Shown here: positions 1 through 64,000 of the stretch, piece after piece
Position numbering within the stretch: position 1 is the stretch's first letter
How the letters are laid out: every line of letters starts with the position of its first letter
Assembly (NCBI GenBank): GCA_018823175.1
Contig: JAHJIY010000008.1
Span: forward strand, 1 to 64,000
Direction: 5' to 3'
Origin: Pseudomonadota bacterium
GTDB lineage: Bacteria > Desulfobacterota > Desulfobulbia > Desulfobulbales > JAHJIY01
DNA length: 64,000 nucleotides
Translations under genes and position numbers: made by a program
Notes under the pieces: model-generated
Seen by the model: only the letters and a program-made list of their open reading frames with translations
Database searches by the model: none
What the model was told of the DNA's origin: nothing

Positions 1-198
1 CGGGGCAGGGCCTCGCTTTCCTTCAAAGAGCGTTTTGGCCTGCTCTTGAAGTTCCTTCTTCCAATGCCCGACCGTTATAGGGTGAACCCCAAATTCTTGA
101 CCTATCTCGTTGATCGTCTTTACCCCTCGCAATGCCTCCAGGGCTATCTTCGCCTTGAACTCGGGAGTATGGAACTTTCTCTTCGTTGCTTCACTCAT
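1..198 (-). CDS. IS3-family transposase OrfA, N-terminal part (truncated by window edge)
   Basis: The 66 visible codons read MSEATKRKFHTPEFKAKIAL and continue with EALRGVKTINEIGQEFGVHP and ITVGHWKKELQEQAKTLFEG. This is the classical N-terminal helix-turn-helix of IS3 OrfA (HTH_Tnp_1), which binds the terminal repeats of the element. The start at 198 is the first ATG in frame; a second ATG eight bases upstream gives only a three-codon peptide. The rest of orfA, and the orfB integrase usually made by frameshifting, would lie left of the window. The family call rests on direct recognition of the KFHTPEFKAKIALEAL pattern. Confidence 0.85.
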   Translation of the reverse strand, partial: MSEATKRKFHTPEFKAKIALEALRGVKTINEIGQEFGVHPITVGHWKKELQEQAKTLFEGKRGPAP

Positions 199-261
199 CT
201 TTTCATGTTCCTCTGGATTGAGCATAGCTTAAACTACTGTCTTAAAACTGGGGTCCACTAT
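1..261 (-). mobile_element. End of an IS3-family insertion sequence (partial, runs off the window)
   Basis: The minus strand carries the start of an IS3-type OrfA (1-198). Outside it lies a short non-coding end that stops near position 261, where the sequence changes into a different coding frame. Read from the outer edge, the end begins TAGTGGACCCCAGTTTTAAG, the kind of GGACCCC-containing tip seen on IS3-family elements. The other end, OrfB and the target duplication lie outside the window, so the exact boundary is approximate to a few bases. The element interrupts the nuclease-like gene that follows. Confidence 0.75.
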
Positions 262-879
262 AGTCTGCCTGGGGAAGGGATTAGTTGGTTTATTCAGGAT
301 CTGGCAGATTATAAAAAATTATCAAAAAAACAACGCCGACTGGTGATCGATGCTGAATTAGCAAGAATATATTCTTTTTCCATGTGGGGTAAGGTATTAA
401 AGGAATTTAGACTTAAGCCAGTTAGACAAGATTTCACCAATTTTAATAAAATTGCGATAGCTGGCGGCGGGGGTGGTGGAGAGAGCGAAGAGCACAAGAA
501 TCTGAAAAAATATGTGTTATCTAATCCACATACCCTCGGTTTACCCAGGAATATACCGCTTGGCGAAGTGGAATTTATTCTTCCATCGGGTGATATCCTT
601 GACGTGTATTTTCAAAACAAGAAAGAACATATTGGTATTGAAGTTAAGTCAACTTTGTCCGATGTGGCGGATCTAACGAGAGGACTTTATCAGTGCATCA
701 AATACCAGGCAGTTCTTGAAGCAAGACAAGCCGCTATGGGGATATCACAAAACGTGCGAACAATGCTTGTGCTTGGTGGTCAATTGCCTGCGGAGTTACT
801 AGCACTGAAAAATGTTCTCGGTGTTCAAGTGTTTGAAAATATAGGGCAAAAAGTGGTTAACAATCAGTGTGCTTCCTGA
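262..879 (+). pseudogene. PD-(D/E)XK nuclease-like protein, 5' end removed by the IS
   Basis: An open frame runs through the IS end, but the coding-like part starts only after position 262 and gives about 205 residues. It ends in an alpha/beta domain with a candidate restriction-type active site: GEVEFILPSGDILDVYF, then HIGIEVKS, fitting D-x(n)-E-x-K. A run of six glycines precedes this domain. There is no plausible start with a ribosome-binding site just after the IS junction, so I treat it as a 5'-truncated gene. It sits beside tRNA-Phe, a usual integration spot, which suggests it is accessory DNA. The exact family is not recognised; a defence-related or VRR-NUC-like nuclease is possible. 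Confidence 0.6.
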
Positions 880-944
880 TTAGTTTTCCAGATTGATGAT
901 TCGTCCGGTGAAAAAAAACAAAACGACCAGAGGACGACCAGAGA

Positions 945-981
945 CAAAAAAAGGGGTTACAGCCAGATTAGCTGTAACCCC
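945..981 (-). terminator. Rho-independent terminator of tRNA-Phe
   Basis: An 11-bp perfect stem (GGGGTTACAGC / GCTGTAACCCC, 953-963 with 971-981) is followed on the minus strand by a run of seven T, directly downstream of the tRNA 3' end. Confidence 0.85.
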
Positions 982-991
982 TTGAATTTAC

Positions 992-1067
<76 letters not shown>

Positions 1068-1231
1068 GGAAACGCAGCTACAATATTTAACGAGGGGGAT
1101 ATTGTCAAGGTATTTCCCCAATATTGCTTGTTAAATTTTCACAAAAGTCACATCAAACTATAAAGGCACGAAGACACTGCATAAAAATAAAAACTTTGCG
1201 TGTCTTAGTGCCTAGTCTTTCAGATTACAAT

Positions 1232-2224
1232 TCAACCACGATTCGGAATTTCGGGCGGTTCCTCGGAATCTTCATCCATTAATTCTATTTCGGGCATTTC
1301 ATCATCATTGCCGCCCATCAGCTGGATGTCGGGGATTGTGTCGTCATCAGCCACCAGTTCGGTTTCCAGCTGAATTTCAGGGAGTGATTCATCTGCTTCG
1401 TCAGACAAGAGACTAAGATCCAGATCATCATCCAGGTTTATTTCGTCTTCGCCAGATTCTTCGATCAGAGAAGAGAGATCAACTACTTCATCCTCATCTT
1501 CCAGAGCCAATTCTTCGCCATGTTCCCCTTCGTCCAGGGTGTCAAGATCAAGCGCCCCGGCATTGACTGAAAGTTCCAGCTCTTCCGATTTTTGCTCGGG
1601 TGTAATTTCCTCTTGTTCTGGAAGAAGATCGGAAAGATCAATGTCATCTAAGTCAACGGAGCTTAAGTGGTCTTCAACATCAAGGTCTTCATCAAGGAGA
1701 TTGAAGCTGCTCGGTTCAATCTGTTCCAGATTGTCTGATAAATCTAGTGTTTCAGAGATTCTGAGCTGGGAGGTGTCAGACAAGTCAAAATCGGCATCAT
1801 CACCCAATTCAAAGGACAATTCGTGGGCGGACATTCGTGAGGTAGCCGGACCGGTTTCGTCAAACTGGGTAAGGTCAATGGGGAGGACTTCGCCCAATTC
1901 CAGCGAAATGTCGTCATCGCCGTCAGCGCTCATGCCGCTTAGCGATATTACGCTATCGTCATGGTCTTCCAGGTCGAAAGAGATTTCGGATGGGGAATCA
2001 TCGAAATTAAGCTCTTGTGCTTCCATAGGAGGAAATGACTGGGTGCCCATATCTTCTTCTGACTCATAAGAAGTGGACTTTATGACGGAACCTAGAAAAA
2101 ATCCAACGTCAGTTCCGGTTCCGGTTCCCTGTAATTCTTCGGCTAAATCAGCGAGATCGTTGGTGCACTTGGAGCAGGCACTCAAATCATCGAAAGAAAT
2201 AAAACCGCATTTTGGACATCGCAT
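1232..2224 (-). CDS. Zinc-ribbon protein with a long acidic tail, function unknown
   Basis: The 330-residue protein opens with a small zinc ribbon (MRCPKCGF...CSKC, two CxxC pairs within the first 20 residues). The rest is almost entirely acidic and low in complexity, rich in Asp, Glu, Ser and Leu, with repeating units such as DLSDLLPEQEE, EIQLETEL and PEIELMDED. There is no signal peptide or membrane segment. Proteins of this plan (N-terminal zinc ribbon plus disordered acidic tail) are common hypotheticals in deltaproteobacteria and may act as protein- or RNA-binding adaptors; this is inference. It is transcribed alone, with a 369-bp A+T-rich region upstream. I cannot assign a function. Confidence 0.75.
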   Translation of the reverse strand: MRCPKCGFISFDDLSACSKCTNDLADLAEELQGTGTGTDVGFFLGSVIKSTSYESEEDMGTQSFPPMEAQELNFDDSPSEISFDLEDHDDSVISLSGMSADGDDDISLELGEVLPIDLTQFDETGPATSRMSAHELSFELGDDADFDLSDTSQLRISETLDLSDNLEQIEPSSFNLLDEDLDVEDHLSSVDLDDIDLSDLLPEQEEITPEQKSEELELSVNAGALDLDTLDEGEHGEELALEDEDEVVDLSSLIEESGEDEINLDDDLDLSLLSDEADESLPEIQLETELVADDDTIPDIQLMGGNDDEMPEIELMDEDSEEPPEIPNRG

Positions 2225-2593
2225 CGCAGATTCCTTGTGAGCAAATAATTATGGGCTCTTTCCGAAAAACGACGGGCTTTTGCTGATTATTTTTATCTGC
2301 TGAAGAATATTAAAGCAACAAAAAAAAAGTAATTATTAAATGTATACTAACAAAATTATTACATAAAACAACAATTAAAGAAAGGGTTGATTTCAAAAGT
2401 AAAATAATTAACTAATGATCAAATTCTTGCATTAAAAGGTGCTACAGGATAGTCTTGCATTCCTGATCGTGCAAGCAGTTTATCGTGTATTGTTTGTTAA
2501 CCGTGGGAAGTGATCGATATTGCGTGATTTGTTTATGATATCTTATGGTTGATATTGTTGCTTATTGCTCTGACTATAGGTTTTAAATAGGAT
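2225..2593. other. A+T-rich divergent intergenic region
   Basis: This 369-bp gap separates the minus-strand zinc-ribbon gene from the plus-strand lipoprotein gene and so should hold both promoters. It is strongly A+T-rich. A six-base inverted repeat (CTTGCA...TGCAAG, near 2454-2475) is the only structure I see. No coding frame with a ribosome-binding site is evident. Confidence 0.5.
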
Positions 2594-3019
2594 ATGGATA
2601 TGGTGGTATCTACATGGGGTGGCCGAAAATATTTTATTCCTGCGGCTATCGTTCGTTCTTTGTCTGTGCTGTTTATTTTTTTGCTTTTTTTGATTACGGC
2701 ATGCGGGGCCAAGGAGCCTGTGCGCCATCTTTCCTCTGATGTTTGTCTGGTCATGCCGGAAAAAACAACCCGGCAGGAAGTTCTTTCATTCATGGGTAAT
2801 CCTGATCAACGACAGGTCTCGCCGGAAGGGGATGAGAAATGGATTTACGCCAGGGTGAAAAAAAGTTTCTGGCGACAAACGCCCTTGATCGGTAATTATT
2901 TTGGGTTTGAGACCTATGATGTGGTAACGGTGACTTTTCTGGGCGACAAGGTATTTACCTGTGTTTACCGGGAGCTTGATGAGAAAGATTATAAAGATAA
3001 TGGATCCGGCAGTTGGTAA
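2594..3019 (+). CDS. Small outer-membrane-assembly-like lipoprotein (SmpA/BamE-type fold suspected)
   Basis: The 141-residue protein has a positively charged start, a hydrophobic segment (about residues 16-36) and a lipobox LITAC with the lipidated cysteine at residue 37. The mature part contains MPEKTTRQEVLSFMGNPDQR, then WIYARV and a C-terminal beta-rich stretch (DVVTVTFLGDKV). This resembles the SmpA/OmlA (BamE) pattern, in which a helix with T-x-x-E/D-V...G-x-P is followed by strands. It is probably anchored in the outer membrane facing the periplasm. Its stop codon overlaps the TTG start of pcm, so the two are probably co-transcribed. Assignment to BamE itself is uncertain. Confidence 0.7.
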   Translation: MDMVVSTWGGRKYFIPAAIVRSLSVLFIFLLFLITACGAKEPVRHLSSDVCLVMPEKTTRQEVLSFMGNPDQRQVSPEGDEKWIYARVKKSFWRQTPLIGNYFGFETYDVVTVTFLGDKVFTCVYRELDEKDYKDNGSGSW

Positions 3020-3672
3020 GACCCAATATTAATAATTATGAGAAAGCCCGGGAGCGCATGATCCTGGAGCAGCTTGTACCCCGCGGGATCATAGACCAGA
3101 AGGTGCTGGAGGTAATGGGCAAGGTCCCCAGGCACCTGTTTGTCGAAGATGCGCTGCAGGCGCAGTCTTATAGTGATTTTCCTCTGCCGATCGGTGAGGG
3201 GCAAACTATCTCCCAACCTTATATTGTGGCGTTAATGACTCAGATGCTTAATTTGCGCGGGGATGAGAGCGTGCTGGAGATCGGTACCGGCAGCGGATAC
3301 CAGGCCGCCGTTCTGTCCAGGCTTTGTGAGAGAGTTTTTTCCGTTGAAAGAATTAAACCTTTATTTGTTAAGGCCAGAAAGATTTTTGATCAACTGCTTT
3401 ACTTTAATATCCTCTGTAAAATTGATGACGGGACCATGGGTTGGCCGGCTAATGCGCCATATGACGCAATCATGGTCACTGCCGCTGGCCCTGATATTCC
3501 GCAGGCGCTGGTCGACCAATTGGCTGACCCCGGGCGGATGGTGATCCCGATTGGGGACCGGACAAGTCAGCGGCTTACTCTGGTTACCAAGGAAGATGGG
3601 GAAATTAAGGTGCGGGACGGGGAAGCGGTACGTTTTGTAAGTTTGATCGGCGCCCAGGGCTGGGAACCATGA
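3013..3672 (+). CDS. pcm: Protein-L-isoaspartate O-methyltransferase
   Basis: The 219-residue product matches Pcm (PIMT), which uses S-adenosylmethionine to methylate L-isoaspartyl residues in aged proteins and so starts their repair. The signature MILEQLVPRGIIDQKVLEVM is followed by PRHLFVEDALQ, the substrate loop IGEGQTISQPYIVA and the SAM motif LEIGTGSGYQAAVL. The likely start is TTG at 3013, overlapping the preceding lipoprotein stop; an ATG at 3058 would remove the usual N-terminal helix. The last codons overlap the start of the next membrane protein gene, suggesting one operon. The family call is firm; only the start is uncertain. Confidence 0.93.
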   Translation: MVRPNINNYEKARERMILEQLVPRGIIDQKVLEVMGKVPRHLFVEDALQAQSYSDFPLPIGEGQTISQPYIVALMTQMLNLRGDESVLEIGTGSGYQAAVLSRLCERVFSVERIKPLFVKARKIFDQLLYFNILCKIDDGTMGWPANAPYDAIMVTAAGPDIPQALVDQLADPGRMVIPIGDRTSQRLTLVTKEDGEIKVRDGEAVRFVSLIGAQGWEP

Positions 3673-4283
3673 CAAACGAAACTGCGGTACAAAACAGAGG
3701 AATTCTACGCCGGACTTACGACTGGTTGATGAACTGGATGCAGACGCCATACGGGGTTTGGGTCCTGTTTGGGGTCGCGGTGGCCGAGTCGTCTTTCTTT
3801 CCGATTCCGCCCGATGTTTTTTTGATGGCTTTATGTATTTCGCTGCCCAAAAAATCATTTCGTTTTGCGGCTATCTGTGCGGTGGGGTCGGTGCTTGGCG
3901 GGGCTATTGGTTATGGACTGGGCCTTGGTTTTATGGACACCCTCGGCAGTAAGATTATTGCCTTGTACGGTCTGGCTGATAAATACGAAATTGTCCAGCA
4001 TCTATATCAGAAATATGATGCCTTGGCCGTTGGCGCGGCAGGGTTCACCCCGTTACCTTATAAGCTGTTCACCATTACCGCCGGGGCTTTTAAGATAAAT
4101 TTTGCTACCTTCATGGTCGTTTCTCTGGTCTCCCGGTCAGCCCGGTTTTTTCTGGTGGCCGCCTTTATCTATAAGTTCGGGGCTCCAGTTCGGACCTTTA
4201 TCGAGCGTTATTTCAACCTTTTGACTATTTTGTTTTTGATTTTACTGGTTCTGGGCTATCTTTTAATCAAATTGGTTTTGTGA
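3669..4283 (+). CDS. YqaA/DedA-family (VTT domain) membrane protein
   Basis: The 204-residue protein has about five hydrophobic segments and the SNARE-associated/VTT-domain hallmark AESSFFPIPPDVFLMA, in which a charged residue precedes a PIPP re-entrant loop. A second loop with GFTPLPYKLFTITAG is also typical of the YqaA branch. Members are inner-membrane proteins linked to lipid scrambling or transport and to proton-motive force maintenance; the substrate here cannot be read from sequence. The ATG overlaps the pcm stop codon, so translation is probably coupled. Its 3' end overlaps the convergent mtaD gene by 17 bp. Confidence 0.85.
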   Translation: MTNETAVQNRGILRRTYDWLMNWMQTPYGVWVLFGVAVAESSFFPIPPDVFLMALCISLPKKSFRFAAICAVGSVLGGAIGYGLGLGFMDTLGSKIIALYGLADKYEIVQHLYQKYDALAVGAAGFTPLPYKLFTITAGAFKINFATFMVVSLVSRSARFFLVAAFIYKFGAPVRTFIERYFNLLTILFLILLVLGYLLIKLVL

Positions 4284-5577
4284 TCTTTTTGCTTAATCTG
4301 TCTACCTGTTTCATGCATTCTGTCAGGTCAAAGCTCAGGATTTGCCGGTTTTCCATGATTAATTTGCCATTGATGATTACGGTGGTTACGTCTTGTCCGC
4401 CGGCGGCATAGACCAGTAATGACTCCGGCTTGTAAAAAGGGGTCAGGTGCGGGGCTTTGAGATCTAGTAAGATCAGGTCAGCTCTTTTCCCGATTTCAAG
4501 AGATCCCGTAGTTTCTGCTATTCCCAGGACTTCGGCCCCTCCAATGGTTGCCATTTTTAAGACTTCCCGGGCGGTCAGGACGGTCGGGTCCAGATTTTTA
4601 ACCTTATGAAGTTTGGCGCAAGTATTCATTTCCTGAAAAAGATCAAGATTGTTATTGCTGGCGCAGCCATCGGTTCCGATGCCTGTCGTTAATCCAAGTT
4701 CAAGCATCTCTTTGAGTGGCGCGATGCCCGACGCCAGCTTCATGTTGCTTTCAGGGCAGGTGGCGACTGTTGCCCCTGAATCTCGCAAAATCTGCAGATC
4801 TTCATCATCCAGCCAGACGCTGTGCACGCAGACCGTGCTTTCATCCAAGACGCCAAGCTGGTGCAGGTATTTAACCGGCGAAACTTCATATTCCTCTTTT
4901 GATTTTCTTACTTCAAATTCGGTTTCTGCCAGGTGGATAAAAAATCGGCTCGATGTTTTGGCGGCTAGATCTTTGGCATTTTTGACGGTTTGGGCACTAC
5001 AGGTATAAGGCGAGTGGCAGAATACGGCTGGTGTAATCAGCTCATGGTCCTGCCAGCGGTTGATAAAATCGGCGACGCTGCTCACGTTTTTTGTCGGATC
5101 CGGGACTCCGGGCGCCGGGAAGTCAATGACGCCCTGGGCGGCTATCGCCCGGATGCCGGCGTCAGCAAAGGCCTGGGCGGCCTGGTCTTCATGAAAATAG
5201 CCGTCCGCGACCGTTGTGGTGCCGGACATGATCATCTCGGCTGCCGCCAGTTTGGAACACCAGTAGACCATCTCCTCGCTGACAAATTGTGCCTCGGCCG
5301 GGAATATATGTTCGTTTAGCCAGATCATCAGGGGCAGATCATCGGCCAGGCCGCGAAACAGAGTCATCGCCGCATGATTATGGGAGTTGATTAATCCCGG
5401 CATCGCCAGAGTGTTTTCGGCCTCAATTGTTTTGCGGGCAGAGATTGCCGGAAGTTCAGACATCCGGCCAAACCCGGTGATCAGGCCATTGTTTATTGAC
5501 AGAAACCCCTTATTTATGGGAACCGGCCAGGTTGGATCGTAAAAAAAGGCGTTGATAATTAAGAGATCATGTTCCAT
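4267..5577 (-). CDS. mtaD: 5-methylthioadenosine/S-adenosylhomocysteine deaminase (amidohydrolase)
   Basis: The 436-residue protein is a metal-dependent amidohydrolase. The first metal site is LINSHNHAAMTLFRGLADD. Later come FCHSPYTC, a HLAETEFEV substrate/metal segment, VHSVWL, and the catalytic IGTDGCASNNNLDLFQEM. This pattern, with the N-x-x-N-D-L-F signature, is that of MtaD-type enzymes that deaminate SAH and MTA, a route used by many anaerobes to recycle SAM by-products. I chose ATG 5577, 12 bases after the dapL stop. An in-frame ATG at 5601 would overlap dapL, and neither start has a strong ribosome-binding site. Close coupling to dapL suggests a two-gene operon. Confidence 0.9.
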   Translation of the reverse strand: MEHDLLIINAFFYDPTWPVPINKGFLSINNGLITGFGRMSELPAISARKTIEAENTLAMPGLINSHNHAAMTLFRGLADDLPLMIWLNEHIFPAEAQFVSEEMVYWCSKLAAAEMIMSGTTTVADGYFHEDQAAQAFADAGIRAIAAQGVIDFPAPGVPDPTKNVSSVADFINRWQDHELITPAVFCHSPYTCSAQTVKNAKDLAAKTSSRFFIHLAETEFEVRKSKEEYEVSPVKYLHQLGVLDESTVCVHSVWLDDEDLQILRDSGATVATCPESNMKLASGIAPLKEMLELGLTTGIGTDGCASNNNLDLFQEMNTCAKLHKVKNLDPTVLTAREVLKMATIGGAEVLGIAETTGSLEIGKRADLILLDLKAPHLTPFYKPESLLVYAAGGQDVTTVIINGKLIMENRQILSFDLTECMKQVDRLSKKITKPI

Positions 5578-5588
5578 CGGTGGATTGT

Positions 5589-6824
5589 TTATTTGCCCCA
5601 TTTTTTTTGAATTCGATTTACCGCTTCTGCGACATTTTGCTGGGAACCAAAAGCGGAAAGCCGGAAATATCCTTCGCCGCTTGGTCCGAATCCGCTGCCC
5701 GGGGTTCCGACTACGTGGCATTCGTTGATCAATTTATTGAAAAAATCCCAACTGCCGATGCCGCCCGGGGTCTTGAGCCAGATATATGGCGCGTTAACCC
5801 CGCCGTAGCATGTGATCCCGGCATTTGCCAGTCCTTCTTTTATGACTTTTGCATTTTCCATATAATAGGAGATGGTTTCCATGACCTGGGCCCAGCCTTC
5901 ATCTGAATACACAGCGGCCGCTGCTTTCTGGACCGGATAGGAGACTCCGTTGAATTTCGTGCCCTGTCGGCGGTTCCATAGTTTATTCAAGGACAGCTCT
6001 TCGCCGCCGGCCGTCATCGCCATCAGTTCTTCAGGTACCACCGTCAATCCGCAACGGACTCCGGTAAAGCCGGCGGTTTTTGAAAAGGATCTAAATTCAA
6101 TGGCGCAACTTTTGGCCCCTTCAATTTCATATATGGAATGCGGGATCCCGGGTTCGCTGATAAAGGCCTCGTAGGCGGCGTCAAAAAGGATGATCGCTTT
6201 GTTTTTGGTCGCATAATCAACCCAGGCTTTAAGTTGCTCCCTGGTGGCAACGGTTCCGGTCGGGTTATTTGGGTAACACAGATAGATCAGATCAACTTTT
6301 TGTTCGGGAAAAGCCGGGGTGAAGTGGTTTTCCTCGGTGCAGGGCATATAGACAATCCCGGCATAATAACCTTTTTCATCGGCCTCGCCGCTGCGCCCGA
6401 CCATCACATTGGTATCGTTGTAAACGGGGTAAACCGGGTCACAAATGGCTACCTTGTTTGAGGTGTCGAAGATATCAAGAATATTGGCGCTGTCGCATTT
6501 GGAGCCGTCGGAGATAAAGATTTCATTGGTTTTCAGGCTGACCCCCAGCGGGAGGTAGGCCTTTTCGATGATGGTGTTGATCAACCAATCATAACCTTGT
6601 TCCGGGCCATAGCCGTGGAAAGTTTCCGCCTTGGCCAGATCATCGATCCCGTCATGAAAAGCTTTAATAACTGCAGGGGCTAGTGGTCTGGTCACATCCC
6701 CGATACCAAGTCGGATCAGTTTGGCCTCCGGATTGGTTTTGGAAAACTCTTTAACTCGTTTGGCAATTTCCGGGAAAAGGTAGCCGGCTTTTAATTTTAG
6801 ATAATTATCATTTAGACGTGTCAT
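5589..6824 (-). CDS. dapL: LL-diaminopimelate aminotransferase
   Basis: The 411-residue class I PLP aminotransferase converts tetrahydrodipicolinate directly to LL-diaminopimelate, bypassing the succinylase and acetylase branches of lysine and peptidoglycan synthesis. Visible signatures are the N-terminal [42 protein letters not shown] (184-190) and the PLP-lysine motif [10 protein letters not shown] with Lys249. Length fits the family (about 410). An AGGAGG ribosome-binding site lies eight bases before the ATG. The dapA and dapB genes that make its substrate lie about 57 kb to the right. A structured RNA candidate and terminator lie 180-290 bp upstream. Confidence 0.95.
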
Positions 6825-6999
6825 TCAGGTGTTCCTCCTAACTATTTGGATGCCCGATTCAGGCAAAATATTTATCGTTTGGATTAATTTGCGCAGGTTA
6901 AATGGAATCAGGACTATAAAAAAATGTCTTTGGAAATACCAGGGAAAATTAGATCTTGCCGCGAAAGATTAATGGGGGGCGGAAATATTTAGGTTAAAT

Positions 7000-7030
7000 A
7001 AAAAAAGCAGAGTCAATTAAATGACCCTGC
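7000..7030 (-). terminator. Rho-independent terminator upstream of dapL
   Basis: On the minus strand GCAGGGTCA and TGACTCTGC (7030-7022 and 7015-7007) pair with one G-U type mismatch and are followed by seven T. It either ends the small RNA candidate 7000-7117 and readthrough from the 744-residue gene, or acts as an attenuator for dapL. Confidence 0.8.
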
Positions 7031-7117
7031 TTCTTTTTACGGGAGGAGTCTCGTCTTTAAGCTTACGTTGCGTTAACGCTGCCGTTTATATTTTATGTAG
7101 TTAGACTCTCCCTCTTT
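7000..7117 (-). ncRNA. Candidate structured small RNA or attenuated dapL leader
   Basis: Between the 744-residue gene and dapL the minus strand holds a promoter-like pair (7124-7153). Next comes GGGAGAGTCT (7112-7103), which pairs with AGACTCCTCCC (7051-7041) across an inner region containing the palindrome GCGTTAACGC, and then a perfect terminator (7030-7000). The predicted transcript is about 118 nt and has no open frame. It ends 176 bp before dapL, so it may be an independent small RNA or a riboswitch-like leader of dapL-mtaD. I do not recognise a known riboswitch class; it does not look like the lysine or SAH riboswitch. Confidence 0.45.
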
Positions 7118-7123
7118 AGATAA

Positions 7124-7153
7124 ATGATATCATCATGATTTACGCAAAGTAAA
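7124..7153 (-). promoter_or_regulatory. Sigma-70-like promoter for the small RNA/leader
   Basis: On the minus strand TTTACT and TATCAT are separated by 18 bases, placing a start near 7117, just before the long-range stem of the RNA candidate. Confidence 0.4.
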
Positions 7154-7263
7154 GCCGTTATTTAATATTTTTTTATTTATTTTTGGGTTGGAGTAAAAAC
7201 ATTGAAATAACAAGGTGATAGGCTTCCAATTAGTGGAGAATTTTTTTGGCAGTAGTCTTGAGA

Positions 7264-9498
7264 TTATATTTTTCCAATCGTTCTTTTGATGTAATCCTGG
7301 GTAGAGGGGTCCGTCGTCAGCCTAATGAACTTTTCTTTCCGATTGGCTATCTCGGAAAAAATAGAATCGGATTGAGAGTCCTCAAATCTTCGTAAGGCCC
7401 GGGTGGCAACCTGTAAAAGTTGTAAAGAGTGGCGCAGGTTCTCTTTTTGTTTCATCGTCTGATAGTAGGATGATGCCGGGTCGCCAAATTCCTTGACTAT
7501 TCCCTGGATGATTGCTTGTGCTGAGCTGCCGCCGATCAAGCCAATAAAGATGACTAGTTCCCTTTGCAAATAGAGCAGAAATCGCGGTTTCATTTCATCA
7601 TTGTTATGCTGCTCTTTGGCGGAAGATTCATACATAAGCTCAATGATTATTTTTGCTTTCTTTAAAATGTATTCAAGGTTTTCCTCAAAAAATTCCAGTC
7701 CAACTTTAATCATTTCCTGATTTAGTCCTTTATGACAAAGAAGAACTTCTTCCGGGGTTATCTCGATATTGCTCCCTTCTTCCCGGTTGAATTTGCGCAG
7801 CAGAATTGAACCCAGCATCAGGCCGTTTCGATCAGAGAAATTAACCGTTCCTGAATGGCTGAAGACGTCGGCGAGCAGAATTTTAAGGGCGTCTTGCGGT
7901 GTTTTAAGGCGGCCGACCAGGATTTGTAAGGCGTTGAGGAAGGAGACCCGGTCTTCCCTGGATGAAAGCTCTTTCAGGTAGTACCAGAGAAACTCAAAAA
8001 CCTTACTGTCGTATTGGACAAATTCTGTGATATTCTTGGTAAAGTAATTTCGATGAAAGTGACCATTCTGGTCAAAGCAGGCCTTGAGCAGATCAATTAG
8101 GTGAGAGGCATTTTTGACACTGATCTTGAAATTTCTGGCGATAACCAAAAAGTCCTCTTCATCGAAATGAACTTGTTTTTTTGAAATGTCGCGAACCTTT
8201 TTTTTGGTCGCCGATCGTTGTTTAAAAAAACTGAGCAGATCTGATATGTTTTCGTGGAAAGACCACGCGGTTGACTGACCTTCGTGGTTGACCGAGCTAA
8301 CTTCATTACCCGAAATAGTAATGTTGTCGTAAACTTCATCGGAGATCTTTTCCAGACCGTCTTCGATGTTCTCCAGAGCATCATTTTGTAAAGACTGTTT
8401 GTCCTCGTTTTTTTCGGCAAGATTCATGAATTCGGTGGCCTGGGACAAACGATTACCCATCACAACTCCGGTTTTGATATCGTTGTAACCTTCTCTGGTG
8501 ATACTGGAGAGTACTTCCGATGCCATTTTTGGGTTGTTGCCATATTTTTCAAGAACCAGCCGGGAGACCTGAACGGCCTTTATCGCAAGTTCCGGATTTG
8601 CCTGCGGGGTTTTGGTTTGGGTGAGCCACTGGACATTGTTGACTTCAAGCGGCATTTTGTGGATTCTTTCACGATAATTTTTAGAGGCGATGATTACATC
8701 GTAGACCGTGGTGAAACGAGACAAATCGACAGAAGTCTGCGGTCCCAGAATCATCGGTTTTATCTTGTTGACCAGTTTTTCAAGCGCCTCAGGTGGCACC
8801 TTATTGGTTGCCGCCAGAAGAGTAAGATTAATATTTGGTTGGCCATATTCATCGTGAACAATAAAGTGGTTTTCAGTGTTCTCGTACATAAAGAATTGGA
8901 CAAGATGTAAGATGTTGTTTCTTATTTTGTTGTAATCTTCGTCCTCGCCTTTGCCGATGTCGATCGAGAAGTTGAAGATATTCGTTACACTTAAGGTCTT
9001 GAAGGCTTCCATCAGTTTAGAGTATATGGCGGCGCCTTTGACCTTTTCCCTTTGTGCTACAATTTGGGCCATCTGGTAATCGAGCAGGAAGTTGCCAAAG
9101 GACAGTTCGTAATCATATGACTCTGAACCGCTTTGTTCGGAAGGACATTGCTGGCCGCGGAGACGGCAGTAGATTTTGCCGTCGAATTTTGGGAATTTCG
9201 CCAGATTTTTTAAAATATGCAGCAGGTTTTTTATTTTTTGTTCGTTTTCCTTGGCCAGGCTGGAAAAGCGACTGTTAGCCAGAATGCCGGCAAAAAGGCA
9301 GGTCGTTTGGGCCAGTAGCATGCGATAGTAATCCAGCACCTTTTCTTCTTGATTGAGTTGCTCGATTAACTCGGATTTTGATAAATCGGTGTGAATGACT
9401 CGGTCGGAGTCATCTATTCCGGCGAATCTTTTATAAAGATCTTCGGCTGATTTATCTAAAGCAAAATCATCATCTTTTTTTTCTGTTTCTTCCATCAA
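7264..9498 (-). CDS. Large cytosolic protein of unknown function (744 residues)
   Basis: The protein starts MMEETEKKDDDFALDKSAED and is mostly alpha-helical, with no signal peptide, no membrane segments and no P-loop or other catalytic motif that I can see. One stretch (IYCRLRGQQCPSE, about residues 105-117) contains two cysteines. The middle (about residues 365-420) is acidic and serine-rich, and the last 300 residues look like helical repeats. It lies alone between dapL and a DUF3108 gene. Start: the first two ATG codons are adjacent and the shorter choice costs one residue. I do not recognise the family; it looks like a lineage-specific deltaproteobacterial protein. Confidence 0.75.
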   Translation of the reverse strand: MMEETEKKDDDFALDKSAEDLYKRFAGIDDSDRVIHTDLSKSELIEQLNQEEKVLDYYRMLLAQTTCLFAGILANSRFSSLAKENEQKIKNLLHILKNLAKFPKFDGKIYCRLRGQQCPSEQSGSESYDYELSFGNFLLDYQMAQIVAQREKVKGAAIYSKLMEAFKTLSVTNIFNFSIDIGKGEDEDYNKIRNNILHLVQFFMYENTENHFIVHDEYGQPNINLTLLAATNKVPPEALEKLVNKIKPMILGPQTSVDLSRFTTVYDVIIASKNYRERIHKMPLEVNNVQWLTQTKTPQANPELAIKAVQVSRLVLEKYGNNPKMASEVLSSITREGYNDIKTGVVMGNRLSQATEFMNLAEKNEDKQSLQNDALENIEDGLEKISDEVYDNITISGNEVSSVNHEGQSTAWSFHENISDLLSFFKQRSATKKKVRDISKKQVHFDEEDFLVIARNFKISVKNASHLIDLLKACFDQNGHFHRNYFTKNITEFVQYDSKVFEFLWYYLKELSSREDRVSFLNALQILVGRLKTPQDALKILLADVFSHSGTVNFSDRNGLMLGSILLRKFNREEGSNIEITPEEVLLCHKGLNQEMIKVGLEFFEENLEYILKKAKIIIELMYESSAKEQHNNDEMKPRFLLYLQRELVIFIGLIGGSSAQAIIQGIVKEFGDPASSYYQTMKQKENLRHSLQLLQVATRALRRFEDSQSDSIFSEIANRKEKFIRLTTDPSTQDYIKRTIGKI

Positions 9499-9557
9499 AC
9501 TGCCTTGTAATGCCTTTGAGATAGGAACAAAAAATTACTTTGTGGACGGTTGATCCC

Positions 9558-9581
9558 AGTTTATCGAGCTCAGGATAAACT
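9558..9581. promoter_or_regulatory. Perfect 8-bp inverted repeat upstream of the 744-residue gene
   Basis: AGTTTATC and GATAAACT flank an 8-base centre containing GAGCTC, about 60 bp before the start codon. It is palindromic in the manner of an operator; there is no T-run, so a terminator is less likely. The regulator is unknown. Confidence 0.35.
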
Positions 9582-9731
9582 ACTGATTTGTAATGTTATA
9601 TACATCAGTTGATAAGTTTCCGTAAACCGCCAAATTTGTCGGACCATTAATAATAAACTATCATATTTCTGCTATTAAACTCAATTTTAAGGCTGACAAG
9701 TTGATTTCGGCTGGTTTAACTTTTATTTTTG

Positions 9732-10529
9732 TCATGATCCTGTCAGATTTTCATATTCGACCAGATCGGCGGTAAAAGAGCCGATAACAACCTTGCTCTG
9801 CACTCTGACCAGCAGGCGGCGCTGGTCGGTGGTTATCCAAAGTTGTATTTTCGAATCGGTGTTTTTTTCAAAGACCCCCCCGACATTTTTCAGATCAGGT
9901 TCCACCAGAAATGTATCGTATTGCCGGTCCCCGACCATTATTTTTTCACGCTTCAGCACCTTGGCCCGGCCAATGGTAATAGTTTTACCGTCAGTTACCG
10001 GCCGATCTATGTTCTGGCCTACTTTTGACAGATGACGGCGGACATAATAGAAGGAGGCCAGGGGGTCGAGTGTGCCGGGTGGAATTAAAGCAGGATCAGC
10101 TTTTTTGCCATTTTTTGTGTATTGCATCAGATGTTTTTCTGGACTGAATTCGATTAATATTTTTCGTTTGGTACTCCCTTCATGCTGGTTTTTTTTATAT
10201 GAAAGTGAGTTGCGTAGCCCCGCATCATTTTTTGATTCAATGTAGTCCCTTACTTTAAAAAACACGTCGACAAAGGAATTGGTCCGGGCGGTAAATTGGA
10301 AGCGCCAGGTCATCTCGTCGTTTATTTCCTGGCTCGGTAGGATGGTTAATTCGGCGCAACCGGCCGGAATAAGCCCCCATTTTAGCAAGTAAACCAACTT
10401 TTCGCCGGGCTGGAAGGGAAAATCGGCCGCGTTATTTTCAGCAATCGCGGTGCCGGGCCATAGATTCAGAGCGGTCAAAACAATGATCACAACTAAGAAA
10501 TACTTATTTGACCGCAGTGAGGTACCCAT
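9732..10529 (-). CDS. DUF3108 periplasmic protein
   Basis: After a basic start and a hydrophobic segment ending ALNLWPGTAIAENN (signal peptidase I type), the mature part begins FPFQPGEKLVYLLKWGLIPAG. This is the hallmark opening of DUF3108, followed by a beta-rich domain with FTARTNSFVDVFFKVRD and LDPLASFYYVR. DUF3108 proteins are exported and probably adopt a barrel- or lipocalin-like fold; their role is not known. I chose ATG 10529, which has AGGA nine bases upstream; ATG 10547 would add six residues. The gene stands alone between the 744-residue gene and an aldo/keto reductase. Confidence 0.85.
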   Translation of the reverse strand: MGTSLRSNKYFLVVIIVLTALNLWPGTAIAENNAADFPFQPGEKLVYLLKWGLIPAGCAELTILPSQEINDEMTWRFQFTARTNSFVDVFFKVRDYIESKNDAGLRNSLSYKKNQHEGSTKRKILIEFSPEKHLMQYTKNGKKADPALIPPGTLDPLASFYYVRRHLSKVGQNIDRPVTDGKTITIGRAKVLKREKIMVGDRQYDTFLVEPDLKNVGGVFEKNTDSKIQLWITTDQRRLLVRVQSKVVIGSFTADLVEYENLTGS

Positions 10530-10685
10530 AAATTTTGTTCCTGGCATTAACTTGCGGGTGAATGTTTGTGAAAACTAGATAGATTCAGCTAGTTAACGGC
10601 TACTTGTTACTTTTTTTGCTCATGGCGATGAGTGTAAGTCCGACCCCGGATCAAATAGATCACTTTTTATTGTTCTGGTCAGCCA

Positions 10686-11723
10686 TCATTCTTTCCATTT
10701 CGGCGGTTCGGTCCGGTACTGGATCTGGCGGTCCAGCATCCAGCCCGGATATTCCTCCGGCAAGCGGCTGATCTGGTCCAGGGTTACCAGCTCCGGGGTA
10801 CTTAAGGTCACCTGAATGGCGTCGAGGTTGTCCTTAAGCTGCGCCATGGTTTTGGCCCCGATGATCACCGAGGAGACCGGTTTCTGCGCTAATAGCCAGG
10901 CCAGGGCGATCCGGGCGATGGAGATGTTGCGCTCTGCTGCCATCGGTCGCATGGCTTCGACACAGCGGAAGGCCCGCTCCTTGTCGACTACCGGGAAGTC
11001 GAAATTGCTGCGTCGGCTATCTTCGGGCCCTTTGCCTTCCGGGCTGAATTTGCCGGTCAGCAAGCCTCCGGCCAGCGGGCTCCAGACCATCAGCCCCAGC
11101 CCCTGGTCCTGGATCATCGGCAATACTTCCCGCTCCAGGTCACGGCCGGCGATGGTGTAATAGGCCTGGACACTGGCAAAGCGCGCCCAGCCCCGGCGTT
11201 TAGAAATGGCCAGCCCCTTCATGATCTGCCAGGCCGGCAGGTTGCAAAGGCCGATGTAACGGACCTTGCCGGACCGGACCAGATCGTTCAGGGTTTCCAG
11301 TGCTTCCTCAAGCGGGGTTAAAGGATCGAGGCCGTGCAATTGGTAGAGGTCGATATGGTCCACTTGCAGCCTTTTCAAGCTGGCGTCCACCTCGTTCATC
11401 AGATGGTAACGAGACTGGCCCCGACCGTTGGGCAGGTCGTTCATTACCCCGGTGGCCTTGGTGGCGATCACCAGTTCGTCGCGCGGCAGTCCCAGTTTAT
11501 GCAGAGCCTGACCGACCAGCTCTTCCGACTGGCCAAGCGAGTAGACATTGGCGGTGTCGATAAAGTTGATCCCCCGGTCAAAGGCGTATTTGATTTGTGC
11601 TTTAACCGCCTTCTGGTCCAAGCCGCCCATAACCTTCCAGAATCCGGCACTACCGTAAGTCATGGTGCCAAGACATAGTTCTGAAACGTAAAGACCGGTT
11701 TGGCCCAAAAGTCTATATTTCAT
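10686..11723 (-). CDS. Aldo/keto reductase
   Basis: The 345-residue NADPH-dependent oxidoreductase has the full catalytic tetrad: Asp56 and Tyr61 in FIDTANVYS, Lys89 in ATKAT and His130 in LYQLHG. The cofactor-binding end is also present (SVIIGAKTMAQLKDNL). The N-terminal MKYRLLGQTGLYVSELCLGT is typical of the AKR branch that includes YajO/YghZ-like and general-stress AKRs. The natural substrate cannot be read from sequence. A GGGAGGA ribosome-binding site precedes the ATG. No neighbour suggests a dedicated pathway. Confidence 0.92.
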   Translation of the reverse strand: MKYRLLGQTGLYVSELCLGTMTYGSAGFWKVMGGLDQKAVKAQIKYAFDRGINFIDTANVYSLGQSEELVGQALHKLGLPRDELVIATKATGVMNDLPNGRGQSRYHLMNEVDASLKRLQVDHIDLYQLHGLDPLTPLEEALETLNDLVRSGKVRYIGLCNLPAWQIMKGLAISKRRGWARFASVQAYYTIAGRDLEREVLPMIQDQGLGLMVWSPLAGGLLTGKFSPEGKGPEDSRRSNFDFPVVDKERAFRCVEAMRPMAAERNISIARIALAWLLAQKPVSSVIIGAKTMAQLKDNLDAIQVTLSTPELVTLDQISRLPEEYPGWMLDRQIQYRTEPPKWKE

Positions 11724-12136
11724 CTCTTCATCCTCCCTGGTTTGCTTGATGGTAAGCTGATGGATTCAGGTACGCATTCAGTATTGTACGTTATTCTTCT
11801 GGAAGAGTCATGTTTGATATTGGTTTAGGGGAACTCGGCAACGAAGGACTGTCGGTTAAATTCCATGTTAGTTTAGTTGCGAAATTGGCATGCACTACTT
11901 GGAGCTGCAACTACGGCTGAGTGTTAAGAAGGGTTGTCGACTAAACACGTTTTTTGCGCATGCTGCTTGGTGGCGATTTGCTGATGATTACTGCGTTGGG
12001 CCGTTATTAGCTCTACTGAAAACCGACATTATTCATTGTAAAAAATGGGTAGCAGAAGATCTGGTTTTGGGGTTTGTTTTTCAGCATTGCCAGTGTTTTT
12101 TGGCTCAGTTACTGGATCGTTGAACAAGACAATTTG
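11724..12136. other. Intergenic region without recognised genes
   Basis: This 413-bp gap lies upstream of the aldo/keto reductase and downstream of the O-antigen ligase-like gene. The longest open frame (11890-12123, plus strand, 77 codons) has no ribosome-binding site and no recognisable protein features. I see no repeat, tRNA or terminator with a good T-run. Confidence 0.4.
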
Positions 12137-13945
12137 TTATTTTCTGGTCTGTGTTTCAATTGCTTGTAAAAGGGCGGTTGCCTGCTGGCGGTATTCCCGG
12201 GCGCCGGAACTGTCCTGTCGAATCTCTTGTGCTTGCGTAAGTTGCCTGCGGGCTTCAGAGAAGTCGTCAATCAGGATGGCCAACCGTCCAAGCTCATAGT
12301 ATGGCCGTATCAGCATGGGGAAACTACTCCGCAGTGCTTCCCATTCATTTTTAGCGGTCTGCTGGTCAACACTATATTCAGTAAGTTCGGCGTGAAAGAA
12401 AAGAGTATTGAAGTCGGCGGAAAGGGACATCGCTACCTCACTCTCTTTAAGGGCCTCGGAGTATTGTTCTTTCATGGCCAGAGCCCTGGCATGGTCGAGG
12501 CGTACCCCGGCAATTTCGGGCAGGAGCATGGACGCTATTGAAAGATTTGCCAGAGAACGGGCTATGGTGCGGATTTTCAAGGTGTCTTTGCCCTTATCCC
12601 AGATAATGATCCCTGCCAGATGCCGGAAACCCTGGACCAGCGAAAATAATGCTGCTGTGAGCAGGGCGATCATGAGTACCTGTCGTTTTCTGGGAGAGAG
12701 AATGTCCGCGGATTTTGGTTGGCCGGTAACTGGAAGTGCCAGCAGAATACCGGTCAGGAACCAGAAAAGTATCCAGGAGGATGGGACATGTAGCGGCGAG
12801 TCGATCATGCCATACAAGGCCAATGCTCCAAGCCCGGCGGCTACTCCGCGGCTGATCTCATTGCCATGGCGATGACCAAGTTGTATGGCCGAAAGAATAA
12901 AAATAACAAAGAAAAGGGCGCTGGGAATGCCGCCTTCCACTATGGTCTGCAGAAAATCGTTATGCAGGAAACGGATAGTCCCCAAAGGCATGAAGGCGGT
13001 GGCATCGCCGTTTATAAGAGTGGCAGCGGCTTGAGGGTAGGCAGGCAGGAAACCGCCCAGACCGATGCCGGTGAAGGGGTGTGCGGTAATAAGGTGAAGG
13101 GCCGTTTGCCAGAGGAACAGTCTGCCGCGCACCCAGGGCAGTGATTGATGCCAGCCTTGCATGGTGCCATAGAAAATGATTGTAACGCAGAAAAACGATA
13201 AGATGATTAGTAGCAGTATTTTGGTTTTCTTTTGCAGGGTGGAGCCCAGCATCAGGTAGAGAACAATCCCGGCGATCATGGCGATAATTCCGCCTTTAGA
13301 CAGGGTCGCAAGGATACCGGCAATCAGCAGGATGGTCAGAAAGGTATCCGCCCAGCGGGTCTTGGTCTGGCTGCATTCTTGCCGCAGGCCGAGGGTGACC
13401 GGCACCAGTGGCAGGAGGAAGGCAGCCGCCCAGTTTGGATTGCCGAAGGTCGCTTGCCCCTGGAATTCAGGGCCACCGAGATTCTGGATTAACAGTGGAA
13501 AACCAATCTGCTGCAGGATGATAACCGTGGCAATTACTCCGCCGGTCCAGGTTAGGAGGTGTAGACAGTGTTGACGGTGGGCAAGGGTAGTCTGTTGGAA
13601 AATCATTGCTACGAGATAACAGAGTCCAAGTCCCAAAGCCAGCTGGGCCACGCCACTGGCGTGCAATAGAGGGTAAGGTGTAGAAAGGGGTAGAATGATT
13701 GCGGTGAGCGCATAGGCTCCGGCCCAGCTCATAAGTTTGATTTGAGGGGGCAGTGCCTGTCGGAAATAAGGGGCGAGTCGAAAGGCATATATCGCCAAAC
13801 ACGAAATGACCAGACCGGTCAGTCCGAAGCGCGATAACCGATAGCCCCCATCAATTCCGGGCATGAAAAAAATCGCTACGGCGCAGACTCCACCTGTGGT
13901 TAAAAGCGCGGCGCGCCGGAAGCGTTGTTCGGCGATTTCCATCAA
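12137..13945 (-). CDS. O-antigen ligase/polymerase-like membrane protein (Wzy_C) with C-terminal TPRs
   Basis: The 602-residue protein has about 11-12 hydrophobic segments in the first 430 residues. It carries the Wzy_C signature GRLFLWQTALHLITAHPFTG followed by IGLGGF, the periplasmic loop of O-antigen ligases (WaaL), polymerases and related PglL-type oligosaccharyltransferases. The C-terminal 130 residues are soluble and TPR-like (YSEALKESEVAMSLSADF, YYELGRLAILIDDFSEARR). It overlaps by 4 bp the preceding gene for a secreted repeat lipoprotein, so the two are translationally coupled. Whether it acts on lipid A core or glycosylates a protein such as its partner cannot be decided here. Confidence 0.85.
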   Translation of the reverse strand: MMEIAEQRFRRAALLTTGGVCAVAIFFMPGIDGGYRLSRFGLTGLVISCLAIYAFRLAPYFRQALPPQIKLMSWAGAYALTAIILPLSTPYPLLHASGVAQLALGLGLCYLVAMIFQQTTLAHRQHCLHLLTWTGGVIATVIILQQIGFPLLIQNLGGPEFQGQATFGNPNWAAAFLLPLVPVTLGLRQECSQTKTRWADTFLTILLIAGILATLSKGGIIAMIAGIVLYLMLGSTLQKKTKILLLIILSFFCVTIIFYGTMQGWHQSLPWVRGRLFLWQTALHLITAHPFTGIGLGGFLPAYPQAAATLINGDATAFMPLGTIRFLHNDFLQTIVEGGIPSALFFVIFILSAIQLGHRHGNEISRGVAAGLGALALYGMIDSPLHVPSSWILFWFLTGILLALPVTGQPKSADILSPRKRQVLMIALLTAALFSLVQGFRHLAGIIIWDKGKDTLKIRTIARSLANLSIASMLLPEIAGVRLDHARALAMKEQYSEALKESEVAMSLSADFNTLFFHAELTEYSVDQQTAKNEWEALRSSFPMLIRPYYELGRLAILIDDFSEARRQLTQAQEIRQDSSGAREYRQQATALLQAIETQTRK

Positions 13946-15744
13946 TTGGGGTGCGGGTCGCAGGTTACGTTGATGATCACTTCCCGGGTGAGTCCCTTGG
14001 CCTGGGCGGTCACCGTGTCGGTGGTCGACTCATTTGGTGCCGTATAGGTGATCGGGTAATCCCTGGGGATCTGCACGTAGGCGATGGGAATGCTTCCTTC
14101 CTCAGACAGAGTGCCATTGCCCTCGAAGGTTACCTCGCTTTCGTTGGCACAGGTATTGTTGAACAGATAGAGGGTCTTGGATTGGTTGCAGGCCAGTTCA
14201 ATGCTTTCCGAATGGGTGGTGCCGGTCTGGGAGGGCAGCACGTATGCACCGTAATGGACCTCCCAGGTCGGGTCATTTTTTACTGCCGGTTTGGTCGCGG
14301 AAAGGTAGAGACCGCTGTCTTGGTCGTTGATCCACTGGCAGTTGCGACTAAGGTGGTTGTCGTAGCAGCCGCCGCCCCAACCGAAAATGAAATTAAGGCC
14401 CCAGTTCCCTGCCGCTTCGTTGACGCAGCAGTCGATTTGTACATAATGGTGACAGGTGGAACCGATATATTTTTTTATTTTTTCAGCTTTCCAAAACACC
14501 GCGTCAGCGCTGCTAGAAGGTGGCGTCGGTCTGGTGCCGTTCCAATCGGCGCTGTCATAGTCGAGGCAACATGGTCCCGTATTTTTTTCGTAGCGGCAGG
14601 GATCCAGGCCGGGATCAACCAAGGCTGCATGCAGGTTCTGGGCGGCGAGATCAAGTTCGGTGTGACAGCAGTCGGCATCCATTCGGGTGGGGTCGGGAAA
14701 GGGTACGGTAACGGTGATGGTCGGAGTTGGCTGATCGGCCGTGGCCAGCAGGTACAATGGAAAACTGAACAGGGGCTTTGTGTCGGTGTAATGCCTGAAG
14801 ACCTGGGCTACCGTAATGTTTGGCAGTACGAGGGGAATCGTCAGATTGCCATCCTGGTCCATCATGACCCGGTATGCATCGATATCAACCCATTCGCCGC
14901 GGAGCGGAAAGGGGCCTTCTTCTATCCCGGTATCGGTGATTTTGAAAGTGGGGGTGCTCTGTTCGATTGCGGCCTTGTCTTTGGTAAGTTCAGCCAGGAC
15001 ATCGGCGTCTAATTCTCTTGCCAGCTTGAACTGGAATTTGCCGGTGAGGGTCTGGAAATAAGCAGGGCGACAGGCATCCCCGATGTCGTCGCCTGCGGAA
15101 TCGGTCTGGTCGGGGTTGGCGACAAAGGGGCAATTGTCGGTGGCGTTGGCAATTCCGTCGCCATCGGCATCGGCCGGCGCAAGATCGGCCAGGATCGGAA
15201 GAAACAGGGAGTCCATCGCGTCAACTGTTCCGTTGCCGTCAAAGTCAAGGACGTCGAAAGGAAATTTTTCGGGGACGGCCACCTCGTCTTCAATTTTGAT
15301 CCGGCCAAGGTCCAGAGTTGTTGACGGACCCATAATGAAATTTTCAACGGCATCGGCGCGGCTTGTTGACTGGATTAAATAAGGGTTTGGTTGCAGGAGG
15401 GTGCCCGCCACATTGCCGCTGTTGTCCAGGAACTCGAGGCGTAGTGCGGTCATCGCCGGTGCATCCATGGTAAAGGAGCAGTCGGTATTGTCAACATCGA
15501 CCGTGAATGCGGTGTCGGTCTCGGTGATCACCCGAACCTTCTTTATTGCACTGGGGCAACTCATGGCATCGGTGCCACCGGTATCAGCCATGGATCCCTT
15601 GATACTGGCTTTAAGTTGGGTCGGAATGTCGGTGTTATCGCCGTTTCCGCCTCCAGAACTGCCTCCTGAATCGCATGAAGTGTTGATGTACAGAGAAAAA
15701 GCCAAGATTACCAGGTAGCAGGACATTCTTTTCATGAAACGCAC
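13942..15744 (-). CDS. Secreted lipoprotein with thrombospondin type-3/EF-hand-like calcium repeats
   Basis: The 600-residue protein has a signal peptide with a lipobox-like NTSC at about residue 24, followed by a Gly/Ser linker (DSGGSSGGGNGDN). Around residues 165-225 there are calcium-binding loops: DFDGNGTVDAMDS (dockerin/EF-hand-like) and DADGDGIANATDNCPF...DDIGDAC (thrombospondin type-3). The C-terminal half is cysteine-rich (CCHTELD, CCLDYD, CCVNEAAGNWG), suggesting disulfides on the outer cell surface, and ends in a beta-sandwich-like segment. Its stop overlaps the start of the O-antigen ligase-like gene. The function is unknown; a surface binding or adhesion role is plausible. Confidence 0.8.
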   Translation of the reverse strand: MRFMKRMSCYLVILAFSLYINTSCDSGGSSGGGNGDNTDIPTQLKASIKGSMADTGGTDAMSCPSAIKKVRVITETDTAFTVDVDNTDCSFTMDAPAMTALRLEFLDNSGNVAGTLLQPNPYLIQSTSRADAVENFIMGPSTTLDLGRIKIEDEVAVPEKFPFDVLDFDGNGTVDAMDSLFLPILADLAPADADGDGIANATDNCPFVANPDQTDSAGDDIGDACRPAYFQTLTGKFQFKLARELDADVLAELTKDKAAIEQSTPTFKITDTGIEEGPFPLRGEWVDIDAYRVMMDQDGNLTIPLVLPNITVAQVFRHYTDTKPLFSFPLYLLATADQPTPTITVTVPFPDPTRMDADCCHTELDLAAQNLHAALVDPGLDPCRYEKNTGPCCLDYDSADWNGTRPTPPSSSADAVFWKAEKIKKYIGSTCHHYVQIDCCVNEAAGNWGLNFIFGWGGGCYDNHLSRNCQWINDQDSGLYLSATKPAVKNDPTWEVHYGAYVLPSQTGTTHSESIELACNQSKTLYLFNNTCANESEVTFEGNGTLSEEGSIPIAYVQIPRDYPITYTAPNESTTDTVTAQAKGLTREVIINVTCDPHPN

Positions 15745-16170
15745 CTCAAAAATAATAGATGTTTAATTCGATCAAATCTTAACCTTGCCTTCAAAAATAA
15801 GTCAATTGCTATTTATAAGAGCTAGGGATAAATAAAGACTCTTTACTTTCACCCTTCGGGTATAAGTTTCGTACGAGCAGACAAGCTGCTCAACTCAGCT
15901 TTAAAAATCCTCTTGATAATATAACGGTGACAGGATGATGTGAGTGTGGGGTAATAAATTAAGTAAAGAATCTGGGATTTTCTTGACCAGGCGGGACTTT
16001 TTTCTGTTCAGATCGCCCGCAATCAAGGTACAAGGATGGAGCATGTTGCCATGACTATTGTTGGGGACGGAAATTACGAAGGATGAATTGGCGAGTGATC
16101 AGGGACAACTCGTTACTATTTGCCCGTTTCTTGACACTTTCAGATAAAACCATTTTGTCATTATACGACC
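15745..16170. other. Divergent intergenic region with a small hairpin
   Basis: This 426-bp gap lies between the minus-strand surface lipoprotein and the plus-strand MFS gene and should contain both promoters. A perfect 6-bp hairpin (GAGCAG-ACAAG-CTGCTC, 15875-15891) lies inside it without a clean T-run. No gene is evident. Confidence 0.4.
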
Positions 16171-17349
16171 ATGCCACGACAACTTCTGATAATCCTGCTG
16201 CTTTCCGTCTTTATCGCCCTGTTGGGGATTGGGATTATTGTGCCCGTAATGCCGATGTTTGCCGAAAGTCTCGGGGCCGGTGGTTTGACCCTGGGGATAA
16301 TTGTTGCCGCTTTTTCCTTGACCAGGGGCTTTTGTCAGCCGGTGGTGGGTAATCTCTCCGATCGTTGGGGGCGCAAGGGATTTTTGCTTAGTGGTCTTTG
16401 TGTTTATGGTCTGGTCGGCCTCTTGATGCCGGCGGCCACTTCCCTTGGCATGCTGATTCTGATCCGCGCCCTGCATGGGGTGGGTTCGGCGATGATCGTG
16501 CCGGTGGCGATGGCTTATGTCGCTGATTTGTCGCCGGTCGGCCTTGAAGGGCGTTATATGGGGTTGCTTAATGTCGCCATCTTTTCCGGCATTGGTTGTG
16601 GCCCCTTGATCGGCGGCTTTTGTACCGATCGCTGGGGGATGGCCTCGGCCTTTTATGTGATGGCGGGCTTAAGTTTTCTGGCCATGCTGCTGGTCATGCT
16701 GCAGATGCCGGCTACGCCGCTTCCTGCGGTGCTTAAGGGTCGTGCTGTCGGGGTAATCAAGTCCTTGCAGACGATGCTGGCCAGCCAGCGGACTGCCGGC
16801 ATCCTGCTGGCCCGGATGGCCACGATGATTGTGATGGTCCCGACCATGGCCTTACTTCCTCTGCTGATGCATCAGTGGTTTGAGGCGACCGGCATGCAGA
16901 TTGGCGTGGTGATCGCTTCTCGGACTCTGGTCAACGCCACTCTACAGACTCCCTTTGGCCGGTTGGCCGATCGTATTGACAAGGTAAAGTTTTTGCGGCT
17001 CGGTTGCCTGATCATCAGTGGGGTCATGTGTCTGGTGCCGCTGGCCGGAAATTTCTGGGTCCTGCTCGGATTGTTCGTTATTCTGGGCAGTGGGGAGGCA
17101 ATTATTTGGCCAACTCTGGGGGCGTTGGCCACCGAGGAAGGGAGGCGGTATGGACAGGGTTCCATGATGGGGGTTTTTAATCTGGCCATGAGCAGCGGGG
17201 TATTTATCGGGGCGATCGGGGCTGGTTTTACCTCGGACTGGCTGGGTCTGGACTGGTCCTTTCTGCTGATCGGGCTTTTGGTCCTTAGTCTGAGCCTGGT
17301 TGCCACCAAACTCATGGTCCGACCGGCGGTTACGGATAGTGGCAGGTAG
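16171..17349 (+). CDS. Major facilitator superfamily transporter
   Basis: The 392-residue protein has 12 predicted membrane helices and the MFS loop 2-3 motif VGNLSDRWGRKGFLLSG. A later half-repeat motif is GRLADRIDKVKFLRLG. The drug:H+ antiporter-1 style sequence ALHGVGSAMIVPVAMAYVAD in helices 4-5 (motif B/C region) suggests export of a small molecule. The substrate is unknown. It is transcribed alone, with a promoter presumably in the divergent region upstream. Confidence 0.9.
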   Translation: MPRQLLIILLLSVFIALLGIGIIVPVMPMFAESLGAGGLTLGIIVAAFSLTRGFCQPVVGNLSDRWGRKGFLLSGLCVYGLVGLLMPAATSLGMLILIRALHGVGSAMIVPVAMAYVADLSPVGLEGRYMGLLNVAIFSGIGCGPLIGGFCTDRWGMASAFYVMAGLSFLAMLLVMLQMPATPLPAVLKGRAVGVIKSLQTMLASQRTAGILLARMATMIVMVPTMALLPLLMHQWFEATGMQIGVVIASRTLVNATLQTPFGRLADRIDKVKFLRLGCLIISGVMCLVPLAGNFWVLLGLFVILGSGEAIIWPTLGALATEEGRRYGQGSMMGVFNLAMSSGVFIGAIGAGFTSDWLGLDWSFLLIGLLVLSLSLVATKLMVRPAVTDSGR

Positions 17350-17577
17350 CTTTGTCAGCCACTAATGGTCGATAGAATTATCGCGACGCGAAAAGAGACC
17401 TCGCAACCTTACCTTGTTGAAATGGTTGTCTTGTGGTATAAAATCTTCTCGATTTATTATGGGATAAACTTGAGAATTATAATTAGTTTCGTCACGATCT
17501 TCTGATTCCTGTCAGTTCATCACCTGCTCTGTTGCAGGCCTTCTTTTCACTTCTTTATAAACCTTCGGCATAAAATA

Positions 17578-19902
17578 ATGAACGGACAACTGATTAAATC
17601 TCAAGGCAGCATGGGAACCGCCCCGGTCTTCCTGGCCGCCATTTCTACTATCCTTGGCGCCATCATGTTCCTGCGCTTCGGCTTTGCGGTGGGTAACGTC
17701 GGTTTTATCGGGACCCTGGTTATTATTCTGATTGGCCATGCCGTAACCATTCCCACCGCCATGGCCCTGGCCGAGATCGCCACCAACCAGAAGGTGGAAG
17801 GCGGGGGCGAGTATTTTATCATTTCCCGTTCTTTTGGGATCATTCCCGGCTCTGCCATCGGGATCTCGCTTTTTTTCTCCCAGGCGATCAGTGTGGCTTT
17901 TTATACTATCGCCTTTGCCGAGGCCTTTCGGCCGGTGTTTGCCTGGCTGGCTGTCACCTACCAGTTTACCATCACTGATGCCAGAATAGTCAGTTTGCCG
18001 GCGGTGATCCTGCTTGGGGTGATGGTCATTACCAAGGGTGCCGACGTGGGGATCAAACTGCTTTATTGGGTGGTCGGAGTTCTTTTCATTTCTCTCTTGC
18101 TCTTTTTTCTCGGCTCTACCGATTATACCAAGGTCCTGAGCTATCATAACTTTATCGATACCGTAGAAGCGCCGAATAATTTTTTTCTGGTTTTTGCCAT
18201 CTGCTTTCCGGCCTTTACCGGGATGACGGCCGGGGTCGGACTGTCCGGTGATCTGCGTGACACCAAACGTTCGATTCCTCTGGGGACCTTGACCGCCACT
18301 CTGGTCGGGATGTTGGTCTATATCGCCATTGCCTATAAACTGGCGGTTTCAGCCAGCCCCGCTGATCTGATCGGCGACCAGTTGATCATGGCCAAAATCG
18401 CCCTCTGGGGTCCGATCATCCCGATCGGCCTGGCCTGCGCCACCATCTCTTCGGCCCTTGGTTCCGCCCTGGTGGCACCTCGGACCCTCCAGGCCCTGGC
18501 CTCGGATGATATTTTACCCTTCCGGCCCCTGGCTGCCTGGTTGGCCAAGGGTAAGGGGCCATCTTCTGAACCGCGCAACAGTTCGATCGTGGTCTTCGGT
18601 CTGGCGGTGCTTTTCGTGATGATGGGCGATGTGGACTTTGTGGCCCAGGTTATTTCCATGTTTTTTATGGTCACCTACGGCTCGATCTGCCTGATCTCTT
18701 TTCTGGAGCATTTTGCGGCGGATCCTTCCTATCGGCCGGCTTTTCGTTCAAAATGGTATATCTCCTTGTTCGGGGCCATCGCCTGCATTTGGCTGATGTT
18801 CAAGATGAGCATGCCCTATGCCATTGTTTCTATTCTGGTCATGGTGGCCCTTTATCTGTGGATCAGTTATAGCAATCCGGACCGGCGCGGTCTGGCCTCA
18901 ATTTTCCAGGGCGCCATCTTTCAGGTCAGCCGCCAGTTGCAGATTTTTCTTCAGAAATCAACTCGCCTTAGTACGGAAGAGCGTTGGCGGCCCTCGGTGG
19001 TCTGTATTTCTTCCCATTCCTTTGAACGGCTTGATGCCTTCAATCTATTGCGCTGGATCTCGCATCGGTTCGGGTTCGGCACCTATATCCATTATATTGA
19101 GGGTTATCTCTCCCGTGAATCGGTGGCGGTCTCCCGGGACGTCTTTCAGCGATTGGTTCGGCTCACCGCGGTCAGTCACTCCAATATCTACGTCGACACC
19201 ATGACCAGCCCGTCCTATACCACCGCGATTTCGCAATTGGCCCAATTGCCGGGGATTTCCGGTAAGGAAAACAATCTGATACTTTTTGAGTTTTCCCGGG
19301 AACATCAAGAAGACCTCAACGATATCATCACCAACTTCCGCATGGTGGCCGCCTCAGATTTTGATATCTGTATTCTCGGCTCAACCTCGCGTAATTACGG
19401 TTATCATCGGGAAATTCATGTCTGGATTACCCCGGATGATTATGAAAATGCCAGTCTGATGATTCTTCTGGCCTATATCGTTCTGGGGCATCCGGACTGG
19501 GAAGAAGGTGAAATCAAACTTTTCGCCTCTTTTCCAAGCAATGAAATTGATGAGCAGAAAGAACGGCTCCTTGGGCTTATTCGTGACGGACGGTTGCCGA
19601 TTTCGGCCAAGAATGTCGAGTTGATCCCGGCTGATTCCGGCACCAGCCGAAAAGATTTGATCGCCACGCAGTCGCGGGATGCGGACTTGATTATTATCGG
19701 GTTGGTGAGTGAGGCTCTGTTCCATCAAAAGGAAAAGATTTTCGAGGGGTATGATAATCTGGGAAACATCCTCTGGGTCAACACCAAGAATGAGATTCAG
19801 CTCAGTCGTGAGGAGACAACCGAGTCGGAGGAAGTGGTCCCTGGTGAGGATGATGGGTCGGTGGTCGTTGTGGCGCCGGAGGAAACAACTCCGGCGGTAT
19901 AA
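17578..19902 (+). CDS. Cation-chloride cotransporter-like APC-family permease with large cytosolic C-terminus
   Basis: The 774-residue protein has 12 hydrophobic segments in residues 15-440. The first helix, GTAPVFLAAISTILGAIMFL RFG, and EGGGEYFIISRS are typical of SLC12-type cation-chloride cotransporters and their APC relatives, as is FPAFTGMTAGVGLSGDLRD. The last 310 residues are soluble and contain SVVCISSHSFERLDAFNLLR and a C-terminal alpha/beta segment (RDADLIIIGLVSEAL) like the regulatory domain of bacterial and eukaryotic CCCs. It likely moves Na+/K+ with Cl- or an amino acid; the ion pair is not readable. No partner gene is adjacent. Confidence 0.85.
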   Translation: MNGQLIKSQGSMGTAPVFLAAISTILGAIMFLRFGFAVGNVGFIGTLVIILIGHAVTIPTAMALAEIATNQKVEGGGEYFIISRSFGIIPGSAIGISLFFSQAISVAFYTIAFAEAFRPVFAWLAVTYQFTITDARIVSLPAVILLGVMVITKGADVGIKLLYWVVGVLFISLLLFFLGSTDYTKVLSYHNFIDTVEAPNNFFLVFAICFPAFTGMTAGVGLSGDLRDTKRSIPLGTLTATLVGMLVYIAIAYKLAVSASPADLIGDQLIMAKIALWGPIIPIGLACATISSALGSALVAPRTLQALASDDILPFRPLAAWLAKGKGPSSEPRNSSIVVFGLAVLFVMMGDVDFVAQVISMFFMVTYGSICLISFLEHFAADPSYRPAFRSKWYISLFGAIACIWLMFKMSMPYAIVSILVMVALYLWISYSNPDRRGLASIFQGAIFQVSRQLQIFLQKSTRLSTEERWRPSVVCISSHSFERLDAFNLLRWISHRFGFGTYIHYIEGYLSRESVAVSRDVFQRLVRLTAVSHSNIYVDTMTSPSYTTAISQLAQLPGISGKENNLILFEFSREHQEDLNDIITNFRMVAASDFDICILGSTSRNYGYHREIHVWITPDDYENASLMILLAYIVLGHPDWEEGEIKLFASFPSNEIDEQKERLLGLIRDGRLPISAKNVELIPADSGTSRKDLIATQSRDADLIIIGLVSEALFHQKEKIFEGYDNLGNILWVNTKNEIQLSREETTESEEVVPGEDDGSVVVVAPEETTPAV

Positions 19903-20048
19903 AAGCAGCTACCGGGCGGGTGCCAGCGCCAAAAGTCTGTGGTTATATTTTCTTTTTGGTTTTTCTCGATTTTCGGCCAACTATTGTTGTTTTGTGCCGC
20001 CAATTGTGATCATGAACCGTTCTGAGTATTTTCCTGGTTGGTTTGTTT

Positions 20049-20321
20049 CTATTTGAGAATCAAGGCGGCACCCTCAAAGATGGCCTGGGCCACCTTCTTT
20101 CTGGCCGAGCCCAGAAGCCGTTGCACCGTCCCCCGGGAGACCCCCATTTTCAAGCCGGCCTCTTCCTGAAATAAACCTTCATAATCACTGAGTTTTAATG
20201 CTTCCAGTTCGTCTTGTTCAATTGAAATATGGACCAGCTGGCTGAGCGGCGTGCCGGTTGGCTTGAAGGCCTGACCCTGCATCTGGCAGCCGCAGTGTCT
20301 CGGTTTTTTAGGTCTGGGCAT
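20049..20321 (-). CDS. DUF134 helix-turn-helix regulator
   Basis: The 90-residue protein begins MPRPKKPRHCGCQMQGQAFK, typical of DUF134. It ends in a sigma-region-4-like HTH: LSDYEGLFQEEAGLKMGVSR, then GTVQRLLGSARKKVAQAI. The start is ATG 20321, preceded by a G6 ribosome-binding site. The frame extends upstream through an operator, which I take as non-coding. It is divergent from a NifX/NafY-like gene, a common DUF134 partnership. Two identical 16-bp palindromes lie between the two genes, and I infer that it binds them and represses both. Conserved cysteines near the start suggest a metal or Fe-S sensor. Confidence 0.9.
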   Translation of the reverse strand: MPRPKKPRHCGCQMQGQAFKPTGTPLSQLVHISIEQDELEALKLSDYEGLFQEEAGLKMGVSRGTVQRLLGSARKKVAQAIFEGAALILK

Positions 20322-20359
20322 ATGCCCCCCTTTTTTGAGGTAGATGTTTGTTCCGGTTA

Positions 20360-20375
20360 TTGTGCATATGCACAA
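20360..20375. promoter_or_regulatory. Operator copy 1 (perfect 16-bp palindrome)
   Basis: TTGTGCATATGCACAA is a perfect palindrome 39 bp upstream of the DUF134 start codon. The identical sequence recurs 50 bp to the right (centre to centre, close to five helical turns). Confidence 0.85.
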
Positions 20376-20383
20376 AATAAAAC

Positions 20384-20411
20384 TTGACAGGCAGCCGCAG
20401 GGTATTATTTT
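20384..20411 (+). promoter_or_regulatory. Promoter of the NifX-like gene
   Basis: TTGACA (20384-20389) and TATTTT (20406-20411) are spaced 16 bases apart. The -10 region overlaps the left edge of operator copy 2, so bound repressor would block polymerase. Confidence 0.6.
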
Positions 20412-20425
20412 GTGCATATGCACAA
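20410..20425. promoter_or_regulatory. Operator copy 2 (perfect 16-bp palindrome)
   Basis: A second exact copy of TTGTGCATATGCACAA lies across the -10/start region of the rightward promoter, 54 bp before the NifX-like start codon. Confidence 0.85.
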
Positions 20426-20478
20426 TAAATTCTTTTTTATATAATCAGACCTTTATTAAATTTCAACAGGAGAAGTTG

Positions 20479-20877
20479 ATGACAATCGAAAAGATAGCTG
20501 TTCCATCTAATACCCCCGGCGGGCTTGATAGTGTGATGTCGGATCATTTTGGTCATTGTGATCTTTTTACGATTCTAACCATGCAGGGCAAGGAAATTAT
20601 CGAGGTCAGCACGGTCAATAATGTCGAGCATGGCGCCGGTGGTTGTCTGGCCCCGATCAATCTGCTGGCCGAAAGGGGGGTAAATTCCATTGTGGTTTCC
20701 GGGATGGGCAAGAGGCCGTTGGCCGGTTTTCAGGAAGTCGGGATCAAGGTTTTCTGGACCGCTTTGTCACCCAAGCCGACGATCAAAGAATTGGTCGAGG
20801 ATTTCTGTAACACCACTCGGCAACCGATGGAATTAATTCAGGCGTGTAAGGGGAGCGGTAATTGTCATAACCATTAA
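20479..20877 (+). CDS. NifX/NafY-like (dinitrogenase iron-molybdenum cofactor family) protein
   Basis: The 132-residue protein belongs to the NifB/NifX/VnfX domain family. MTIEKIAVPSNTPGGLDSVM is followed by SDHFGHCDLFTI, where H and C are candidate metal ligands. NVEHGAGGCLAPINLLAERG and VVSGMGKRPLAGF form the usual core, and the tail CKGSGNCHNH is Cys/His-rich. Start ATG 20479 has AGGAGA seven bases upstream. Such stand-alone proteins occur widely in anaerobes without nitrogenase and probably bind Fe-S or metal clusters. Divergence from DUF134 with shared palindromes indicates joint regulation. Confidence 0.88.
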   Translation: MTIEKIAVPSNTPGGLDSVMSDHFGHCDLFTILTMQGKEIIEVSTVNNVEHGAGGCLAPINLLAERGVNSIVVSGMGKRPLAGFQEVGIKVFWTALSPKPTIKELVEDFCNTTRQPMELIQACKGSGNCHNH

Positions 20878-21047
20878 TTAGTGTCTGTCCATAAATGGTC
20901 TTTTTCTCCGATAACTTCGTTGCTGCGGTTTCTGAAAGTGCTCACGGACACTAGTCCGCGAAGTTTATGCCCGGTTTTTTGGGGTGCTTTTCAAAATCCT
21001 AGCGCCTCGTTCTCGAACAAAAATCCTCATTTCTGGACAGACACTAA
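20878..21047. mobile_element. MITE-like element, 170 bp, 19-bp terminal inverted repeats
   Basis: Left end TTAGTGTCTGTCCATAAAT (20878-20896) and right end ATTTCTGGACAGACACTAA (21029-21047) are inverted copies with one mismatch. The interior is non-coding. A third copy of the same end sequence occurs alone at 43032-43050. It begins one base after the NifX-like stop codon. Confidence 0.7.
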
Positions 21048-21095
21048 CTACTGAAACGTGGTGCAAAAACGGTTCTTTGGTTTTTGCCCCGCGGC

Positions 21096-21437
21096 TCACA
21101 CTTTTTTGACAAACATTGATTTGAGTTTCATGGCGCCGATCCCGTCAATCTTACAGTCGATATCATGATCACCTTCGACCAGGCGGATATTTTTGACTTT
21201 GGTCCCGACCTTGACTGTCAGTGAAGATCCTTTGACCTTGAGACCTTTGATCACGGTTACCGTATCACCATCTTGCAGCGGATTACCGTTGGCGTCTCTA
21301 ATGACTTTTTCCCCGGTGCCATTTTCGATCATCGCATCTTTGAGCCACTCATCACCGCATTCCGGACAAATGTACAAAAGCCCGTCTTCGTAGGTATATT
21401 TTGAACCGCATTTCGGACAATTGGGTAAATCACTCAT
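21096..21437 (-). CDS. yjdM: YjdM/PhnA-family zinc-ribbon protein
   Basis: The 113-residue protein has an N-terminal zinc ribbon, [20 protein letters not shown] and PECGDEW (four cysteines in CxxC pairs). An SH3-like domain follows with [35 protein letters not shown] and [10 protein letters not shown]. This is the full YjdM family pattern. The old name PhnA (alkylphosphonate uptake) reflects gene position in E. coli; a role in phosphonate metabolism is not supported and no phn genes are nearby. It is transcribed alone. Length matches the family. Confidence 0.93.
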
Positions 21438-21704
21438 GGTTATATCCTGTATATGTTTGGGTGACCTTTAATAGGCCGTTCCGGTTAATCTGCGAACTTA
21501 AGGCTAAAGTTAATGAAAATATTTTTGCTCCTTTTATGCCAGATCTTTACAATACTTATCAACTTATATTTTATGGATAAATCCTGGTAAAACTGTCAAA
21601 CTGAAATTTAACTGTAACGAAGGGAAACTGGTTGGTCGCGTGCACAAAAGTAATGGTTGGTTATCAGATAATTATTAATGTTTTTAAAAAAGGGGTGGTT
21701 AGCC

Positions 21705-22127
21705 ATGTTGAGAAAAGTCACAGCGGGATTAATTATGATGTTTGGTTTGGGTTTAATTGCCATACCGGTCTGGGGTCTTGATTTTAAGCCCGGTCTGTAT
21801 GAAATTACTTCAAAGGTTGAAATGCCAGGCATGCCGGCCGGTGCTATTCCGGCCCAAACTATTACCCAATGTATGACCGAACAGGATCCGGTTCCCAGTA
21901 AGAATGCCGGTGGGGAGGAATGTAAAGTAACCGACATGAAGCAGAGTGGAAATTCCATGACCTGGAAGATGAAATGTGATCAGCAGGAGGATATGATCAG
22001 TGAAGGTAAAATGACTTATAACGGAGACAGTTTTTCCGGAACGATCACCACCATGATGGGACCTAAGGCCGGGAACATGACCATTGTCACCCGGATTTCC
22101 GGCAAGCGGATTGGCGATTGCAAGTAG
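21705..22127 (+). CDS. DUF3617 periplasmic protein
   Basis: The protein has a signal peptide (LRKVTAGLIMMFGLGLIAIP, cleavage after VWG) and a mature domain beginning LDFKPGLYEITSKVEMPGMP. This is followed by TITQCMTEQDPVP, CKVTDMKQSGNSMTWKMKC and a C-terminal ISGKRIGDCK. The pattern W/F-K-P-G-x-Y/W-E with four conserved cysteines is DUF3617, a small exported family of unknown role. The start ATG 21705 has a GGGGTGG ribosome-binding site; an upstream in-frame ATG at 21678 lacks one. A terminator follows immediately. Confidence 0.88.
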   Translation: MLRKVTAGLIMMFGLGLIAIPVWGLDFKPGLYEITSKVEMPGMPAGAIPAQTITQCMTEQDPVPSKNAGGEECKVTDMKQSGNSMTWKMKCDQQEDMISEGKMTYNGDSFSGTITTMMGPKAGNMTIVTRISGKRIGDCK

Positions 22128-22133
22128 ATGGAG

Positions 22134-22163
22134 AACCGGTCAGCATGTCTGGCCGGTTTTTTT
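22134..22163 (+). terminator. Rho-independent terminator after the DUF3617 gene
   Basis: AACCGGTCAG pairs with CTGGCCGGTT (one G-U) around a short loop, and seven T follow. The amylosucrase start codon is 16 bp beyond. Confidence 0.88.
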
Positions 22164-22178
22164 AAAGGCAGGTAGGGA

Positions 22179-24122
22179 ATGACCGCAGATAAATGGACCC
22201 GGACGCAAGCCAATCGCACCCTTGACCGACTGCTCCCTAAACTCGAACGGTTGGCCGAGGGAGTGGACGCCGGGGAATGGCAGCTCTATGTTAACCGGTT
22301 GCGGCAGGAGTTCCCCAGGCTTTTCGGGGTCCTGTTTCATCTGTATGCGACTAATTACGATTTTTTCTTTTATCTGGAAGAATTGCTCTCCAACATGACC
22401 AGAATGTGGCTGGCCCGTTCCGCCGACCTCAAGGCTCTGGACACCGCCCGGATCATCGAACCGGGCTGGTTTGAGTCCAATCGGATGGTCGGCGCCATGT
22501 GTTATGTTGATCTGTTTGCCGGTGATCTGCAGGGGTTCCGCAAACGCATCCCTTATCTGGCCGAGTTGGGGATCACCATCCTTCATCTGATGCCGGTATT
22601 TAAGTGTCCGGCAGGCGACAATGACGGCGGCTACGCGATCAGTGATTACCGGACGGTTAACGAGGCGATCGGGACCATTGACCAGCTTCAGGAAATCGCC
22701 ACCGAACTAAGGCTTCGTGGGGTCAGTCTGGTGCTTGATTTTATCTTCAACCACACCTCCGACGAACACCTCTGGGCAAAAAAGGCCCTGGCCGGCGAAA
22801 CGGAATATCAGGATTTTTACCGGATGTTTCCCGATCGTCAGGAGCCGGACCGATATGAGGCGAGTATCCAGGCCATTTTTCCCGATGATCATCCGGGCTG
22901 TTTTACCTATCGTAGTAAAATCCGCAAATGGGTATGGACCACCTTTAATAATTTTCAGTGGGACCTGAACTACGAAAACCCGGAAGTATTTAACCGGATG
23001 GCGGCGGAGATGCTTTTTCTTGCCAATATCGGGGTAGAAATTCTGCGGCTTGACGCTGTGGCCTTTCTCTGGAAGCAGCCAGGCACCAGCTGCCAGAACC
23101 TGCCCGAGGCCCATATGATAATTCAGGCCTTTAATGCGGTGGCTAAGGTGGTGGCTCCGGCCATGGTTTTCAAATCCGAGGCCATCGTCCACCCCGATGA
23201 GGTGGTGCGTTATATTCATCCGCAGGAGTGCCAGATATCGTATAACCCTTTATTGATGGCTACCCTCTGGGAGGCAATGGCGACCAGAAACACCAGTATG
23301 GTCCGCAACTCCCTCGAACATAGGTTCGACATTGAGTCTGGTTGCGCCTGGGTGAATTATGTCCGGTGTCATGATGATATCGGTTGGACGTTTTCCGATG
23401 AGGATACTGCCGCCCTGCACATTAATCCCCAGGACCATCGCCGTTTCTTAAATGATTTTTATTCCGGCCGCTTTCCTGAATCTTTTGCCGTTGGTCTGAC
23501 CTTTCAGGAAAATCCGCTGACCGGTGATACCCGAATTTGCGGAACCACCGCTTCCCTTTGCGGATTGGAACAGGCTCTGGAAAGAAGTGATGTGGCTCAC
23601 ATCGAGCTGGCGATCCAACGCATTCTTTTGCTGCATGGATTGATCGCCACGATCGGCGGGATTCCGATGATTTATCTCGGCGATGCCCTGGGCTTCATGA
23701 ACGATTATTCTTTTCGGGAAGACCCGGCCAAGGCCGGAGACAGCCGCTGGGTGCATCGTCCTGTTTTTGACTGGCAGAAGGCCGAAGATCGTTTTGAACC
23801 AGATTCGGTGACGGCCAAGGTTTTTCACGGAATTTTGCGGATTATCCAGTTGCGTCAGCGCCATAAGGTGTTCAGCGGGATGGACACCGAAATTATCGAC
23901 CCCAAAAACAAGGCGTTGCTCGGGTACTTTCGCCATTTTGAAGATCAGACCGCTCTGTGTCTGGCCAATTTTTCTGAGGAGACTCAAACGGTGCCGGGCA
24001 ATCTGCTCCGCTTGCTGGGGATGCGCAAAGCCTTCACCGATCTGATGTCCGGCAAGACCTTGATCGCCATGGAGAGTCTGGTGATGGAGCCATACCAATT
24101 CATGGTGCTGGTCAAGGTCTGA
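22179..24122 (+). CDS. Amylosucrase (GH13 subfamily 4)
   Basis: The 647-residue enzyme transfers glucose from sucrose to alpha-glucan and releases fructose. The amylosucrase helical N-domain (about 1-90) precedes the (beta/alpha)8 barrel. Catalytic residues are visible: nucleophile Asp292 in ILRLDAVAFLWKQ, acid/base Glu334 in FKSEAIVHPDE and the third carboxylate Asp398 in YVRCHDDIGWTFSDED. DNDGGYAISDY and GGIPMIYLGD complete the GH13 regions. Length is close to the roughly 630 residues of known amylosucrases. No signal peptide, so it is cytosolic. A sucrose hydrolase or a related transglucosylase is the main alternative. Confidence 0.9.
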   Translation: MTADKWTRTQANRTLDRLLPKLERLAEGVDAGEWQLYVNRLRQEFPRLFGVLFHLYATNYDFFFYLEELLSNMTRMWLARSADLKALDTARIIEPGWFESNRMVGAMCYVDLFAGDLQGFRKRIPYLAELGITILHLMPVFKCPAGDNDGGYAISDYRTVNEAIGTIDQLQEIATELRLRGVSLVLDFIFNHTSDEHLWAKKALAGETEYQDFYRMFPDRQEPDRYEASIQAIFPDDHPGCFTYRSKIRKWVWTTFNNFQWDLNYENPEVFNRMAAEMLFLANIGVEILRLDAVAFLWKQPGTSCQNLPEAHMIIQAFNAVAKVVAPAMVFKSEAIVHPDEVVRYIHPQECQISYNPLLMATLWEAMATRNTSMVRNSLEHRFDIESGCAWVNYVRCHDDIGWTFSDEDTAALHINPQDHRRFLNDFYSGRFPESFAVGLTFQENPLTGDTRICGTTASLCGLEQALERSDVAHIELAIQRILLLHGLIATIGGIPMIYLGDALGFMNDYSFREDPAKAGDSRWVHRPVFDWQKAEDRFEPDSVTAKVFHGILRIIQLRQRHKVFSGMDTEIIDPKNKALLGYFRHFEDQTALCLANFSEETQTVPGNLLRLLGMRKAFTDLMSGKTLIAMESLVMEPYQFMVLVKV

Positions 24123-24206
24123 AATAGTATATTGTTTGGATGAATAAAAGCAGATTGTGGCAAATATCCCGGATCGATCTGCCTTACCCCGGCAAGTTTT
24201 ATAAAA

Positions 24207-26021
24207 TCAACTATTGGTCGGCGAACTATTCGGGTCGATCAGACTTATGATCGTCCAGCCCGGTTGAGGATTTAATTTGTCTTCAACGGAAAATATCTCA
24301 ATCTTTCCTTTGGGGGTGACGGCAAAAAATGGGATCGCCCCCGGTCCATATTGTTGCTGATAAGCACTAAAATCAAAGGTCTCGCTGAGGGCGGTGCTTC
24401 GCACTTCCCAACCATCCTGGGTCAGGAGTTTGACCAGAGTGGTATAGGTAATCTCCGGGCCGAAAAGAACTCGCCACTGCTGGCGGGAAACCGCTTTGCG
24501 ATCTTCGATCATCTCCAGGTCAGCGGCGGTCTGGATCGCAAAAATAGCAGTTGTTCCCAACTCCATCCGGTAATGCATGCAGGACAAGGTATTAAGCGCA
24601 CCGCGGGGTGAAAGAGCAAGTAGCCTGCCAATTCCCACCAGGTCAAGATTGCGGTCCGCATGCTCTGAAACCGGCTCTCCGTAATAGGTTTCCATCCCTT
24701 CCATTCTGGCCTTGCTGATCATCTCCCAGTTGCTGTCAACGAGCAGGACCCGGAATCCGGCATCCTGTAGGACCTTGGCGATGGTTCTTGCCACCAGATT
24801 GGCACCGATGATCAGAAATCCCCGGGGCTCCGGCTCCGCCACTCCAAGCCGCTTGGCGATGAATCTGGCGGTGGCGCTCTGCAGGACCACGGTGCCGATG
24901 ATCACCGAAAAAGTGAGCGGCACCAGCAACTCCGCCTCAAGGTATCCTGCCGCTTCCAGCCTGATGGCAAACAGGGCCGAGATGGCGGCGGCCACAATCC
25001 CCCGCGGCGCAATCCAGGCCAGAAGATGCCGCTCCGGCCAGCTTAACTTCGAACCAAGGGCCGAGACCATTATACTCAGTGGTCTGGATAGAAACTGGAT
25101 GGAAAGAAAGATGAAAACCACCTGCCAGCCGAGATGGATAAAGCGCTGAAAATCAAGACGCGCCGCCAGCACGATAAAAAGTACGGAAATGAGCAGCACA
25201 CTCAAGCTCTCCTTGAAATCAAGGATTTCTTCCAGGGAAACGTCTTTCATGTTGGCAAGCCAAATGCCCATGACCGTGACGGTCAGGAGACCAGACTCGT
25301 GCTGAATGCTGTTGGACAGTGCAAAAACCATGACGACCAGCCCCAGGGTTGTCACATTGTGGAGAAACTCCGGCAACCAGTGACGCCGGAGAATAATGCC
25401 GTAGAAATAGCCGGAGAAGGATCCGAGCAGAAGGCCGATCCCGAGAAGTTTGCCAAAGGCAAGGATGGTGTGGCCAAGAGCGTTGCCGGTGCTGCCGGCC
25501 AGGATAAATTCATAAACCAGGACGGCCAGGGTAGCGCCGATCGGGTCGATCACAATTCCCTCCCAGCGCAGGATGTTGGCCACGGCGGCGGTTGGTCTGA
25601 CTGTGCGCAACATGGGTACGATTACGGTGGGGCCGGTCACTGAAGTAATGGCGCCAAAGAGAAGCGCCAGGCCCCAGGGGAAATCAAATACAAGCCGGGT
25701 GGCGGCGGCGGTGATCAGCAAAGTAACCATTACTCCGAAAGAGATCATGTTCCGGACTACCCGGCCCAGTCCGGCAATCTGATGAAAACTCAGGGTGAGG
25801 CTGCCCTCAAAAAGGATCACCGCGACGGAAAGGGAGATGAATGGGAAGAGCAGATCGCCGAACAGGGCGTCGGAATCCAGCGTCCCCGTGAGCGGACCGG
25901 CCGCAATCCCGGCCATCAGCAAAAAAAGAATGGCCGGCAGCTTTACCCGCCAGGCAAACCACTGACAGAGCACACCGGTAAACACTACAGCCGCCAGAAT
26001 AAAAACCTTATCAATCAGCAC
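24207..26021 (-). CDS. Cation:proton antiporter with C-terminal RCK (TrkA-N) domain
   Basis: The 604-residue protein has about 12-13 membrane helices (residues 5-385) with the CPA signature GAITSVTGPTVIVPMLRTVR and EGIVIDPIGATLAVLV, in which an acidic residue follows a proline in the ion site. A Rossmann-like TrkA-N/RCK domain follows (RGFLIIGANLVARTIAKVL, LVDSNW). It is probably an inner-membrane Na+/H+ or K+/H+ antiporter gated by nucleotide. The closest analogues are CPA1-type antiporters with RCK domains; the ion cannot be read. It converges tail to tail with the amylosucrase gene. Confidence 0.9.
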   Translation of the reverse strand: MLIDKVFILAAVVFTGVLCQWFAWRVKLPAILFLLMAGIAAGPLTGTLDSDALFGDLLFPFISLSVAVILFEGSLTLSFHQIAGLGRVVRNMISFGVMVTLLITAAATRLVFDFPWGLALLFGAITSVTGPTVIVPMLRTVRPTAAVANILRWEGIVIDPIGATLAVLVYEFILAGSTGNALGHTILAFGKLLGIGLLLGSFSGYFYGIILRRHWLPEFLHNVTTLGLVVMVFALSNSIQHESGLLTVTVMGIWLANMKDVSLEEILDFKESLSVLLISVLFIVLAARLDFQRFIHLGWQVVFIFLSIQFLSRPLSIMVSALGSKLSWPERHLLAWIAPRGIVAAAISALFAIRLEAAGYLEAELLVPLTFSVIIGTVVLQSATARFIAKRLGVAEPEPRGFLIIGANLVARTIAKVLQDAGFRVLLVDSNWEMISKARMEGMETYYGEPVSEHADRNLDLVGIGRLLALSPRGALNTLSCMHYRMELGTTAIFAIQTAADLEMIEDRKAVSRQQWRVLFGPEITYTTLVKLLTQDGWEVRSTALSETFDFSAYQQQYGPGAIPFFAVTPKGKIEIFSVEDKLNPQPGWTIISLIDPNSSPTNS

Positions 26022-26046
26022 GTTTTGTTCTTTTCTTTATTTGAAT

Positions 26047-26112
26047 ATGCAAAGCGAAACACACCCCAAGGGTTCTGTTCAATCCCCCCTTGAGTTATTC
26101 CGGGGAGCTTCA
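26047..26112. repeat. Interspersed intergenic repeat, copy 1
   Basis: GCAAAGCGAAACACACCCCA and, further on, CCGGGGAGCTTCAATT match repeats at 33469 and 44965-45096. It fills most of the gap upstream of the antiporter gene. Confidence 0.5.
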
Positions 26113-26163
26113 ATTATGGGAGTTGAGTGGTGCCCAAGCAGACTGGTGATATCTTACCTGTTT

Positions 26164-27024
26164 TCATCGGATGTAATCAAATTTTTTCCGGGATCGGATC
26201 AGTTTGCCATATTGGCGAATCCAGGCCAATTCTTCCGGATTTAATGGGCCTTGTTGAATGGCCCTGAGATTATCCTTTAGCTGGGCCCTGTTTCGCGGTC
26301 CGGTCAAAACCAGGTGGACATGGGGGTTTGACAAAACAAACCGGTAACAGAGTTCCGGGGTCAGAGGCGGGATGGCTTGTTCGGTGCGGCCCGGCCAGGG
26401 CGCCATCTCAATTCCTGCTACCGGGTTGATCAGTTGTTGCCAGGCCAGGGCGGTGTAGCTGATCACGGCAGGATTTCGCTTCTGCAAATACGGGAAGATA
26501 TCCACTTCCGCCCCGGGGTGTTTGGCATTATAGCGGATCATCAGCAGATCAAGGGCGGAATCAAGGGCCAATTGTCCGGCCCGTTGCCGATCATGAATGC
26601 TGGTGCCAATCGCCTTGATCTTGCCTTCCTGTTTTAAGGTCAATAATGAATCGATAATCCCTGGCGTGTAAATGGATGTCCGACCAAGCCAGCCTAATTT
26701 GAAAACATCAAGGTAATCAGTATTTAATTTGCGCAGAGCATTTTCAACACTCCGGCGGACCTGCCAGCCCAGGAAGCCCCAGCCCAGCAGGGCCACCACA
26801 TTGTTTTCCCGGTCTTTTTTGATTACTTCCTTGATGCCGGCGGTAACTTTTTTAAAAGTGGCGCCCCACAGCCAGTAATTTGCCCCCTGCTCCGCCGCCC
26901 ATTGCACATCAGAGGAATCTATCCCGTAATTGCCGGCAATCCCCATTCTGAAAACCCGTTTATCAACTACCGGTAAACGGCAAAAGGAAAAATCATTTTG
27001 GGTGGGGTTATGTTCCATGGTCAT
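26164..27024 (-). CDS. Aldo/keto reductase-like protein lacking the usual catalytic tetrad
   Basis: The 286-residue protein has AKR architecture: FRMGIAGNYGIDSSDVQWAA at the start, VRRSVENALRKLNTDYLDVF in the middle and SNPHVHLVLTGPRNRAQLKD NLRAIQQG at the cofactor end. The tetrad positions are altered: where D-x4-Y is expected the sequence reads GANYWLWGATF, the lysine region is VALLGWGF and the catalytic histidine region reads VFKLGWLG. It may bind NAD(P)H without ordinary carbonyl reduction, or use different residues. Its neighbours do not explain it. The fold call is good; the activity is unknown. Confidence 0.8.
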   Translation of the reverse strand: MTMEHNPTQNDFSFCRLPVVDKRVFRMGIAGNYGIDSSDVQWAAEQGANYWLWGATFKKVTAGIKEVIKKDRENNVVALLGWGFLGWQVRRSVENALRKLNTDYLDVFKLGWLGRTSIYTPGIIDSLLTLKQEGKIKAIGTSIHDRQRAGQLALDSALDLLMIRYNAKHPGAEVDIFPYLQKRNPAVISYTALAWQQLINPVAGIEMAPWPGRTEQAIPPLTPELCYRFVLSNPHVHLVLTGPRNRAQLKDNLRAIQQGPLNPEELAWIRQYGKLIRSRKKFDYIR

Positions 27025-27152
27025 TGGAGTACCTGTAAATGGTGAATAATGTTTGAAGTCGTGCTGTCAGGTTGACTTTGTGAACCTTTCATATTGATCT
27101 TGCTCGGACCATTCCTTATGAATCTGAACTTATGAAATGGAATTTTTTAAAA

Positions 27153-27197
27153 TAAAAAGGGTGGCTCCGCTTCTGGTTGGCGGCCCACCTTTTTTAT
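27153..27197. terminator. Bidirectional-looking terminator
   Basis: AAAAAGGGTGG...CCACCTTTTTT forms a stem extended by CTCCGC/GCGG, with A-run on one side and T-run on the other. It lies between the aldo/keto reductase-like gene and the end of a minus-strand lipoprotein gene, which it could terminate. Confidence 0.65.
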
Positions 27198-27260
27198 TTT
27201 TTCAGTTCCAGGCAATTTTTTTTTCAAAGGTTACGATTCGTTTGCTTAATCAGTTTCAGG

Positions 27261-27668
27261 TTATCTCCTGAATTCTTTGGCGCAACGGCGTCTGGCGTAT
27301 CCTTCTTCGATGTTGTTGAGCCACCGCTTTAATTGATCAGCCCAACTAATGCTGATGGATACTATGGGATTGCGCCGCCAGAGGATCTTGCCGTCCGGTT
27401 CCACCTTGATCAGAATGGGTATGCAGAAGGAACCTCGACAGGCTCGCACGTCAAGCTCATATTTTTCCTTGCTGATTCGTTCGATAACCCAGCCGTTCTG
27501 GCGGCGCAGGATATTTAACAGGATATCGAAGGACATTTCCTGCTCACCGGGGGCGTCGGTCAAACAGGCCTTGAAGACCCTTGGCTCAGTTAAAAGGTAA
27601 TTTGAAGCGCAACCGCCAAGGCCGCTAAGAACGGCAATGGCCAGAACCAGAAAAATTAAATTTCGCAT
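27261..27668 (-). CDS. Small lipoprotein, unknown function
   Basis: The 135-residue protein has a signal peptide (MRNLIFLVLAIAVLSG) and a lipobox LGGC with the cysteine at residue 20. The mature part has FDILLNILRRQNGWVIERIS, RACRGSFCIPILIKV and a tryptophan-rich end (ISISWADQLKRWLNNIEEG). Two further cysteines may form a disulfide. It is probably anchored to the outer membrane. I do not recognise the family. It is a single gene with a terminator downstream. Confidence 0.7.
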   Translation of the reverse strand: MRNLIFLVLAIAVLSGLGGCASNYLLTEPRVFKACLTDAPGEQEMSFDILLNILRRQNGWVIERISKEKYELDVRACRGSFCIPILIKVEPDGKILWRRNPIVSISISWADQLKRWLNNIEEGYARRRCAKEFRR

Positions 27669-27992
27669 ACATCCCTCCCGGTTCCCGGAGTTTCGGGGAT
27701 ACCTTGCTTAATTATTAAATGCGTTATGGATTATTCTTTACTTCATCAACCATTTTCAAAGGTAAGGCCAAGCATAAAACTATTCGGGGCCAGGCGGCAA
27801 GATCAGATTCGGCCGGCCATGGCATCTTGTCCCGAAGAAAACCCGCTTTGTCAAATCCAATTAGTAAACTACCTCTGCATACATTATATAAAAAAACATC
27901 TGCTCAAGGAATATAAATTATCTGATTACTATCGGCCTTGGGCGATTTGTGAGGTGCGGTCTGGGAAGTCCTTAATAGTCTGAGTTATCTCA
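27669..27992. other. Intergenic region without recognised genes
   Basis: This 324-bp gap lies between two minus-strand genes. Short open frames on the plus strand (27719-27983) have no ribosome-binding site or recognisable features and I reject them. No repeat or RNA structure is evident. Confidence 0.4.
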
Positions 27993-28442
27993 TTATTGGC
28001 CATTATCTTCCTGTTTATCCTGGGCGCTATCTTCCGGCTTTCCGTCGAAAATTGATTGGGCCGCATCTTTCACCTCATGCCCCAGCTCCTTGAACCCCTG
28101 GCCGATCGCCTTGCCGCCTTTCTTGGCTTCCTGGCCGAGCGTTTTGCCGGTTTTCTTCATACTTATCCCGACTTCCTTGCCCTCTTTTTTTATTTCCCCC
28201 GGCATCTGTTTGGTGGCCTTTTTCGTTTCCTGGCCGAGTTCTTTAAAGTAACGGCTGATATCATGGCCGAAATCCCGGCTGGAGTCCATGACTTCGGCCC
28301 AGAAGCCTTTTTCTTCTTTGACTTCAGCGGGGGCAGCCGGGGCCTTTACCTCCTCCTGCTCCCAGAACCAGGCTGAAGCAGGGTTGGCGGTCATGGTCCC
28401 GACAACGATCAAAAACCAGAGCGTGTATTTTTTCATGATCAA
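27993..28442 (-). CDS. Exported lysine/glutamate-rich helical protein (LEA/apolipoprotein-like)
   Basis: The 149-residue protein has a cleavable signal peptide (MKKYTLWFLIVVGTMTANPA, cleavage after ASA). The mature chain is rich in Lys, Glu and Gly, with repeating units such as KKTGKTLGQEAKKGGKAIGQ and FKELGHEVKDA, an amphipathic 11-residue-like periodicity resembling LEA or YtxH-like proteins. The tail is acidic and disordered. It likely resides in the periplasm and may act in stress or envelope stabilisation; this is inference from composition only. Confidence 0.7.
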   Translation of the reverse strand: MIMKKYTLWFLIVVGTMTANPASAWFWEQEEVKAPAAPAEVKEEKGFWAEVMDSSRDFGHDISRYFKELGQETKKATKQMPGEIKKEGKEVGISMKKTGKTLGQEAKKGGKAIGQGFKELGHEVKDAAQSIFDGKPEDSAQDKQEDNGQ

Positions 28443-28677
28443 TCCTCTTGTTTAATGCTACCAATTTAACCGAGAAATATGATTTAGAAAACAATTTGCC
28501 GAGTGGTTGGCTGGGTACTTTTTGGGTAGTGGTTGATGACGGAAAGGATGCATGCAAAATTTGGGGGGTATTATGTCGAATGATTTATTCTCACAACGGG
28601 CAATCCTTAACCCTCAGAATAAATTTTTATTTAAAGATAATAGATGTTTACGACCAAGAAAGCGGACCACTTCTGGT

Positions 28678-29550
28678 TTAAACAGCACGGGCCGCCAACT
28701 GGAAAAAATGATCTGGTTCGAGGATCAGGACCAGATCGTCTTCACTGCTGTTGTGCCGTCGGCCGATATTTGAGACCCATTTGACGTTTGAGTCGGGAAA
28801 AATTTCAGGATTGTCTTCGGCATAATGTTCTTGCAGTTCTTCAACCCCTTCCACTGAATCAACCGAAATTGCGGCCTTAGAACCTGCCATGTTCAGGACC
28901 ATGGCTATTTCCCGGCTGACCGAGTCGCCGACCACCGATCTGACCTGGGAAAAGAGATCAATCATCCTGGCCAGTTGTCGATCCTTGGTCTGGTTGATAA
29001 GTTCGTAGGCGCGGTCAAATTCCTTTTTTTGAGTAAAGGCCTCTACCTTAATGGCAATCCCATGGATATCCTTATGCGGCAGATCAAAACGTTTAAGCAG
29101 CACTGATAGTTCCATATTGTCTGTTTTAAAATTGTCGTACCATTTGCCAAACGAACATTTATGCGGGTCGGTAGCAAGCTTGAATTCTCTTTTTTCGCGT
29201 ACCGATGCTTCAAGTTCCTTAATCCAGTTTCGATGGTCTTGTTCCCGTTGCTGCATGATTTGGCAAAATTCTTCAATCTCATTATCGATTGATTTAATGC
29301 CCAAAAGGTTGCGCAGGTTAATAACCGGAATGATTTCGCCCCGCAGATTGATTGTCCCCCGCAGATAAGGTTCTGAATCAGGTAAGGAAACGATCTTTGG
29401 CATGGCAACCATTATTTCGACTTCGTGGGCAGGCAGGGCAAAGCTGCGGTCTTTGATCTTAAAGATAACCTTAAGGTTTTCGTTGTCCTGATTGTCATCA
29501 TCCCAAGGTTCATCATAATCAAGGTTTTTATCTAATTTATCAGCCATCAT
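28678..29550 (-). CDS. CheW-like protein with an inserted chemoreceptor zinc-binding (CZB) domain
   Basis: The 290-residue protein starts with a CheW domain: FKIKDRSFALPAHEVEIMVA, YLRGTINLRGEIIPVINLR. This is interrupted by a CZB domain: QDHRNWIKELEASVRE, DPHKCSFGKWY and DLPHKDIHGIAIKVEAF, carrying the H...C...H zinc ligands. CheW strands resume at the C-terminus (DDLVLILEPDHFF). CZB domains normally sit on chemoreceptors or diguanylate cyclases, so this looks like a zinc- or oxidant-responsive CheW coupling protein. Start at adjacent ATGs (29550) after AGGGA. No other chemotaxis gene is in the window. Confidence 0.9.
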   Translation of the reverse strand: MMADKLDKNLDYDEPWDDDNQDNENLKVIFKIKDRSFALPAHEVEIMVAMPKIVSLPDSEPYLRGTINLRGEIIPVINLRNLLGIKSIDNEIEEFCQIMQQREQDHRNWIKELEASVREKREFKLATDPHKCSFGKWYDNFKTDNMELSVLLKRFDLPHKDIHGIAIKVEAFTQKKEFDRAYELINQTKDRQLARMIDLFSQVRSVVGDSVSREIAMVLNMAGSKAAISVDSVEGVEELQEHYAEDNPEIFPDSNVKWVSNIGRRHNSSEDDLVLILEPDHFFQLAARAV

Positions 29551-29571
29551 ATTCCCTGTAGATATTATCAA

Positions 29572-30352
29572 TTTTTACGACCGGGGTAAGAGGTCAGGTG
29601 AAAGGAGTATATCTTGATTCTATCTGAAAGTGTCATAATCATGCAAAAACAAAAAGATAATCGCTAAAAATAATCATCCGAATATTTGTTAAATGTTTTG
29701 GCCGGGATAGTTTGGGATCACAAAAAAAGGAACCCCGGTACCTGCAGTTCATTTATCAATTTGCAGATATCGGGGTCTTTGTCCGAGACGAACTTGAACC
29801 ATTAGGGGGGGGTACAAGTGGGGGGGGTCTCAAACTAAATAAAGCGTATCACAATAAATATAATGAAAACAAATTATTTTTTAATAAAAAAATAAAAATA
29901 TTTTGGAGACTGGAAAAGCCTTTCAGGATGCCTATTTATTACCAGTCAAACTTCGTTGACGGTGTAGGCTGGAGGGACGCCGGTGACTGTGCCTTGGGGC
30001 GTGCCGGTTGGTACAAATAGTTGGGGCGAACGGCATTGATGTGTGGGTGCCATAGTTATGCAGACCAGCGATCTTCCGCAAACCACTTTAGTTCTTGCCG
30101 CTGTTTCCGTCCGAACCAAACTCTGCAATTTCATCCTGTTTCTGTGCTTGGCGAAACTGCGTCGGGGATTTAACTTCCGTAATTGTTTTTTACCCTTTAA
30201 AACTGTAAGGTTAATTTTGACTGACTAATTAAAGCTGCCATTTTTTGGATGTGAAAACATTGAAAATGCGTTGGTATTTTGAATTATACGAAGATATCAA
30301 GTTTCTTGTTATCCCAATTTATCAAACCAATTAGATTCGAGGGGCCTAAGTA
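29572..30352. other. Long intergenic region with two G8 tracts
   Basis: This 781-bp gap lies between cheW-like and a plus-strand lipoprotein gene. It contains a hairpin with a minus-strand T-run (29725-29775), two tracts of eight G separated by eight bases (about 29806-29827) and A+T-rich DNA. Open frames in it (29712-30020 plus, 29946-30134 minus) lack ribosome-binding sites and recognisable features. Confidence 0.45.
29725..29775 (-). terminator. Hairpin followed by T-run on the minus strand
   Basis: ACCCCGGTACCTGCA and TGCAGATATCGGGGT pair at 13 of 15 positions, and the minus strand continues TCCTTTTTTTG. It would terminate a leftward transcript coming from the otherwise empty 29.8-30.3 kb stretch. 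Confidence 0.55.
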
Positions 30353-31921
30353 ATGAATAATTCAGCCTTGAAAGGAAATGGATCTAATCTATTTCCTATT
30401 CTTATGTGTTGTATAATTCTTTTTATGTGGATTGGTTGTAGAGGAGATGGTGGTGATAAAGATGTTGATCTTCAGAATCAAGATAATGACGTCCAGTATT
30501 CTTTTGGCATCCACCCCTCAAGTGAAGACGATTATTCCTATGCCAGAGATCTGGGGATAGATTTTAACAGAGATGGGGTTTATTTTGTTTGGGATTGGGT
30601 AGACCCGGATAGAAACGGAAACTTTATGTTTAAGAATGCCACCGCGTCGTCAACGCCAGATAAACCGGGGGGACATGTCAATTACGACAATGAGAGACAA
30701 AGATTACTGAGCGTTGAAGATATCGTCCTGATGAATAATGTCTCCCCATTCAGAGGTGGGGAATTGCTAAAAGGCGAATTCCAGAACGAAGAAGAAAAAG
30801 TAATCTATCAAACGTTTGTAGAAAAAATGGTTGAACGATATGACGGAGATTCTGACCTGGGATGCACCCAGACAAATGGAATCGATTGCTACAATCCGGG
30901 TGACAAAGAATATCCCGCTCAGAATCTCATAACGATTTTAGAAAGCAATCCAATAAAGTACTGGCAGGTTTGTAACCAGGTGACAGATGTATGCAGTGGG
31001 CCGGATTGCCAGTTCAATGATTTGTACGCCCAAAAATACGCTGAAGTCATGAAATTAACTTATAGAGGAATCAAAACTTCCTGTCCTGACTGTGAGGTTC
31101 TGATGGCCGGAGATTCAGCCAAAGAATTGTATCCGCCTGTTTATAATATTTTAATGGGAGAATACATTGACATTGTCGATAAACATTTTTTTGGTGCACA
31201 AGGCGAGTACGTAAATGTCCCCGAAGAGATGGATTATCTGAAATACAGTTTGGAAGAAGCCGGATTTGATCTGGATAAACTGAAATTTTGGATTTCGGAA
31301 ATCGGAACCTATTCCGGTGATCCTGTCGATGACAGAGATGTGCCCGATGCGCTGAAAAAAGACCCGCCATACCAGACAGAACAGGAGCAGGCCCAGGAAT
31401 TGATCAAAAGATATGCCGTTGCATTTGGATACGGCATCGAAAAAGTATTGTGGGCTTGGGGAACAAAAGAAGGGTTCAGTTGCAACTGTTGCATGTTTGA
31501 TTATACCGGACTGATTTATGACGGAAACCAGGAATCCCAGAGCTGTGATGAAAATGACCCCTATGACCGAGGTGATGGAGTTAAGAAACTTGCTTATTAC
31601 ACCTTCAAATTAATGACTCAAAAGCTTAAAGGATTCACCTTTGTTGAAACAATTCAGAACTCAAATGGAACTTATGTTTACAAATTCGTAAAGGACAGCA
31701 TCCCGGTTTATGTCGCCTGGAGTGAAAACGAAGAGAGTTTAATATTGACTGAATTAAGTTCAAATTCTGTAAAAATAACAAAGGCAGTGCCCAGTTATGA
31801 ATTTGGTGATCAGGTTGTCGATTTTAATTCTGCTTTTGCTTCTCAAACAGAAGATGTGAGTAGTGGAAAAATTACGATTAACTTAGATGCAAATCCCATA
31901 TTTATCGAAGAGAACTATTAA
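30353..31921 (+). CDS. Lipoprotein with glycoside-hydrolase-like (beta/alpha)8 domain
   Basis: The 522-residue protein has a hydrophobic N-terminus (LFPILMCCIILFMWIGC, lipobox cysteine at residue 29). The catalytic-type domain has YSYARDLGIDFNRDGVYFVW, KYWQVCNQ at 203-209 and KFWISEIGTY with Glu316. In clan-A glycosidases the first site would be N-E (acid/base) and the second the nucleophile Glu; here the first is Asn-Gln. A beta-sandwich-like tail follows. It is probably on the cell surface. It may be a divergent or inactive glycosidase; the family is not recognised with certainty. Confidence 0.7.
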   Translation: MNNSALKGNGSNLFPILMCCIILFMWIGCRGDGGDKDVDLQNQDNDVQYSFGIHPSSEDDYSYARDLGIDFNRDGVYFVWDWVDPDRNGNFMFKNATASSTPDKPGGHVNYDNERQRLLSVEDIVLMNNVSPFRGGELLKGEFQNEEEKVIYQTFVEKMVERYDGDSDLGCTQTNGIDCYNPGDKEYPAQNLITILESNPIKYWQVCNQVTDVCSGPDCQFNDLYAQKYAEVMKLTYRGIKTSCPDCEVLMAGDSAKELYPPVYNILMGEYIDIVDKHFFGAQGEYVNVPEEMDYLKYSLEEAGFDLDKLKFWISEIGTYSGDPVDDRDVPDALKKDPPYQTEQEQAQELIKRYAVAFGYGIEKVLWAWGTKEGFSCNCCMFDYTGLIYDGNQESQSCDENDPYDRGDGVKKLAYYTFKLMTQKLKGFTFVETIQNSNGTYVYKFVKDSIPVYVAWSENEESLILTELSSNSVKITKAVPSYEFGDQVVDFNSAFASQTEDVSSGKITINLDANPIFIEENY

Positions 31922-32271
31922 TAATGGAAACATAAAAAGGTGTCTAATAAATAAATATTGTAGAGAAAACTGTCTTGCAAAGGGGGGTAAGTTAAGTGAC
32001 TGATTATCCGGCGAAACCAGCCAGGAAATAGGCTCTGTCCAGTTTTGAGCCACACTTTTTAGTGGCAAGAATGTTGCTCTAAAGAAATCTGGTCATATTC
32101 ATAATTTTCAGACATGGCGGGCGACATTTCGAGTTGTCAGGCTATGGTATCGTATGCCCGGGTAAATAGACATTATCTTCCCGGTTTAATCTGACAGATC
32201 ACTCTTATATATGTGAAAAAGGGGACGGATTTATTTAATTCATTCACTTGCAATAAATCTTAAGAGAAAAA
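31922..32271. other. Intergenic region, possibly containing a decayed IS end
   Basis: This 350-bp gap precedes the GNAT gene. Around 32032-32060 there is a GGCTCTGTCCAGTTTTGAGC sequence that resembles insertion-sequence ends, but no partner repeat is visible. No gene is evident. Confidence 0.3.
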
Positions 32272-32688
32272 ATGGAATATTTCATCTCAACCGATAAGTC
32301 AAAAATTGATGTAGCGGCAGTTCATGACTACCTGTGTCACAAGTCATACTGGGCAAAAGGTCGTAGCTTGGAACGTGTTAACGAATCGATAGAAAACTCT
32401 ATTTGTTTCGGCTTATATAGTTCTGAAAATAAAATGCTGGGCTTCGCCAGGGTGGTCACTGACAAAGTCGTATTTGCCTACGTGATGGACCTATTTATTT
32501 TTGAAGAATTTCAAGGTAAAGGCCTTGGGACATATTTAGCCAATCATATATTTGAACACCAGGATTTACAGGTCCGGTTATTTTTTTTGGGCACCAAAAC
32601 TGCCCATGGCCTTTATCGGAAATTCGGTTTTTCTGCACTAGATGTTCCTGTGAACTGGATGCTTAGAAGAGATGAGAGTCGCGGCTGA
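32272..32688 (+). CDS. GNAT-family N-acetyltransferase
   Basis: The 138-residue protein matches the small GNAT branch with IDVAAVHDYLCHKSYWAKGR at the start, VTDKVVFAYVMDLFIFEEFQ and the acetyl-CoA pyrophosphate loop QGKGLGTYLANHIFEH (Q-x-x-G-x-G/A). GLYRKFGFSALD lies near the end. It transfers an acetyl group to an unknown amine. A decayed copy of its 3' half lies at 44570-44767 and is still about 85% identical by eye. A MITE-like element begins about 70 bp downstream. Confidence 0.92.
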   Translation: MEYFISTDKSKIDVAAVHDYLCHKSYWAKGRSLERVNESIENSICFGLYSSENKMLGFARVVTDKVVFAYVMDLFIFEEFQGKGLGTYLANHIFEHQDLQVRLFFLGTKTAHGLYRKFGFSALDVPVNWMLRRDESRG

Positions 32689-32756
32689 CCAGGATTTCAA
32701 CTTGATCGTGAAACGATGGTGGCTCTGAAGGGGCAACTTATTTGGCGCGGTCAAGT

Positions 32757-32975
32757 TCCTGAATCCGTGACGGCTTCGCACGATCAATCAACTCAGGTGA
32801 TTATAATTACGTAAAAAATATTTGCTTTACGGCGGGATAGATATCACCCGCCGCCCGGCGGGGCGTTCGAGAACGGCACATCTGCTGCGTTGATAACTCG
32901 TTGATATACATAAGTATTATCAACATCGTCGTCGCCTTACATCTGCACCGTTCTCGAACGCTCACGGATTCAGGA
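32757..32975. mobile_element. MITE-like element copy A, 219 bp
   Basis: The ends TCCTGAATCCGTGA (32757-32770) and TCACGGATTCAGGA (32962-32975) are perfect 14-bp inverted repeats. The interior is non-coding with a GC-rich palindromic block (CACCCGCCGCCCGGCGGGGC). Copy B at 34250-34470 carries the same ends and interior in the opposite orientation. Confidence 0.8.
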
Positions 32976-33016
32976 AGTTATTAAAAAACGACGCGTTTTG
33001 GGCGAGAGGTTTAGAG

Positions 33017-33358
33017 ATGGATGACTTTCCTGAATTCATGAAGGAAGCTGCAAATTCAATCGCTGCTATGCAACAATCCAATGGGGTCAAGGGTTGGGTT
33101 TACGACGGAATTGGTGGACAACAGATGGCCTACTGGATATGTGAAAGAGACGGAATATCAAAAGAACACGTTCATGTTTTTGATGAATATTTTACCGTGG
33201 TTCAAGGCAGGTATACCTTGATAATTGAAGGGATAAGGATTGATATCTGCAGAGGGGATGAATATTTCATTCCCAAAAATGTATCTCACGCAGGCGAGTT
33301 TACGGCTGGGACGAGAACCATTCACTGTTTTGGTGGAAAACGCGCTGAGCGTGCATAA
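33017..33358 (+). CDS. Cupin-domain protein
   Basis: The 113-residue single-domain cupin has motif 1 HVHVFDEYFTVVQGRYTLII (G-x5-H-x-H-x(3,4)-E variant, with the glutamate at DEYF) and motif 2 GDEYFIPKNVSHAG. The first histidine pair and the second-motif histidine can bind a metal. Likely a small metal-dependent isomerase, dioxygenase or a sugar/ligand sensor; the substrate is unknown. It lies inside the segment bounded by MITE copies A and B. Confidence 0.85.
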   Translation: MDDFPEFMKEAANSIAAMQQSNGVKGWVYDGIGGQQMAYWICERDGISKEHVHVFDEYFTVVQGRYTLIIEGIRIDICRGDEYFIPKNVSHAGEFTAGTRTIHCFGGKRAERA

Positions 33359-33468
33359 CCACATGCGCTGGATTTACAGGGCTGGGCGATTACAGCCAAC
33401 ATAGAGCTTGTTTCACTTGAGGGGCCGGAGGAGAATCGAAGAATCGTCATGATTGAACTTGCAAAGCG

Positions 33469-33531
33469 AAACGCACCCCAAGGCACTTCCTTTAGGGCGC
33501 ATTCCCCGCAGCTCGAAGTCGCGCTCGTTTG
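33469..33531. repeat. Interspersed intergenic repeat, copy 2
   Basis: GCAAAGCGAAACGCACCCCA and then CATTCCCCGCAGCTCGAAGT match repeat copies at 26047 and 44965. The two halves are separated here by about 17 extra bases relative to the 44965 copy. Confidence 0.55.
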
Positions 33532-33656
33532 GTCTTGTTTGCGGCGGTGATATAGTATTTTTTCTGGAATCAGATTGAACAGGGATAATTATACCCAGAA
33601 GGTTAGATTGGGCCGAAAACCCGCCCGGTCAACTTTATTGAAAAGAGGCAATATTA

Positions 33657-34190
33657 ATGCGGTATGCAGCATTACTCCGAGGGGTCAATGTCGGGAAATC
33701 TGTAAAAGTTCCAATGGCGAGCCTGAGGTCGCTGATCGAAAATATCGGCTTTAGGAACGTGGCCACCTATCTTAATTCTGGAAACGTAATATTTGATTCC
33801 GAACTACCAAAAAGAGAAATTGAATCATCAATTGAAGAGAGCCTTGCAAAACTTATTGGCCAAAAGATTCCTGTCTTGGTTAAGTCATCATCGGAGCTGG
33901 ACCTGATAACTAATTCGATTCCAGCCGAGTGGCAAAACGACGATTTACAGAAGACCGACGTTGCCTATCTGTTCAAAGAGGCAGATAACGAAAAAACGTT
34001 GGTAAGCCTTCCGGTCCGGAGAGAATTTCCCGATGTTCGATATGTGGAAGGAGCACTCTTTTGGAATGTCTCCCGAAAAAACTATAACAAAAGTCAACTC
34101 AATAAAATAATTGGCCATGTTCTGTATGAGAAAATGACAATTCGTAACATTAATACTGCTCGACAACTTGCGAGACTTACAAACCCTTGA
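33657..34190 (+). CDS. DUF1697 family protein
   Basis: The 177-residue protein begins MRYAALLRGVNVGKSVKVPM and continues with SLIENIGFRNVATYLNSGNV and IFDSE, the diagnostic opening of DUF1697. The ending TIRNINTARQLARL fits the same family (usual T-x-R-N-W-x-T). Members are small cytosolic proteins of unknown function found scattered in bacteria, consistent with mobile cargo. It is the second gene in the MITE-bounded segment. Confidence 0.93.
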   Translation: MRYAALLRGVNVGKSVKVPMASLRSLIENIGFRNVATYLNSGNVIFDSELPKREIESSIEESLAKLIGQKIPVLVKSSSELDLITNSIPAEWQNDDLQKTDVAYLFKEADNEKTLVSLPVRREFPDVRYVEGALFWNVSRKNYNKSQLNKIIGHVLYEKMTIRNINTARQLARLTNP

Positions 34191-34249
34191 ACGGCTATTT
34201 ATTTAATTAATTCAACCCATTAACAAATCAATCCATCATCAAAAGAGAT

Positions 34250-34470
34250 TCCTGAATCCGTGAGCGTTCGAGAGCGGCGTAGATGCAAGGCGACGACGAT
34301 GTTGATAATACTTGGGTATATCAACGAGTTGTCAACACAGCAGATGCGCCGCTCTCGGGTGCCCCGTTGGGCGGCGGGTGAAGATCTATCCCCGCGGCTG
34401 AACAAGTATTTTTGACGCAACTACAACCACCTGATCTGATAAACAGCTCTAAGCCGTCACGGATTCAGGA
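34250..34470. mobile_element. MITE-like element copy B, 221 bp, inverted relative to copy A
   Basis: Perfect 14-bp terminal inverted repeats (34250-34263 and 34457-34470) match those of copy A. Interior blocks such as GACGACGATGTTGATAATAC and the cluster of GGCGGCGGGTG appear in reverse order relative to copy A. It abuts the nitroreductase stop codon. Confidence 0.8.
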
Positions 34471-34472
34471 GA

Positions 34473-35102
34473 TTACCATTTCTCCCGGTGGACCCGGTCC
34501 GGATTGTATCGGGTTCGGGCCTCGGGTTGTTCTGCCGGCCAGCCAATTGCAATGCCGCACATCGGGATGATTTGAGCGGGGAGGGTGAAGAGCTGCCTGA
34601 TTCCGGTCTGGCGGTCCTCCCTTGGGTGGACCCCGAGCCAGCAGGTGCCGAGGCCCAGGGTATTTGCGGCCAGCAGGATATTTTCAACCGCGGCGCTGAG
34701 GTCCTGCAATAAATAAGATTCCTGCTGCCGGTGGGCCTTGCTGATGTCCCCGCAGACAACAAAGGCGGCTGTGGCCTGGTGCAGCATTTTGCCGTTTGGC
34801 AGAATTGCAGTGAGCTTATTAAGCGTTTCGCGGTTTTGCACCACAATAAAATGCCAGGGGTCCTTGGCGACCGCTGACGGGGCGGCCATCGCTGCAGCAA
34901 GCAGGTCGGCAAGCATCTCTTCGGGGATTGCCTTGTCTTGGTATTTCCGGATACTGCGCCTTGCAAAAATATAATTCAGCTTATAATTGAGATTCACCAT
35001 ATGATGCGGCGGGAAATCTCCGGAGGGGAGTTTGCTTTTATTTGATTTGTTCACTATCCCCGCCGCGAGGGGCGAGGATTTTATTTCATTTTTTGTTTTC
35101 AT
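34473..35102 (-). CDS. Nitroreductase-family flavoprotein
   Basis: The product (up to 209 residues) has FMN-binding nitroreductase features: IFARRSIRKYQDKAIPEEML, AAMAAPSAVAKDPWHFIVVQ, LSAAVENILLAANTLGLGTC and WLGVHP, and a GIAIGWPAEQPEAR tail. It would use NAD(P)H to reduce nitro or quinone compounds. The first 34 residues (MKTKNEIKSSPLAAGIVNKS...) are unusual and the true start may be the internal Met before VNLNYKLNY. The last 32 residues recur as a decayed fragment at 44811-44909. Confidence 0.9.
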   Translation of the reverse strand: MKTKNEIKSSPLAAGIVNKSNKSKLPSGDFPPHHMVNLNYKLNYIFARRSIRKYQDKAIPEEMLADLLAAAMAAPSAVAKDPWHFIVVQNRETLNKLTAILPNGKMLHQATAAFVVCGDISKAHRQQESYLLQDLSAAVENILLAANTLGLGTCWLGVHPREDRQTGIRQLFTLPAQIIPMCGIAIGWPAEQPEARTRYNPDRVHREKW

Positions 35103-35182
35103 CTTGATTCACCTGAGCATTAATGACTGGAACATCACCCCTGATTATTATCTTAACCTATCTTTTGGTCAGTTTATGAAAT

Positions 35183-35611
35183 TCACCTGACGATCTTGAT
35201 ATTTCGAAAGATCATGATGAATACCACGATCAGTAAATAGATCAGGAACGGTGGGGTCAAAAGAAAAAAGACCACGAAGATTGTGTAAAAGAGCACCCTT
35301 TTCATGATGGCCCGCTGCTTGGCCTGTAGTAAACGCTCTTCGATCTGGCGTTTTTTTGCCTCGATCACCGGCGTCGGCCAGGAAGAGCACTTTTCCTGGT
35401 TTTGGAGCGGGAGCGCTAGTTCGCGGCGACATTCCGCCGCTAGTTCTGCAAGGGCTACGGCCCTGATCCGCTCACTATCGAGTTGAACGACCAGATGCTT
35501 ATATTGGTTGCTGAGCCGATGGAATTCAGGAGTTCCCACCTTGATCATCCAGCCAATATAAACCAGACAAACAACCGCAAAGACCAACTGCCATTTTCTG
35601 TAATTTTTCAT
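35183..35611 (-). CDS. Small membrane protein, unknown function
   Basis: The 142-residue protein has one hydrophobic segment at the start (WQLVFAVVCLVYIGWMI) and a second strong one near the end (VLFYTIFVVFFLLTPPFLIY). Between them lies a helical region with QYKHLVVQLDSERIRAVALA. The topology suggests two membrane crossings with a periplasmic coiled-coil-like loop. I do not recognise the family and the neighbours offer no clue. Confidence 0.65.
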   Translation of the reverse strand: MKNYRKWQLVFAVVCLVYIGWMIKVGTPEFHRLSNQYKHLVVQLDSERIRAVALAELAAECRRELALPLQNQEKCSSWPTPVIEAKKRQIEERLLQAKQRAIMKRVLFYTIFVVFFLLTPPFLIYLLIVVFIMIFRNIKIVR

Positions 35612-36016
35612 AAATATTTCAAGTAATTAAATTCTTTAAGGCGAACTATTCTCGTCCTGATCTATTTTAAAAAAAATCTCAATTACTGAACACCAAGTTA
35701 ACCCCCATGGTCAAATCTTTATTTATGACAAAAGGCCAGGTTGTAAACTGCTGGAAAGATAAAGAGCCTTCTTCCTCACCAAATAACAACCGTGTATGCA
35801 AGTCCTGACGGCGGCGGATGAATGCGGAGACTGGTTATCCTGCTGCTGGTTTTGTGTAAATATCGAAGTTCCAGAAAGATAAGAGGCCGGCGAAAAAAGG
35901 ACCAGCGAGCCAGAAGGCCTGATCTGAACGCAAGTACTTTTATCCCTGTTTTATTTGTGGTAAAAGAGAAGAAATCTTCTGCCAAACATCATTTTACCAT
36001 CCTGAAGGAAATACAT
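35612..36016. other. Intergenic region upstream of the LOG-family gene
   Basis: The LOG frame is open back to 35822, but the extra 65 codons are basic and unlike LOG proteins and have no ribosome-binding site. I therefore treat the 405 bp as non-coding, presumably carrying the divergent promoters. Confidence 0.45.
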
Positions 36017-36922
36017 ATGGCCAAACCACCTCTTCATACCTGTTTTCCTAATGCCCACGAGGACGCGGCTCGCTCCACCAGATTTGTTGAGAGTGCCCAG
36101 ACCAGGTCAAAGAGTTACATGCTTGCTTATAACGACCCGGAATTCATGATGAGCGATGCGTTGCGACCGGTGCGGTTGCAGCTTGAACTGCTGAAACCGG
36201 AGCTGGTTCAACAGGAGCACGATATTCAGGCCACGGTTGTGATCTTCGGCGGGACCAGGGTGCCGGAAGAGCATATCGCCCGCGAGCGTCTGGTCGAGGC
36301 TGAAAACAGGGCGGCTGAAGACCCCAATAGTGAAACCTGTCGATGCCGGATCAAGTCGGCGCAACGGGTTTTGGCTAAAGCCCATTATTATGAAGAAGCC
36401 AGGAAACTGGGACGTATGCTCTCGGAAGTCTGTCTTGTCGGTTTAGGTTGTAATCTGGTGGTGCTGACCGGCGGTGGTCCCGGCATCATGGAGGCAGCCA
36501 ACCGCGGTGCCCACGATGCTGGAGCTAAAACCATGGGGTTAAATATTGTTCTGCCCCACGAACAGGAGCCAAACCCTTATATCACGCCGGAGCTCTGTTT
36601 TCAGTTCCACTATTTTTCCATTCGCAAGATGCATTTTCTGATGCGGGCCCAAGCCTTAGTTGCTTTTCCCGGCGGGTTTGGCACGCTGGACGAACTCTTT
36701 GAGACCCTGACTCTCATCCAGACTAAAAAGATCAAGCCGCTACCGGTGTTGCTCTTCGGTCGTAAATTCTGGGAAAAAGCGATTAACTTTGAGTTCCTCC
36801 TGGAGGAAGGGGTCATTGACCCGGATGATTTAAATATCTTCCGATATGTGGAGACCGCTGAAGAAGCCACCCGGATTATTCTGGAGAGCACCACTGATTC
36901 GCTGGAAAAACCAGGTTTTTGA
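36017..36922 (+). CDS. LOG-family protein (nucleotide 5'-monophosphate phosphoribohydrolase-like)
   Basis: The 301-residue protein has a long N-terminal helical extension and then the LOG fold: VVIFGGTRVPEEH, LVVLTGGGPGIMEAANRGAH and the signature PGGFGTLDELFETLTLIQ. The paired motifs GGGxGxM and PGGxGTxxE form the nucleotide-binding and catalytic site of LOG/YgdH-type enzymes that cleave ribose-phosphate from nucleotides. The start at 36017 is set by GAAGGAA six bases upstream. The longer size resembles the PpnN/TIGR00730 group with extra N-terminal sequence. The physiological substrate is unknown. Confidence 0.9.
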   Translation: MAKPPLHTCFPNAHEDAARSTRFVESAQTRSKSYMLAYNDPEFMMSDALRPVRLQLELLKPELVQQEHDIQATVVIFGGTRVPEEHIARERLVEAENRAAEDPNSETCRCRIKSAQRVLAKAHYYEEARKLGRMLSEVCLVGLGCNLVVLTGGGPGIMEAANRGAHDAGAKTMGLNIVLPHEQEPNPYITPELCFQFHYFSIRKMHFLMRAQALVAFPGGFGTLDELFETLTLIQTKKIKPLPVLLFGRKFWEKAINFEFLLEEGVIDPDDLNIFRYVETAEEATRIILESTTDSLEKPGF

Positions 36923-37245
36923 TCGACCATTATTCAGAATTACTAAATAAAATGGATCAAGTCCATTAGCGGTGAGTTTGTCAAAATCTCATGCCTCAAA
37001 CACCTCTTTACTTCTGAAGGTACTTATTTTTTCTTAAAAAGAGTGCTCAAATGCTGAAAGCAGGCCGATTTCGTAGCAAAACAAGCGGGGAATCAGATAG
37101 TTAGCTTGGTTCTGCCCCAGAGGTGTCTAAGATAAATGTAAATCAAACATTGCGTGAAAATTTTCTGGTTGATAGGTTGTGGTCATAAAGTTATTCAATC
37201 GCATTTACTCATCACAGAATGACAAACCTTTATTTATGATAATTA
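36923..37245. other. Intergenic region without recognised genes
   Basis: This 323-bp gap contains a distant inverted repeat (ACACCTCT near 36999 and AGAGGTGT near 37120), which may be chance. No gene or terminator with a convincing T-run is visible. Confidence 0.35.
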
Positions 37246-38781
37246 ATGTTTGATAAAGCTCTGCAATTCTATGCCAATAATTTTGCCTTTCAGGGGATTA
37301 CGAACCTGATTTTGGTCTTTGGCACTCTTACCCTGACAACCATAATCCTGCTCGGTCCTAAAAAAAAGCATCCTGAAGATCACGTCCATCCTTTATTTGG
37401 CGGTTACACCAGGCAAATTCCCAATATCATTTCTCTGCTTCGTTTCCCGCTCGGCATCTGGGTATTCTGCGTTCATTACTTTGTCGCCTTGCATAATCCC
37501 CTGGCAAATTTCAGCTTTCATCTTTCTTTTGCCTTGATCTGCATTCTGGACAATCTTGACGGTAAATTTGCCCGTAAATGGAATGCGGTTACCGAAGACG
37601 GCAAGGCGCTTGATCCGGCCGCCGACAAATGGGTTACTTTTTGTCTGGCAGTCACTGCCTATATTTATGGTGATTTCCGCTGGTGGGGGGTGGCGATTAT
37701 CTTTGGCCGCGAAATCATCAGTATGCTGCAGCGGGTTCGCCTAAAACGCCGGGGCGAAGATGTCAGCGCTCAATGGCTCGGCAAGATCAAGGCCGGAGTC
37801 CAGTTTACGGTTCTCTATATTTTTCTGCTCAGGGTGGATCTTTTGCCCGGCACCATATTCCTTGAGGCGATAGCTCAGGCATTCCCAAAAAATATGATGT
37901 TGTGGGGCACCATCCTTTTATGTTTCTGTACGCTGATCTCCCTGTTTCCTTTCTTTCGTTCATTTTCCTATGTCAACGCCTATACTCAATCCCAACGGCG
38001 AGAATCAAACAAGCCGTGGTATATTGTAATGATTCCGAATATCTTTACCCTCGGCAATTATCTGTGCGGGGTGACGGCGGTGTTTTTCGCCATGCCGGAA
38101 GTGGAGGTCCAGCACCGTTCCTTTGTGGTGCTTTTCTGGGTTTTGTCGGCCGCACTCTGCGATGCCTTTGACGGTCCCATTGCCAGAAAATTAAAGGCCC
38201 ACTCGGACTTCGGGGCCACGCTTGATTCGTCTACCGATCTTTCCACCTTTGGCTTGGCCACTGCGGTTATCATCTATCTGCGCTTTTCAGAACTTAAGGG
38301 CGCCATGTCTAATATGGGGATTATTCTTGCCATTGTCTATTTCCTTTATGTGCATCTTCGCCTGGCATATTTCACCAAACTTGCGGAACAAAAGGAGGAC
38401 AAGAGCATTAAAAGCGATTTCGTCGGGATGCCTTCGCCGACGGGGGCGGTTGCGGTTCTGGTCGCCTTTACCTTTTTTGAGAACATCTACCTGTTATCAT
38501 CTTCCATTGTTCTTATCTCGCTTCTTATGTACAGCAAGCTTGATTTTATCAGCCACTCAAACTCACTTAAACACAAGCTTTACAAATACTTTCTTATTCC
38601 GGCTCTGCTTACCGGTTTCGGCATGCTGCTGGTCCTTATTTTTCAACAGCCTTTTGTCAGTTCCCATTTTTCCCGGGAACTTATCGTTTATTTCCACCTC
38701 TGTTCATGGTTTCTGGCAGTCCCCATCGGTATTTATATATTAGATGCGACTTACCGGAGTTATATTACTGTTCGGGATTAG
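37246..38781 (+). CDS. Fused double CDP-alcohol phosphatidyltransferase
   Basis: The 511-residue membrane protein contains two complete CDP-alcohol phosphotransferase domains. The first (about 55-200) opens QIPNIISLLRFPLG and has the motif D105-G-x2-A-R-x8-G-x3-D-x3-D (DGKFARKWNAVTEDG, then LDPAADK). The second (about 255-420) opens IPNIFTLGNYLCGVTAVFFA and has DGPIARKLKAHSDFG, LDSSTD; its opening is typical of phosphatidylserine synthase. The first resembles PgsA-like enzymes. Both active-site motifs look intact, so one chain could make two phospholipid head groups. A separate pgsA is at 59.4 kb. The start ATG lacks an obvious strong ribosome-binding site. Confidence 0.85.
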   Translation: MFDKALQFYANNFAFQGITNLILVFGTLTLTTIILLGPKKKHPEDHVHPLFGGYTRQIPNIISLLRFPLGIWVFCVHYFVALHNPLANFSFHLSFALICILDNLDGKFARKWNAVTEDGKALDPAADKWVTFCLAVTAYIYGDFRWWGVAIIFGREIISMLQRVRLKRRGEDVSAQWLGKIKAGVQFTVLYIFLLRVDLLPGTIFLEAIAQAFPKNMMLWGTILLCFCTLISLFPFFRSFSYVNAYTQSQRRESNKPWYIVMIPNIFTLGNYLCGVTAVFFAMPEVEVQHRSFVVLFWVLSAALCDAFDGPIARKLKAHSDFGATLDSSTDLSTFGLATAVIIYLRFSELKGAMSNMGIILAIVYFLYVHLRLAYFTKLAEQKEDKSIKSDFVGMPSPTGAVAVLVAFTFFENIYLLSSSIVLISLLMYSKLDFISHSNSLKHKLYKYFLIPALLTGFGMLLVLIFQQPFVSSHFSRELIVYFHLCSWFLAVPIGIYILDATYRSYITVRD

Positions 38782-38940
38782 AACCACTACCGGTGAGGTA
38801 GGGAAAAACTCACTAATCAATATCTCCCCACAAAAATGAGTCAAGTGGCGTCCAAACCCATTTCCTGCTTGCCACCCGCAAATAATGCAAAAACGCAATC
38901 CTGACGCAGTCACGGATAAATATATAACGTTTTCAAGTAA

Positions 38941-40563
38941 TTATCTTGGTTCGACCCCAAGGTGAGCAAGGCGCTTTCCTCGGCGCAGAATCCCCGTCAG
39001 GATAACGACCAGCCACCAGCTCATTAGTCCTCCCGCCCCAATCAAGGCAACGGCTGGCAAACAGTTGAGCAGACCATGATCAATTATCGCCTTGCCGGGA
39101 CTTTCAGGGTCATAGAGTACCTTCACCTGATCACCAATCTGGTAGAGCGGCGGGTTGCTGCCGATCTTGTCGGTAAAGCTGACTTTCTTTTCACCATTGG
39201 CGAGAAAACGGATCACCGGATAATAGGTGGGACCACCGGCATTACTTCCTGAGTTGCTGCGGCTTTCTAGTCTGACCACCTCGCCCTGCACGGAGAGAGC
39301 TTTTCCGGAAAACCCCTGCAGATCCAGATACAGATACCAGCCGCCGGCGAAGAGCCCCAGGGCGATCATTGCCATCAGGGGGCTCCAGAGCAGGGCACTG
39401 CGGTCATGGTGGAGGACGCGCTCCCGGATTTCCCCGTCCGTCAGTGTTCGTCCCGCCGGGTGTTTTTTTTCCCGCTCTCGGCTCATGCGTGTTTTGAATT
39501 CACTTCTTGTTTCCCACTCACTACGCGGCTTGATGATCCTGCTCAGTTTATAGGCCAGATAGCCGAGAACTGCCAACCCGATCAGCATGCTGTAGACATT
39601 GAACTCAAAGTTTGCAATTGCACCGGAAATCAACAACAAACCAGGCGCCACAAAAATCAGACCGATAATCAGACTGATTTGGCCCGGCCGCCTAACCGTA
39701 TCGAGGTTTTCATCATCAACCAGAATTTTAACCAGGCGGCCGGGGATCTTATTGCTGATCCAGTTGCTGGTCGAATCACCATCCGCCTGCACCAGTTCGC
39801 CCTGCAGATTTTTAAATTCAAACACCGGGCGGTACATCTCCGAGGCGTAGTTCTTTTTTTCTCGGCCAGCCGCCTTCTGTTTATGGCGTGAAGTATAGGC
39901 CAGCAGGAAGTAAAGCAGAAACGGAATGGACATAAAGACCAGGTTGAAGATCATATAACGCCAGAAATCTTTCATGATGAACCGCTGCGGGTTGGCCTGG
40001 TCGTAGTAGACCTCAGTTTTGTCACCCCGCTTGAATTTCTTTCGGCTGGAACTGAGCCGGTCGGTAAGCTGCCACTGTTTTCCCTGCCGATCCGTAAAGG
40101 CCAGAACCGGCGCATAGGTCGTGTCGCTCTCACCGTCGGATTTTCTTTCAATGTCGACAACAACTGCCGGCACTACGATCCCGTTGGCGCGCAGGGTCAA
40201 CACATCATAAGATTGCCAGCCTCCGAAGACCAGAAATGACAGAGGAACGCAGATGATCACCAGGGCAAAGGCCGAGCCGAAAATAGCGCTGAACGGACTT
40301 CTCCGGAATAATTGGCCAAACGATTCCTTGGGTTTGCTCCCGGTGGTCGGTTTCTGTTCCGGTTTTTCTTCTTGCTTAGACCCCGGCGCTTTCTCCCCGG
40401 TCATCCGGACCCCGACAATCTGCCCGTAAACCCGGCGTCTTGAGAGGCGCACCGAGACAAAGTCCCAGATCATAAGAGCGCCGATGCCAAGAACAATCAG
40501 CCCGCCAAACAGCATCCAGATCATATTCCAGGCCTTCATTGAACTGAAGATGGCATCAAACAT
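38941..40563 (-). CDS. Membrane protein with two DUF3592 domains
   Basis: The 540-residue protein contains two copies of a DUF3592 module. One is VVPAVVVDIERKSDGESDTT with YAPVLAFTDRQGKQWQLTD and GDKTEVYYDQANPQRFIM. The second is VQGEVVRLESRS with YYPVIRFLANGEKKVSFTD and GDQVKVLYDPESPGKAII. About six to eight hydrophobic segments surround them. The soluble beta domains probably face the periplasm. DUF3592 has no established function. A GGGAGA ribosome-binding site precedes the ATG. The internal duplication is clear from the two YxPV...F...D...GD.V.V.YDP series. Confidence 0.87.
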   Translation of the reverse strand: MFDAIFSSMKAWNMIWMLFGGLIVLGIGALMIWDFVSVRLSRRRVYGQIVGVRMTGEKAPGSKQEEKPEQKPTTGSKPKESFGQLFRRSPFSAIFGSAFALVIICVPLSFLVFGGWQSYDVLTLRANGIVVPAVVVDIERKSDGESDTTYAPVLAFTDRQGKQWQLTDRLSSSRKKFKRGDKTEVYYDQANPQRFIMKDFWRYMIFNLVFMSIPFLLYFLLAYTSRHKQKAAGREKKNYASEMYRPVFEFKNLQGELVQADGDSTSNWISNKIPGRLVKILVDDENLDTVRRPGQISLIIGLIFVAPGLLLISGAIANFEFNVYSMLIGLAVLGYLAYKLSRIIKPRSEWETRSEFKTRMSREREKKHPAGRTLTDGEIRERVLHHDRSALLWSPLMAMIALGLFAGGWYLYLDLQGFSGKALSVQGEVVRLESRSNSGSNAGGPTYYPVIRFLANGEKKVSFTDKIGSNPPLYQIGDQVKVLYDPESPGKAIIDHGLLNCLPAVALIGAGGLMSWWLVVILTGILRRGKRLAHLGVEPR

Positions 40564-40685
40564 CGGCTCTCCCGAGACGGGAATGGCGGTCTGCAGCGAC
40601 CCATTCCGTTTTGGTTTTTTTCACACTTTGAACCATGAATTAATTCTAACCTTATCTGGCCTGCACTATCAAACATCTGGGCAAA

Positions 40686-40716
40686 AAAAAGGGTTCCCGA
40701 AATAAACCGGCAACCC
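40686..40716 (-). terminator. Rho-independent terminator
   Basis: On the minus strand GGGTTGCCG pairs with CGGGAACCC (one mismatch) and is followed by eight T. It lies downstream of the 610-residue lipoprotein gene. The remaining gap 40564-40895 holds nothing else I recognise. Confidence 0.75.
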
Positions 40717-40895
40717 CTGTATTTTAAAATTGATCGAGACGAACTGAGGTTACAGGATTCTTATCCTAAAACTAAAGTTGATCATCCCGCGATAAGAATA
40801 TTTTTCACCATAACATCAGATAAATTAACGAAAAAAGTTTGCAATAGTTACGCAAAAACGCGCCTTCTTTTGGGGCTTTTTATCGAAATTTGTAA

Positions 40896-42728
40896 CTACT
40901 GGGCCGGGCACTCCGCAGCTTCTCCCATGATGATGGGGGCGATGCCAAGGTGCTGGTCCCCGCTCGTGATCGTGTCGCTGTAGGGAGGGTCACAGGCGCT
41001 ACCGTCAACAGCGTAGGTAAAGGTTGACTGGGACGCATTTATTTCACCGTCAATCACCATGGAGCCGGGCAGCCCGGAAAGCAGCAGGCTCCAGGTTCTG
41101 GTCTCGGTAATTGTGGTGCATTCAAGCGAATAGGTTCTCGAATAGCTAACATCGGCGGTGTTGTCCTGGCGGAACTGCCAGGTCCCGGGTGTCGAGATCT
41201 GGCCGAGGAAGGGATGATCCTCGCTGAACATGCCGGTCCAGACCCCGTAGATGCCTTCACAGCTGTAGGCATGCAGCTTTATGGCGCCATTAGTGTCGGC
41301 GGTTGCCGATGCCGTTGAGTGATACTCCACCTGCGAGGTGCCCGGTGCTTTCGGACCGATATGAGGAGCCACATCTGAAGCGATTGAGGTGGCTCCTGTG
41401 CCGAGTGAACCAAACATTGAACCGATCCGATTTGCAATCGCTTCAAGCCCCGGCATCTGGACCTCGGCGCGTACCGTGAGAGCACCCTGCTCGACAGGAC
41501 CTCCGCCGTTATGAAGATCCGCTGATTCGGAAGCGGTTTCGACACTGCAGCTGGCCGTATTCCCGGAGATGACGCCACTGGCAGGGCTGGTCATGCTGGC
41601 CAGTGCGTCGAAACCACTGACCTTGATCCAGTCAACACTGGACCCATCGGCGCTGTCGAGTTGCGGCAGTTCGATTGCGAACAGATCGGCACAGGATTCA
41701 ACCGCGGGCGGCCATTCAAAACCGTCGCCGCCATTGTCCAGGGTAAGGGTGAAATCGCCAGTAGTCGGACTGCCTGGACTTTTGTGCATGGTCCCGGGAG
41801 GGGTAACGGTGACCGACCATTGGGAGAAAAGGCTTTGCATATCCGTAAGGGTACCCAGAACATCGGCAACTTTGCGCACGGCGTTGGCGAACGGGTTGTG
41901 TCTGAGCAGGCTTTTGACGCCATCGGTGGCCATTTGCACGAAGTGGCCGACGACAGATGAGACCAGCCCCACGAAAATGCTGGAATGGTCTGGATCAAGC
42001 AGATCCTGCACGGAGTCTGAGACGCTTTCGTCGAGACCATCAAGAAACTCACTGACTGCACCGCAAGGGTCGGAGCTGACCGAAACCGCCATTGAAATGG
42101 GAGAGACGGACAGAGTCGTCGTAGCGTAATCCTGGGTTGCCGCCACGAGCGGAATCATGAATTCTTTCATGAAGAAGACGATAGTCAGGCTCGGGAATTC
42201 TGTTTCCAGATGATCCGCCGGGTCGATATTTGGCAGCAGAGCTCTGGATTGCTGCGCTCCATAGGTATCCCCATTGAGAATATAAGACGCCAATAACTGG
42301 GAAACCGTCAACAGAGTTCCGTCCTCAAGGGGTATCGGCTCCGTCAGGGAGTCGAGCAGGGCGCCGGTCAGACCTGTACCGTTGCTGAGCTCCAAAGCCA
42401 TGCCGCGCGCCTGCGCATAGAGCATGTGCGTTCCGGGATAGGGGGAAGATACTGCCGCAGGCAGTGACAGGTCATCAGCGTAGACGGTAATCTCCGCATG
42501 CTCCAAGGCCTTTGAAACCGCGTTGATATTTTCAACATCAAAAGTGCTGCGCATATCAGCCGCAAGAGTGTTGATCTCAAGAGTGGAAACCGTATTGGTA
42601 TCCTCCTCCGCAGGAGGAATACTGCTCCCTCCACTTCCACTACAGGAAGTTGTCACGACCACAAGCAGCATGAAAAACATTGATAATAATGATTGCTTGA
42701 ATCCTCTTCGCCCAGGTTGTTCCATCAA
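40896..42728 (-). CDS. Large lipoprotein, unknown function
   Basis: The 610-residue protein has a signal peptide ending in a lipobox-like VVTTSC (cysteine at residue 29) and a Gly/Ser linker. The mature sequence is rich in Ser, Thr and Ala. A helical first half (TLAADMRSTFDVENINAVSK, VGLVSSVVGHFVQMATDGVK) is followed by a beta-rich second half with several cysteines, including an ending SLECTTITETRTW and ACDPPYSDTITSGDQ. It is probably on the outer membrane. I do not recognise a family; Ca-binding repeats are absent. A terminator follows. Confidence 0.75.
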   Translation of the reverse strand: MMEQPGRRGFKQSLLSMFFMLLVVVTTSCSGSGGSSIPPAEEDTNTVSTLEINTLAADMRSTFDVENINAVSKALEHAEITVYADDLSLPAAVSSPYPGTHMLYAQARGMALELSNGTGLTGALLDSLTEPIPLEDGTLLTVSQLLASYILNGDTYGAQQSRALLPNIDPADHLETEFPSLTIVFFMKEFMIPLVAATQDYATTTLSVSPISMAVSVSSDPCGAVSEFLDGLDESVSDSVQDLLDPDHSSIFVGLVSSVVGHFVQMATDGVKSLLRHNPFANAVRKVADVLGTLTDMQSLFSQWSVTVTPPGTMHKSPGSPTTGDFTLTLDNGGDGFEWPPAVESCADLFAIELPQLDSADGSSVDWIKVSGFDALASMTSPASGVISGNTASCSVETASESADLHNGGGPVEQGALTVRAEVQMPGLEAIANRIGSMFGSLGTGATSIASDVAPHIGPKAPGTSQVEYHSTASATADTNGAIKLHAYSCEGIYGVWTGMFSEDHPFLGQISTPGTWQFRQDNTADVSYSRTYSLECTTITETRTWSLLLSGLPGSMVIDGEINASQSTFTYAVDGSACDPPYSDTITSGDQHLGIAPIIMGEAAECPAQ

Positions 42729-43221
42729 AATTCCTCTTTGTACGCGTTAATATAAGGTAAGAGTTTCCAAGATGTTTGTCAGGCCGGTGTCAGCGCCAAA
42801 AAATATATTGGAATCCATAAAACTATTGCCGAATAATCAATTTTCAAGAAAACTGCATGGCCCAAAAAGACCCTGATCAATTAGTCGAAAACGCTAAATA
42901 GAAAAATAAATCCCATTTCACTCTAGCCATGCTTTTCAGATAACTCTATAAATATTTTTTGTCCTTAAAAAGGTAAATATAGACCCCGGAAAGGGCTGTT
43001 TCTGACTAATTATATCTATGATTTAGGGTAGTTAGTGTCTGTCCAGAAATAAGGATATCAGGTTAGCTTTAAAGGGGAATGACGGGAATTACGTTCTCAA
43101 TAATTTAGACTTTGTGAATATATCAAGAAACCAGGTAATAACTTGATATGCCCCAATATTCCATCATTCATAATTAAGACAGCAACTTGCAAAGTGTATC
43201 ACTAGGTGCCATAGTAATTGT
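42729..43221. other. Intergenic region with a solo repeat end
   Basis: This 493-bp A+T-rich gap separates the large lipoprotein from the toxin-antitoxin remnants. The only structure is a single copy of the MITE end at 43032-43050; no gene is evident. Confidence 0.45.
43032..43050 (+). repeat. Solo copy of the 20.9-kb MITE end
   Basis: TTAGTGTCTGTCCAGAAAT is identical to the inverted right end of the element at 20878-21047; similarity extends to about 26 bp (TAGTTAG... and AGGAT on either side). No second end is found nearby, so this is a partial or solo end. Confidence 0.6.
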
Positions 43222-43489
43222 ATGAGAAACTTAATGACAAAACATTTTGCAAAGTGGGCGGTAAAGCAAAATATTCCGGACAATTAACTACATAAAGCAT
43301 TAGAGGAAGTCCACTCAGGGAAATACGAAGCAAATTTGGACGGTCATATTTATAAAAAACGAAAAATCAAATTTATCAAGTAAAGAGCTGATAGCTTTAA
43401 AAGAGTTTGCAAAAATCCTACTCGGACTGTTTGAAGAACAAATTCAAATAGCCTTGAGGGCAGGAGATTTTGCAAAGGTGAAACCATGA
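43222..43489 (+). pseudogene. RelE/HigB (Gp49)-type toxin, inactivated
   Basis: The 5' part reads MTKHFAKWAVKQNIPDN, then a TAA at 43285-43287, then LHKALEEVHSGKYEANLDGH and IYKK. After an apparent internal deletion that shifts the frame, the normal toxin ending resumes in another frame: FIKNEKSNLSSKELIALKEF, AKILLGLFEEQ and GDFAKVKP, ending just inside the antitoxin start. The order of these pieces matches RelE/HigB toxins of the phage Gp49 type, whose central beta-strands are missing here. The toxin is therefore dead by a stop codon and a deletion, while the antitoxin downstream is intact. Confidence 0.85.
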
Positions 43490-43791
43490 GAAAATCTATC
43501 ACAGAATCAATATCAAGCACCATTAAAGATTTAAATAAAAGTGGAGTGGTTGACGAAATCACCATGAGAAACATTGAAAATCTATGTATTCCAGATGTCC
43601 ACGAATATACCCCTGAACAAATCATTACTATCAGGAAAAGATTTCGGCTTAGTCAGGCTGCATTGGCTTCAATATTTAACATAAGTCCATCTACTGTCCA
43701 AAAATGGGAACAAGGCAATAAAAAACCTACTGGAGCCTCACAAAAATTATTAGACATCATTGAAAGGAAAGGGATTCAAGCGCTCGTCTAA
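43486..43791 (+). CDS. XRE-family antitoxin (NadS/HigA-like), orphaned
   Basis: The 101-residue protein has an N-terminal dimerisation/toxin-binding part (MRKSITESISSTIKDLNKSG) and a C-terminal HTH_3: PEQIITIRKRFRLSQAALAS IFNISPSTVQKWEQG. The latter is typical of antitoxins whose genes follow their toxin. Its ATG overlaps the final codon of the toxin remnant, showing the old operon. Because the toxin is broken, this antitoxin is either being lost or retained as a regulator. It would bind its own promoter upstream of 43222. Confidence 0.88.
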   Translation: MRKSITESISSTIKDLNKSGVVDEITMRNIENLCIPDVHEYTPEQIITIRKRFRLSQAALASIFNISPSTVQKWEQGNKKPTGASQKLLDIIERKGIQALV

Positions 43792-43917
43792 ATATGAAAA
43801 CCGTCATATCAAATGATTCAAGTTGACCAGAAAAGGTTCGGGCTGTTAAATCTGCCAATCCGGGGCGGGCAAGTTACGCAAAACGTTCGGTGGATGCTCT
43901 TAAATTCAGCATTTTTG

Positions 43918-43946
43918 TTGACGAATGACGTAATGCGTCATATCAT
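43918..43946 (+). promoter_or_regulatory. higBA promoter
   Basis: TTGACG and TATCAT are separated by exactly 17 bases. The expected transcription start (about 43953) coincides with the A of the higB ATG, so the transcript may be leaderless or nearly so. Confidence 0.7.
43925..43941. promoter_or_regulatory. higBA operator (inverted repeat in promoter spacer)
   Basis: ATGACG-TAATG-CGTCAT is a perfect 6-bp inverted repeat lying within the -35/-10 spacer, well placed for autorepression by HigA. Confidence 0.7.
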
Positions 43947-43952
43947 ATCTTT

Positions 43953-44237
43953 ATGATTAAATCCTTCAAATGTAAAGATACGGAAAAACTTTTTGCCGAT
44001 TTAGATGTGAAAAAGTTCAGAGTTATTTCCAGAACCGCAAGAATAAAACTTGAGGTTCTAAATGCTGCTGTTTCTTTGCAAAGCTTGCGAGTTCCTCCTG
44101 AAAATAGGCTTGAACAGTTAAAAGGCACCAGAAGCGGACAGCACAGTATTAGGATTAACGACCAGTGGCGTATTTGTTTCGTATGGTCGGAAGAAAACGT
44201 TTTTGATGTAGAAATTGTTGATTACCACAAGGGGTAA
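43953..44237 (+). CDS. higB: HigB-type mRNA-interferase toxin
   Basis: The 94-residue RelE-superfamily toxin begins MIKSFKCKDTEKLFADLDVK and has VPPENRLEQLKGTRSGQHSI and RINDQWRICFVW, the HigB-1 core with basic and polar residues used for ribosome-dependent mRNA cleavage. It ends DVEIVDYHKG. Length and order toxin-antitoxin are as in classical higBA. It is followed four bases later by higA. No ribosome-binding site is visible because the promoter abuts the ATG. Confidence 0.93.
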   Translation: MIKSFKCKDTEKLFADLDVKKFRVISRTARIKLEVLNAAVSLQSLRVPPENRLEQLKGTRSGQHSIRINDQWRICFVWSEENVFDVEIVDYHKG

Positions 44238-44241
44238 AATT

Positions 44242-44568
44242 ATGGCGACTAAACTAACTCCAATCACTCCGGGAGATGTATTACTGGAAGAATTTCTTAA
44301 GCCAATGGAAATCACTCAAAATCAGTTGGCAAAAGGCATTAATGTTCCGGCAAATCGGGTAAGTCAAATTATACATGGTAAAAGAGAAATTACAGCTGAT
44401 ACTGCGTTACGTCTCGGCAAGTATTTTGGAATTGAACCGGAATTTTGGCTCAATCTACAAGTGCGTTACAATATGAAAATAGCTAAAAGTAAAGTGGGTA
44501 AAATAATAGAAAAAGAAGTTAAGTATCACTCCTCACAAACTAGACCAAGCAATCTTGTAACAGCGTAA
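44242..44568 (+). CDS. higA: HigA-type antitoxin
   Basis: The 108-residue XRE protein begins MATKLTPITPGDVLLEEFLK, then PMEITQNQLAKGINVPANRV, SQIIHGKREITADTALRLGK and YFGIEPEFWLNLQVRYNMKI, an almost complete HigA consensus. It neutralises HigB and probably represses the operon by binding the inverted repeat at 43925-43941. An AGGGG-like ribosome-binding site lies in the end of higB. The last 15 residues (HSSQTRPSNLVTA) are longer than usual and lie beside the junction with the decayed GNAT fragment. Confidence 0.95.
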   Translation: MATKLTPITPGDVLLEEFLKPMEITQNQLAKGINVPANRVSQIIHGKREITADTALRLGKYFGIEPEFWLNLQVRYNMKIAKSKVGKIIEKEVKYHSSQTRPSNLVTA

Positions 44569-44569
44569 T

Positions 44570-44767
44570 CTATTCATTTTTGAAGAATTTCAAGGTAAAG
44601 GCCTTGGGGCATATTTAGCCAATCATATATTTGAGCATCCGGATTTACAGGTCCGGTTATTTTTTTTGGGCACCAAAACAGCCTATAATCTTTATCGGAA
44701 ATTCGGTTTTTCCGCATTAGATGCCCCTGAGAATTGGATGCTTCGAAGAGATGAAAATCGCTGCTGA
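44570..44767 (+). pseudogene. 3' fragment of a GNAT acetyltransferase gene (paralogue of 32272-32688)
   Basis: From 44570 the sequence follows the 3' half of the intact GNAT gene (FEEFQGKGLGAYLANHIFEH, FFLGTKTAYNLYRKFGFSAL) and ends at the same stop codon. The 5' half is missing; the join lies two bases after the higA stop. Identity is high, so truncation is fairly recent. Confidence 0.88.
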
Positions 44768-44810
44768 TCATTTTAAATTCATTAACTAATCCACCTTTCA
44801 CAAAAAGCTA

Positions 44811-44909
44811 TTACCATTTCTCCCGGTGGCCCCGGTCCTGATTGTATGGGGTTCGGGCTTCGGGCTGTTTTGACGGGCAGTCGATTGCTATGTTGCAGAT
44901 CTGGATGAT
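44811..44909 (-). pseudogene. 3' fragment of a nitroreductase gene (paralogue of 34473-35102)
   Basis: The minus strand encodes IIQICNIAIDCPSKQPEART and PYNQDRGHREKW, matching the last 32 residues of the intact nitroreductase (IIPMCGIAIGWPAEQPEART, RYNPDRVHREKW). The upstream part is gone. It converges on the GNAT fragment, separated by only 43 bp. Confidence 0.85.
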
Positions 44910-44914
44910 TTTAA

Positions 44915-44957
44915 AAAAGAAAAACCCCGAAAGCCTTGAAAGCTGACGGGGTTTTGA
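44915..44957 (-). terminator. Rho-independent terminator
   Basis: On the minus strand ACCCCG-tc-AGC...GCT-tt-CGGGGT folds as a stem and is followed by TTTTTCTTTTTT. It lies 170 bp beyond the island's left attachment site and may be the original terminator of tRNA-Leu. Confidence 0.65.
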
Positions 44958-44964
44958 ACATGCA

Positions 44965-45096
44965 AAGTGAAACGCATTCCCCGCAGCTCGAAGTCTCACG
45001 CTGTTCGCTATCTGCTGCGGGGGTAGTAAGCGAATCTAATGATAACATCCTTACATACGGAGATTCCCCGTGGCTTGCCGCGGGGAGCTTTAATTC
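44965..45096. repeat. Interspersed intergenic repeat, copy 3, with REP-like hairpin
   Basis: GCAAAGTGAAACGCATTCCC and CGCAGCTCGAAGTC match copies at 26047 and 33469. A GC-rich hairpin TTCCCCGTGGC...GCCGCGGGGA follows at 45064-45089, ending in AGCTTTAATT as in copy 1. Confidence 0.55.
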
Positions 45097-45125
45097 TCTA
45101 GGAAGAGAATGGACTTTAAATGGTG

Positions 45126-45145
45126 CGGAGGTCGGAATCGAACCG
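45126..45145. repeat. Left attachment site of the island (displaced tRNA-Leu 3' end)
   Basis: CGGAGGTCGGAATCGAACCG is identical to the T-arm/acceptor region of tRNA-Leu at 59217-59236. The flanking bases on the left still resemble the tRNA end (TGGTG) with one base missing, as expected for the old 3' end displaced by integration. Confidence 0.92.
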
Positions 45146-45203
45146 TAATATTTTATCTTTTATTGTCGGCTAGTTGATTGTCTTGCCTTGGTTCGACTTA
45201 CAC

Positions 45204-45236
45204 AAATACACACGCCAATACACACATTGTGTATTA
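45204..45236. promoter_or_regulatory. Candidate integrase arm-binding sites, left end
   Basis: AAATACACAC (45204-45213), AATACACACA (45217-45226) and TTGTGTATTA (45227-45236, inverted) form a cluster 60-90 bp inside the left attachment site. Similar motifs occur beside the right site. Confidence 0.5.
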
Positions 45237-45396
45237 ACTGTATTGAATATATGCCTGACTTCATGTCACCTGTACGCGTAATTCATACCATGAGGATAGA
45301 CAAAAAAAAAGTCTTTTCAGGGTGGCGGGTGGGCATCTATTTCGTTGCGGCTGGAAGTCGGGCATGGAATGGCTGGCGCGTAAACCTGCCCTGTGT

Positions 45397-45522
45397 CGCA
45401 TAACACCACATTATGTTTGAGCGGCCCACCTTGAAGCCCGAAACCTTAACAAAACTTAACAACCTGCCCGACAAGGAAAGAGGCCCACAACCCCAGCCGC
45501 TAAACATAGTGTATGTTATGCG
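45397..45522. repeat. Long imperfect palindrome resembling an integron attC site
   Basis: The left arm at 45397-45425 starts CGCATAACACC and ends GTTTGAGCGGC. It pairs with the right arm at 45496-45522, which starts GCCGCTAAACATAG and ends GTTATGCG. Arms of 29 and 27 bases have a few unpaired bases. Outer GCATAAC/GTTATGC boxes and about 126-bp total length recall attC sites, but the boxes do not fit the RYYYAAC/GTTRRRY consensus exactly and no integron integrase is present. Confidence 0.4.
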
Positions 45523-45777
45523 CGGGAAGCCGCTTGACACAATGCAGGTTTCGTGACAGCCATGTAATGACCGGGTGGAAGCCGCCTTCCGATGCAGTTT
45601 TCATACTAACTTGTTACAAGCAACCATGATGGAGCCTTGCACGGCCTGAGCGATGGCGGAGTTTTTGCCCGTGGCTGGCTTGGCTTCGCCCGGAAGCCGT
45701 ATGAAATAGGCCCGCTGGCAAGACAAGACGGACATGGCAAAGCAAAAACTGTGACAGCGCGTATTCCTGTATGGGTC

Positions 45778-46965
45778 CTACCTCTCAACAATCTCCTGCC
45801 GGGCATGGTCATAGCTATAATTGACAATCTCTCCGCTGATAAGCATTTCTACAGCGGCTTTGACAAAATGCAACGGGACATCAAACCACTCTCGTGGCGT
45901 GTGACGTTTTCGTTCATTGTCGAAAACGTCAAGTTCAATGCAGGCTTCAGCAAAGAAGGTGTGTAGGAGGAGTTCAAGTTTTTGCGGGTTGAGATCGTAA
46001 GTCGTCCACTCAGCAACTTGTTCCACGTCAGCCATAAGGTAGGTTGGCTCCTGGGCGGCGTTTTGGATACGCTCAACCACCGGAGTGCGTGAGAAACCGA
46101 TTTTATAAAGGTTTGCGATTTCCTGTATCTGTGAATCTTCACTCAAAGAACGCAACACATATATATATCCGGTTGGTTGTTCCTCACCCGAAACCTGTTC
46201 CTCATCCTTGAAAAGTTCCAGCTGGTTGGCATCAATCACCTGGCGGCTATGCTCATCCTTCCAGAAAGCTGCAGCCAAAGAACGCAGGTATAAATTTGAC
46301 TCCGTGCCGTTTTCAAAAACACAGTAGAGCCTGGCGTTTACATTGCCATAATTCTTCTTTTCCCACTCGCCCTTATTGGCCACCAGTACCAGCATACCAT
46401 CGAGGATAAAAAACTCCCCTGGCTCGATTTGTCTCTCACTCTTAAATGGACGGGTAACCTTCTCTTTCGACTTTAACCCGGCATGAATCGCCTTAAAAAG
46501 GTGCTCAAACTGGTCAAACTCTTCACACTTTTTCCGCCTGGCAACATAGTCCGGCCTAGCCGGTTTGGAGACGTGGGTCAGCGTAAAGATATCCTCTGCG
46601 CTATCATCCAGCAAACCGAGGGTATCGTGCTCCAACACATCAGCAACCGTACTCAATTCCACCGGCTCAGGCTCCGATACTTGCAGATGATCAAGCAAAC
46701 CAAAGGTGTCATACTCAACCAAAGGCTGTGCTGATTCAGGATTTTCCCGTAATCCCTGCAAACGGCTGTAAAGCCGCCGTTCTTTAATATCTCGACTTTT
46801 TGCGGGCTCCCTGCCATGCTCCTTCATAAAGGCACTTATCTCGGCAAAAGAGGCCACCAACCGTTCAGCCGCTCCCATGGCGGAAGAGGCTTTCGGCTTT
46901 ACCGCAAGCACCCCCAGCGGATCTTCCCGCAGGATCGCTTCGAGTTCTTTGTCAAAATCAATCAT
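45778..46965 (-). CDS. GIY-YIG nuclease (T5orf172/MUG113 type), effector candidate of the defence operon
   Basis: The 395-residue protein has an N-terminal helical region (1-150), a beta-rich middle domain (EPGEFFILDGMLVLVANKGE) and a C-terminal GIY-YIG domain. This has GYIYVLRS (266-273), NLYKIGFS with the catalytic arginine next (RTPVVERI) and a distal LHTFFAEACIELDVFD, typical of the T5orf172/Bacteriophage-10 subfamily. It would cut DNA. Its start overlaps the helicase stop by 4 bp, and it is last in a four-gene operon. The methyltransferase of the operon shows no nuclease motif, so this is the likely cutting subunit; that role is inferred. Confidence 0.88.
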   Translation of the reverse strand: MIDFDKELEAILREDPLGVLAVKPKASSAMGAAERLVASFAEISAFMKEHGREPAKSRDIKERRLYSRLQGLRENPESAQPLVEYDTFGLLDHLQVSEPEPVELSTVADVLEHDTLGLLDDSAEDIFTLTHVSKPARPDYVARRKKCEEFDQFEHLFKAIHAGLKSKEKVTRPFKSERQIEPGEFFILDGMLVLVANKGEWEKKNYGNVNARLYCVFENGTESNLYLRSLAAAFWKDEHSRQVIDANQLELFKDEEQVSGEEQPTGYIYVLRSLSEDSQIQEIANLYKIGFSRTPVVERIQNAAQEPTYLMADVEQVAEWTTYDLNPQKLELLLHTFFAEACIELDVFDNERKRHTPREWFDVPLHFVKAAVEMLISGEIVNYSYDHARQEIVER

Positions 46966-48902
46966 GCTGACCCGCTTGCCTGTTGCCGCTTTTTATTGCG
47001 GAGATAAACGATAGCTTCCGCCATCCGCTTCTCCAAAGGGTCTGTTGAATTGATATTTGGCTCTTTTCCTCCATGGCTCTTCATAAAACCGGGAATTTTA
47101 TCCCGATACAAAACCACCGCCTCCTCATCCGTCATCTGTATGCGCCCGGCATCAATGGTTTCCTGGATCACCTTCAGCAGCTTGGAAGTTACCGACTTTG
47201 ACAATACCTCAAAGGCCTTCTGGAAAGGATTGACCCGATCAATCAGGTCAATATGCAAATCCTCGATATTAACGAACTTGCCAGCCATGCGGACAAAGCT
47301 CTTATCCCCTACCGTCTTGATCTCGCCGTTTTTGATGGCCGAATCCGCCACCACATGCTGGCGCACCTCCTCGACCTCTTCCGGGGTCAACTCCGGATAC
47401 TTGGTCTGGATCACCTTGGGGATCAACACCTTGTTGATGACCTCCGGCTCGATAAACTCACCCGGCAAAGTCTTGAGCAGGGTATTGTCCTGCAGGATAG
47501 CGGCCTTCAGGTCATTAAGGTCAGACTCGACAATATCCTTCACCCGCTGAGAGCTGGGCTCTTTGAAGCCGTGAATCTTCAAGGTCCCGGCTTCATGCTT
47601 GTCATTGTCTGAGAGCTTGGTCTTGAACTTGAAATTGGGGGCCAGCACCTGTTCCATTAAAAGCGAGGCGGTAATGGCCTTGAGCATATTATTGACCGCA
47701 ATTCTTACCTCTTCATCCACCGCATCAGGCTGGGCAATGAGATTGGTGAACTGAGCGTGGGTCTTATTGTTGGAATCACGGGTTGCCCGGCCAATGATCT
47801 GGATAATCTCGGTGAGTGACCCCCGATACCCAACGGTCAAAGCATGTTCGCAATAGGGCCAGTCAAAACCCTCTTTGGCCATCCCCAGGGCAATGATGAG
47901 GTCCATATCAGCCACGTCATTCATGTCACGCAGATAGGCCACAATCTTATCCCGGTCTCTAGGGGTGTCATGCACCAGATCGGCAACCTTGATCATCTTG
48001 CCGTCACTATGCCGCTTGACATGGATCACTCCGGTGTCCGGGTCCTGATGGCTCACTTTGCCGATGATATCAAGGATGGCGTCCACCTCGTTGTACTTGT
48101 CCTTGGTGGACTCACCGGCGTTGACGTTGGGAATGTGGAGGATGGTCTTCTTGTCCGTGTCAAGAATTTCATGAATGGCGCTGAGGTAACGCCCCTGATA
48201 GAAATGATAGCCTATTCCTAAAGTTTTCAGGTGCTCATAGCCGTTTAACTGTTCATAATAATTATAGGTCACTCTGGAAAACTTGGCCTCATCCTCTGGC
48301 GACAGGACAGGCACGGAATCGCCCCGGAAGTATGATCCGGTCATGGCGATGACATGGGCATTGGTGTTTGCCATGATGGCCCGCATCACCTCGCCCAGTC
48401 GATTGTCAGCATCCGCCGAGACGTGGTGGAACTCATCAATGGCCAACAAGGTGTCATTAAATTTATCCTCATCCACCGCATCAAAGGCAAAGCGTAGTGT
48501 TGCATGAGTGCAGATAAGGATGGCCTCTTTCGGATCACTCAGGAAGTTGACAACGGCGGAGACCTTACTTGAATCTCCGCCAGGCGTACACAGGTTGTAC
48601 GCAGGGTTGAAATCCCAATCCGCAAAGAAGCCGTAGCTGCTCAGGTCGGTCCTGGCAAAGGAGCTGCCGATTGAACGCTCCGGCACTGCCACGATGACCT
48701 TTTTAATGCCTTGATTGAAGAGTTTATCCAGCCCCAGGAACATTAAGGCCCTGGACTTTCCCGAGGCAGGCGGGGCTTTCAGGAGCAAATATTGGGCGTT
48801 CCTGGCCTCAAAGGCCCTGGCCTGCATCTCCCGCATACCAAGGGAATCGGTGGAAATTGACTTGCCCGTCTGGGCATAAGTTACATTGACTAAATCCGGC
48901 AT
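46962..48902 (-). CDS. Superfamily 2 DEAD/DEAH-type helicase
   Basis: The 646-residue protein has Walker A APPASGKSR (43-51), motif II LLAIDEFHH (DEFH at 156-159), motif III-like AMTGSY, and motif VI EIIQIIGRATRD with the arginine finger region. The C-terminal 200 residues are unique. It resembles the DNA translocases of type I and type III restriction enzymes and related defence helicases. It overlaps the GIY-YIG gene by 4 bp and follows the ATP-binding gene by 39 bp. In this setting it probably moves along or unwinds DNA to position the nuclease. Confidence 0.9.
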   Translation of the reverse strand: MPDLVNVTYAQTGKSISTDSLGMREMQARAFEARNAQYLLLKAPPASGKSRALMFLGLDKLFNQGIKKVIVAVPERSIGSSFARTDLSSYGFFADWDFNPAYNLCTPGGDSSKVSAVVNFLSDPKEAILICTHATLRFAFDAVDEDKFNDTLLAIDEFHHVSADADNRLGEVMRAIMANTNAHVIAMTGSYFRGDSVPVLSPEDEAKFSRVTYNYYEQLNGYEHLKTLGIGYHFYQGRYLSAIHEILDTDKKTILHIPNVNAGESTKDKYNEVDAILDIIGKVSHQDPDTGVIHVKRHSDGKMIKVADLVHDTPRDRDKIVAYLRDMNDVADMDLIIALGMAKEGFDWPYCEHALTVGYRGSLTEIIQIIGRATRDSNNKTHAQFTNLIAQPDAVDEEVRIAVNNMLKAITASLLMEQVLAPNFKFKTKLSDNDKHEAGTLKIHGFKEPSSQRVKDIVESDLNDLKAAILQDNTLLKTLPGEFIEPEVINKVLIPKVIQTKYPELTPEEVEEVRQHVVADSAIKNGEIKTVGDKSFVRMAGKFVNIEDLHIDLIDRVNPFQKAFEVLSKSVTSKLLKVIQETIDAGRIQMTDEEAVVLYRDKIPGFMKSHGGKEPNINSTDPLEKRMAEAIVYLRNKKRQQASGSA

Positions 48903-48941
48903 AATTTCTCTCTCGAATGTCTAAACAATGTCTAAAAATGA

Positions 48942-50600
48942 CTATCCATTCATTTTTTTAGACATTGACCACGTCTTTCCTAAGATACTGATAACACCTT
49001 CCTTTTTCATGGCTTGGAGAAGGTTTTTTACCTTATTCTTCTTCTGAGAATCGTCTAAAACATCTGGAAGTTTATCTAATAGAATATTTTCAAAATCGGT
49101 CCGTTGTCCTGTTCCGAATTTCTTCAGGTAATCAATGATAATTTTCTTGCAATACTCATCATTAATGCCTTTCAGCTTCATATAGTCAGCCTTCTGACCT
49201 GTCTTAATAGCCACCTGGGAAGAGATATGAAAATTAGGTTTCCTGCCTTCAATAAGTTTTTGATGCTTTAACCGCCTGACCTCAACATCACTCAAGGCTT
49301 TCCCCTTTTGTACCTTATCCAGCAACATGATGTCATGCAGGCTTAACTCCGGCATCTGGGCCAGTTTCACTGCATATTTCATATCCAACACCTTGCCGGT
49401 CACCACCACCTTTACCTGATTATCGTTGAAGCTATACTCCGGCAGGGGAAAGAATTTCCGGCGTTGAATATTGAACATCCTTTTGATGCCGCTACCGATG
49501 GTGTCAATCATTTTAAGGTTGACCATGGCCTCAGCCAGGAAAGGATTACGGTAAAGAGGTTCAGGGGCATCCGCCTCAATGACATTTTCAATGGTCTGTG
49601 GAATAAAAGAGCCCATATTGGTGAAAATGAGTTGGCTGTCTTCCCGCTCAACCACATTAATCTTGCCGCCCAGGGAATAATCCTGATGGGCTATGCAGTT
49701 ATTGAGGGCTTCTCTGATGATATAGGGATCGTAGCTGTCCACCTCCTGCGGGAACAATGTGCCTTGAGCAAGGTAGCGGTAAGTAAGATTTCTTATTTTT
49801 CCATAGACCTCTTCGGCACTGAGCAGCAAGGGACAGCTGAAATGGGCATAATCTTTTTCGATGTTATCCCGGTCTTTGAGAATCCAGCTGATCCTGGCCA
49901 GACCGGGCTGCAGGAAATGTTCGGACTCCGATTTCCCCAAAAGCAGAATAGCCGTGCGGGTGACTTTGTCCCTGATACAGAGCTTGGCTTTGTTCAGGAA
50001 GGTTCTATCATCCCACTCCTGCATTTCGGGGGCGAGCTTGGTGTTCTTTTCGGCAAAGAGTTCCCTGGCTTTTTGAATAGCTTCGGGCGCAAGATCGGAA
50101 ATAGTGGCCCCTTCACAAATCTTTTTGGACCAGTCTTCTTCTCTGCCCTGTTTCCTGATGCGCTCAATCTCTTCGATGTTCAGTTTGACAAGGGACTCAC
50201 CGTCACGGCCATACCAGACCCCTTCCCAACTGACGGGTATGCCAGGAGGTGCGGCTGGAATCTGAAAAAGGACAACCCGGCCCCTGTCGGTTTCTACCTC
50301 ATGAATGTCTTTGAAAGAGATGCGATTGTTTGTCTTGTCGGCAATCTCCTTTTTCAGGCTTTGGAGCCTGGCAGGGTTTGTCCTGTATCTACTGCCGACA
50401 ATAGCCTTGTCTTTGTCTCGGACACCGAAAATCAGCCAGGCCTCTTTTTTCCCCAGCAGATTGGCCTCATTGGCCAGGGCGCTGAAGTATTGACCAATTT
50501 TTTGAAAAGAGTAGTCGTTCTTGGCTTCCTTAAATTCCAACACCTCGGTTTCGTAGTCATGGCCAAGCAGACGCTTGAGGGTTGCTTTGATATCTATCAT
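48942..50600 (-). CDS. Schlafen/AlbA-type putative DNA-binding ATPase
   Basis: The 552-residue protein has an N-terminal AlbA_2 domain: HDYETEVLEFKEAKNDYSFQ, FSALANEANLLGKKEAWLIF GVRD. Its central ATP-binding/HATPase-like region has IIREALNNCIAHQDYS and KINVVEREDSQLIFTNMGSF. The C-terminus is winged-helix-like (LHDIMLLDKVQKGKALSDVE VRRL). Such proteins are frequent in defence and regulatory loci. It overlaps the methyltransferase gene by 4 bp, so translation is coupled. It may recognise DNA or act as a regulatory ATPase of the complex; direct evidence is lacking. Confidence 0.88.
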   Translation of the reverse strand: MIDIKATLKRLLGHDYETEVLEFKEAKNDYSFQKIGQYFSALANEANLLGKKEAWLIFGVRDKDKAIVGSRYRTNPARLQSLKKEIADKTNNRISFKDIHEVETDRGRVVLFQIPAAPPGIPVSWEGVWYGRDGESLVKLNIEEIERIRKQGREEDWSKKICEGATISDLAPEAIQKARELFAEKNTKLAPEMQEWDDRTFLNKAKLCIRDKVTRTAILLLGKSESEHFLQPGLARISWILKDRDNIEKDYAHFSCPLLLSAEEVYGKIRNLTYRYLAQGTLFPQEVDSYDPYIIREALNNCIAHQDYSLGGKINVVEREDSQLIFTNMGSFIPQTIENVIEADAPEPLYRNPFLAEAMVNLKMIDTIGSGIKRMFNIQRRKFFPLPEYSFNDNQVKVVVTGKVLDMKYAVKLAQMPELSLHDIMLLDKVQKGKALSDVEVRRLKHQKLIEGRKPNFHISSQVAIKTGQKADYMKLKGINDEYCKKIIIDYLKKFGTGQRTDFENILLDKLPDVLDDSQKKNKVKNLLQAMKKEGVISILGKTWSMSKKMNG

Positions 50601-53272
50601 GCCGAGCCCTCCGCCTGGGTCATCTCTTCGTAGAGTTTGAAAAGATATTCCAGCCGTTCTTCATCGCTGGTAAAGGGTTTGGCACGGTAGCATTGTTCCA
50701 CGGCCAAATCCATGGCGTGATGGGCCTGGCGCAGACCGTCCGGCATCTTGTCCGGGTCGTAGAGTTGGGCCATGGTCTTTTCCGGGTGTTTTTCCCGCTC
50801 ATCCAGGACCTGGAAGACAAGATCCTCCAGGAACTCTTTTTGTTTGTCACTGATATCCGGAAAGGGAAAGGTGTTGTAGCAGAGGGCCGAGGAGTAGCGG
50901 ATTCGGGTTTCCAGGCGGCCTGCCACGGCCCGCACCCAGGTCATGTGCATACGGGAGGAGATGACGGCGAAGATGTAGGGAGAGGCATTGTAAATGGCAT
51001 TTGCAGAATCAGTAACAACTGCCCCTTTGTCGAGAAAACCTATAGGAATATACTCCCGTCGTTCTGATGAAGTTCTTGGGACAATAATAGAGTTAGCTTC
51101 GATGTCACACCTTTGTGCAAACTTATGTGGAATTGAAGCATATCCTTGTGTTGTTTTGGCATTAGATGAAATTCTGAACTCGTAAACAGCATCAATACGC
51201 TGTTTAATTTCCGGGATACGATTTGCAACATTGAGGTCTTTATCCGTTATCCATAAGCACCATCTTTCACCGCCTCTAATAAATTCACTCGATCCATATA
51301 ATTTTCTAATAAAATTAGTTGTTTGAGGATATTTTTTTGTCAAAATCTCTTTTTCTGCAGGAGATAAAATTAAAAAACCTCCGTCTCTTGCCATACTCCC
51401 AAATACCATTTTGGGGAATGGAGATATTGGATTCTTAGTTATACCAATAAAACTGTTTCTCCCTTCTTGCAGATAAGGAGAAATATTTTTGGCATTTTTT
51501 GCTGCACTCTTTGAGTAAATTTTTTTAGTTGCATTGCTGATATTTCTTAACCCGACAATAACACAAGTCACCCCTGCATTTCCCTTGGCGCTATTTGTCC
51601 ACTTGAATGACTGATGGGCAAACCCAATCTCCAAATTTTCAAGTACACGAGGCCATAGATACCCAACTTGCTCTCCTTGGCAAATTGAGTTGGTAGCAAC
51701 AAAGCCCAATGACGCATTCTTTCCATGAATATACTCGGCCCCTTTTAAAAACCAGCAGCAGACATAGTCGGAATCCTTATAATCTTGGTGCCCATCAAAG
51801 ACAGAAGACATGTCTTTTTTCTGTTCTTTGCTTTGGTTTCGGGCACCCAAGTACGGCGGGTTTCCTAAAATATAAATCTCCGTTCCCTCCTCCTTGGGAC
51901 ACACTTCTTCCCAATCAAGTCGGGTGGCATTGCCGCAGACAATATTGCCGCCATCCTGCAGGGGCAGGGTGGGCTTAGATTCGCCAAAGACCTCTTTAAA
52001 GGCCATGTTCATCTGGTGCTCGGCCAGCCAGAGGGAGAGCTTGGCCGTCTCCTGGGCAAAGTCGTCTATCTCAATCCCGTAAAACTGGGTGAGCTTGATG
52101 TTTGACCAGGCTCTGCCTCCATCGAGGTATCGTTGCCCTCCATAGAGCCGCTGGATGATCTCAATCTCCAGCTTGCACAATTCCTTATAGGCAATAATAA
52201 GAAAATTGCCCGATCCGCAGGCCGGGTCAAAGATGCGGATATGACGCAAGCGGGTGAGGAGTTGGTTCAGCGCCTTCTTCCGCTCCCCCTTTTGCATCCT
52301 GGCATCCGCCTTTTCCAGCTCCTCATACAGATCATTCAGGAATAGCGGCTCAATAACCTTCATGATATTGGTCACCGAGGTGTAGTGCATGCCCAAGGAG
52401 CCCCGCTGGTCGCTATGGACCACAGCCTGGATCATGGAACCGAAGATGTCCGGGTTGATCTCTTTCCAGTTCAGGGCCCCGCATTCAATGATGATCTGCC
52501 GAGCCTTGCGGTTAAATTGAGGCACCGGATATTCCTCATTAAAGAGGCCGCCGTTGACATATGGGAATTGCTTCAGGTAATTGGGCAGCCCATCCCGCTC
52601 CTGCACGGAAAGCACCTGAAAGAGCTTTTGCAAGTAGGGCTGCAGATCGCTGCCATCCTCCGCCGTATGGGAGGCCAGTCCGTTGGTAAACTGATCGTTT
52701 GGGAAAATGCCGGTATCCTCGGCAAAGAAACAGAAAAGCAGCCGGGAAAGAAAGATATTCAGGGCGTGGCGCTCTGCCGCACTGTCCGTGGGGTTGTTTT
52801 CGCAAATAATATCATAGAGCCGCCCCATTCGCTCGGCGGCCCGGATATCGGCCAGGCTCTCACCCTGTACCTGGGTCTTCTCCAATCCAGCCCAGGGCAG
52901 GAAAAAATCAAAATGGTTGGGCAAATCCTTAAAAGAAATATCAAGACTGTCATCGGTCTTACTGTCAATGGCCAGCAAGGTATGAAAATCGGTGACTATC
53001 AGAAAGCGGGGCTTCTGTTTGGCAGTCTCGGTGCCCGTTTTCATATCATCAATAATGGTATGCAGATCACCCTTGGCCGCTGTCTTAAAATAGAGCTTCT
53101 TCTTCCAGAGAATCTCCCCAGCTGTTTTTGTCTGATTATAAGTCCCCTGTTTCAGCCGGGTGATGGCGGCTTTCGGGAGGCCATAGGCCATCAATAAATC
53201 ATAAATAAAATCTTCTTTGTCAGATTGCTGAACGATTGCTCTTATATCTTCTTCTAATTTTTGAATATTCAT
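50597..53272 (-). CDS. MmeI-like N6-adenine DNA methyltransferase without a visible nuclease motif
   Basis: The 891-residue protein has the MmeI/type IIG helical spacer (FLSRLLFCFFAEDTGIF, SLGMHYTSVTNIMKVIEPLF) and methylase motif I, IFDPACGSGNFLIIAYKELC (348-358 core). Motif IV is GNPPYLG (NPPY at 471-474), followed by a target-recognition region and a helical C-terminus. In MmeI the N-terminus carries a D-x-ExK nuclease; here the first 120 residues (GEILWKKKLYFKTAAKGDLH, FLIVTDFHTLLAID) show no ExK motif. It is therefore probably a stand-alone modification/recognition subunit that needs the GIY-YIG and helicase partners for cutting. Confidence 0.9.
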   Translation of the reverse strand: MNIQKLEEDIRAIVQQSDKEDFIYDLLMAYGLPKAAITRLKQGTYNQTKTAGEILWKKKLYFKTAAKGDLHTIIDDMKTGTETAKQKPRFLIVTDFHTLLAIDSKTDDSLDISFKDLPNHFDFFLPWAGLEKTQVQGESLADIRAAERMGRLYDIICENNPTDSAAERHALNIFLSRLLFCFFAEDTGIFPNDQFTNGLASHTAEDGSDLQPYLQKLFQVLSVQERDGLPNYLKQFPYVNGGLFNEEYPVPQFNRKARQIIIECGALNWKEINPDIFGSMIQAVVHSDQRGSLGMHYTSVTNIMKVIEPLFLNDLYEELEKADARMQKGERKKALNQLLTRLRHIRIFDPACGSGNFLIIAYKELCKLEIEIIQRLYGGQRYLDGGRAWSNIKLTQFYGIEIDDFAQETAKLSLWLAEHQMNMAFKEVFGESKPTLPLQDGGNIVCGNATRLDWEEVCPKEEGTEIYILGNPPYLGARNQSKEQKKDMSSVFDGHQDYKDSDYVCCWFLKGAEYIHGKNASLGFVATNSICQGEQVGYLWPRVLENLEIGFAHQSFKWTNSAKGNAGVTCVIVGLRNISNATKKIYSKSAAKNAKNISPYLQEGRNSFIGITKNPISPFPKMVFGSMARDGGFLILSPAEKEILTKKYPQTTNFIRKLYGSSEFIRGGERWCLWITDKDLNVANRIPEIKQRIDAVYEFRISSNAKTTQGYASIPHKFAQRCDIEANSIIVPRTSSERREYIPIGFLDKGAVVTDSANAIYNASPYIFAVISSRMHMTWVRAVAGRLETRIRYSSALCYNTFPFPDISDKQKEFLEDLVFQVLDEREKHPEKTMAQLYDPDKMPDGLRQAHHAMDLAVEQCYRAKPFTSDEERLEYLFKLYEEMTQAEGSA

Positions 53273-53308
53273 AATCGGCTTTATGTGATAAGAAAAATCA
53301 TTTTACCT

Positions 53309-53500
53309 TCATGATGTTGCTGATTGGCTATTCGCCAGCCACTGGTCAATAATGTCCCGCCTGAACCGCCAGTGCTTACCCACCTTCTGACCGGGAACCT
53401 CTCCCTTCTGTGCCAGCTTATACAAGGAGGACTTGGAGATTTTCAGATAGACGGCCAACTCTTCGATGGTGAGCACATTGTCCTGCTTTTCAGTCATCAT
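53309..53500 (-). CDS. Excisionase-family (MerR-like HTH) small DNA-binding protein
   Basis: The 63-residue protein reads NVLTIEELAVYLKISKSSLY, KLAQKGEVPGQKVGKHWRFR, RDIIDQWL, a canonical HTH_17/excisionase domain. It lies 36 bp upstream of the methyltransferase gene in the same direction. It may be the island's excisionase, or the regulator of the defence operon, since it is far from the integrase but first in the operon. Confidence 0.88.
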   Translation of the reverse strand: MMTEKQDNVLTIEELAVYLKISKSSLYKLAQKGEVPGQKVGKHWRFRRDIIDQWLANSQSATS

Positions 53501-53678
53501 AGGTCCCGCATTAGAGTGAATTGTATTATCCGTTCTTAGCAGTTAATAGACGGAGCGGCAAGGGTTTTCATTGACGGTTCCTTGCAGCAAACCAGCATCA
53601 GGGGTGTCAAGGAAGAGGAATAGACACGCAGACGAACGGTAACGATTGTCGCGCAGGCAGGAAGGGTCTGGCCTTTGC

Positions 53679-54782
53679 TCAGAGTTTGACCCCGGCGGTG
53701 TTCAATCTTTTTGCGAGTGCGTCGGCAAAGGTGTCGAAATCGTTTTTTATTGGTTCTTGGGGCTTTGCCAGGTCGCGGATGATTTCAGCCTGCCGGGGGC
53801 AGGCGACTTCACCGTAACTCAGAAAGGTTGTCAGAACCTTTTCATGGCCCAGGTTCTGGCTCCATGCCTTGAACTCTTCCGGGCTTTTGCAGATTTCCTG
53901 CCCGAGTTTGACGAGGGTATTTCTGAAGCTGTGCGGGTTGAAATACGGCAGCTCAGCAGCGATGAAGGCGTTTTTGAATATGGTGCGGATGGGAGATGCG
54001 TTGCTCCAGTGTTTTCGGTCCAGCCCGGCGGCTTCAAAATGGCAAGATGGCCCAACCTTCATGAGGGTTGCCGGAAAGAGCGGATCATCATTGCCCCAGA
54101 GATTTTCATCCCGGAGATAGCGCACCCAGTCCGATACAATTTCATGAATCTCTTTACCTACCGGGAAAAAGTAGGTGGTGAAGGTCTTGCTGAATTTCGT
54201 TTGCACCTCGCGGGCATCCTGATTGACACACCCGGCCAGAAGATCAATGTGCTTCAGCTTCATTGAGGCAATGGCGCTGTCCCGTGCGCCGGTCAACAAG
54301 GTGAAAGCGATCAGGGCGCGGTTGCGTCTTTCAATATCGGTATCGGCGGGCATGGTGCTGATAACATGATTGATCTGCTTCATGGTCGGCGCTTTCTGGT
54401 TCCGCTTGGCGGTGGCGATTCTGGTGTCCTTGTCTGACAGATTAAAATACTCCGCGTCTGAATACTGAATGCGGGACTTATAGCCCGGCTCTCGGGACAG
54501 CCATTTGAAGAATCTTTTCAGTTGGTTCAGGGTGGCATGCAAAGTTGCCTTGCTCAGTTTCTCCCCGGAACGCTGCCCCTTCTGCTCGGCAAGATGTTTC
54601 TTGAAATTGATAGCCTGTTGAAAGTGGAATTTTTTGAAATCCCTGAAGCTGGTATATACCTCGAAACGGTTCAGGGCCTTGGCCGCTGCATCAATGGTCG
54701 GCTCGCTGTGCCGCTTTGCTTCCTTCAGAAAGGCAAAATATTTGCGCTTGATTCTTTCATTGGCCGGGTTGTGTTTTTTCAT
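53679..54782 (-). CDS. Second tyrosine recombinase
   Basis: The 367-residue protein has an N-terminal SAM-like core-binding domain (ATLHATLNQLKRFFKWLSRE) and catalytic residues Arg167 (LLTGARDSAI), His284 and Arg287 (NPHSFRNTL), His313 (NLGHEKV) and the nucleophile Tyr323 (FLSYGE). It lacks the arm-binding domain of the P4-type integrase at the island end. Located inside the island next to an HTH/zinc-ribbon gene (12 bp away), the pair recurs as a module in islands of other bacteria as far as I recall. It could resolve or move a sub-element or the defence operon. Confidence 0.9.
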   Translation of the reverse strand: MKKHNPANERIKRKYFAFLKEAKRHSEPTIDAAAKALNRFEVYTSFRDFKKFHFQQAINFKKHLAEQKGQRSGEKLSKATLHATLNQLKRFFKWLSREPGYKSRIQYSDAEYFNLSDKDTRIATAKRNQKAPTMKQINHVISTMPADTDIERRNRALIAFTLLTGARDSAIASMKLKHIDLLAGCVNQDAREVQTKFSKTFTTYFFPVGKEIHEIVSDWVRYLRDENLWGNDDPLFPATLMKVGPSCHFEAAGLDRKHWSNASPIRTIFKNAFIAAELPYFNPHSFRNTLVKLGQEICKSPEEFKAWSQNLGHEKVLTTFLSYGEVACPRQAEIIRDLAKPQEPIKNDFDTFADALAKRLNTAGVKL

Positions 54783-54794
54783 GTTTTGTACTCC

Positions 54795-55268
54795 CTATCT
54801 CAAATCACAGTTTACGGAGGGCTTTAAACTATCAACTATGTGTCGCAACTCTTCCGGGAACGTGATGTCGATATTGCCGCTTACCTCTCCGATTTTCGCC
54901 AAACTGACCCGCCTGTTCATGATGGCGTCACATACCGGACAAATGGCCATCAGGTTGCCGGTCTTTTCGTTTACTGGTGAATACTCCGCCATATCTTCCC
55001 CCGCTGGCCTCGGAACACGGCACCGAACACAGTAGAGTTCTCCCGGCTTGCAAGTCTGCTTGTTTTTTGTCCGTCGCTCTTTCAGAAACTCCACCAAGAC
55101 AATGCCTTGAATAAGGGTGGGCCTTTTGCTGTCAATGGGGGCGAGTCCATTTTTCTTGACCCAGTTATGCACGGTATTTTTGTGGATGCCGAACAAATCA
55201 GCGATCTCTTCCACGGTGTAGCTGCGGTGAGTTTTAACCAGGCGGTGATTTGGATGCCGTTTCCCCAT
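54795..55268 (-). CDS. HTH plus zinc-ribbon protein paired with the recombinase
   Basis: The 157-residue protein has an N-terminal HTH (YTVEEIADLFGIHKNTVHNW VKKNGLAPIDSKRPTLIQG) and a central zinc ribbon (YCVRCRVPRP...ICPVCDAIM, two CxxC pairs). A short C-terminal part follows. It is read in the same direction as, and 12 bp upstream of, the second recombinase gene, so the two probably form one unit. It may direct the recombinase to its DNA site or regulate it. Confidence 0.85.
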   Translation of the reverse strand: MGKRHPNHRLVKTHRSYTVEEIADLFGIHKNTVHNWVKKNGLAPIDSKRPTLIQGIVLVEFLKERRTKNKQTCKPGELYCVRCRVPRPAGEDMAEYSPVNEKTGNLMAICPVCDAIMNRRVSLAKIGEVSGNIDITFPEELRHIVDSLKPSVNCDLR

Positions 55269-55317
55269 GATTCAGACTTCCCCGCTTGTTTGCCGTATGG
55301 TTGCCGTAGAGTGGTAT

Positions 55318-55953
55318 CTATAGAATAGTATCAAGATTGTTACTCCAAAGAAGTTGTTGCCCTGACTGGCATTTATCCTCATAGACACTGGCTTTCACGT
55401 TATTACTGCCCTCTTTTCGAGTATCAGATTTGCTACTCGAAAGTGTTCGGGGCTTTTCATCTGGAGTGACAGATTTGCTACGTGAAGCGGCCTTTTTAGG
55501 TATCAATTCTGTTACCGAAGATTTTTTCCTCTTGGCGTGAAAGGCTGTCCATCCTCTTGCCTGTCGGCTGTCTTTTATGCGGGGATTTTTGGCCGGACGA
55601 AACGAAGGCTTGCCGTAATCTTTCCAGCGATCATCAATGAAATACTTGGTCATGTCCCCGGAACGGCCACCGGAACCTTGATGGGCAATGTCGAGAAAGC
55701 CTTTCGCCATCAACTCGTCAATGGCGTTTCTGAACTCTCGACGGCCAATTCCTTTATGTTCCGCCTCGGAATATGGATAGACGATTTCACCATTGTTTTT
55801 GATGATCCAGTCATCCGACCTTTTGGCCCTCTTCACTGGCTCCATCTGCCGTTTCCGGAGAAAGTCCAGATACACAATGAGCGACCATTTTTTCAGGGAT
55901 CGGAACGCTGAAGACCTCAGCAGGTCTTTGTCAAACCAGATATTTTTCATCAT
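55318..55953 (-). CDS. Island protein with winged-helix-like N-terminus, unknown
   Basis: The open frame extends upstream across the AlpA gene, but MMKNIWFDKDLLRSSAFRSL at 55953 is the natural start, 19 bp after the AlpA stop. The 211-residue product has a DNA-binding-like helical start (KKWSLIVYLDFLRKRQMEPV), then EHKGIGRREFRNAIDELMAK, a winged-helix-type segment, GFLDIAHQGSGGRSGDMTKY, and a basic Ser/Lys-rich disordered tail. Its position after AlpA suggests a replication-initiation or regulatory role for the island; this is inference. Confidence 0.7.
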   Translation of the reverse strand: MMKNIWFDKDLLRSSAFRSLKKWSLIVYLDFLRKRQMEPVKRAKRSDDWIIKNNGEIVYPYSEAEHKGIGRREFRNAIDELMAKGFLDIAHQGSGGRSGDMTKYFIDDRWKDYGKPSFRPAKNPRIKDSRQARGWTAFHAKRKKSSVTELIPKKAASRSKSVTPDEKPRTLSSSKSDTRKEGSNNVKASVYEDKCQSGQQLLWSNNLDTIL

Positions 55954-55972
55954 AGTCAGCCAGCAAGCAGAA

Positions 55973-56182
55973 TTAACTGTTGTTGCGAACTTCCAGCCTG
56001 GCGGCCAGCCATGCCTCAATCTCATTTTCCAGCCAGCCAACAGCACGCGCCCCCAGGTTGACCGGTCTCGGGAAAGTTCCTTCCTGAATACGAAGATAAA
56101 TAGTTGACCGGGACAAGCCTGTCCGCTTCTCAACCTGCTTGCGCCGGAGGATGGAAAGTTTCTCTTGGATTGTGTTCGCCAT
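55973..56182 (-). CDS. AlpA-family transcriptional regulator/excisionase
   Basis: The 69-residue protein reads MANTIQEKLSILRRKQVEKR, TGLSRSTIYLRIQEGTFPRP, VNLGARAVGWLENEIEAWLA, which is the AlpA consensus (prophage CP4-57 regulatory type). Such proteins activate integrase or excision in P4-like islands. It is followed by the 211-residue gene in what looks like an operon, and a 215-bp non-coding gap separates it from the 405-residue gene. Confidence 0.95.
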   Translation of the reverse strand: MANTIQEKLSILRRKQVEKRTGLSRSTIYLRIQEGTFPRPVNLGARAVGWLENEIEAWLAARLEVRNNS

Positions 56183-56397
56183 AGCAATACCTCATAAATT
56201 GAAAATGGATGTTGTTAGTCTATGGTGGTATTTATAATGACTTAAAAACGAACGGTCATCGCGTGTTGCAATGGTTGGCGTTGCAATTGCAGCGATGTCA
56301 TTTTTACACTGCGCTGATAGTGCGAACTGCTCTGAGGGAGTGAAACAGCTTTAGATGGGGACAAGGGAGGGATTAGAGGCAGAAAAGACGGGCCAAA

Positions 56398-57615
56398 TCA
56401 ATCCAGATCGTCGTTGAGTGCTCTTTTGGCAACAGCAAACTTCTCGGCAAGGGTTCTTTCCGTCAACCCCTTAAAACCGGCATATTTCTTACTTAAAAAC
56501 TCTCTCAGCTTTGCTTCGCTGGGAAAATCAACATCACCGTGATCTTTGTGGATGAAGGTTTCCAGCATGGCTCCAATGATGTTTAGGTATGTTGTTTCGG
56601 CACGACTATCTAGAGGAGACCCATTATCAGAATCAGTCTTAGATAAACGCTCTTGCAGGTCAATCAAGGCTTGTGTCCTGACCACAAGCACACTGTCTTC
56701 TGGCAAACCACCTGCCGGATAAAAATCGTCATCACGATTCCTTGGTTTATCAAGGTTTTTTTTACGTTGGTCAAGGAGCTTTTCAGCTTCTATTTCGTCG
56801 ATTTCATTATTGGCAATTCTCTTATCGAGACCTTTACGGTAGAAATCAAGGCTCTTCTGCTTTGATTCGTCGCTGTTTTGGTAATCAATCCATTCTTTGT
56901 CAAACGATTCTTGAACTTGAAAGACCACCCCATCTTCTCTTTCAACAAAAGCACCGTCCAATCCTGTAAGGGTAATTTCAGGCCCGTTTGTTAACATTTG
57001 ATATTGGTGTTCAATGTCAATACTTTCGGTGCCTAACATGGGCAAATCCCAGACATCCTTAATGGTGAAAACCTTTCCCCTAAAGCTATCTGTACTGGGC
57101 GGGACTTTACCCCCAAACTTTTCTGATTGTCTTCGGTGGTCGATTATTGCCTGCTCGATCATATTTGAGAGGAGTTCAGATTGAACTTCAGGAGATAGTT
57201 TGTTTAACAAAGAGTTTTTTAGCTCTTCATTTTTACCCTTGCTTAAAAAATTATTTTGATGCTGCTTGCTCAATTCGTCATCTTTTAGATAGAAAGCCAT
57301 GTCAAATCCTGAAAAATAAACAGCTATCATACCGTCTTGGGCCGCAAGCGTTTTGGCATTCTCCCAAGATGCATTTTCTCTAAGTTTTACTTCCCACTCC
57401 TCAAAAGGCAAAAATGTATCGCCACGCTTTGCATAACCATGATTCACGAAGTTTACTGACAATTTTAAATGCCTATCCAGACCCAGACGTAAAACATCAG
57501 CTTCAGACACCTCTTCCCCAAACATTATTGATAAGTGCTTAGCTGTTTCCTGGATCGTAAGCCATTCTTTCAGTTTAAAGAGTTTGCTTTTGATGGATGT
57601 TTGTTTGTTGCTCAT
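56398..57615 (-). CDS. Island-associated protein of unknown function (405 residues)
   Basis: The protein begins with a helical segment (LKEWLTIQETAKHLSIMFGE EVSEADVLRLGLDRHLKLSV) that looks HTH-like. It has a middle region of mixed structure and ends FPSEAKLREFLSKKYAGFKG LTERTLAEKFAVAKRALND. No catalytic motif is recognised. Similar long proteins commonly follow the integrase in tRNA islands of proteobacteria. It is the gene next to the integrase. I cannot give it a function. Confidence 0.75.
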   Translation of the reverse strand: MSNKQTSIKSKLFKLKEWLTIQETAKHLSIMFGEEVSEADVLRLGLDRHLKLSVNFVNHGYAKRGDTFLPFEEWEVKLRENASWENAKTLAAQDGMIAVYFSGFDMAFYLKDDELSKQHQNNFLSKGKNEELKNSLLNKLSPEVQSELLSNMIEQAIIDHRRQSEKFGGKVPPSTDSFRGKVFTIKDVWDLPMLGTESIDIEHQYQMLTNGPEITLTGLDGAFVEREDGVVFQVQESFDKEWIDYQNSDESKQKSLDFYRKGLDKRIANNEIDEIEAEKLLDQRKKNLDKPRNRDDDFYPAGGLPEDSVLVVRTQALIDLQERLSKTDSDNGSPLDSRAETTYLNIIGAMLETFIHKDHGDVDFPSEAKLREFLSKKYAGFKGLTERTLAEKFAVAKRALNDDLD

Positions 57616-57780
57616 AGCAGGGCACCTTTTAATTTTCCCAGATAATCATCCCATGCCTGCATCATCTTCCTACGTTCCGGTAAATGTTGCGCATGGTTAT
57701 AGGCAGCTTTTAATATGTTAGGAACACATTAAACAATTTGTATTTTCATAGATGCGTACTTCATAAAGCCTAAATTGCGG

Positions 57781-59019
57781 CTAGATTATTTTTTGATTCA
57801 ACGACAATATTTCCGCACCATATTCAAGTGCATGCAGAGTATTTCCCCACCACCCCAGAAGTTGTCTTCTTTGCTCAAGGTATTCTGCTCTGTTGTATGC
57901 CCGCTTTATTTTATTTTTTTCTTCGTGGGCCAGTGCCTTTTCTATGACCTCACCGGGAAACCCGGATTTTTCATAGGCCATTGATGAAAATGATGCACGG
58001 AATCCATGAGGAGTTGCGATACCTTTGTACCCCATATCCCGCAAGGCTTTTGACATGGCATTGTCACTCATGGGTTTATTGATGTCCCGAGTGCTTGGAA
58101 AAATAAGACCTTCTGTTCCCCATAATTTTCCAGCGCGTTGAAGAATAGCAACAGCCTGTCTGGATAAGGGAACCACGTGGGCTCTTCTCATTTTCATGCG
58201 CTCAGCAGGAATCTCCCAGATTTTCTCTTCGAGGTTAATTTCTTCCCAATTGGCGCAACGTACCTCTCCAGACCGGCAAGCCGTGAGCGCAGTGAACTGA
58301 AGCGTCAGCTTTGTCGTGATATGCATTTTATTGCTCGCAGTAATGTCGCGAAGTAATTTCCCTAGTTTTTTGTCAAAGACAGCTGGCATATGTTCAACAG
58401 TTTTTGACTTCAGGACACCCTGCATATCTGCCGCAGGGTTGTAGGTGGCCATTCCGGTCTGCACTGCGTAGCGGAAAACAGCATTCATACGCTGTAGGAC
58501 TTTTCGAGCAATCTCCAGGCTTCCTCTATTTTCAATTTTTCTAAGGACATTTAATATTTCAGGAGGGGTAATTAAATCAATCGGCTTGCTGCCTATGGGG
58601 CCGAAAACATTATTTTGCAAAGTTGAGAGAACAGAAGTAGCATGATTAGGACTCCATCCTCCTTTCTGTTGGTCTATCCATTCAAGAGCGACATATTCAA
58701 AAGAGTTGGCCCGTTGCTGTTTTTCCTCTGTTTCCTTTTCCCTGTTTGCCTGTTTTATTTTTCTTCTGTTCAGAGTAGGGTTTATTCCCTTCTTTACAAG
58801 GTTTTGTGCTGCCTCATGCTTTTTCCTTGCGTCTGAGAGCGAGAGATTAGGATAGCGTCCAATGACATACATCTGTTGTTTGTCATCCAGCCTGTAGCGA
58901 TAGAGCCAGCGCTTCACACCTGACTTAGTTATTTCATAGCAAAGACCGCCGCCATCAGGGAGCCGACCAGGCTCTTTCATATTACGGACTTCTAATACAG
59001 TCAATTTGGCCACTGACAT
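57781..59019 (-). CDS. int: P4-type tyrosine integrase
   Basis: The 412-residue integrase has the N-terminal DUF4102/Arm DNA-binding domain (PDGGGLCYEITKSGVKRWLY RYRLDDKQQMYVIGRYPNLS), a core-binding domain and the catalytic domain with Arg (ALTACRSGEVR), HGFRASF (His-x-x-Arg) and the nucleophile Tyr in KRAYNRAEYLEQRRQLLGWW. The start could be ATG 59019 or the GTG at 59013, which has AGAAGG eight bases upstream and would give the more usual VAKLTVLEVRN opening. It abuts tRNA-Leu, its target, at the island's right end. Confidence 0.95.
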   Translation of the reverse strand: MSVAKLTVLEVRNMKEPGRLPDGGGLCYEITKSGVKRWLYRYRLDDKQQMYVIGRYPNLSLSDARKKHEAAQNLVKKGINPTLNRRKIKQANREKETEEKQQRANSFEYVALEWIDQQKGGWSPNHATSVLSTLQNNVFGPIGSKPIDLITPPEILNVLRKIENRGSLEIARKVLQRMNAVFRYAVQTGMATYNPAADMQGVLKSKTVEHMPAVFDKKLGKLLRDITASNKMHITTKLTLQFTALTACRSGEVRCANWEEINLEEKIWEIPAERMKMRRAHVVPLSRQAVAILQRAGKLWGTEGLIFPSTRDINKPMSDNAMSKALRDMGYKGIATPHGFRASFSSMAYEKSGFPGEVIEKALAHEEKNKIKRAYNRAEYLEQRRQLLGWWGNTLHALEYGAEILSLNQKII

Positions 59020-59026
59020 CACCTTC

Positions 59027-59090
59027 TGTGTGTATTTTGTCTATCTAGTTCGTCTTTAGTTAAAAATATACACACACGTACACACAAAAG
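59027..59090. promoter_or_regulatory. Candidate integrase arm-binding sites, right end
   Basis: TGTGTGTATTTT (inverse of AAAATACACACA, 59027-59038) and AATATACACACACGTACACA (59065-59084) lie between the integrase gene and tRNA-Leu. They resemble the AATACACAC cluster at the left end of the island, and the first lies just upstream of the integrase start. Confidence 0.5.
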
Positions 59091-59142
59091 GCAATGGATT
59101 TCTTCGGATGTTTTCGGAACAGAATGGACGATAAAAGCCAAC

Positions 59143-59177
59143 AAAAAAGCCCCAATGCCTTGTTGGCATGGGGCTTT
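59143..59177 (-). terminator. Rho-independent terminator after tRNA-Leu
   Basis: AAAGCCCCATGCC and GGCATTGGGGCTTT form a stem with one bulge, and the minus strand continues with T6. It lies inside the island and so replaced the terminator that originally followed the tRNA. Confidence 0.8.
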
Positions 59178-59210
59178 CAAGAACTTACTGGAAGTTCTAA
59201 GACTAAAAAA

Positions 59211-59297
59211 TGGTGCCGGAGGTCGGAATCGAACCGACATGGAGTTGCCCCCGCGGGATTTTGAGTCCCGTGCGTCTACCAGTTTCACCACTCCGGC
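59211..59297 (-). tRNA. tRNA-Leu (anticodon CAA)
   Basis: The 87-nt minus-strand sequence has acceptor stem GCCGGAG/CTCCGGC, discriminator A and encoded CCA. Its long variable arm fits tRNA-Leu. The anticodon arm CGGGA-CTCAAAA-TCCCG gives CAA. Its 3' end contains the 20-bp attachment core shared with 45126-45145, so the functional tRNA was restored after island integration. Confidence 0.97.
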
Positions 59298-59384
59298 GAT
59301 ATGAAATTGAGAATATAGAGGGCTTCACCTCGGCTGTCAAGAGTTTGCGTTATTAAGTGGGTGAAAAATACTTTTAATTGAGCT

Positions 59385-59954
59385 TCATTCCGGCTTGGCC
59401 GTGGGCAGAAAAACTTTTTGGAAACGGTAAAAATAATCGGCCCCCGAAATAATGGTCAGAATCAGCGATACATAAAGGATAGCCAGGCCGATCTGGTGCA
59501 GAAAAGGGATCGGCAGGACGCCCAGGGGGAAAATCAGCACACAAAGGGCGGTGTATTGCAGGATGGATTTGAGCTTGCCCAGACCGCTGGCTGCGACCAC
59601 AATGCCGGAGGAGGCCGCTACCCCGCGCAGACCGGTGATGACCAGCTCGCGGGTGATGATCATAAAACTCACCCAGGCGGGTAGCCGTTGCATCGGGATC
59701 AGCATGATCAGGGCGGTGGCGACCAGGACCTTGTCGGCCAATGGGTCCATCAATTTACCCAGGACGGTTTCACTCTTGTGTTTTCGGGCAAAATAGCCAT
59801 CGGCCAGATCAGTGAGCACGCCGGATAAAAAAAGAGCGAAGGCAAAAAGACTTATCTTGATTCCGGCTTCCGGTTGCAGACAAAACAAAAGAATCGGCGC
59901 CACCAAAAAACGGTAGGCGGTGAGGAGGTTGGGCAAGGTTAATATATGGGCCAT
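59385..59954 (-). CDS. pgsA: CDP-diacylglycerol-glycerol-3-phosphate 3-phosphatidyltransferase
   Basis: The 189-residue inner-membrane enzyme makes phosphatidylglycerophosphate from CDP-diacylglycerol. It opens LPNLLTAYRFLVAPILLF and carries the motif DLADGYFARKHKSETVLG followed by KLMDPLADKV, the complete D-G-x2-A-R-x8-G-x3-D-x3-D site. About five membrane helices are present. Its start is adjacent to the stop of the lytic transglycosylase gene, suggesting an operon. A separate fused two-domain relative is at 37246-38781. Confidence 0.94.
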   Translation of the reverse strand: MAHILTLPNLLTAYRFLVAPILLFCLQPEAGIKISLFAFALFLSGVLTDLADGYFARKHKSETVLGKLMDPLADKVLVATALIMLIPMQRLPAWVSFMIITRELVITGLRGVAASSGIVVAASGLGKLKSILQYTALCVLIFPLGVLPIPFLHQIGLAILYVSLILTIISGADYFYRFQKVFLPTAKPE

Positions 59955-60629
59955 TTATCTTTTGTCGTATGCGACTTTTGCCCATTTCTTATGGGGAGAG
60001 GAGGCCGCTTTAAACTGTTTGTAATTGTACAAGACTTTCCGGATGTAATTTAGAGTTTCTGGATAACGTGGTATGCGACCGATTTGCATAACTTTTGTCG
60101 GACCGGCATTATAAGCCGCCAGTGACAGTTTAATATCTCCGCTGAAAATCCCGAGTAATTTTCTTAAATATCTGGTGCCGCCGTTAATATTGTCTTCCGG
60201 GTTGAAGGGATCGAGGACCTGCATCTCATTGGCGGTATCGGGCATCAACTGCATGAGGCCCAGGGCCCCTTTTCGGGAAACGGCTAGATAGTCAAAGTTT
60301 GATTCCGCTTTGATGATGGCCTTGACCAGTCTGGGGTCGACCTGAAAACGGCGGGCCACCAGGCGGATAATCGGTTCGTAAGAATCTTCCGAAGGTTCCC
60401 AGTCCTGAAACTGAGAGCGCTGCGGCACATAAATACTTCGGCCCAGAGCCGAGCTGGCGGATTTTGCGCCGATGACCGGCTGGTAGCGGGGATCACTCGG
60501 CACGTTCGAGAAATGAATAGCCCCGGATTCATCGACAAAGGTATAGATCGCCGCAAGCGCTGAGCAGGGCGTCAGTACAGTCAATAAAACCAGGACCATT
60601 ATGTGTTTTAGGGCCAGACGGTTTATCAT
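59955..60629 (-). CDS. Lytic transglycosylase with N-terminal DUF4124
   Basis: The product (224 residues from ATG 60629) has a signal peptide (LKHIMVLVLLTVLTPCSALA) and a DUF4124 module (YTFVDESGAIHFSNVPSDPR). The SLT domain has the catalytic glutamate in VKAIIKAESNFDYLAVSRKG, ALGLMQLMPDTA and SLAAYNAGPTKV, all typical of family 1 lytic transglycosylases that cleave peptidoglycan. A TTG at 60644 would add five residues; no strong ribosome-binding site decides. Translation may be coupled to pgsA. Confidence 0.93.
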   Translation of the reverse strand: MINRLALKHIMVLVLLTVLTPCSALAAIYTFVDESGAIHFSNVPSDPRYQPVIGAKSASSALGRSIYVPQRSQFQDWEPSEDSYEPIIRLVARRFQVDPRLVKAIIKAESNFDYLAVSRKGALGLMQLMPDTANEMQVLDPFNPEDNINGGTRYLRKLLGIFSGDIKLSLAAYNAGPTKVMQIGRIPRYPETLNYIRKVLYNYKQFKAASSPHKKWAKVAYDKR

Positions 60630-60650
60630 AGATTTATTGTACAACAGTTG

Positions 60651-61289
60651 TTATCTATTTTTCCAGTCAGATAAAAATTTTTCTATGCCGCTGTCGGTGA
60701 GCGGATGTTTGGCCAGTTGGCCGATGACCTTAAAAGGAATAGTCGCGATATCCGCTCCGATCAGCGCCGCGTCGAGCACGTGCATGGGGTGGCGGATACT
60801 GGCAACGATTACCTCGCTGCTGTAACCGTAATTTTCATTAATCGTCATTATATCACTAATCAGATCCATGCCGTTTTGGGCCAGATCATCCAGGCGACCC
60901 ACAAAGGGGCTGATAAAAGCGGCCCCGGCCTTGGCGGCAAGCAGCGCCTGGGTGGCGGAAAAGACCAGGGTAACGTTTGTTCGGATTCCTTCATCGGCAA
61001 AGAGGCGGACTGCCTTTAATCCTTCCGGTATCATTGGGACTTTAATCACGATGTTGGAGCTGATCGCGGCCAGTTTTTTTCCTTCCGCCACCATGCCGGG
61101 CGCATCCATGCTGACGACCTCAGCGCTGACCGGGCCATCGACGATCGAGCAGATCTCTGCGATTACTTCCTCGAATTTGCGGCCGGTTTTGGCGATTAAT
61201 GATGGGTTGGTGGTAACGCCGTCAACCATCCCTAAGGCAACAGCTTCTTTGATTTCGGCGACATCGGCGGTATCGATAAAAAATTTCAT
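60651..61289 (-). CDS. fsa: Fructose-6-phosphate aldolase/transaldolase-like protein
   Basis: The 212-residue TalC/FSA-type enzyme has [20 protein letters not shown] (Asp6), [15 protein letters not shown] (Asn28) and the Schiff-base lysine Lys83 in [12 protein letters not shown], with [13 protein letters not shown] and ASIRHPMHV later. The short form acts either as fructose-6-phosphate aldolase or as transaldolase in the pentose phosphate pathway; sequence alone does not decide. An AAGGAG ribosome-binding site lies before ATG 61289, which overlaps the previous gene's stop. Confidence 0.93.
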
Positions 61290-61555
61290 TTCAGATCTCC
61301 TTCTTCGGTTATAAATGTTTCCCTGCATTTTTCGCAGCAGAAATAATAAGTTTGTTTTCCTCTATTTAAAACAACGGCCTTTTTTTTGGGGATATAGGTG
61401 TGGCAAATTGGATCTTCAATCAGAACATCCTGGGCGGCAAGAGTCTGCCCCTGGGTGGTGTCGTGACGTTGGGCTGTCTTTTTCCCTCTGCCGAACAAAA
61501 GCCGGTAGAGGATGTAAAACAACAGGCCAAGGATCAGTATTCTTGCCGGACTCAA
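61286..61555 (-). CDS. Small membrane-anchored YHS/TRASH-like metal-binding protein
   Basis: The 89-residue protein has one N-terminal membrane helix ([18 protein letters not shown]), a polar linker, and a C-terminal metal-binding module: [34 protein letters not shown] (Cys-x-Cys-like plus CxxC). It resembles the TRASH/YHS or PP0621-type small proteins. It overlaps both folK and fsa by 4 bp, so it belongs to the same operon. A role in metal sensing or trafficking is inferred. Confidence 0.82.
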
Positions 61556-62097
61556 GAGTTGACTCCTTCTTGCCAGGATATTTTTTTGACCACCTGATCA
61601 TCTGAAAAAGGCAGACGGTTCCGCATTTGCGATGAACTAAGGGCCAGTACCGGGTGCAGACGGTCTGGAGCCAACTCTTCAAGTGGGGCCAGGACAAACA
61701 GACGATCCTGGATCCCGGGGTGGGGGATGGTCAGTTCTTCCGACGTCTGGACGATATTGTCATAATAAAGGATATCCAGATCAATGATCCGGTCACCAGA
61801 CTTGCCGCGCTCCCGGCCCATGGTTTTTTCAAGAGTCAGCATGATGGCCAGCAGCTGGTCCGCCTCCAATCTGGTTTCTATTACCGCCACCGCGTTGGTA
61901 AACCATTGTGCCGAATCAAATTGATGACTGGTCGCTGGTTTATCGGCGTCATTAATCGCTACTGGTTTTGAGACATAGGGGCTGGAAATGGCCAGTCCGG
62001 TTATCCCTTTGGTTTGGGCCAGGGCTCGCCAGGCTTGTTGTAAATTTTTTTTGCCGTCTCCTAAATTGGAGCCCAGACCGATAAAAGTTAAAGCCAT
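61552..62097 (-). CDS. folK: 2-amino-4-hydroxy-6-hydroxymethyldihydropteridine diphosphokinase
   Basis: The 181-residue HPPK transfers pyrophosphate from ATP to the pterin in folate synthesis. Visible are FIGLGSNLGDGKKNLQQAWR, SSPYVSKPV, the GRERGKSGDRIIDLDILYYD loop holding the catalytic/metal Asp residues, and TIPHPGIQDRLFVLAPLEEL. The C-terminal 25 residues are longer than in E. coli. It starts one base after the dapB stop and overlaps the next gene by 4 bp. Confidence 0.95.
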   Translation of the reverse strand: MALTFIGLGSNLGDGKKNLQQAWRALAQTKGITGLAISSPYVSKPVAINDADKPATSHQFDSAQWFTNAVAVIETRLEADQLLAIMLTLEKTMGRERGKSGDRIIDLDILYYDNIVQTSEELTIPHPGIQDRLFVLAPLEELAPDRLHPVLALSSSQMRNRLPFSDDQVVKKISWQEGVNS

Positions 62098-62907
62098 TTA
62101 TAAATCATCAATGCCAAGGACATCAAACATGCTGTACATGCCGTTGGGGCGTCCGGCGATCCAGGCCGCGGCCAGGGCGGCGCCTTTGGCAAAATTGTCT
62201 CTGGTGCTCGCTTTATGGGTGATTTCCAGGCGTTCACCGGCCCCGCAGAAATAAACGGTGTGCTCGCCGACGATGTCGCCGCCCCGGATGGTCTGGATGC
62301 CGATCTCTTTGTCGGTCCGAGGGCCGATGATCCCATTGCGTTCAAAGACGCCGACTTCCTGCAGATTACGGTTGACCCCTTCGGCCACCATTTCGCCAAG
62401 TTTGAGGGCGGTGCCGCTGGGGGCATCTTTTTTCATTCGATGATGGGCCTCGACAATTTCAATATCATAATCATCACCGAGAATGTTGGCCATCTTCCGG
62501 GCAATTTTAAACAGCACATTGACGCCGACCGCCATGTTCGGGGCCTGGACGCAAGGAAAATTTGCCGACAATTTTTTCAGTTCTGCCAGATTGTCCTGGC
62601 TTAAACCCGTGGTGCCGATCACCATTGCGGTTTTGTGGGCCGCCGCCAATCGGGCAAACTTCATAGTTGCCTCGTGAAAGGTGAAATCGATGATCACGTC
62701 CGCCTGATCGATAATTGCTTCAAGGCTGTCGGAGATCGATACCCCGAGCGCGCCAAATCCGCCGATCTCGCCGATATCTTTACCGATGTCCGGACTGCCG
62801 GTCTGTTCAAAACCGCCGGCCAGTTCCAGCTCCTGGTGCTGATTGACCATGTAACCTATGCGTTTGCCCATGCGGCCGGCAGCGCCGGCAACGATGACCT
62901 TGGTCAT
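62098..62907 (-). CDS. dapB: 4-hydroxy-tetrahydrodipicolinate reductase
   Basis: The 269-residue enzyme reduces the DapA product with NAD(P)H. It has the nucleotide loop KVIVAGAAGRMGKRIGYMV, FTFHEATMKFA, VIGTTGLSQDNL and the signature VEAHHRMKKDAPSGTALKLG, with the catalytic His-His-x-x-K-x-D-x-P-S-G-T. ATG 62907 is preceded by AGGAG. Together with dapA and dapL it supplies meso-diaminopimelate for lysine and peptidoglycan. The next gene, folK, follows without a gap. Confidence 0.96.
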   Translation of the reverse strand: MTKVIVAGAAGRMGKRIGYMVNQHQELELAGGFEQTGSPDIGKDIGEIGGFGALGVSISDSLEAIIDQADVIIDFTFHEATMKFARLAAAHKTAMVIGTTGLSQDNLAELKKLSANFPCVQAPNMAVGVNVLFKIARKMANILGDDYDIEIVEAHHRMKKDAPSGTALKLGEMVAEGVNRNLQEVGVFERNGIIGPRTDKEIGIQTIRGGDIVGEHTVYFCGAGERLEITHKASTRDNFAKGAALAAAWIAGRPNGMYSMFDVLGIDDL

Positions 62908-62929
62908 TTTTTTCTCCTGTAGTTCTTGC

Positions 62930-63002
62930 GGTATAAAGCTGAGTTGAGTTGCCTGGCAGCTCAAACGAAACTTATGCCCTTGCGGTGTAAAGCTGAGTTG
63001 AG
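62930..63002. repeat. Direct repeat between dapA and dapB
   Basis: TTGCGGTATAAAGCTGAGTT (62930-62949) and TTGCGGTGTAAAGCTGAGTT (62982-63001) are 20-base direct repeats with one difference, 52 bp apart, in the dapB leader. A GGTATAAA remnant occurs once more at 63012. They could be tandem promoter or regulator sites. Confidence 0.5.
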
Positions 63003-63020
63003 CGGTCCTGGTGGTATAAA

Positions 63021-63055
63021 AAAGAGGCGGAATTTCTTTTGCCGCCTCTTTTTAT
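63021..63055 (-). terminator. Rho-independent terminator of dapA
   Basis: AAGAGGCGGC...CCGCCTCTT forms a nine-base perfect stem on the minus strand and is followed by T6. It separates dapA from the dapB operon. Confidence 0.9.
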
Positions 63056-63071
63056 TTGTTGCATCTCAATA

Positions 63072-63953
63072 CTAGATAAGGCCGTAGTCAGCCAATGCTT
63101 TTTTCAGTTTGCCCAAGGCTACATCACTTATTTCGGCTAGCGGTAGTCTGGGGCTGGCCGATTTGATTTTACCCATCAGTTCCAATGTCTTTTTTGCGGG
63201 CACCGGATTGGTGTCGCAGAACATGGCTTGGAACAAGGGGAAAAGTTTATAGTGCAGGGAGCGGGCTTTCCCAAAATCTCCGGCCAGGGCGCGCTCGATC
63301 ATCGATGACATGCCGGCCGGCTCCACATTGGAGGTCACCGAGATGACTCCTTTGCCGCCGATCGCCACGGTCGCCATCGAGGTGAAATCATCACCGGAAA
63401 GGACGATGAAATCATCGGGACAGAGACGGATGACCTGGCTGATCTGGTTAAGATCCCCGGTTGCTTCCTTGATCCCGACGATGTTCGGGATCTGGGCGCA
63501 ACGGGCCACGGTTTCCGGCAGCATGTTAACGCTGGTCCGGCTTGGCACATTATAAAGGATGATCGGGATATCCACCGCCTCGGCCACGGCCTTGAAGTGC
63601 TGGTATAATCCTTCCTGAGATGGCCGGTTGTAATAAGGGGTGATCATCAGGGCGCCGTTGGCGCCGGCCTCTTTGGCATGTCTGGTTAGTTCGATTGACT
63701 CGGCGGTGGCGTTGGAACCGGTGCCGGCCATTACCGGAATGCGGCCGTTGACCGTTTTGATGGTCAATTCTACTACCCGATGGTGCTCGGCATGGTTCAT
63801 GGTGGCTGATTCACCGGTGGTGCCGCAGGGCACAATGCCGTGGGTCCCGTTTTCGATCTGAAATTCGATCAGGTCTTTCAGCCCTTGTTCGTCAAGCTGC
63901 CCGTTGAGAAACGGGGTGACAATGGCAACGTAGGCTCCTTGAAACTGGCTCAT
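63072..63953 (-). CDS. dapA: 4-hydroxy-tetrahydrodipicolinate synthase
   Basis: The 293-residue TIM-barrel enzyme condenses pyruvate with aspartate semialdehyde. Active-site features: VPCGTTGESATMNHAEH (Thr45, Thr46), ILYNVPSRTSV (Tyr134, Arg139) and the Schiff-base Lys162 in GIKEATGDL. An AGGAGGAAAAG ribosome-binding site precedes the ATG. A terminator follows, so dapA is probably transcribed alone or as the last gene of a unit that starts beyond the window. It works with dapB and dapL. Confidence 0.96.
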   Translation of the reverse strand: MSQFQGAYVAIVTPFLNGQLDEQGLKDLIEFQIENGTHGIVPCGTTGESATMNHAEHHRVVELTIKTVNGRIPVMAGTGSNATAESIELTRHAKEAGANGALMITPYYNRPSQEGLYQHFKAVAEAVDIPIILYNVPSRTSVNMLPETVARCAQIPNIVGIKEATGDLNQISQVIRLCPDDFIVLSGDDFTSMATVAIGGKGVISVTSNVEPAGMSSMIERALAGDFGKARSLHYKLFPLFQAMFCDTNPVPAKKTLELMGKIKSASPRLPLAEISDVALGKLKKALADYGLI

Positions 63954-64000
63954 CTTTTCCTCCTGAATTTGGATCTGGAAAATCTTTATATTAATAAAAT

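Follow-up and report, generated by a model that had tools for sequence, protein, structure and literature searches.

A shared palindrome as the predicted operator of DUF134 proteins and NifX-like genes in Bacteria and Archaea

Introduction

In the window analysed here, a contiguous stretch of 64,000 nucleotides, the genes for a small protein of the DUF134 family and for a NifX-like protein are arranged divergently, and two copies of a 16-bp palindrome, TTGTGCATATGCACAA, lie between them. This arrangement raises the question whether the palindrome is the DNA site of the DUF134 protein and, if so, how its binding would affect the two genes. A search of the open literature revealed no published operator, regulon or function for DUF134. 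An initial annotation of this DNA had proposed a specific DUF134 site, and we followed this proposal from the protein side as well as from the DNA side.

Results

The DUF134/NifX locus

The features of the locus are as follows.

20049–20321, minus strand: DUF134 (UPF0251/COG1342) gene, 90 aa, with the recognition helix SRGTVQR and an N-terminal Cys-Gly-Cys (PF02001, E 7.8e-22)
20360–20375, no strand assigned: operator 1, exact copy of TTGTGCATATGCACAA, 38–39 bp before the ATG of DUF134, on the upstream side of the nifX −35
20384–20411, plus strand: predicted sigma70 promoter of the NifX-like gene, TTGACA at 20384–20389, 16 bp, TATTTT at 20406–20411 (10/12 in the consensus scan)
20410–20425, no strand assigned: operator 2, exact copy of TTGTGCATATGCACAA, at the −10/+1 edge of the NifX-like promoter
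20479–20877, plus strand: NifX-like gene (PF02579, dinitrogenase FeMo-cofactor fold), 132 aa, E 4e-16, with the C/H-rich tail CKGSGNCHNH

Both family assignments are clear, with 78.1 bits over residues 3–90 for PF02001 (gathering score 27) and 59.5 bits for PF02579 (gathering score 26.3). The exact repetition of the palindrome reported in the initial annotation was recovered, as was the distance of 39 bp from the near edge of the left copy to the DUF134 start. The distance of 50 bp from start to start had been equated with about five helical turns; at 10.5 bp per turn it makes 4.8, slightly short of five. The right copy, described as lying on the −10 of the rightward promoter, touches the last two −10 bases but is placed at the −10/+1 edge and not squarely on the −10. 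For the leftward DUF134 promoter, the promoter scan of the window gave no good −35.

While shuffled sequences predict 0.24 16-mers with up to three mismatches in the window, two were found, both of them exact. These are also the sole exact copies in the whole 4.1-Mb genome, where the next best match has three mismatches. The DUF134 gene is single-copy in this genome, and among its four PF02579 genes only the one in the window has a TTGTGCATATGCACAA site. Directly after the stop codon of the NifX-like gene, positions 20875–21055 harbour a MITE-like element about 170 bp long. Its inverted ends are TTAGTGTCTGTCCA...TGGACAGACACTAA, and the genome has 43 matches to it, more than 20 of them nearly full length.

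Structure and relatives of DUF134

Structure prediction from the single DUF134 sequence was poor (pLDDT 60), and a model based on an alignment of 56 sequences was used instead (pLDDT 92). It comprises a single helix-turn-helix (HTH) with a last helix of 21 residues and short flanking strands. Ser62 and Thr65 are invariant and Arg63 is nearly invariant among the 56 members, and the protein of the window shows the sigma-region-4-like HTH whose recognition helix reads S-R-x-T. In profile and fold searches, the best matches among solved structures were HTHs of sigma region 4 and of DeoR. Closest by profile are the DeoR/SorC repressors (Bacillus subtilis DeoR, PDB 7bhy, 8r7y; E 2e-7), in which the helix SRPTVSRLL aligns with SRGTVQRLL of DUF134. 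A palindromic operator and repression are further common traits, which for DUF134 are predicted. DeoR possesses a large sugar-binding effector domain, whereas DUF134 is a stand-alone HTH of 90 aa with short flanking strands.

Two other assignments were excluded. With 90 aa and a region-4-like HTH only, DUF134 lacks region 2 and is by its domain content not a sigma factor; it is not a Tfx protein either, as a Pfam scan detected no Tfx C-terminal domain. The Tfx family (EnfR/TON_1525, MTH0916) nevertheless resembles DUF134 in consisting of small archaeal regulators with a sigma-region-4-like HTH, and EnfR binds a pseudo-palindrome as a dimer and represses (PMC10570040). Unlike DUF134, Tfx proteins have a C-terminal fold of their own, a 36-bp site and other targets (codh cluster), and the fold match between the families is weak.

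Recognition-helix classes and their palindromes

A PF02001 search of 345 genomes of the window's phylum was positive for 134 (about 39%). The top 8-mer palindrome upstream of DUF134 genes was GCATATGC, which occurred within 100 bp of 27 of the 133 genes compared to 0.26 in dinucleotide shuffles and which forms the common core of the window operator and two sister operators. By their recognition helices, the DUF134 proteins can be sorted into five or more classes, and to each belongs a distinct 16-bp palindrome of one shared geometry. Matches of 13/16 were counted in the 150 bp upstream of 116 non-redundant proteins, with shuffle means of ≤0.3 that overstate independence because the compared sequences are related.

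SR[QAP]TFGR class: operator ATGAGCATATGCTCAT, 36/51
SRQTFGN class: operator ATTGGCATATGCCAAT, 7/7
SQPTFHR class: operator ATGAATATATATTCAT, 8/8
SRHTFGR class: operator ATGCTCATATGAGCAT, 7/9
SRGT[VLIF][QW]R class (that of the window): operator TTGTGCATATGCACAA, 2/10 family-selected genes with the site directly upstream of DUF134

The resulting class-by-motif table is near diagonal; it is descriptive for the non-SRGT classes, since their motifs were derived from the same loci as counted, and only the SRGT motif, taken from the window, was truly tested elsewhere. Counts off the diagonal come mostly from the mixed "other" class, from isolated cases and from AGC and GGC, two motifs that resemble each other. 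The SRHTYGR protein of locus L135 falls outside the SRHTFGR group in the tree, yet has the same ATGCTC operator, one indication that the operator follows the helix rather than ancestry. No shared upstream palindrome was found for SRPTVTR proteins (four loci and others) or for ARTTVQS proteins (five loci). Ten SQPTFHR DUF134-NifX fusions all carry an upstream [AT]TGAATATATATTCA[AT], and the same site was seen with an SQPTLHR protein from an Asgard (Hermodarchaeota) genome, L164.

The low count for the SRGT class is due to the site usually preceding nifX in this class. In most SRGT genomes it is located in front of a nifX-DUF134 operon, less often in front of DUF134 itself, and none of the 133 family-selected loci shows the divergent arrangement of the window. 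In a quick tree, SRGT proteins of Bacteria and Archaea form one group of 29 rows (support 85), which is unsure owing to the few alignment columns. DUF134/NifX pairs devoid of any conserved palindrome, named in the initial annotation as the outcome that would speak against a shared operator, are not what was found overall, but five relatives of the same order whose DUF134 is of the SRGT class lack any site with up to one mismatch. Two of these five show 12/16 look-alikes in front of NifX genes, and a search of the DUF134 and NifX genes of the nearest same-order relatives for an alternative palindrome gave no convincing result.

Promoter geometry

An exact TTGACA is present at most 40 bp upstream of 51 of the 82 DUF134-class operators, compared to 0.93 expected from shuffles. 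The gaps between TTGACA and operator peak at 4, 10–11 and 20–23 bp, so that the operators are located in the promoter spacer or over the −10 and the start; operator 2, which starts 20 bp after its TTGACA, belongs to the last of these gap classes. The operators thus appear to occupy the positions expected for repression by occlusion. A location in the own promoter with overlap of RNA polymerase contacts, as for an autorepressor, is seen with this close upstream TTGACA and with the intergenic position of both window operators.

Operator pairs that enclose a TTGACA were found repeatedly. Their spacing in SRGT loci is 50 bp (window and L294), 56 bp (L360 and L361) and 57 bp (L105), and in SR[QAP]T loci, with TTGACA on either strand, 53 bp (L237 and L213) and 49 bp (L243); in L295 the two operators are 48 bp apart. 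This recurrence points to two-site repression as a repeated design. Of the cooperative or looping repression suggested for the window, the paired operators bracketing a −35 were found again in several loci, but a loop depending strictly on helical phase is not supported because the spacings of 48–57 bp cover almost one helical turn, and looping of this kind was given less weight.

The geometry also bears on activation, in which the HTH at operator 1 would recruit RNA polymerase to nifX while operator 2 would provide feedback repression. The −35 of nifX does lie downstream of operator 1, with about 16 bp between TTGACA and the centre of the operator, and the DUF134 HTH matches sigma region 4. 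Nevertheless, we consider activation improbable, as activators seldom act from the spacer or the −10/+1, the positions of most single operators, and many of the promoters have a full TTGACA. DUF134 is most likely a dimeric HTH auto-repressor of NifX-like and Fe–S carrier genes.

Distribution of the palindrome

A blind scan for exact TTGTGCATATGCACAA, independent of any protein, in 84,980 species genomes yielded at least 118 sites in at least 116 loci. Among the 118 sites listed, 14 precede a DUF134 or NifX-like gene by at most 150 bp, whereas positions drawn at random from the same loci gave 1.0 (maximum 6), and a DUF134 or NifX-like (PF02579) gene is present in 23 of the 116 listed loci. The bacterial hosts among those listed include Deltaproteobacteria, Spirochaetota, Ignavibacteriota and Bacillota, the archaeal ones Thermococci and Bathy-, Geo-, Hermod- and Thorarchaeota (Asgard included). 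Thermococci have second sites on other contigs, and these too are located in front of PF02579 genes. Most other exact matches, in loci without a DUF134 or NifX gene, are taken as background. With up to one mismatch the site was found in 15 of the 345 phylum genomes, whereas a reversed control pattern was found in one genome; in 10 of the 15 it precedes nifX and/or DUF134.

In eight Paenibacillaceae loci, TTGTGCATATGCACAA occurs near a conserved GAATTTCGTC/TCATCAATATTTATT stretch without DUF134, and in the two loci tested it is located about 70 bp upstream of a gene for a GntP-family permease. Here it is the site of an unrelated regulator. In four Bacillaceae loci the 16-mer is embedded in longer terminator-like hairpins. 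An extension of the DUF134 regulon to these Paenibacillus and Bacillaceae matches was rejected in view of the GntP-permease promoter site and the hairpins.

The occurrence of the same 16-mer before GntP-permease genes in Paenibacillus, together with its TGTG...CACA look, raises the possibility that the palindrome belongs to another regulator, e.g. of the CRP/FNR type, and lies near DUF134 by chance. This we regard as quite unlikely. In five classes, a different recognition helix of DUF134 goes with a different site, and DUF134 loci hold the sites in the window's genome and, with few exceptions, in the 13 class-B genomes that were searched. A CRP site has a core spacing of 6 bp; here the spacing is 4 bp.

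A role of operator 2 in the nifX leader RNA, as the hairpin of an attenuator or terminator, would fit the scan, which lists 20410–20425 as terminator-like with a T-rich tail, and the hairpins around some Bacillaceae copies. It can be dismissed almost entirely, as the operator at −10/+1 would be mostly untranscribed, an identical copy lies upstream of the promoter at 20360, and what is conserved is a DNA sequence tied to the HTH class and not a stem.

The pair of 16-mers in the window is very probably the binding site of a DUF134 family regulator. The specific DUF134 site shared with NifX-like genes, as first proposed, gains strong support from conservation across phyla and in Archaea, from its covariation with the recognition helix and from its overlap with promoters.

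Target genes and signal

A PF02579 domain is fused in one reading frame to 22 of the 133 family-selected DUF134 genes, and 40 others adjoin a PF02579 gene. Elsewhere, genes for Mrp/NBP35 carriers and ferredoxin-MinD ATPases (orange-protein type) were found beside the site or in the same cluster, furthermore one cation-efflux gene and one DUF364 gene for heavy-metal chelation. The common theme of these predicted targets is metal-sulphur cofactor handling, and together with the NifX-like genes they point to metal or Fe–S status as the putative signal.

Solved relatives of the NifX-like protein include 1t3v, 1o13, PH0822, MTH1175 and the ORP protein 2wfb. Compared to MrpORP (NF041136; Mrp ATPase plus ORP domain, score >450), it reached 54 bits over the ORP part only and does not belong to that group. 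The kind of target, PF02579 proteins and Mrp/MinD ATPases, is shared with the orp operons of Desulfovibrio vulgaris (orange protein, MrpORP), which are controlled by the sigma54 activator DVU2106 with IHF (PMC3897727). Their control differs from that predicted for DUF134 loci, and no DUF134 protein has been described there.

A response to metal or Fe–S through the conserved cysteines, as initially suggested, agrees with the nature of the target genes and with the presence of N-terminal cysteines in 24/24 bacterial SRGT members, but 0/10 archaeal members have them. Because all ten archaeal SRGT proteins lack them, a role of these cysteines as the general sensor is excluded. The DUF134-NifX fusions hint at the NifX domain instead, and we infer that the fused domain is the better candidate for a general sensor.

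Discussion

Taken together, we propose with a probability of roughly 0.83 that DUF134 is a small dimeric HTH repressor which uses the two 16-bp palindromes to occlude RNA polymerase and so to repress both the gene that encodes it and the divergent NifX-like gene. A DUF134 dimer would bind directly to both identical palindromes and, once bound, would block RNA polymerase at both promoters. Release would be triggered by the status of a metal, a metal-sulphur or an Fe–S cofactor. This signal would probably be sensed via the NifX-like partner, or via the NifX domain where it is fused, and in bacteria the N-terminal cysteines may contribute to sensing.

Small HTH repressors that bind palindromes are a known kind of regulator. 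As far as could be tested, the assignment of the DUF134 family to this kind, the operator common to two domains of life and the code between helix and operator are new. More tentatively, and with somewhat less than even confidence, the comparison of loci allows a broader view, in which DUF134 proteins are cross-domain regulators whose NifX-type domain, fused or separate, governs DNA binding in response to a metal-sulphur cofactor that it senses. The helix residue that follows S-R (or S-Q) would then correspond by a simple code to the variable triplet of the 16-bp palindrome (mostly nTGNNNAT half-sites).

With the operator, the class-by-class code and the targets, DUF134, a family which about 39% of the 345 genomes from the phylum possess and which also occurs in Archaea, becomes a predicted regulator of genes for metal-cofactor and Fe–S carriers. 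The operator geometry is common to Bacteria and Archaea despite their differing promoters, and the helix/operator code may serve as a compact natural data set of how one HTH shifts its DNA specificity while it keeps the geometry of its operator.
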